Part shown: piece after piece, positions 1-16,485 of the stretch | Layout of the letters: every line of letters begins with the position of its first letter | Position numbering within the stretch: position 1 is the first letter of the stretch | Origin: Oscillospiraceae bacterium | GTDB lineage: Bacteria > Bacillota > Clostridia > Saccharofermentanales > Saccharofermentanaceae | Length of the DNA: 16,485 bases | NCBI GenBank assembly: GCA_902767145.1 | Contig: CACXGG010000209.1 | Coordinates: 1 to 16,485 of the forward strand | Reading direction: 5' to 3' | Program-made: the position numbers and the translations under genes | The notes under the pieces: model-generated | What the model was told of the DNA's origin: nothing | Seen by the model: the letters and a program-made list of their open reading frames with translations, nothing else | The model's database searches: none

Positions 1-239
1 ATAATATTCCCGAAGGAACCCAGCCCGGCGATACATACACATTCCGCGGCAAGGGTATCCCCGACAAGCAGAACCCGAACATGAGGGGAGACCACACGGT
101 AAAGTTCACCATCGAGATCCCCATAAGGCTCACAGAGGATCAGAAGTCAAAGCTCCGGCTCTTCGATTCCTCCCTCACCGAAAAGAACTACGCAAAGCGC
201 AACAGTTTCTTCGAAAAGATAAAAGGCATATTCAGATAA
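1..239 (+). CDS. dnaJ: Chaperone protein DnaJ, C-terminal fragment (5' end outside window)
   Basis: Frame 3 is open from the window edge to TAA at 237-239 and gives 78 residues. The start, IPEGTQPGDTYTFRGKGIP, is the typical end of DnaJ C-terminal substrate-binding domain II. It is followed by GDHTVKFTIEIP and the LTEDQKSKL helix seen at the end of DnaJ proteins. DnaJ is the Hsp40 co-chaperone that stimulates DnaK ATPase and delivers unfolded clients in the cytoplasm. The J-domain and zinc fingers lie upstream and cannot be checked. A strong terminator follows 24 nt after the stop, so the dnaJ transcript ends here instead of running into prmA, which usually follows dnaJ in Firmicutes. Confidence 0.93.
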   Translation, partial: NIPEGTQPGDTYTFRGKGIPDKQNPNMRGDHTVKFTIEIPIRLTEDQKSKLRLFDSSLTEKNYAKRNSFFEKIKGIFR

Positions 240-262
240 ATAAACCGGATCGTGAAATGGAT

Positions 263-299
263 CCCCAAAGTTGGACAAAGACTTTGGGGGTTCTTTTTT
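263..299 (+). terminator. Intrinsic terminator of dnaJ
   Basis: A perfect 9-bp stem pairs CCCCAAAGT (263-271) with ACTTTGGGG (281-289) around a 9-nt loop. It is followed by GTTCTTTTTT. Placed just after the dnaJ stop, it fits a Rho-independent terminator. Confidence 0.9.
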
Positions 300-300
300 G

Positions 301-430
301 GTGCTTTTCCCGAAAGTACGTTAAAAGTACGTTTCAGGGATGTCGCAGCGTACTTTTTTGGTACTTTTTCCGAAAGTACGTTAAAAGTACGTTTCAGGGG
401 TGTCGCGGCGTACTTTTTTGGTACTTTTAC
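301..430. repeat. Tandem 60-bp palindromic repeat (AAAGTAC/GTACTTT element)
   Basis: Bases 301-360 and 361-420 are tandem copies differing at only four positions, and a third copy begins at 421. Each unit is itself an imperfect palindrome: CGAAAGTAC, GTT, AAAAGTACG, a 17-nt loop, CGTACTTTT, TTG, GTACTTTT. The 9-bp arms are 323-331/349-357 and 383-391/409-417. Each hairpin ends in a T-run, so either unit could also stop transcription. The same heptamer recurs alone at 465-471 and 761-767. Open frames across this stretch are compositional artefacts without a ribosome binding site. No transposase is nearby. Confidence 0.85.
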
Positions 431-530
431 GTTTTGCCCCGGCGCCGCCTGCGCGCTTCCTGCGAAAGTACATAAATAGACCTAATAATCGGACTAAATG
501 GCATGTTTTGAAAAAAACTGAAAAAAAGAC

Positions 531-559
531 TTGATTATCGTAAACGGTAAGAGTATAGT
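531..559 (+). promoter_or_regulatory. Sigma-A-type promoter for the 566-816 leader and the 817 gene
   Basis: TTGATT (531-536) and TATAGT (554-559) are separated by exactly 17 bp, matching 4/6 and 5/6 consensus bases. Transcription would start near 566, about 250 nt before the first start codon at 817. Confidence 0.6.
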
Positions 560-565
560 CTGATG

Positions 566-760
566 CTACACGGCACTTTTCAGACATCTGCCCGAGGGGG
601 CAGATATTCCATCTTAAAAACAGATCTTTGGCAATTGCCTGACTTTGTCAGGTTAGGTTCTTTGCCCCTTTTTTGGGGAGAAAGAGAGGTTCTTATGGTC
701 TTTAAGAATGGTGTCGGTCTTGCGGTAAGAGCAGGCTGATACGCGGGAAAATCCTTTCCT
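566..760 (+). ncRNA. Candidate structured 5' leader or small RNA, family not recognised
   Basis: Several helices are directly visible. ATCTGCCC (586-593) pairs with GGGCAGAT (598-605) around GAGG. CCTGAC (638-643) pairs with GTCAGG (647-652). CCCC/GGGG (665-668/675-678) is extended by TCTTT/AAAGA (659-663/681-685). Bases 609-618 can pair with 701-711 with one bulged A, closing a three-way junction around the last two hairpins. TTCTTA/TAAGAA (690-695/703-708) is an alternative to that closing stem. I do not recognise a known riboswitch, 6S, SRP, RNase P or T-box motif. No U-tracted terminator separates it from the 817 gene, so it could be a leader. Boundaries are estimates. Confidence 0.3.
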
Positions 761-816
761 AAAGTACGAACAATTTAAACCCGGATGCATCAACATAAGT
801 ACGGAGGTGATGTGCC

Positions 817-1038
817 ATGACTTATTTGCAGGCAGTTAGGAAGTATTGTGAGGAAAAGGACATAGAGATTGATGACGCAGACAGTCTCTATCAGTTTCTG
901 AAGTTTCAGGACAGTATGGTCGATCACTTTATCGATCTTTACTACTCCACCGTGGAGGACGTCACGGAGATGATGGACAAGCTCCGCGAGCTGGGCTGTC
1001 CACCCGAATTCCTGGAACAGTTCAGATACATCAAATAA
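817..1038 (+). CDS. Small acidic protein of unknown function (73 aa)
   Basis: The ATG at 817 follows GGAGGTG (802-808) at good spacing, and a strong terminator follows the stop, so this is very probably a real gene. The product is acidic, predicted mostly helical and cytoplasmic, with no signal peptide and no membrane segment. A single cysteine lies near the C-terminus (LGCPPEF). Recognisable features are clusters such as EEKDIEIDDAD and the helix VEDVTEMMDKLRELG. I do not recognise the family. It is preceded by about 250 nt of transcribed leader that looks structured, so expression may be controlled after transcription starts. A small regulatory or adaptor protein is possible, but nothing here shows a function. 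Confidence 0.7.
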   Translation: MTYLQAVRKYCEEKDIEIDDADSLYQFLKFQDSMVDHFIDLYYSTVEDVTEMMDKLRELGCPPEFLEQFRYIK

Positions 1039-1044
1039 CAGAAA

Positions 1045-1080
1045 AAAACGGATCGGCCCTGTGGCCGGTCCGTTTTGTTT
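1045..1080. terminator. Bidirectional intrinsic terminator between convergent small genes
   Basis: A 14-bp stem (1045-1058/1063-1076, one G-T pair) has a 4-nt loop. T-runs follow on the plus strand (TTTTGTTTTTTC), and the A-run at 1042-1048 gives a T-run on the minus strand. It can end both the 817 gene and the minus-strand zinc-ribbon gene. Confidence 0.9.
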
Positions 1081-1097
1081 TTTCTTTTTCGTGATCG

Positions 1098-1298
1098 TCA
1101 GAAGAAAAGAGTATTTAGTACTGTGTAGTCTTCGTCCTGCTTTTGCTGGCTCAGGGAATATCTGATCCTCTGAAGATCCTTGGCTGTATATTCCAGGAAG
1201 AGCCTCTTGCTGCACTCGGGACAGCGGTCCATGGGAGCGCTGTAGATAAGATCACATCTATCGCAGAATTTGTAGTAAGTCTTTGTTGTTCTTTTCAT
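1098..1298 (-). CDS. Small zinc-ribbon protein (66 aa)
   Basis: Read on the minus strand, AGGAGG stands 9 nt before the ATG at 1298, giving a clear start. Two CxxC knuckles, C12-D-R-C15 and C26-P-E-C29, with ten residues between them form a four-cysteine zinc ribbon. The rest is a basic-to-acidic helical tail ending in hydrophobic LNTLFF. The protein is cytoplasmic. Short zinc ribbons like this are often nucleic-acid or protein-binding accessory factors, but no specific family is recognised. It is convergent with the 817 gene and shares its terminator. It is divergent from the lipoprotein gene at 1436, with AT-rich intergenic DNA (1299-1435) that must hold promoters for both directions. Confidence 0.75.
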   Translation of the reverse strand: MKRTTKTYYKFCDRCDLIYSAPMDRCPECSKRLFLEYTAKDLQRIRYSLSQQKQDEDYTVLNTLFF

Positions 1299-1398
1299 TG
1301 TACCAACCTCCTGTATCTATCCCTTACACCCAAGATGATAGATGAAGACTTTAAATCTATCGTCAATGGTATTTAAAGAAATCATTAAGAAACAGGGG

Positions 1399-1404
1399 TA
1401 TAAT
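1399..1404 (+). promoter_or_regulatory. Probable -10 element of the lipoprotein operon
   Basis: A perfect TATAAT lies 32 bp before the ATG at 1436. No good -35 hexamer sits at 16-18 bp spacing, so the promoter may be weak or activator-dependent. Confidence 0.4.
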
Positions 1405-1435
1405 AGTGGCAGTTATTTTAAGGGAGGATATTACC

Positions 1436-2341
<906 letters not shown>

Positions 2342-2403
2342 TGACCATGATGTCCGGAGGTTTTCTCCGTGTATCTTATGATCTGTTGGAATGTTGAGAA
2401 TAA

Positions 2404-3246
2404 ATGATCAGAAAAACGGTAAGTATACTATTGATGATATGCATGGTCTTTTCCCTGGCTTCCTGTAAGGGCGGAGAAAAGTATACATATGGGGTATTCC
2501 TCGGAGCTGATCCTGAGGATATGGATGAGTTCTCCCCCTATGAGACGGTAGTCATCGATGCACAGTATTACAGTAAGTCTGAGATAAGTGAGCTTAAAGA
2601 TGATGGACATACTGTCTACAGCTATATAAATCTCGGATCTGTCGAGGAGTTCCGTGACTATTTTGACGATTATGATTATCTTACCTTAGGTGTCTACGAG
2701 AACTGGGAGGACGAAAGATGGGTGGATGTATCTGACCCCTCATGGCAGACCTTTATCCTGGGGATCGCTGAAGACCTTGTGGATAAAGGCGTTGACGGCC
2801 TTTTCGTGGATAATGTGGATGTTTATTATAACTATCCCACTGATGAGATATTTGATGGAGTTGCATCTATACTTAAGTCCTTCCAGGATATGGATACATA
2901 CGTATCTATCAATGGGGGAGACTGTTTCATGACGGAATATGCCTCCAGATACGGGAATATGAAAGATGTGGCAGATGCCATCAACCAGGAGACTGTATTC
3001 AGCTGTATTGACTGGGATGATGATACCTTCGGGACCAATCTCACTTCTGAACAGAGATATTTCCGTGAATATGTGGAGCTGGCATCTTCCTACGGCCTTG
3101 ATATCTATCTTCTTGAGTATACGACGGATGAGGAGCTTATAGAGCAGATAGATATCTACTGCTCACGAATGCAATATGTCTATTATGCCTCTGATTCCCT
3201 GGATCTGGTGACCCCGGGACAGGCTATCGGATCCCAGAAGATATAG
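2404..3246 (+). CDS. Lipoprotein with GH114-like (TM1410-type) TIM-barrel domain
   Basis: The N-terminus MIRKTVSILLMICMVFSLASC is a lipoprotein signal with lipobox L-A-S-C (Cys21), so the enzyme would be anchored outside the membrane. The ATG at 2404 lacks a strong Shine-Dalgarno, but a later start would destroy the signal, and translation may be coupled to the upstream lipoprotein. Residues about 28-275 follow the glycoside hydrolase 114 / TM1410 pattern: VVIDAQYYS (49-57), YSYINLGSVEEFR (72-84), WEDERWVDVSDPSW (101-114) and KGVDGLFVDNVDVY (128-141), where Asp136 lies at the presumed catalytic strand end. Characterised relatives are endo-alpha-1,4-polygalactosaminidases, but the substrate here is unknown. 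No strong terminator follows. Confidence 0.82.
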   Translation: MIRKTVSILLMICMVFSLASCKGGEKYTYGVFLGADPEDMDEFSPYETVVIDAQYYSKSEISELKDDGHTVYSYINLGSVEEFRDYFDDYDYLTLGVYENWEDERWVDVSDPSWQTFILGIAEDLVDKGVDGLFVDNVDVYYNYPTDEIFDGVASILKSFQDMDTYVSINGGDCFMTEYASRYGNMKDVADAINQETVFSCIDWDDDTFGTNLTSEQRYFREYVELASSYGLDIYLLEYTTDEELIEQIDIYCSRMQYVYYASDSLDLVTPGQAIGSQKI

Positions 3247-3332
3247 GGCTATTAATGGGACTTGCTTCGCTTGACTTTTTTTCCTTCTGAGAAGAGAATT
3301 TTAGTAGAAGTCTTTATTGGAGGAGTCCTGTT

Positions 3333-3581
3333 ATGAGAGAGTTTAAACCCGGTACCATCGTAAAGCATTTTAAGCGTGAACTTGAGAACGAAGGGGACAT
3401 GTATCTCTATGAGATCGTTGGACCTGCACACCACTCTGAGACAGGTGAGACGCTCATGGTATACAGGGCTCTTTACGGGGAGAAGAAGATGTGCGCCAGG
3501 CCCATTGAGATGTTCATGAGCGAGGTGGATCACGAGAAGTATCCGGACATCAAGCAGAAGTACAGGTTCGAAGAAGTATAA
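3333..3581 (+). CDS. DUF1653 family protein (82 aa)
   Basis: GGAGGAG lies about 8 nt before the ATG. The sequence [49 protein letters not shown] matches the compact beta-rich DUF1653 fold, in which a short protein carries HTETGE- and RP-x-EMF-like motifs. Length (82 aa) is normal for the family, whose function is not established. The gene is followed 11 nt later by the DUF2130 gene, so the two are probably translated from one mRNA. A weak promoter candidate (TTGACT 3271-3276, GAGAAT 3294-3299, 17-bp spacing) lies upstream. Confidence 0.88.
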
Positions 3582-3592
3582 GAGGTGTCATT

Positions 3593-4855
3593 ATGCAGGA
3601 GATAAAATGCCCCAGCTGCGGCAAGGTATTCCAGGTAGATGAATCAGGTTATTCACAGATAGTCTCACAGGTCCGTGACCATGAGTTCCATGCAGAGCTG
3701 GAAAGACGCGAAAAGGAACTGGAAGAGAAGAAGGAGAGCGACCTTCAGATAGTTCGGATGCAGCAGGAGAAGGAGAATGAATCAGCCCTTCTTCAGAAGG
3801 ACCGCGAGATAGCTGAGCTTAAGAGCCAACTGGAAAGACTCGCTGCCGAGAATAAGGTGGAAGTAACAAACCTCAAGTCCAGGATCGACGGCTTTGAGAA
3901 TGAGAAGAAACTTGCTGTTTCAGAGGCTGTCTCCAAGAAGGATCTGGAGATCGCCGGCAAGGTGAATGAGCTCACTGTACTTCAGGGTAAGATGGACAGC
4001 CAGACTGCCCAGTTGGAACTGGAGAAGAAGGCCCTTAAGGAGTCTTATGAGCAGACCATCAAGCTCAAGGATGAGGAGATAGAGAGGGTCAAGGACTTCA
4101 AGTCAAAGCAGTCCACAAAGATGGTGGGTGAGAGCCTTGAGCAGCACTGCCAGAATGAGTTCAACAAGCTTCGTATGACCGCATTTCCAAATGCTTATTT
4201 TGAGAAGGATAATGATGCCAAGTCCGGAAGTAAGGGCGACTTTATCTTCAGGGAAGCTTCCTCTGACGGAGTGGAGTTCATATCCATCATGTTCGAGATG
4301 AAGAACGAGATGGATACCACTGCCAGCAAGCACAAGAATGAGGACTTTTTCAAGGAGCTTGATAAGGACAGAAAAGAGAAGGGATGCGAATATGCTGTTC
4401 TCGTATCCATGCTGGAGGCAGATAACGATTACTACAATACGGGTATTGTGGATGTTTCCTACAAGTACGAGAAGATGTATGTCATTCGTCCCCAGATGTT
4501 CATTCCCATGATCACCCTTCTGCGTAACGCAGCTCTTAATTCCCTCAGGTATCAGAGGGAACTGTCAGTGGTCAGGAGCCAGCAGGTGGATATCGAGAAC
4601 TTCGAAACTAATATGAATAACTTCAAGGAGGCATTCGGAAGGAATTACCGTCTTGCCAGCGAGAAGTTCCAGAAGGCCATCGATGAGATCGACAAGAGTA
4701 TGGATCATCTTCAGAAGATAAAGGATGCGCTCCTTTCTTCCCAGAACAACCTGCGCCTGGCAAATGACAAGGCAGAGGATCTTTCCATCAAGAAGCTCAC
4801 GAAGAATGCCCCTTCAGTAAGGGCCATGTTCGATGAGCAGAAGAAGGAGGAGTGA
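3593..4855 (+). CDS. DUF2130 family coiled-coil protein, probable PD-(D/E)XK nuclease-like domain
   Basis: The ATG at 3593 follows AGAGGTG. The N-terminus MQEIKCPSCGKVF carries a single C6-x2-C9 knuckle. Residues about 28-185 are a long charged coiled coil (EELEEKKESDLQ, LKSQLERLAAENK and similar). The C-terminal part (about 186-400) matches DUF2130. It contains KGDFIF with Asp216 and FEMKNE with Glu235 and Lys237, a D...ExK pattern compatible with a PD-(D/E)XK nuclease core. It ends in a second helical coil. DUF2130 proteins are widespread and poorly characterised; nuclease activity is inference, not established. The stop codon directly abuts the stop of the convergent barstar gene with no terminator between them. 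Confidence 0.88.
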   Translation: MQEIKCPSCGKVFQVDESGYSQIVSQVRDHEFHAELERREKELEEKKESDLQIVRMQQEKENESALLQKDREIAELKSQLERLAAENKVEVTNLKSRIDGFENEKKLAVSEAVSKKDLEIAGKVNELTVLQGKMDSQTAQLELEKKALKESYEQTIKLKDEEIERVKDFKSKQSTKMVGESLEQHCQNEFNKLRMTAFPNAYFEKDNDAKSGSKGDFIFREASSDGVEFISIMFEMKNEMDTTASKHKNEDFFKELDKDRKEKGCEYAVLVSMLEADNDYYNTGIVDVSYKYEKMYVIRPQMFIPMITLLRNAALNSLRYQRELSVVRSQQVDIENFETNMNNFKEAFGRNYRLASEKFQKAIDEIDKSMDHLQKIKDALLSSQNNLRLANDKAEDLSIKKLTKNAPSVRAMFDEQKKEE

Positions 4856-4864
4856 TCACTCCTC
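4847..4864. repeat. 18-bp perfect palindrome joining two convergent stop codons
   Basis: GAGGAGTGATCACTCCTC is centred between 4855 and 4856. TGA (4853-4855) ends the DUF2130 gene and TCA (4856-4858) is the TGA of the minus-strand barstar gene; both proteins therefore end Glu-Glu. There is no loop or T-run, so it is not a normal terminator. Confidence 0.8.
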
Positions 4865-5140
4865 GTTTCCGTATTCGAACTCGTCTATAAACTCGTAGGT
4901 GAGACCCGGGTTGCTGACGGAGCTGTCTTCCACCACCTTTTCGAAGATGGTATAGAATTCCTCTGTTCCGTCTATTCCGTAGAACTGAAGATGGACATCG
5001 TTAAGTGATGTGAGTACATCGTGAAGGGCGTCGAAGTTATTGCCGTATTCATCCGGCAGGTCCAGTGCGGATCTTATGGCTTCGTGGAGTCCTTCTCTTG
5101 TATTTATTCCCGAAAGATCTATCGTTATGGTCTTAGTCAT
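4856..5140 (-). CDS. Barstar-family ribonuclease inhibitor
   Basis: The protein (94 aa) opens MTKTITIDLSGI and has LHEAIRSALDLPDEYGNNFDALHDVL, the barstar signature. Asp37 and Asp41 align with barstar Asp35 and Asp39, which fill the barnase active site. The positions of Tyr29 and Trp38 are Glu31 and His40 here, so the interface has changed. The start at 5140 is chosen because GAGG stands 6 nt before it. An upstream ATG at 5152 overlaps the RNase stop as ATGA and would add MRYS, so translation is coupled either way. The product is cytoplasmic. It lies directly downstream of a barnase homologue and should neutralise it before export. Confidence 0.92.
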   Translation of the reverse strand: MTKTITIDLSGINTREGLHEAIRSALDLPDEYGNNFDALHDVLTSLNDVHLQFYGIDGTEEFYTIFEKVVEDSSVSNPGLTYEFIDEFEYGNEE

Positions 5141-5148
5141 GCTGTACC

Positions 5149-5727
5149 TCATTCCTCACCGTAAAGAAGGGTGAAACTTGCATAGTGGTCGTCTGTGTAG
5201 TAGATGGTGGAGCAGTCTTCCGTGTAGATGATCCTCTTGGCTCCGCGGCTGTCTGCTCCCAGTGTGTCTATGTCGCATTCGCGGTATTCGCCGTCGGGAA
5301 GGAGTCCCTCGTAGTTTCCGAAGTAGTCTCCGCCTATGCACATGCCGGGGGCGTAGGGCTCAAGGGAACCGCCTTCCCATCCCAGGTCCCTGGCTTCGTT
5401 CTTTGTGATGAAGTTCTGGGGAAGACATCCGTAGGTGTAGATATAAAGGGAGACGTCTTCCATCGTTGTATAGGATCCGTTTTCGTCGATGAGTGCCTGA
5501 GTCGTTGTTTCAGGTTCTGTCTCTGCTACTGTTTCTGACTGAGTGGCGGGAGCTTCGGTCTCTTCTACTGCTTCAGTTGTCTCCGCTGCCTCTGTGGTCT
5601 CTTCTGTTACTTTGGCTTCCGCTCTCTGTGAATCGTAGCTTTCGGTATCGAGTTCGTATGATGAATATGCACAGCCTGAAAGAAGGAAGGCTGCCATAAG
5701 TATTATCGCTAAAAGTCTTTTTCGCAT
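5149..5727 (-). CDS. Lipid-anchored barnase-like ribonuclease
   Basis: MRKRLLAIILMAAFLLSGC is a lipoprotein signal with lipobox L-S-G-C (Cys19). Residues 38-77 are a Thr/Glu-rich tether. Residues about 82-192 align along the whole length of Bacillus barnase: LPQNFITKNEARDLGW (102-117), APGMCIGGDYFGNYEGLLP (126-144), YRECDID (148-154), DSRGAKRIIYTED (159-171), DDHYASFTLLYG (179-190). Catalytic residues are conserved: Glu150 (barnase Glu73), Arg165 (Arg87), His181 (His102), plus Lys109 (Lys27) and Arg161 (Arg83). The enzyme should therefore cleave RNA. Four cysteines (101, 130, 151, 172) are absent from barnase and could form disulfides outside the cell. AAAGGA precedes the ATG. It forms an operon with barstar. 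Lipid anchoring is unusual, as classical barnase is freely secreted. Confidence 0.93.
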   Translation of the reverse strand: MRKRLLAIILMAAFLLSGCAYSSYELDTESYDSQRAEAKVTEETTEAAETTEAVEETEAPATQSETVAETEPETTTQALIDENGSYTTMEDVSLYIYTYGCLPQNFITKNEARDLGWEGGSLEPYAPGMCIGGDYFGNYEGLLPDGEYRECDIDTLGADSRGAKRIIYTEDCSTIYYTDDHYASFTLLYGEE

Positions 5728-5754
5728 GGAAGTGTCCTTTCCGTTTTTTGTTTA

Positions 5755-5783
5755 ATTTTAGGATTTTTGTCCTTGAAGTGCAA
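5755..5783 (-). promoter_or_regulatory. Promoter of the barnase-barstar operon
   Basis: Read on the minus strand, TTGCAC (5783-5778) and TAAAAT (5760-5755) stand 17 bp apart, with transcription expected to start near 5748. The -35 is weak (3/6) and the -10 is good (5/6). It overlaps the divergent prmA promoter. Confidence 0.5.
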
Positions 5784-5796
5784 TCAATGGTAGAAT
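5767..5796 (+). promoter_or_regulatory. Promoter of prmA
   Basis: TTGTCC (5767-5772) and TAGAAT (5791-5796) are 18 bp apart (4/6 and 5/6 matches), 33 bp before the prmA start codon. It shares bases 5767-5783 with the opposing barnase promoter. Confidence 0.5.
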
Positions 5797-5829
5797 AGTT
5801 TTCGAAAAAAGAAGTAGCGGAGGGATACC

Positions 5830-6852
5830 ATGCAGTGGGTGGAGATAAAGATAGTAACTACGGAAGATGCTTCTGATGCCATATGCGAGATGCTGGCACA
5901 GGTAGGTGCTGACGGCATTGCAGTAAGCGACCCCTTTGAGATCGCCAGGATAATCGAGGATCCTGATTCCCTGGCATATGCAGACGAGGGATATATAGAG
6001 TCCCTGGGAACCGACGTCACCATAAAGGCTTATTTTGCAGAGTTCGATGACGGCATAAGGCTGGGTCCCAAGAGCGAGGAGTATGTTGATCCCAACGGCG
6101 TGGGTATGATCTACGGAAATCTCTCCGACAAGACCATGTCCGTGGAGGATGCCATGGCATTTGTTAAGGCAAGGCTGGAGTCCATAGGTGAGTTCCTGCC
6201 CCTGGGCAAGGGCTTTGACGGCTGGAGATATGTGCAGGACAAGGACTGGGAGAATGAGTGGAAGAAGGATTATAAGTCCTTCAGGATCTCTGAACGTGTG
6301 GTGATCTGTCCCACCTGGGAGGAATATGAGGAAGTCCCCGGCGATGTGGTTGTAAGGCTTGACCCGGGATCCGCCTTCGGTACCGGTACTCATGAGACCA
6401 CATCCATGTGCGCAAAGCTCCTGGATAAGGAAGTGAGGTCCGATGATTCTGTCCTGGATCTGGGAACAGGATCTGGAATACTTGCCATAATCTGCAGCAA
6501 GCTGGGAGCTCAGTCCGTTGAGGCAGTGGATATCGACCGCCTGGCTGTGGATGTGGCAGTGGAGAACTGCAGGGAGAACGGATGTCCCGATATCGACTGC
6601 TATACAGGAGAACTTAAGTCCGTTAAGGGTGATTCCTATACTCTCATCGTGGCAAATATCATCGCAGACATAATAGCGGCCATCGCTCCGGACGTTCCTT
6701 CAAGGCTCGCTCCCGGAGGACGCTTTATCTGCTCCGGCATCATAAATACAAAGCGCGGAAAGGTGGAGAAGGCACTGGCGGAAGCAGGCTTTACCATCGA
6801 TGAGTGCCATGAGAAGAATGACTGGCTGGCATATATCTGCCACTTGACATAA
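5830..6852 (+). CDS. prmA: Ribosomal protein L11 methyltransferase PrmA
   Basis: PrmA uses S-adenosylmethionine to trimethylate lysines and the N-terminus of ribosomal protein L11. The 340-aa product has the N-terminal substrate-recognition domain (about 1-95), a linker, and a class I methyltransferase domain. The PrmA hallmark DPGSAFGTGTHETT is at 178-191, SAM motif I VLDLGTGSG at 208-216, and VANI at 274-277 in the position of the catalytic loop. GGAGGG (5819-5824) precedes the ATG. In many Firmicutes dnaJ-prmA-rsmE are adjacent; here prmA stands alone with its own promoter, and its last codons contain the -35 box of the next transcription unit. Confidence 0.97.
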   Translation: MQWVEIKIVTTEDASDAICEMLAQVGADGIAVSDPFEIARIIEDPDSLAYADEGYIESLGTDVTIKAYFAEFDDGIRLGPKSEEYVDPNGVGMIYGNLSDKTMSVEDAMAFVKARLESIGEFLPLGKGFDGWRYVQDKDWENEWKKDYKSFRISERVVICPTWEEYEEVPGDVVVRLDPGSAFGTGTHETTSMCAKLLDKEVRSDDSVLDLGTGSGILAIICSKLGAQSVEAVDIDRLAVDVAVENCRENGCPDIDCYTGELKSVKGDSYTLIVANIIADIIAAIAPDVPSRLAPGGRFICSGIINTKRGKVEKALAEAGFTIDECHEKNDWLAYICHLT

Positions 6853-6872
6853 GGAGCGGTGAACTGTAAAAT
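6844..6872 (+). promoter_or_regulatory. Strong sigma-A promoter of the T-box/trpB2 unit
   Basis: A consensus TTGACA (6844-6849), exact 17-bp spacer and TAAAAT (6867-6872, 5/6) are present. The -35 lies inside the last codons of prmA. Start of transcription is expected near 6879, just before T-box Stem I. Confidence 0.85.
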
Positions 6873-6878
6873 CGCTTT

Positions 6879-7152
6879 AGTTTGATAAACAAAACCGATC
6901 AAGTCGGGAGTAGTAGTCGGACAAGGTCATTAGCTAAGAGAGAGCTGCCGGCGGTGAGATGGCAGCAGCGAAGATCCCGATGAATGGACCCGATGAGGGC
7001 GATCAGGAAATGGATCGACGGGAGCCTCATCCGTTATCAGCGGGGCGCGTTTGTTGGAACGTGATCAAAGAGGGTTGCTAAGGCAACCAACTATAGGTGG
7101 TACCGCAGGAATATTCTTGTCCTATATCGAGTGATCGATGTAGGGCATTTTT
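6879..7152 (+). promoter_or_regulatory. T-box riboswitch, tryptophan (UGG) specifier
   Basis: Stem I has GAGTAGTAG (6908-6916) opposite GAA followed by specifier TGG at 6985-6987 and purine A. TCGGG (6904-6908) pairs with CCCGA (6989-6993) beside the specifier loop. AGAGAGCTGCCGG and GGTGAGATGGCAGC are the conserved distal Stem I elements. The antiterminator T-box AGGTGGTACCGC is at 7095-7106, followed by a terminator. UGG decodes tryptophan, so uncharged tRNA-Trp should permit read-through into trpB2. The T-box bulge reads TGGT, whose U would wobble with a G discriminator base in tRNA-Trp. Confidence 0.95.
7118..7152 (+). terminator. Regulated terminator of the Trp T-box
   Basis: CCTATATCGA (7121-7130) pairs with TCGATGTAGG (7135-7144) around GTGA, with three more pairs outside, then a T-run to 7152. 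It is mutually exclusive with the antiterminator helix. Confidence 0.88.
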
Positions 7153-7213
7153 GTTGCTTCGAAAATTGGAGCCAACACCAGCCACCAAATATTTATCAAA
7201 GGAGGCCAGAACA

Positions 7214-8587
7214 ATGGCAAGAGAACCCAAAAGAATATTCCTTACAGAGGAGGAAATGCCCAAGCAGTGGTATAACGTCCGTGCGGATATGAAGAATAAG
7301 CCCGCACCCCTGATCCACCCCGGTACGCATGAGCCCCTCACAGTCGAGCAGATGTCTCCCATCTTCTGCGAAGAGCTCTGCAGACAGGAAGTAGACAACG
7401 ATACAAAGTATTTCGATATCCCCGAAGAGGTACAGGAGTTCTATAAGATCTTCAGACCCTCACCCCTTATCAGGGCATATGAGCTGGAGAAGGAGCTCGG
7501 CACACCTGCCAGGATCTACTACAAGTTCGAAGGTAACAACACCTCCGGATCCCACAAGCTCAATTCCGCTGCTGCCCAGGTATATTACGCCAAGAAGCAG
7601 GGACTTAAGGGCCTTACAACAGAGACCGGTGCAGGCCAGTGGGGAACAGCCCTTGCCATGGCATGTAAGCACTTCAACATCCCTCTTACAGTATTCATGG
7701 TAAAGTGCTCCTACGAGCAGAAGCCTTACAGAAAGGCCATCATCGAGACCTTCGGTGCTGATATCATCCCTTCACCCTCCAACACAACAAACGTTGGACG
7801 CGCCATCCTCGAAAAGTATCCTGAGACAACAGGATCCCTGGGTTGCGCCATCTCCGAGGCTGTTGAGGTCGCTACATCCACTGAAGGATACAGATATGTA
7901 CTTGGTTCAGTACTCAACCAGGTACTCCTTCACCAGTCCATCATCGGTGAGGAGGCTAAGCTCCAGCTGGCTAAGATCGACAAGTATCCCGATATCGTTA
8001 TCGGATGCGCAGGCGGCGGATCCAACCTCGGCGGTATCATGTCAGCATTCATGAGAGATAAGCTGGAAGGAAAGAAGAGCCCTTACTTTATCGCAGTAGA
8101 GCCTGCATCATGTCCGTCCATGACAAGAGGCGAGTTCAGATATGACTTCTGTGATACAGGTCACGTCTGCCCTCTGGCTAAGATGTACACCATCGGTTCC
8201 GAGTTCATCCCTTCACCTTCACATGCAGGCGGACTCAGATACCACGGTATGTCTCCCATCATTTCCCAGCTCTACCACGACGGTCTTATCGATGAGGCCA
8301 GGGCTGTTGAGCAGACAAAGGTATTCGAGGCAGCTAACCTCTTCGCCAAGACAGAGACCATCCTGCCTGCTCCCGAGTCCTCACATGCCATCCGTGCAGC
8401 CATTGACGAGGCTCTCAAGTGCAAGGAGACAGGGGAGGAGAAGACGATCCTCTTCAACCTTACTGGTACAGGGTTCTTCGACATGAGCGCATACATGTCC
8501 TACCTTGACGGATCCATGGGCGATTTCATCCCTTCCGACGATGATATCAAGGCCGGATTGGCCCAGCTTCCCGCTGTTGACAGATAA
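7214..8587 (+). CDS. trpB2: Tryptophan synthase beta chain-like protein, TrpB2 type
   Basis: This is a PLP enzyme that condenses indole with serine (or O-phosphoserine in some TrpB2) to tryptophan. The start at 7214 follows AAAGGAGG (7198-7205); the frame is open further upstream but only through the T-box. The 457-aa length and N-terminal extension fit TrpB2 rather than TrpB1. EGNNTSGSHKLNSA holds the PLP lysine (Lys115), ETGAGQWG the catalytic Glu137, and GCAGGGSN the PLP-phosphate loop. No trpA or other trp gene is in the window, so it resembles the stand-alone TrpB2o group that can salvage indole. The upstream Trp T-box supports a role in tryptophan supply. A terminator closes this single-gene unit. 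Confidence 0.95.
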   Translation: MAREPKRIFLTEEEMPKQWYNVRADMKNKPAPLIHPGTHEPLTVEQMSPIFCEELCRQEVDNDTKYFDIPEEVQEFYKIFRPSPLIRAYELEKELGTPARIYYKFEGNNTSGSHKLNSAAAQVYYAKKQGLKGLTTETGAGQWGTALAMACKHFNIPLTVFMVKCSYEQKPYRKAIIETFGADIIPSPSNTTNVGRAILEKYPETTGSLGCAISEAVEVATSTEGYRYVLGSVLNQVLLHQSIIGEEAKLQLAKIDKYPDIVIGCAGGGSNLGGIMSAFMRDKLEGKKSPYFIAVEPASCPSMTRGEFRYDFCDTGHVCPLAKMYTIGSEFIPSPSHAGGLRYHGMSPIISQLYHDGLIDEARAVEQTKVFEAANLFAKTETILPAPESSHAIRAAIDEALKCKETGEEKTILFNLTGTGFFDMSAYMSYLDGSMGDFIPSDDDIKAGLAQLPAVDR

Positions 8588-8617
8588 TTTACAATTACTC
8601 CTCATAAAATCCCTATT

Positions 8618-8651
8618 CAGGTCACATCTTCAGAGATGTGGCCTGTTTTTT
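8618..8651 (+). terminator. Intrinsic terminator of trpB2
   Basis: A 12-bp stem pairs 8618-8629 with 8634-8645 (one G-T pair) around TCAG, followed by TTTTTT. Confidence 0.93.
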
Positions 8652-8716
8652 GCAAATCCCCTGTTTTCAGGCTTTGAGAAGAGAAAAGCAAATAATCTGT
8701 AAAAAGCAATATCAAC

Positions 8717-8745
8717 TTGCACAATTTTTTTATAAGAAATATGGT
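8717..8745 (+). promoter_or_regulatory. Candidate promoter of the ThiD-like gene
   Basis: TTGCAC (8717-8722) and TATGGT (8740-8745) are 17 bp apart in AT-rich DNA. Both hexamers are imperfect. It would give a leader of about 70 nt. Confidence 0.4.
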
Positions 8746-8820
8746 AACACGACGAACTTGTTATTATTTTTTATCTATGTGAAACTAAAAATGACTAAAT
8801 CTGTGGAATCGAGGAGTTGG

Positions 8821-10026
8821 ATGAAAACAGTACTAGCCATCTCAGATAACGTAGAGAACACCGAGTTTGATCTCTCCAGGTGCACATCTACGATAAAGGA
8901 CCTTGATCTGGATCCTATGGTTGTCGTACCCGTTTTCTACTGGACCGACGGAACCTCAGAGAATAACGATGTTTCAGAGATAATCGACTATGTTTTCGGA
9001 GAGTGCGATACCGCCGCTGTCGGTATCGGCTATCTTACCGATGAAGCAGTCATCTCATATATAGCAGATAAGCTGGAGACGGTGTCCCATGCACCTGTTG
9101 TCTGTGCGCCGTCCATTATTTCCGACAAGGGCGAGATCCTTGTAACGGAGGATACTTACTATTCCATCATCGACAGGCTCCTTCCCAGAGTTCAGATGCT
9201 TATTATCAACTCCCTTGAAGCTGAGACTCTCTGCGGATTTGAGTGCCCCATGAAGAATGATCTCCTCCGCGCAGCCAAGAAGATCTACAACGAGTACGGA
9301 TGCCATGTACTGATCAGAGGAAATGAGATCACCGAAGGTCAGTCCGTCATCTTTACCGGAGACAGCACTTCCTGGCTCGATAAGGTATCACCCGCTCCCG
9401 GATTTGACGCAAAGAAGTACACCCTCTTTGCCGCCGTCGCCTGTGCCATGGCCCAGGGCCAGTCCACAGCTGAGGCCTGCGTGAGCGGAATGAACTTCTG
9501 TAACGGCATTTCCGGAAGGAAGGAGGAGGCTGCTCCCGTAGTTAAGAAAGAGGCAGCTCCTGCAGCAGAAGCTCCCAAGCCTGAAGCACCGAAGCCTGAA
9601 GTAAAGGCTGAAGAGGTGAAGGCAGAGCCAGAGACAGCTCCCATGGCCAATAAGCTGGACGATGAGAGACAGAAGATGAACGACCTCATCCAGAGAGCCA
9701 AGTCCCTCCAGTACAGCAGCAGGTCCAGGTTCAATGCACCTATAATCGGCAACTCAATGGAGATGATCCCTCCGGCCAAGCAGCCTGATTCTCTTGTATC
9801 TCCTGCCAAGCACTTAAGGGATATAGCAAGGAATATCGACTTCCATAAGGACGATGAGCCCACGGCTGTTACGAGTGCCATTGAGAAGAAGCCTGAGCCC
9901 AGGTCAGAGGTCAGCGAACTGTCAAACCATTCTGAAAGGTTCAATAATGAAGTAAACAGTTCCATACTGCAGCTCCAGAGCCTTAAGGACAGGCTGGGAA
10001 AGATGACCGGATCTGACAGTAACTGA
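8821..10026 (+). CDS. ThiD/pyridoxal-kinase-like (ribokinase-fold) protein, probably catalytically degenerate, with long disordered tail
   Basis: The start at 8821 is chosen because GAGGAG ends 4 nt before it; the open frame upstream runs through the previous terminator. Residues 1-232 resemble the ThiD/PdxK branch of ribokinases: MKTVLAISDN, AAVGIGYLTDEAVISYI (65-81), RVQMLIINSLEAETLCG (123-139, like the LITPNLPEAEALTG strand), and VLIRGNE (163-169). The segment expected to be the catalytic GTGC/GTGD anion hole reads DAKKYTLFAAVACAMAQG (196-213), so the catalytic glycines and Cys/Asp are missing. Residues 233-275 are Ala/Pro/Glu/Lys-rich, and the rest is charged and low in hydrophobics with a final helix (372-395). 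A binding or regulatory role is more likely than kinase activity. No thi or pdx genes are nearby. Confidence 0.7.
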   Translation: MKTVLAISDNVENTEFDLSRCTSTIKDLDLDPMVVVPVFYWTDGTSENNDVSEIIDYVFGECDTAAVGIGYLTDEAVISYIADKLETVSHAPVVCAPSIISDKGEILVTEDTYYSIIDRLLPRVQMLIINSLEAETLCGFECPMKNDLLRAAKKIYNEYGCHVLIRGNEITEGQSVIFTGDSTSWLDKVSPAPGFDAKKYTLFAAVACAMAQGQSTAEACVSGMNFCNGISGRKEEAAPVVKKEAAPAAEAPKPEAPKPEVKAEEVKAEPETAPMANKLDDERQKMNDLIQRAKSLQYSSRSRFNAPIIGNSMEMIPPAKQPDSLVSPAKHLRDIARNIDFHKDDEPTAVTSAIEKKPEPRSEVSELSNHSERFNNEVNSSILQLQSLKDRLGKMTGSDSN

Positions 10027-10051
10027 AGTTAATTTATATATTTATATAGGG

Positions 10052-10076
10052 AAAGGGCCGCTAAGGCCCTTTTTTA
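10052..10076 (+). terminator. Intrinsic terminator after the ThiD-like gene
   Basis: AAAGGGCC (10052-10059) pairs with GGCCCTTT (10065-10072) around a 5-nt loop, with a T-run to 10076. Confidence 0.93.
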
Positions 10077-10092
10077 TTGGTTTTAGCATACT

Positions 10093-10109
10093 TTAAGGTT
10101 TTGTTAAGG
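10093..10109 (+). promoter_or_regulatory. Direct repeat TTAAGG-N5-TTAAGG, candidate response-regulator site
   Basis: TTAAGG at 10093-10098 recurs at 10104-10109, a period of 11 bp, with a 4/6 match one period upstream (10082-10087). Hexamers spaced by 5 bp are typical targets of OmpR-family dimers. The site lies just upstream of a -35-like hexamer, the usual position for activation. Confidence 0.5.
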
Positions 10110-10118
10110 TTCTTCCAG

Positions 10119-10146
10119 TTCAGAAGAAAGGTTGGAGGTCTATCAT
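10119..10146 (+). promoter_or_regulatory. Candidate promoter of the DUF975 gene
   Basis: TTCAGA (10119-10124) and TATCAT (10141-10146, 5/6) are 16 bp apart. The weak -35 would fit dependence on a factor bound to the upstream TTAAGG repeats. Confidence 0.4.
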
Positions 10147-10185
10147 GATGCCATAAAACAAAAACACCACAGGAGGAATAAGAAG

Positions 10186-11040
10186 ATGTGGAAGATTGGT
10201 AAAGTAAAAGAAAACGGAAAGAAAGCCTTTAAGGCAAATTACTGGAAGTGTGTTGCAGTCGGTGTCCTTTCAGCAGTAGTACTCGGAACAGCAGGTTACT
10301 CCGCAGGTTTCTCAGGATACACGAACAGATGGGATCACGATGACGATCAGAACAACCACGGTATCACAGAAGTAAATGACGATGTGTCCATGGATCCTAA
10401 GGATCTGATCATCGAGGTTGACGACGAGAACGCAGACGCTCTCTCAGTTACAGTAAATGAAGATGGTTATCTCATCATCGGCGAGGACGGGGAAGAGACA
10501 GAGAAAGATATCGATATGGCAGCCATGGGAGCATTTGCAGCTATAATGCTCATCTGCCTGACAGTAGTAGTGATCATCGCCCTTGCAGTAAGCATAGTGT
10601 TCGATGCATTCCTTTATAATCCCCTTGAGCAGGGCTTCAACAAGTTCTTCCTCAAGAACCAGGATGAGCCTGCAGAAGTAAGCAATATCGGATTTGCTTT
10701 TGACCACAACTATATGAATACAGTAAAGACACTCTTCTGCAGGGATCTTTACATCGTACTGTGGTCTCTCCTGTTCATCATCCCCGGTATCGTAAAGGCA
10801 TACGAGTACAGGATGATCCCTTACATCCTCTGCGACAACCCCGAGCTTTCCAAGGAAGAGGCTTTCGCTAAGAGTAAGGCAATGATGAAGGGCAACAAGT
10901 TCAAGGCATTCCTTCTTGACCTTTCATTCATCGGATGGGATATCCTCTCAGTATTTACATTCGGACTTCTTTCAATATTCTACGTAGCACCTTACAAGTT
11001 CTCCACAAGAGCAGCCCTCTACAAGGAACTCGCAGCATAA
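10186..11040 (+). CDS. DUF975 family integral membrane protein with acidic external insert
   Basis: AGGAGG (10171-10176) fixes the ATG at 10186; an in-frame ATG 54 nt earlier has no RBS at good spacing. The 284-aa product has membrane segments at about 21-40, 113-140, 185-205 and 242-268. The FNKFFLKNQ (151-159), RDLYIVLWSLLFIIPGIVKAYEYRMIPYIL (186-215 region) and APYKFSTRAALYKEL (268-282) stretches are characteristic of DUF975. Between the first two segments lies a roughly 70-residue Asp/Glu-rich loop (about 48-112), including DHDDD and LSVTVNEDGYLIIGEDGEE; this is longer than I expect for the family. Function is unknown. The two-component genes directly downstream suggest that it is a target or partner of that system. 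Confidence 0.82.
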   Translation: MWKIGKVKENGKKAFKANYWKCVAVGVLSAVVLGTAGYSAGFSGYTNRWDHDDDQNNHGITEVNDDVSMDPKDLIIEVDDENADALSVTVNEDGYLIIGEDGEETEKDIDMAAMGAFAAIMLICLTVVVIIALAVSIVFDAFLYNPLEQGFNKFFLKNQDEPAEVSNIGFAFDHNYMNTVKTLFCRDLYIVLWSLLFIIPGIVKAYEYRMIPYILCDNPELSKEEAFAKSKAMMKGNKFKAFLLDLSFIGWDILSVFTFGLLSIFYVAPYKFSTRAALYKELAA

Positions 11041-11058
11041 GGGATGGAATAGATTATG

Positions 11059-11092
11059 TGATATACTGATACATCGAAAGGTGTATCAGTAT
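11059..11092 (+). promoter_or_regulatory. Extended -10 promoter overlapped by an 11-bp inverted repeat
   Basis: TGA-TATACT (11059-11067) is an extended -10 element. ATACTGATACA (11063-11073) and TGTATCAGTAT (11082-11092) form a perfect 11-bp inverted repeat covering the -10 and the expected start. No U-tract follows, so an operator or an mRNA hairpin is more likely than a terminator. Confidence 0.45.
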
Positions 11093-11112
11093 TATCATCT
11101 TAAGGAGAGATC

Positions 11113-11796
11113 ATGAAACACAAGATACTGATCGCAGACGATGAGGCGGAGATAAGAAATCTCCTTAAGCTCTATCTGTCTGACGGAAACTACGAGATCA
11201 TCGAAGCCGGAGACGGGGATGAGGCCATAAAGGCCCTGGACCGCTCGCCGGACCTGTGCGTACTTGATATCATGATGCCGGGTAAGGACGGATATCAGGT
11301 GCTTTCAGAGATAAGAAAGAAGTCAAATATCCCCGTGATCATCCTGTCGGCAAAGGATGCCGATTCAGAGAAGATCCTGGGACTCAATCTTGGAGCAGAT
11401 GACTATATCTCCAAGCCCTTTAACCCCCTTGAGGCTGTGGCCAGGATCAATTCCTGCATAAGGCGTTTCTACTCCATCGGAGGAGCAGCTCCCGAGGCCC
11501 ACGAGGAAGTAAAGGTCAGGGATCTGGTACTCGATATCGACGGATGCGTCCTTCATAAGGGGGACGAGGTCATCGAGCTCACATCCAATGAGTTTAAGAT
11601 CATGGAGCTTCTCATGACCCATCCGGGCAAGGTCTTCACAAAGCAGCAGATCTACGAATATGCCTGGGGAGATGAATACGTGGTGGCAGACAACAATATC
11701 ATGGTCTGCATAAGCAAGCTCAGGAGCAAGCTCTCTTCAGATCAGTCGGAATATATCAAGACACTTAGGGGATTGGGATACAGACTTGAATCGTAA
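11113..11796 (+). CDS. OmpR/PhoB-family response regulator (VanR-like)
   Basis: AAGGAGA (11102-11108) precedes the ATG. The receiver domain (1-115) has the acidic pair Asp9-Asp10, phospho-acceptor Asp52 in VLDIMMPG, Ser79 in the switch position and Lys101 in ISKPF. The C-terminal winged helix (about 130-226) has LTSNEFKIMELL, VFTKQQIYEYAWG and the recognition region VADNNIMVCISKLRSKL, ending IKTLRGLGYRL. It is a DNA-binding regulator activated by phosphorylation, presumably from the kinase encoded immediately downstream. The 11-bp-spaced TTAAGG repeats before the DUF975 gene are a plausible target. The closest type by sequence is VanR-like, but no resistance genes are present. Confidence 0.95.
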   Translation: MKHKILIADDEAEIRNLLKLYLSDGNYEIIEAGDGDEAIKALDRSPDLCVLDIMMPGKDGYQVLSEIRKKSNIPVIILSAKDADSEKILGLNLGADDYISKPFNPLEAVARINSCIRRFYSIGGAAPEAHEEVKVRDLVLDIDGCVLHKGDEVIELTSNEFKIMELLMTHPGKVFTKQQIYEYAWGDEYVVADNNIMVCISKLRSKLSSDQSEYIKTLRGLGYRLES

Positions 11797-12967
11797 TGAA
11801 GTCCAGTCATTCCTCATCAGGAGGTTCATAACAGTTATCGCGCTGGCCAGTGTGGCTGAGTATTTCCTTATCACGTTCCTGAACGGGACTATCCTTCCCT
11901 TTGCCATGAGGATCTACTTCGGAAATAACTACCTGGAGGGAAGGGTCAGTATCCTTACCATCCTTGCAGCCATATTCCTGTCCATCCTGTGCCTTATACT
12001 GACACTTGTGGGAAATATCCTTCCCGGAGGCGCGTCGGATGCGGTACATTCCCTGGCCGACAATATAACTTCCCTCATGGTCAGGATCTTTAACGGGTCA
12101 GGGCCTGATATCAGGACTCCCAGGATCACCGCCACCAGCCAGACCGTATTTGTCCTGGTGGTGCTGGTATATGTGGTGCTCATCGTTATCCCGTATCTCT
12201 TGGCCGGTTTTGTCTACGTAAGGACTGTCATCAGAAAGATGAAGGAGATAGAGGAGGCCGAACATCAGCGCAACCTGGAATATGAGAAAAAGAGAAATCT
12301 CATGATCTCCGATATAGCCCATGATATAAGGACTCCCGTCACCACCATCGCCGGATATTCCCAGGCCATCGTCTCAGGAAAGGTTCCTAAGGAAGAGGTG
12401 GATGATTACCTGGGCGCCGTCATGACCAAGTCCCAAAGGCTCACGGAACTCGTTAACCTTCTCTTCGACTACGTAAAGCTGGACAGTGAAGGCTTTACGA
12501 TGGACAGAAAGCCCCTGGATATATGTGAGACAGTCAGGGAATGCGCTGTCTTTGCCTTCGACGATATAGAGAAAAAGGGGATGGAGCTGGATGTGGATAT
12601 CCCCGAGGAGCCCGTTATGGTATCTGCCGATAAGATCCATATCTCCAGGGCAGTTACAAACCTCATAACAAATGCCGTAAAGCATAACGAAAGCGGCACA
12701 AAGATAGGATTGTTAGTCGAGCCTCTCGAAAAGAAAGTGAAGATAACCGTGGCCGACACGGGAAACGAGATCCCTTCCGAACTGGCGGAAAACCTCTTCG
12801 ACCCCTTTGTCATGGGCGAAAAGTCCAGGACCACCAAGAACGGCACGGGACTTGGCCTTTCCATCGTAAAGAAGACTGTGGATATGCACGGAGGCACCAT
12901 CGAACTTACGGCCTCATCTCCGGAAGGGTATACCAAATCCTTCGTCATCACTCTCGATCAAAACTGA
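11786..12967 (+). CDS. Membrane sensor histidine kinase
   Basis: The start is a TTG at 11786, overlapping the regulator gene by 11 nt, which implies coupled translation; the next in-frame ATG would remove the first membrane segment. Membrane segments are at about 12-34, 55-77 and 120-146. A basic helix leads into the HisKA domain with phospho-acceptor His179 in DIAHDIRTP. The HATPase domain shows the N box (NLITNAVKHN), G1 (VADTGNEIP) and G2 (GTGLGLSIV). There is no clear HAMP or PAS domain and only a modest external loop between segments, so the signal may be intramembrane or come from a partner such as the DUF975 protein. The stop codon is the first TGA of a REP-like repeat. Confidence 0.95.
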   Translation: MNRNEVQSFLIRRFITVIALASVAEYFLITFLNGTILPFAMRIYFGNNYLEGRVSILTILAAIFLSILCLILTLVGNILPGGASDAVHSLADNITSLMVRIFNGSGPDIRTPRITATSQTVFVLVVLVYVVLIVIPYLLAGFVYVRTVIRKMKEIEEAEHQRNLEYEKKRNLMISDIAHDIRTPVTTIAGYSQAIVSGKVPKEEVDDYLGAVMTKSQRLTELVNLLFDYVKLDSEGFTMDRKPLDICETVRECAVFAFDDIEKKGMELDVDIPEEPVMVSADKIHISRAVTNLITNAVKHNESGTKIGLLVEPLEKKVKITVADTGNEIPSELAENLFDPFVMGEKSRTTKNGTGLGLSIVKKTVDMHGGTIELTASSPEGYTKSFVITLDQN

Positions 12968-12971
12968 CACA

Positions 12972-13044
12972 GGTGACACAGGGGGACGTATCTCGTCTGA
13001 CACACTTTTGTGTGTCATTAAGAGATACGTCCCCCTGTGTCACC
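12972..13044. repeat. REP-like nested palindrome (23-bp outer arms)
   Basis: Bases 12972-12994 are the exact reverse complement of 13022-13044 (arms running from GGTGACACAGGGGG to GACGTATCTC). Inside, TGACACAC (12998-13005) pairs with GTGTGTCA (13010-13017) around TTTT. The motif TGACACAGG is also duplicated in tandem at 12965-12973 and 12974-12982. The shape resembles REP/BIME palindromes moved by RAYT (Y1) transposases, but no transposase is in the window. Confidence 0.85.
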
Positions 13045-13056
13045 CTTGTGCAAGAA

Positions 13057-13093
13057 AAAAAGAGCTGTCCGTGAAGACAGCTCTTTTTGTTTT
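13057..13093. terminator. Bidirectional intrinsic terminator between sensor kinase and AIM24 genes
   Basis: A 13-bp perfect stem (13057-13069/13076-13088) encloses CGTGAA. T-rich tracts lie on the plus side (TTTTTGTTTT) and, through the A-run at 13054-13061, on the minus side. Confidence 0.93.
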
Positions 13094-13109
13094 ATCCATA
13101 TAAAGATGA

Positions 13110-13787
13110 TCAGCTCTTTGTAGGGATATAGGGAAGAAGTGAGGATGCCAGTGTAGGGATAGGCATTGTCTGGATCCAGACACGACCGGGTCCTACGACC
13201 TTAGTATTGAAGAGACCCTCACCGCCAAGAAGGATGTTCTTAGCGCCCTTGACCATCTCGATGTCCATGGTAACTGTGGAATCCATCATTGCAAGATAAC
13301 CTGTATCCAGGTACATTGTCTCGCCTGCAGCAAGGTTATACTCGCAAACGGAACCGTCGAGCTCTACGAAAGCTGTACCGCTTCCGGAAAGCTTCTGCAT
13401 GATGAAGCCTTCACCGCCGAACATTGAAGCGCCGAGCTTCTTCTTATAAGCGATGGAAAGCTCAACAGACTCCTCGGAAGCAAGGAAGCCTGACTTCTGA
13501 ACGATGATATCAGCACCGGGTCTGATGTCGAGAGCTCTGATCTCGCCGGGGAAGCTGGAAGCGAAAGCGATAAATGCGCCATCCTTATGAGCTGTGTACT
13601 TGTTCTGGAACAGGGACTCACCGGAGAACATTCTTCCAAGAGCCTTACCTACAGAACCGCCGACTGTCTTCATTTCCATTGCGTCACTCATCCAGCTCAT
13701 GGAGCCACGCTCTGTGATAAGGGACTCGCCGTTGTTCAGTGTGCAGATAGCAACGGGGAAGGGTGAACCTTTGATTTCATATTGCAT
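13110..13787 (-). CDS. AIM24 / TIGR00266 family protein
   Basis: On the minus strand AAAGGAGG precedes the ATG at 13787. The 225-aa sequence has the AIM24 layout of a beta-rich fold: the MQYEIKGSPFPVAICTLNNG start, ERGSMSWMSDAMEMKT, a Gly-rich VGGSVGKALGRMFSGE, LFQNKYTAHKDGAFIAFAS, FGGEGFIMQKLSGSGTAFVE, and the final LLGGEGLFNTKVVGPGRVWIQTMP. Length is typical. Bacterial members are common and their function is not established; the mitochondrial namesake supports inner-membrane organisation. No signal peptide is seen. It is divergent from rsmE (82-bp gap) and convergent with the sensor kinase. Confidence 0.93.
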   Translation of the reverse strand: MQYEIKGSPFPVAICTLNNGESLITERGSMSWMSDAMEMKTVGGSVGKALGRMFSGESLFQNKYTAHKDGAFIAFASSFPGEIRALDIRPGADIIVQKSGFLASEESVELSIAYKKKLGASMFGGEGFIMQKLSGSGTAFVELDGSVCEYNLAAGETMYLDTGYLAMMDSTVTMDIEMVKGAKNILLGGEGLFNTKVVGPGRVWIQTMPIPTLASSLLPYIPTKS

Positions 13788-13869
13788 AGATTATGCCTCC
13801 TTTTCCTAAATCGGATACCTTTATGCTACCACACTTTATGTTAAAATTATTTTCGTAAAGGAGATAAAA

Positions 13870-14595
13870 ATGACGCGTATATTTATACAAAATGACATAG
13901 GAGATAAGGAAATTTTTACTCTTGACAGGGAGGACTCCCACTATCTCATCTCTGTCCTGCGGATGCGCCCGGGAGAGGAGCTGATCATCGTTGACGGCCC
14001 CGGAAAAGAGAATGTGGCAGAGATCGAAAATGCCGATAAAGAGGGCGTTACCGTAAGGCTCACTGAACGCCGGGACTGCCTTTCTGAAAGGGATGGAAAT
14101 ATAGTCTTGTACCAGTCTGTATCCAAGGGTGAGAGAATGGATCTCACTATCCAGAAATCAGTGGAACTGGGGGTCACGAAGATCGTCCCGGTATTCTCCG
14201 AAAGATGCGTCGTAAAGCCCTCAAAGGACGGCAAGAAGACCGACAGATGGCAGAAGATCGCCCTGGAGGCCGCAAGGCAGTCGGGAAGAGGAATAGTCCC
14301 GGAAGTGGCAGAACCCATGTCCTTTAAAGAGGCCGTGGAGGATTCAAAGAACAGAAAGCTTATCCTTTTCCCCTGGGAAGAGGAGCATGGGACCACCCTG
14401 AAACAGGCCATAGAAGGCAGAGATATGAGTGATATCGGGTTCTTTATAGGCCCTGAGGGCGGATTTACCGCTGAAGAGGCTGATATGGCAGAAAGCGCCG
14501 GCGCCCACAAGGTGACCATCGGAAAGAGGATCCTCCGCACAGAGACGGCGGGACCTGCCGTTCTTGCAATGCTTTTGTATCACACTGAATTGTGA
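13870..14595 (+). CDS. rsmE: 16S rRNA (uracil-1498-N3)-methyltransferase RsmE
   Basis: AAAGGAG stands 7 nt before the ATG. RsmE methylates U1498 of 16S rRNA in assembled 30S subunits. The N-terminal PUA-like domain (about 1-70, with DSHYLISVLRMRPGEEL) is followed by a SPOUT methyltransferase domain. The knot motifs are IGPEGGFT (193-200) and IGKRILRTETAGPA (217-230), and LEAARQSGR (132-140) is also conserved. The 241-aa length is normal. In many Firmicutes it directly follows prmA; here 7 kb of other genes separate them. Its last codons overlap an inverted repeat and the likely promoter of hisS. Confidence 0.96.
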   Translation: MTRIFIQNDIGDKEIFTLDREDSHYLISVLRMRPGEELIIVDGPGKENVAEIENADKEGVTVRLTERRDCLSERDGNIVLYQSVSKGERMDLTIQKSVELGVTKIVPVFSERCVVKPSKDGKKTDRWQKIALEAARQSGRGIVPEVAEPMSFKEAVEDSKNRKLILFPWEEEHGTTLKQAIEGRDMSDIGFFIGPEGGFTAEEADMAESAGAHKVTIGKRILRTETAGPAVLAMLLYHTEL

Positions 14596-14601
14596 TACAA
14601 T
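14575..14601 (+). promoter_or_regulatory. Inverted repeat with extended -10 promoter before hisS
   Basis: TTGTATCACA (14575-14584) and TGTGATACAA (14591-14600) form a perfect 10-bp inverted repeat with a 6-nt loop across the rsmE stop codon. TGA-TACAAT (14593-14601) reads as an extended -10. No U-tract follows, so it may be an operator or a weak attenuator. Confidence 0.45.
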
Positions 14602-14643
14602 ACATGGTTGCTATTATAAATAATAAAAAAGGAGCTATCCCTG

Positions 14644-15900
14644 ATGAAGATAACTGCACAGAAGGGCACCAGAGATATTTTGCCTTCAGAGATCCACAAG
14701 TGGCAGAAGGCTGCAAGGACCTTTGCCGATGTCTGTCACATGTACGGATATGAGGAGATAAGGATCCCCACATTTGAAGATACGAACCTTTTCCAGAGAG
14801 GTGTCGGAGATACCACCGACGTAGTCCAGAAGGAGATGTATACCTTCGAGGACAAGGGCGGCAGGAGCATCACTCTCCGTCCCGAGGGAACGGCAGGCGT
14901 AGTAAGGAGCTATATCGAGAACGGAATGGCTTCGCTTCCTATGCCCGTAAGGCTCTTTTACGATATAACGGCTTTCCGCTATGAGAAGATGCAGAAGGGA
15001 AGATACAGGGAGTTCCATCAGTTCGGCCTTGAGTCTTTTGGAAGCGCAGGTCCCGAGATCGATGCTGAGATCATAAGCGTAGTCGATGTCTTCTTCAGGA
15101 AGATGGGACTTAACAAGATCAGCCTTCACATCAATTCCATCGGATGTCCCGAATGCAGGAAGGCTTATAACGCACTCCTGAAGGATCACTTCAGACCCCA
15201 CATCGCAAGTATGTGTGAGGACTGCCAGAACAGGTTCGAGAGAAATCCCCTGAGGATGATCGACTGTAAGGTTGACGCTGAGAAGGATGTCATAAAGAAC
15301 GCACCCAGGCAGATCGACCATCTGTGCGACGACTGCAGGGAGCACTTCGAGATACTTAAGAAGAGACTCGACAACATGGGCATCTCCTATGTTGTCGACC
15401 CCAATATCGTTAGAGGACTGGACTACTACACAAGGACAGTCTTCGAGTTCGTTTCCGAAAACGTAGGTACCCAGGGCACCATCTGCGGCGGCGGCCGTTA
15501 CGACGGACTTGTGGAGAGCCTCGGCGGAGCACCCACCCCCTGTATCGGTTTTGCCATGGGAGTCGAGAGATTCCTTCTGGAGGCAGAGGCACAGGGCGTG
15601 GATCTGGGTAACCCCAACAAGGTGAAGATCTTCTTCGTCAGCATGAGCGACAATGCCAGGGACAGCATCTCCAAGCTCTGCTACGATCTGCGCCTCAAGG
15701 GTATCGGATGTGAGCAGGACCTTATGGGAAGAGCCTTCAGGGCCCAGATGAAATATGCGGGCAAGAGCGGCATCCCTTATATGGCCGTAATAGGTGACGA
15801 CGAGCTGTCTTCCGGCGAGATCAAGGTAAAGCGTATGGAAGACGGATCTGAGACAGTAGTAAAGATCGAAGAGCTCGGTGACTACCTGGCTGATAAATAA
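14644..15900 (+). CDS. hisS: Histidyl-tRNA synthetase
   Basis: This class II synthetase charges tRNA-His with histidine. GGAG lies 9 nt before the ATG. The 418-aa protein has QKGTRDILPSE (6-16), class II motif 2 FRYEKMQKGRYREFHQFGLE (111-130), LRPEGTAGVVR (78-88), the histidine-binding RGLDYYTRT (257-265), GGGRYDGL (282-289) and a C-terminal anticodon-binding domain. The insertion domain carries CxxC pairs (CPEC, CEDC, CDDC), as I recall for Firmicutes HisRS. The leader is under 45 nt, so no T-box controls it, unlike many Firmicutes hisS genes. aspS follows after 23 nt. Confidence 0.97.
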   Translation: MKITAQKGTRDILPSEIHKWQKAARTFADVCHMYGYEEIRIPTFEDTNLFQRGVGDTTDVVQKEMYTFEDKGGRSITLRPEGTAGVVRSYIENGMASLPMPVRLFYDITAFRYEKMQKGRYREFHQFGLESFGSAGPEIDAEIISVVDVFFRKMGLNKISLHINSIGCPECRKAYNALLKDHFRPHIASMCEDCQNRFERNPLRMIDCKVDAEKDVIKNAPRQIDHLCDDCREHFEILKKRLDNMGISYVVDPNIVRGLDYYTRTVFEFVSENVGTQGTICGGGRYDGLVESLGGAPTPCIGFAMGVERFLLEAEAQGVDLGNPNKVKIFFVSMSDNARDSISKLCYDLRLKGIGCEQDLMGRAFRAQMKYAGKSGIPYMAVIGDDELSSGEIKVKRMEDGSETVVKIEELGDYLADK

Positions 15901-15923
15901 GAAAGCAATTTTTGGAGGTATAT

Positions 15924-16485
15924 ATGCAATCACGTACACATACATGCGGAGCACTCAGGATCACAGACGCAGGAAGCAAGGTCAAGCTGGCCGGCTGGCT
16001 GGAGAATTTCCGTGAAGTCGGAGCAGAGCTGGGATTCGTAGTCATCCGCGATTTCTACGGAACGACACAGATCGTCATCGAGGATTCCGAGATGATGAAG
16101 CAGGTTAAGGCCATTACCAAGGAATCCACCATCTGCGTGGAGGGAACAGTAAGGGAGAGAAGTTCCAAGAATCCCAAGCTGGAGACAGGTGATATCGAGG
16201 TTGTACCCGAGAAGATCACAGTCCTTGGCCGCTGCCGTTATAACGAGCTTCCCTTCGAGGTCAACCGCAGTAAGGAAGCTGACGAGATGACAAGGCTCAA
16301 GTACAGATATCTGGATATCCGTAACCCTGAGGTCAAGAAGAACCTTATCCTCAGGAGCAACGTTATTGCAGCTCTCAGGAACTCCATGATCGAGCACGGA
16401 TTCATGGAGATCACGACTCCGATACTTACAGTTTCTTCACCTGAAGGTGCAAGAGATTACCTTGTTCCCGCACGTAAGCATCCGG
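15924..16485 (+). CDS. aspS: Aspartyl-tRNA synthetase, N-terminal part (runs off window)
   Basis: TGGAGG precedes the ATG at 15924, 23 nt after hisS, so the two form an operon. The visible 187 residues start MQSRTHTCGALRITDAGSKVKLAGWLENFREVG, the N-terminal OB-fold anticodon-binding domain. Class II motif 1 material follows (TRLKYRYLDIRNPEVKKNLILRSNV), then LTVSSPEGARDYLVPARKHP, the AspRS signature before the flipping loop. The bulk of the catalytic domain lies beyond the window, so it cannot be told whether it is discriminating or also charges tRNA-Asn. Confidence 0.95.
   Translation, partial: MQSRTHTCGALRITDAGSKVKLAGWLENFREVGAELGFVVIRDFYGTTQIVIEDSEMMKQVKAITKESTICVEGTVRERSSKNPKLETGDIEVVPEKITVLGRCRYNELPFEVNRSKEADEMTRLKYRYLDIRNPEVKKNLILRSNVIAALRNSMIEHGFMEITTPILTVSSPEGARDYLVPARKHP

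Follow-up and report, generated by a model that had tools for sequence, protein, structure and literature searches.

Few protein pairs have been studied as closely as barnase and barstar, which are usually viewed as an enzyme that is secreted freely and the inhibitor of that enzyme. In Bacillus licheniformis, the RNase balifase is encoded in one operon with a barstar orthologue, carries a signal peptide and a propeptide, is secreted, and is induced by phosphate starvation (PMC5021464). The accessible text of Zhang et al. 2012 describes simple barnase-barstar pairs as widely distributed, possibly an incipient stage that shows no notable polymorphism, alongside Tox-Barnase/Imm-Barstar polymorphic toxins, and in that text a barnase lipobox goes unmentioned (PMC3482391). 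The SitA toxins of myxobacteria are lipoproteins with a cognate inhibitor gene, and SitA1 has a C-terminal nuclease domain; they are polymorphic and are delivered by outer-membrane exchange (PMC5562445). Among the open-licence papers listed by our searches, we found no description of a lipid-anchored barnase, judged on titles and the starts of abstracts.

We compared these systems with a barnase-barstar pair in a 16,485-nucleotide stretch of DNA from an Oscillospiraceae bacterium, hereafter the window (Table 1). The pair resembles Bacillus barnase, an RNase of the N1/T1 superfamily, and its barstar in fold, in catalytic residues, in barstar Asp35 and Asp39, and in combining a predicted exported RNase with an inhibitor. 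It differs in having a lipobox and an acidic linker where Bacillus barnase has a cleaved signal, Tyr for Arg59, His for Trp38, an inhibitor gene directly downstream, and a domain net charge of -14 compared to +1 for the printed 1brg fragment of barnase. The toxin-immunity gene order is common to the Tox-Barnase/Imm-Barstar systems, whereas by Pfam the window protein has no trafficking domain, and nothing in the pair points to delivery by outer-membrane exchange, as in the polymorphic SitA toxins. The pair is real and widespread and its parts are ordinary; the tether is the new element.

Table 1 Features of the barnase-barstar locus in window coordinates.
Feature	Position	Strand	Basis
Barnase-family RNase precursor, 192 aa, predicted lipoprotein	5149..5727	-	ORF, Pfam and PDB
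Lipoprotein-type signal, residues 1-19, lipobox L-S-G-C, Cys19	5671..5727	-	Sequence and heuristic rule
Linker, residues 20-83, 64 residues, Glu/Thr/Ala-rich, net charge -17	5479..5670	-	
Barnase domain, residues 84-192, catalytic set intact, Tyr139, net charge -14	5152..5478	-	
Barstar homologue, 98 aa from the first ATG, 94 aa from 5140	4856..5152	-	PF01337
GAGG, possible ribosome-binding site for the barstar ATG at 5140	5147..5150	-	Sequence reading, inferred
18-bp inverted repeat, weak terminator-like, at the convergent ends of a DUF2130 gene and barstar	4847..4864	-	

Both reading frames given in the preliminary description agree with the ORF list and the sequence, and its account of a lipobox cysteine followed by a tether and a full barnase domain was borne out. 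The only Pfam match of the RNase protein was Ribonuclease (PF00545, 69 bits, E 5.2e-19, residues 95-187), with no trafficking module, and its best sequence matches among solved structures were barnases (PDB, E about 1e-19). A single-chain AlphaFold model of the domain (pLDDT 91.8) gave barnases as the best fold matches (1b20_A, TMq 0.87, 44% identity). Lys109, Glu150, Arg161, Arg165 and His181, earlier named as retained residues, align with barnase K27, E73, R83, R87 and H102, and Tyr139 falls in the Arg59 column; K27 was kept in 119 of 120 pairs compared across the family and the other four residues in all 120, such that the window domain is probably an active RNase. Disulfide pairing of the domain cysteines (Cys101, 130, 151 and 172) was rejected as a family trait: Cys151 is invariant, yet some relatives have Ser at 130. 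Cys19 comes after a hydrophobic stretch as the last residue of L-S-G-C, a leader type from which lipidation at this residue would be expected, and proteins of the LspA and Lgt families are encoded in the genome. The earlier view of a tethered rather than freely secreted RNase was upheld as a prediction, which would place the enzyme at the outer face of the membrane.

The adjacent gene was confirmed as a barstar homologue, although Pfam recognised its N-terminal half only (PF01337, 52.9 bits, E 3.6e-14, residues 7-55) and no PDB barstar was matched by sequence at E 0.001. Its AlphaFold model, likewise a single chain (mean pLDDT 83.9), matched solved barstars, the best being 1bgs_E (TMq 0.76, E 1.9e-5). 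The earliest candidate ATG of barstar has a 4-nt overlap with the stop codon of barnase, while the GAGG lies 6 nt ahead of the second, a placement that makes the 94-residue form, starting 8 nt past the barnase stop, the likelier product. Translational coupling of the two genes is plausible. The barnase gene had no Rfam match, the promoter scan gave a result no better than shuffles, and the terminator-like sites were weak (2 found, with 1.4 expected in shuffles).

We assessed the distribution of the family first among 59 near genomes, including the window's own, of which 35 belong to its genus and 24 to the rest of the order. Members were present in 19 (17 of the 35 genus genomes and 2 of the remaining 24), and every one of the 19 had a lipobox-type leader and a barstar directly downstream; apparent absences of barstar in G026, G002 and G013 were discarded, as the DNA holds an open barstar frame in each. 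The lipobox-barnase/barstar arrangement therefore recurs in other Clostridia and, with 17 of 35 genus genomes carrying the pair, is not a one-off feature. Two further gene-bearing genus members came from a class-level sample, G335 and G320, the latter encoding a lipobox barnase (L145) with no adjacent barstar; its genome has two barstar matches at other sites.

A second set comprised named loci, the best 80 of at least 584 stretches encoding a relative, which lean to the window's type because they are the closest. Three members cut at the 5' end were set aside and three duplicates of near-genome contigs (L039, L056 and L090) were dropped from the leader tally and the pair set while being kept in counts of barstar adjacency. 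Among the 74 five-prime-complete members of these best 80 of at least 584, 68 had a lipobox and the other 6 a different hydrophobic N-terminus; before duplicate removal, lipobox counts for the same best 80 were 73 of 77 by match coordinates and 71 of 77 by a stricter start rule. In the class sample, 57 of 393 genomes carried 61 matches (27 lipobox, 20 with another hydrophobic N-terminus and 14 signal-less). The signal-less forms share a C-terminal motif different from the others, and we label as phage-type the 17 of 61 matches with this motif (the 14 signal-less and 3 labelled SPI/TM), which we take to be linked to phage. The 44 non-phage-type members comprised 27 with a lipobox, including one divergent match in G417 (E 3.8e-5) that lacks the His-containing DHY motif, and 17 with another hydrophobic N-terminus, either a cleaved signal or an uncleaved anchor.

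Lipobox calls were made by a heuristic rule. This rule is permissive, since random placement of the lipobox Cys still left a lipobox call in 5764 of 22600 draws; a better control is the baseline from the 80 named loci, in which 22 of the 149 other ORFs carrying a hydrophobic stretch at the N-terminus passed. One A-x-A signal (L261) was labelled lipobox by the rule and is counted here as free-type by eye, and G335 and L059 were both retained despite an identical leader, so that the sets are not fully non-redundant. Across the near, named and class sets, every 5'-complete non-phage-type member had a hydrophobic export or anchor segment. Tethering thus appears to be a recurrent variant of barnase, and the usual non-phage-type barnase of the sampled Clostridia has a lipobox or another hydrophobic N-terminus.

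In a phylum-level sample the family occurred in 20 of 398 genomes (24 matches), and leaders were read for 20 of the 24, the other four being already in earlier sets. Two of these 20 had no signal (G806 and G527), and a barstar lay downstream of 16. Two genomes each encode one lipobox and one A-x-A barnase by eye, both with a downstream barstar (G506, L247/L261; G775, L249/L260), and in G542 (L254/L262) an anchor-like and an A-x-A barnase lie about 8 kb apart, with a barstar beside the A-x-A form and none found in the stretch for the anchor-like form. The five short A-x-A domains had net charges of +3 to +5. Paired within genomes, the free-type domains carried +4 (G506), +4 (G775) and +3 (G542), compared to -3, -3 and +2 for the lipobox or anchor-like domains. 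Acidity is nevertheless no rule for tethered forms, since the lipobox domain of G823 has a net charge of +10 and the net charges of lipobox domains span -16 to +4 in the near genomes and -17 to +3 in the class set. The strongest reason to regard tethering as functional is the coexistence of free and lipobox forms in one genome, and such side-by-side forms in two phylum genomes make the purpose of barnase testable by comparison.

At 64 residues, the linker would extend about 23 nm when fully stretched, by our estimate, and may not clear the Gram-positive wall, such that the domain probably acts within or just under it. Leader and linker together were 50% identical between the window and G003, and within our sample, which consists of barnase-bearing proteins only, leader and linker were variable while the barnase domain was constant. 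The longest linker of the near set, in L033 (G031, 5817-6923), has 129 residues, part of them resembling a folded segment.

We assessed barstar adjacency as a profile match within 600 nt downstream at loci with enough sequence. It was found at 138 of 153 loci, comprising 19 of 19 near loci, 72 of 79 named loci (from the best 80 of at least 584) and 47 of 55 class loci. For the 15 loci without an adjacent barstar, a match was present elsewhere in 10 of the 15 genomes, including two weak ones (E about 2e-5 and 4e-5). Lipobox barnases without an adjacent barstar were L064, L067, L072, L089, L092 and L104 among the named loci and L162 (G377), L164 (G260) and L167 (G290) in the class sample. No barstar was found in the whole genome for L067, L072 and L104, which are three of seven named-set genomes searched and may be incomplete. 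At the class level, 54 of 57 barnase-bearing genomes encoded a barstar somewhere; the three in which none was found include G171, where the barnase lies at a contig end. Barstar and RNase are thus not strictly linked, incomplete genomes permitting.

The preliminary description had also proposed a private, co-evolved interface on the basis of Glu and His at barstar positions 29 and 38. Both residues are present in the window barstar, along with Asp35 and Asp39, but the proposal was overstated, as the absence of Trp38 is family-wide. In 120 barnase-barstar pairs, with phage-type members left out, position 38 was Tyr in 56, His in 31, Phe in 18 and Trp in 9, and position 29 was Tyr in 58, Trp in 28 and Glu in 6, which makes the window's His38 ordinary and its Glu29 unusual for the family. 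Asp35 and Asp39 were present in 119 of 120 pairs, and the one other row is a gap. Barnase Arg59, a main contact of barstar (PMC4207830, PMC8837141), was present in 9 of the 120 pairs, with Tyr in 105. Trp38 occurred with Arg59 in 7 of 9 pairs compared to 2 of 111 without Arg59; this co-variation was not significant after tree correction, where only three well-supported independent contrasts put significance out of reach. With interfaces rearranged between Arg59/Trp38 and Tyr59 combined with Tyr, His or Phe at 38, these roughly 120 natural pairs are material for studies of binding specificity.

On balance, we lean towards an envelope-tethered extracytoplasmic RNase with cytoplasmic self-protection. 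A barnase-fold RNase would be exported by Sec, lipidated at Cys19 and held extracytoplasmically at the membrane by the flexible acidic linker, where it would degrade RNA reaching the envelope, either as a nutrient or phosphate supply or in clearing foreign RNA. The barstar made from the next gene would remain in the cytoplasm and neutralise RNase that folds before export, a self-protective role suggested by adjacency and by the Bacillus precedent. The sequence itself shows the domain identities, the complete catalytic set, the type of leader, the adjacency and the conservation, while lipidation, RNase activity, inhibition and, most of all, the physiological role of the pair are what we infer here. 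Induction of Bacillus binase and balifase by phosphate starvation is consistent with an envelope RNase (PMC5021464). No nucleotide-uptake or phosphate gene recurred beside the pair in 80 neighbourhoods, for which the clustering was insensitive.

Alternatively, the locus could be an antagonism module in which the tethered RNase reaches neighbours via contact, vesicles or shedding and the barstar confers immunity to the RNase of siblings, a possibility that we regard as doubtful. The order of RNase then inhibitor fits it, as does the precedent of SitA for a lipoprotein toxin (PMC5562445), and so does the patchy presence in the genus (17 of 35 genomes). Barstar also diverges far faster than barnase, with genus median pairwise identities of 0.31 and 0.72; between the window and G003, however, dN/dS was 0.137 for barstar, 0.099 for the barnase domain and 0.098 for the neighbouring prmA (dS 0.64 to 1.2), indicating that barstar evolves faster while under constraint. 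The RNase domain, under purifying selection like prmA, is conserved rather than diversified, which speaks against antagonism. Barstars without barnase point the other way, being found in 17 of 336 class genomes that lack barnase and in a gene neighbourhood common to two genomes of the order, where G038 (L035, 7615-10354) has barnase and barstar and G044 (L199, 3525-5273) only a barstar 77% identical to that of G038. This difference may reflect loss of the RNase in G044 or its gain in G038, and a barstar-only locus is unexpected if barstar serves its own partner only. Orphan barstars are nonetheless ambiguous evidence because barstars partner other RNases too, and two barstar-only genomes of the genus hold, by reading, a barstar of a distinct type, with no barnase match in the genome (G022, L197; G032, L198). 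Also against antagonism, no delivery gene or third partner was seen in the 80 neighbourhoods, at the same insensitive clustering, and Pfam placed no further domain in the RNase protein. Cationic RNases enter cells better, so the strong negative charge of the domain, in contrast to the cationic free barnases, would argue against entry into other cells, and together with the short linker it would be unfavourable for crossing a neighbour's envelope.

A broader form of this idea, that lipid-tethered barnases are widespread surface weapons of Clostridia passed to close neighbours, with the fast-evolving barstars as immunity genes, seems to us unlikely; were it true, barstar immunity genes could outlive the RNase, perhaps as at G044. 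We consider it improbable that the RNase is functionally free, the lipoprotein being shed or clipped at the linker so that the anchor only delays release. The linker is of low complexity and poorly conserved, hence perhaps protease-sensitive, and free-type barnases occur in other phylum genomes; against this, all complete non-phage-type members retain a lipobox or another hydrophobic N-terminus, and G506 and G775 each encode both forms. A role in defence against incoming RNA or RNA phages, or as a cytoplasmic toxin-antitoxin pair, would fit the high toxicity of intracellular barnase and its relief by barstar, and is very improbable given the export-type leader of each complete non-phage-type member in three sets and the different C-terminal motif of the signal-less forms (14 of 61 class matches).

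The pair does not keep a fixed genomic position. It adjoins prmA in the window, G003, G010, G019 and G028. Among another 18 genomes of the genus, the upstream neighbour of prmA was, with names assigned by reading, dnaJ-like in 12 and a different gene in 4, and 2 had too little sequence. At least seven of these 18 have the pair at another site, and its location thus differs across the genus. Besides barnase and barstar, no gene family was common to more than 10 of the 80 neighbourhoods, in an insensitive clustering that united just 61 of 80 barnases and 24 of 80 barstars in a single family each. Elsewhere in the window, two more lipoprotein-type ORFs lie on the forward strand (1406-2341 and 2404-3246), one with a long Glu run and one of the GH114 family, and a T-box leader (RF00230, 103.9 bits, 6889-7127, forward strand) precedes an ORF ending at 8587 that is TrpB-like by reading.
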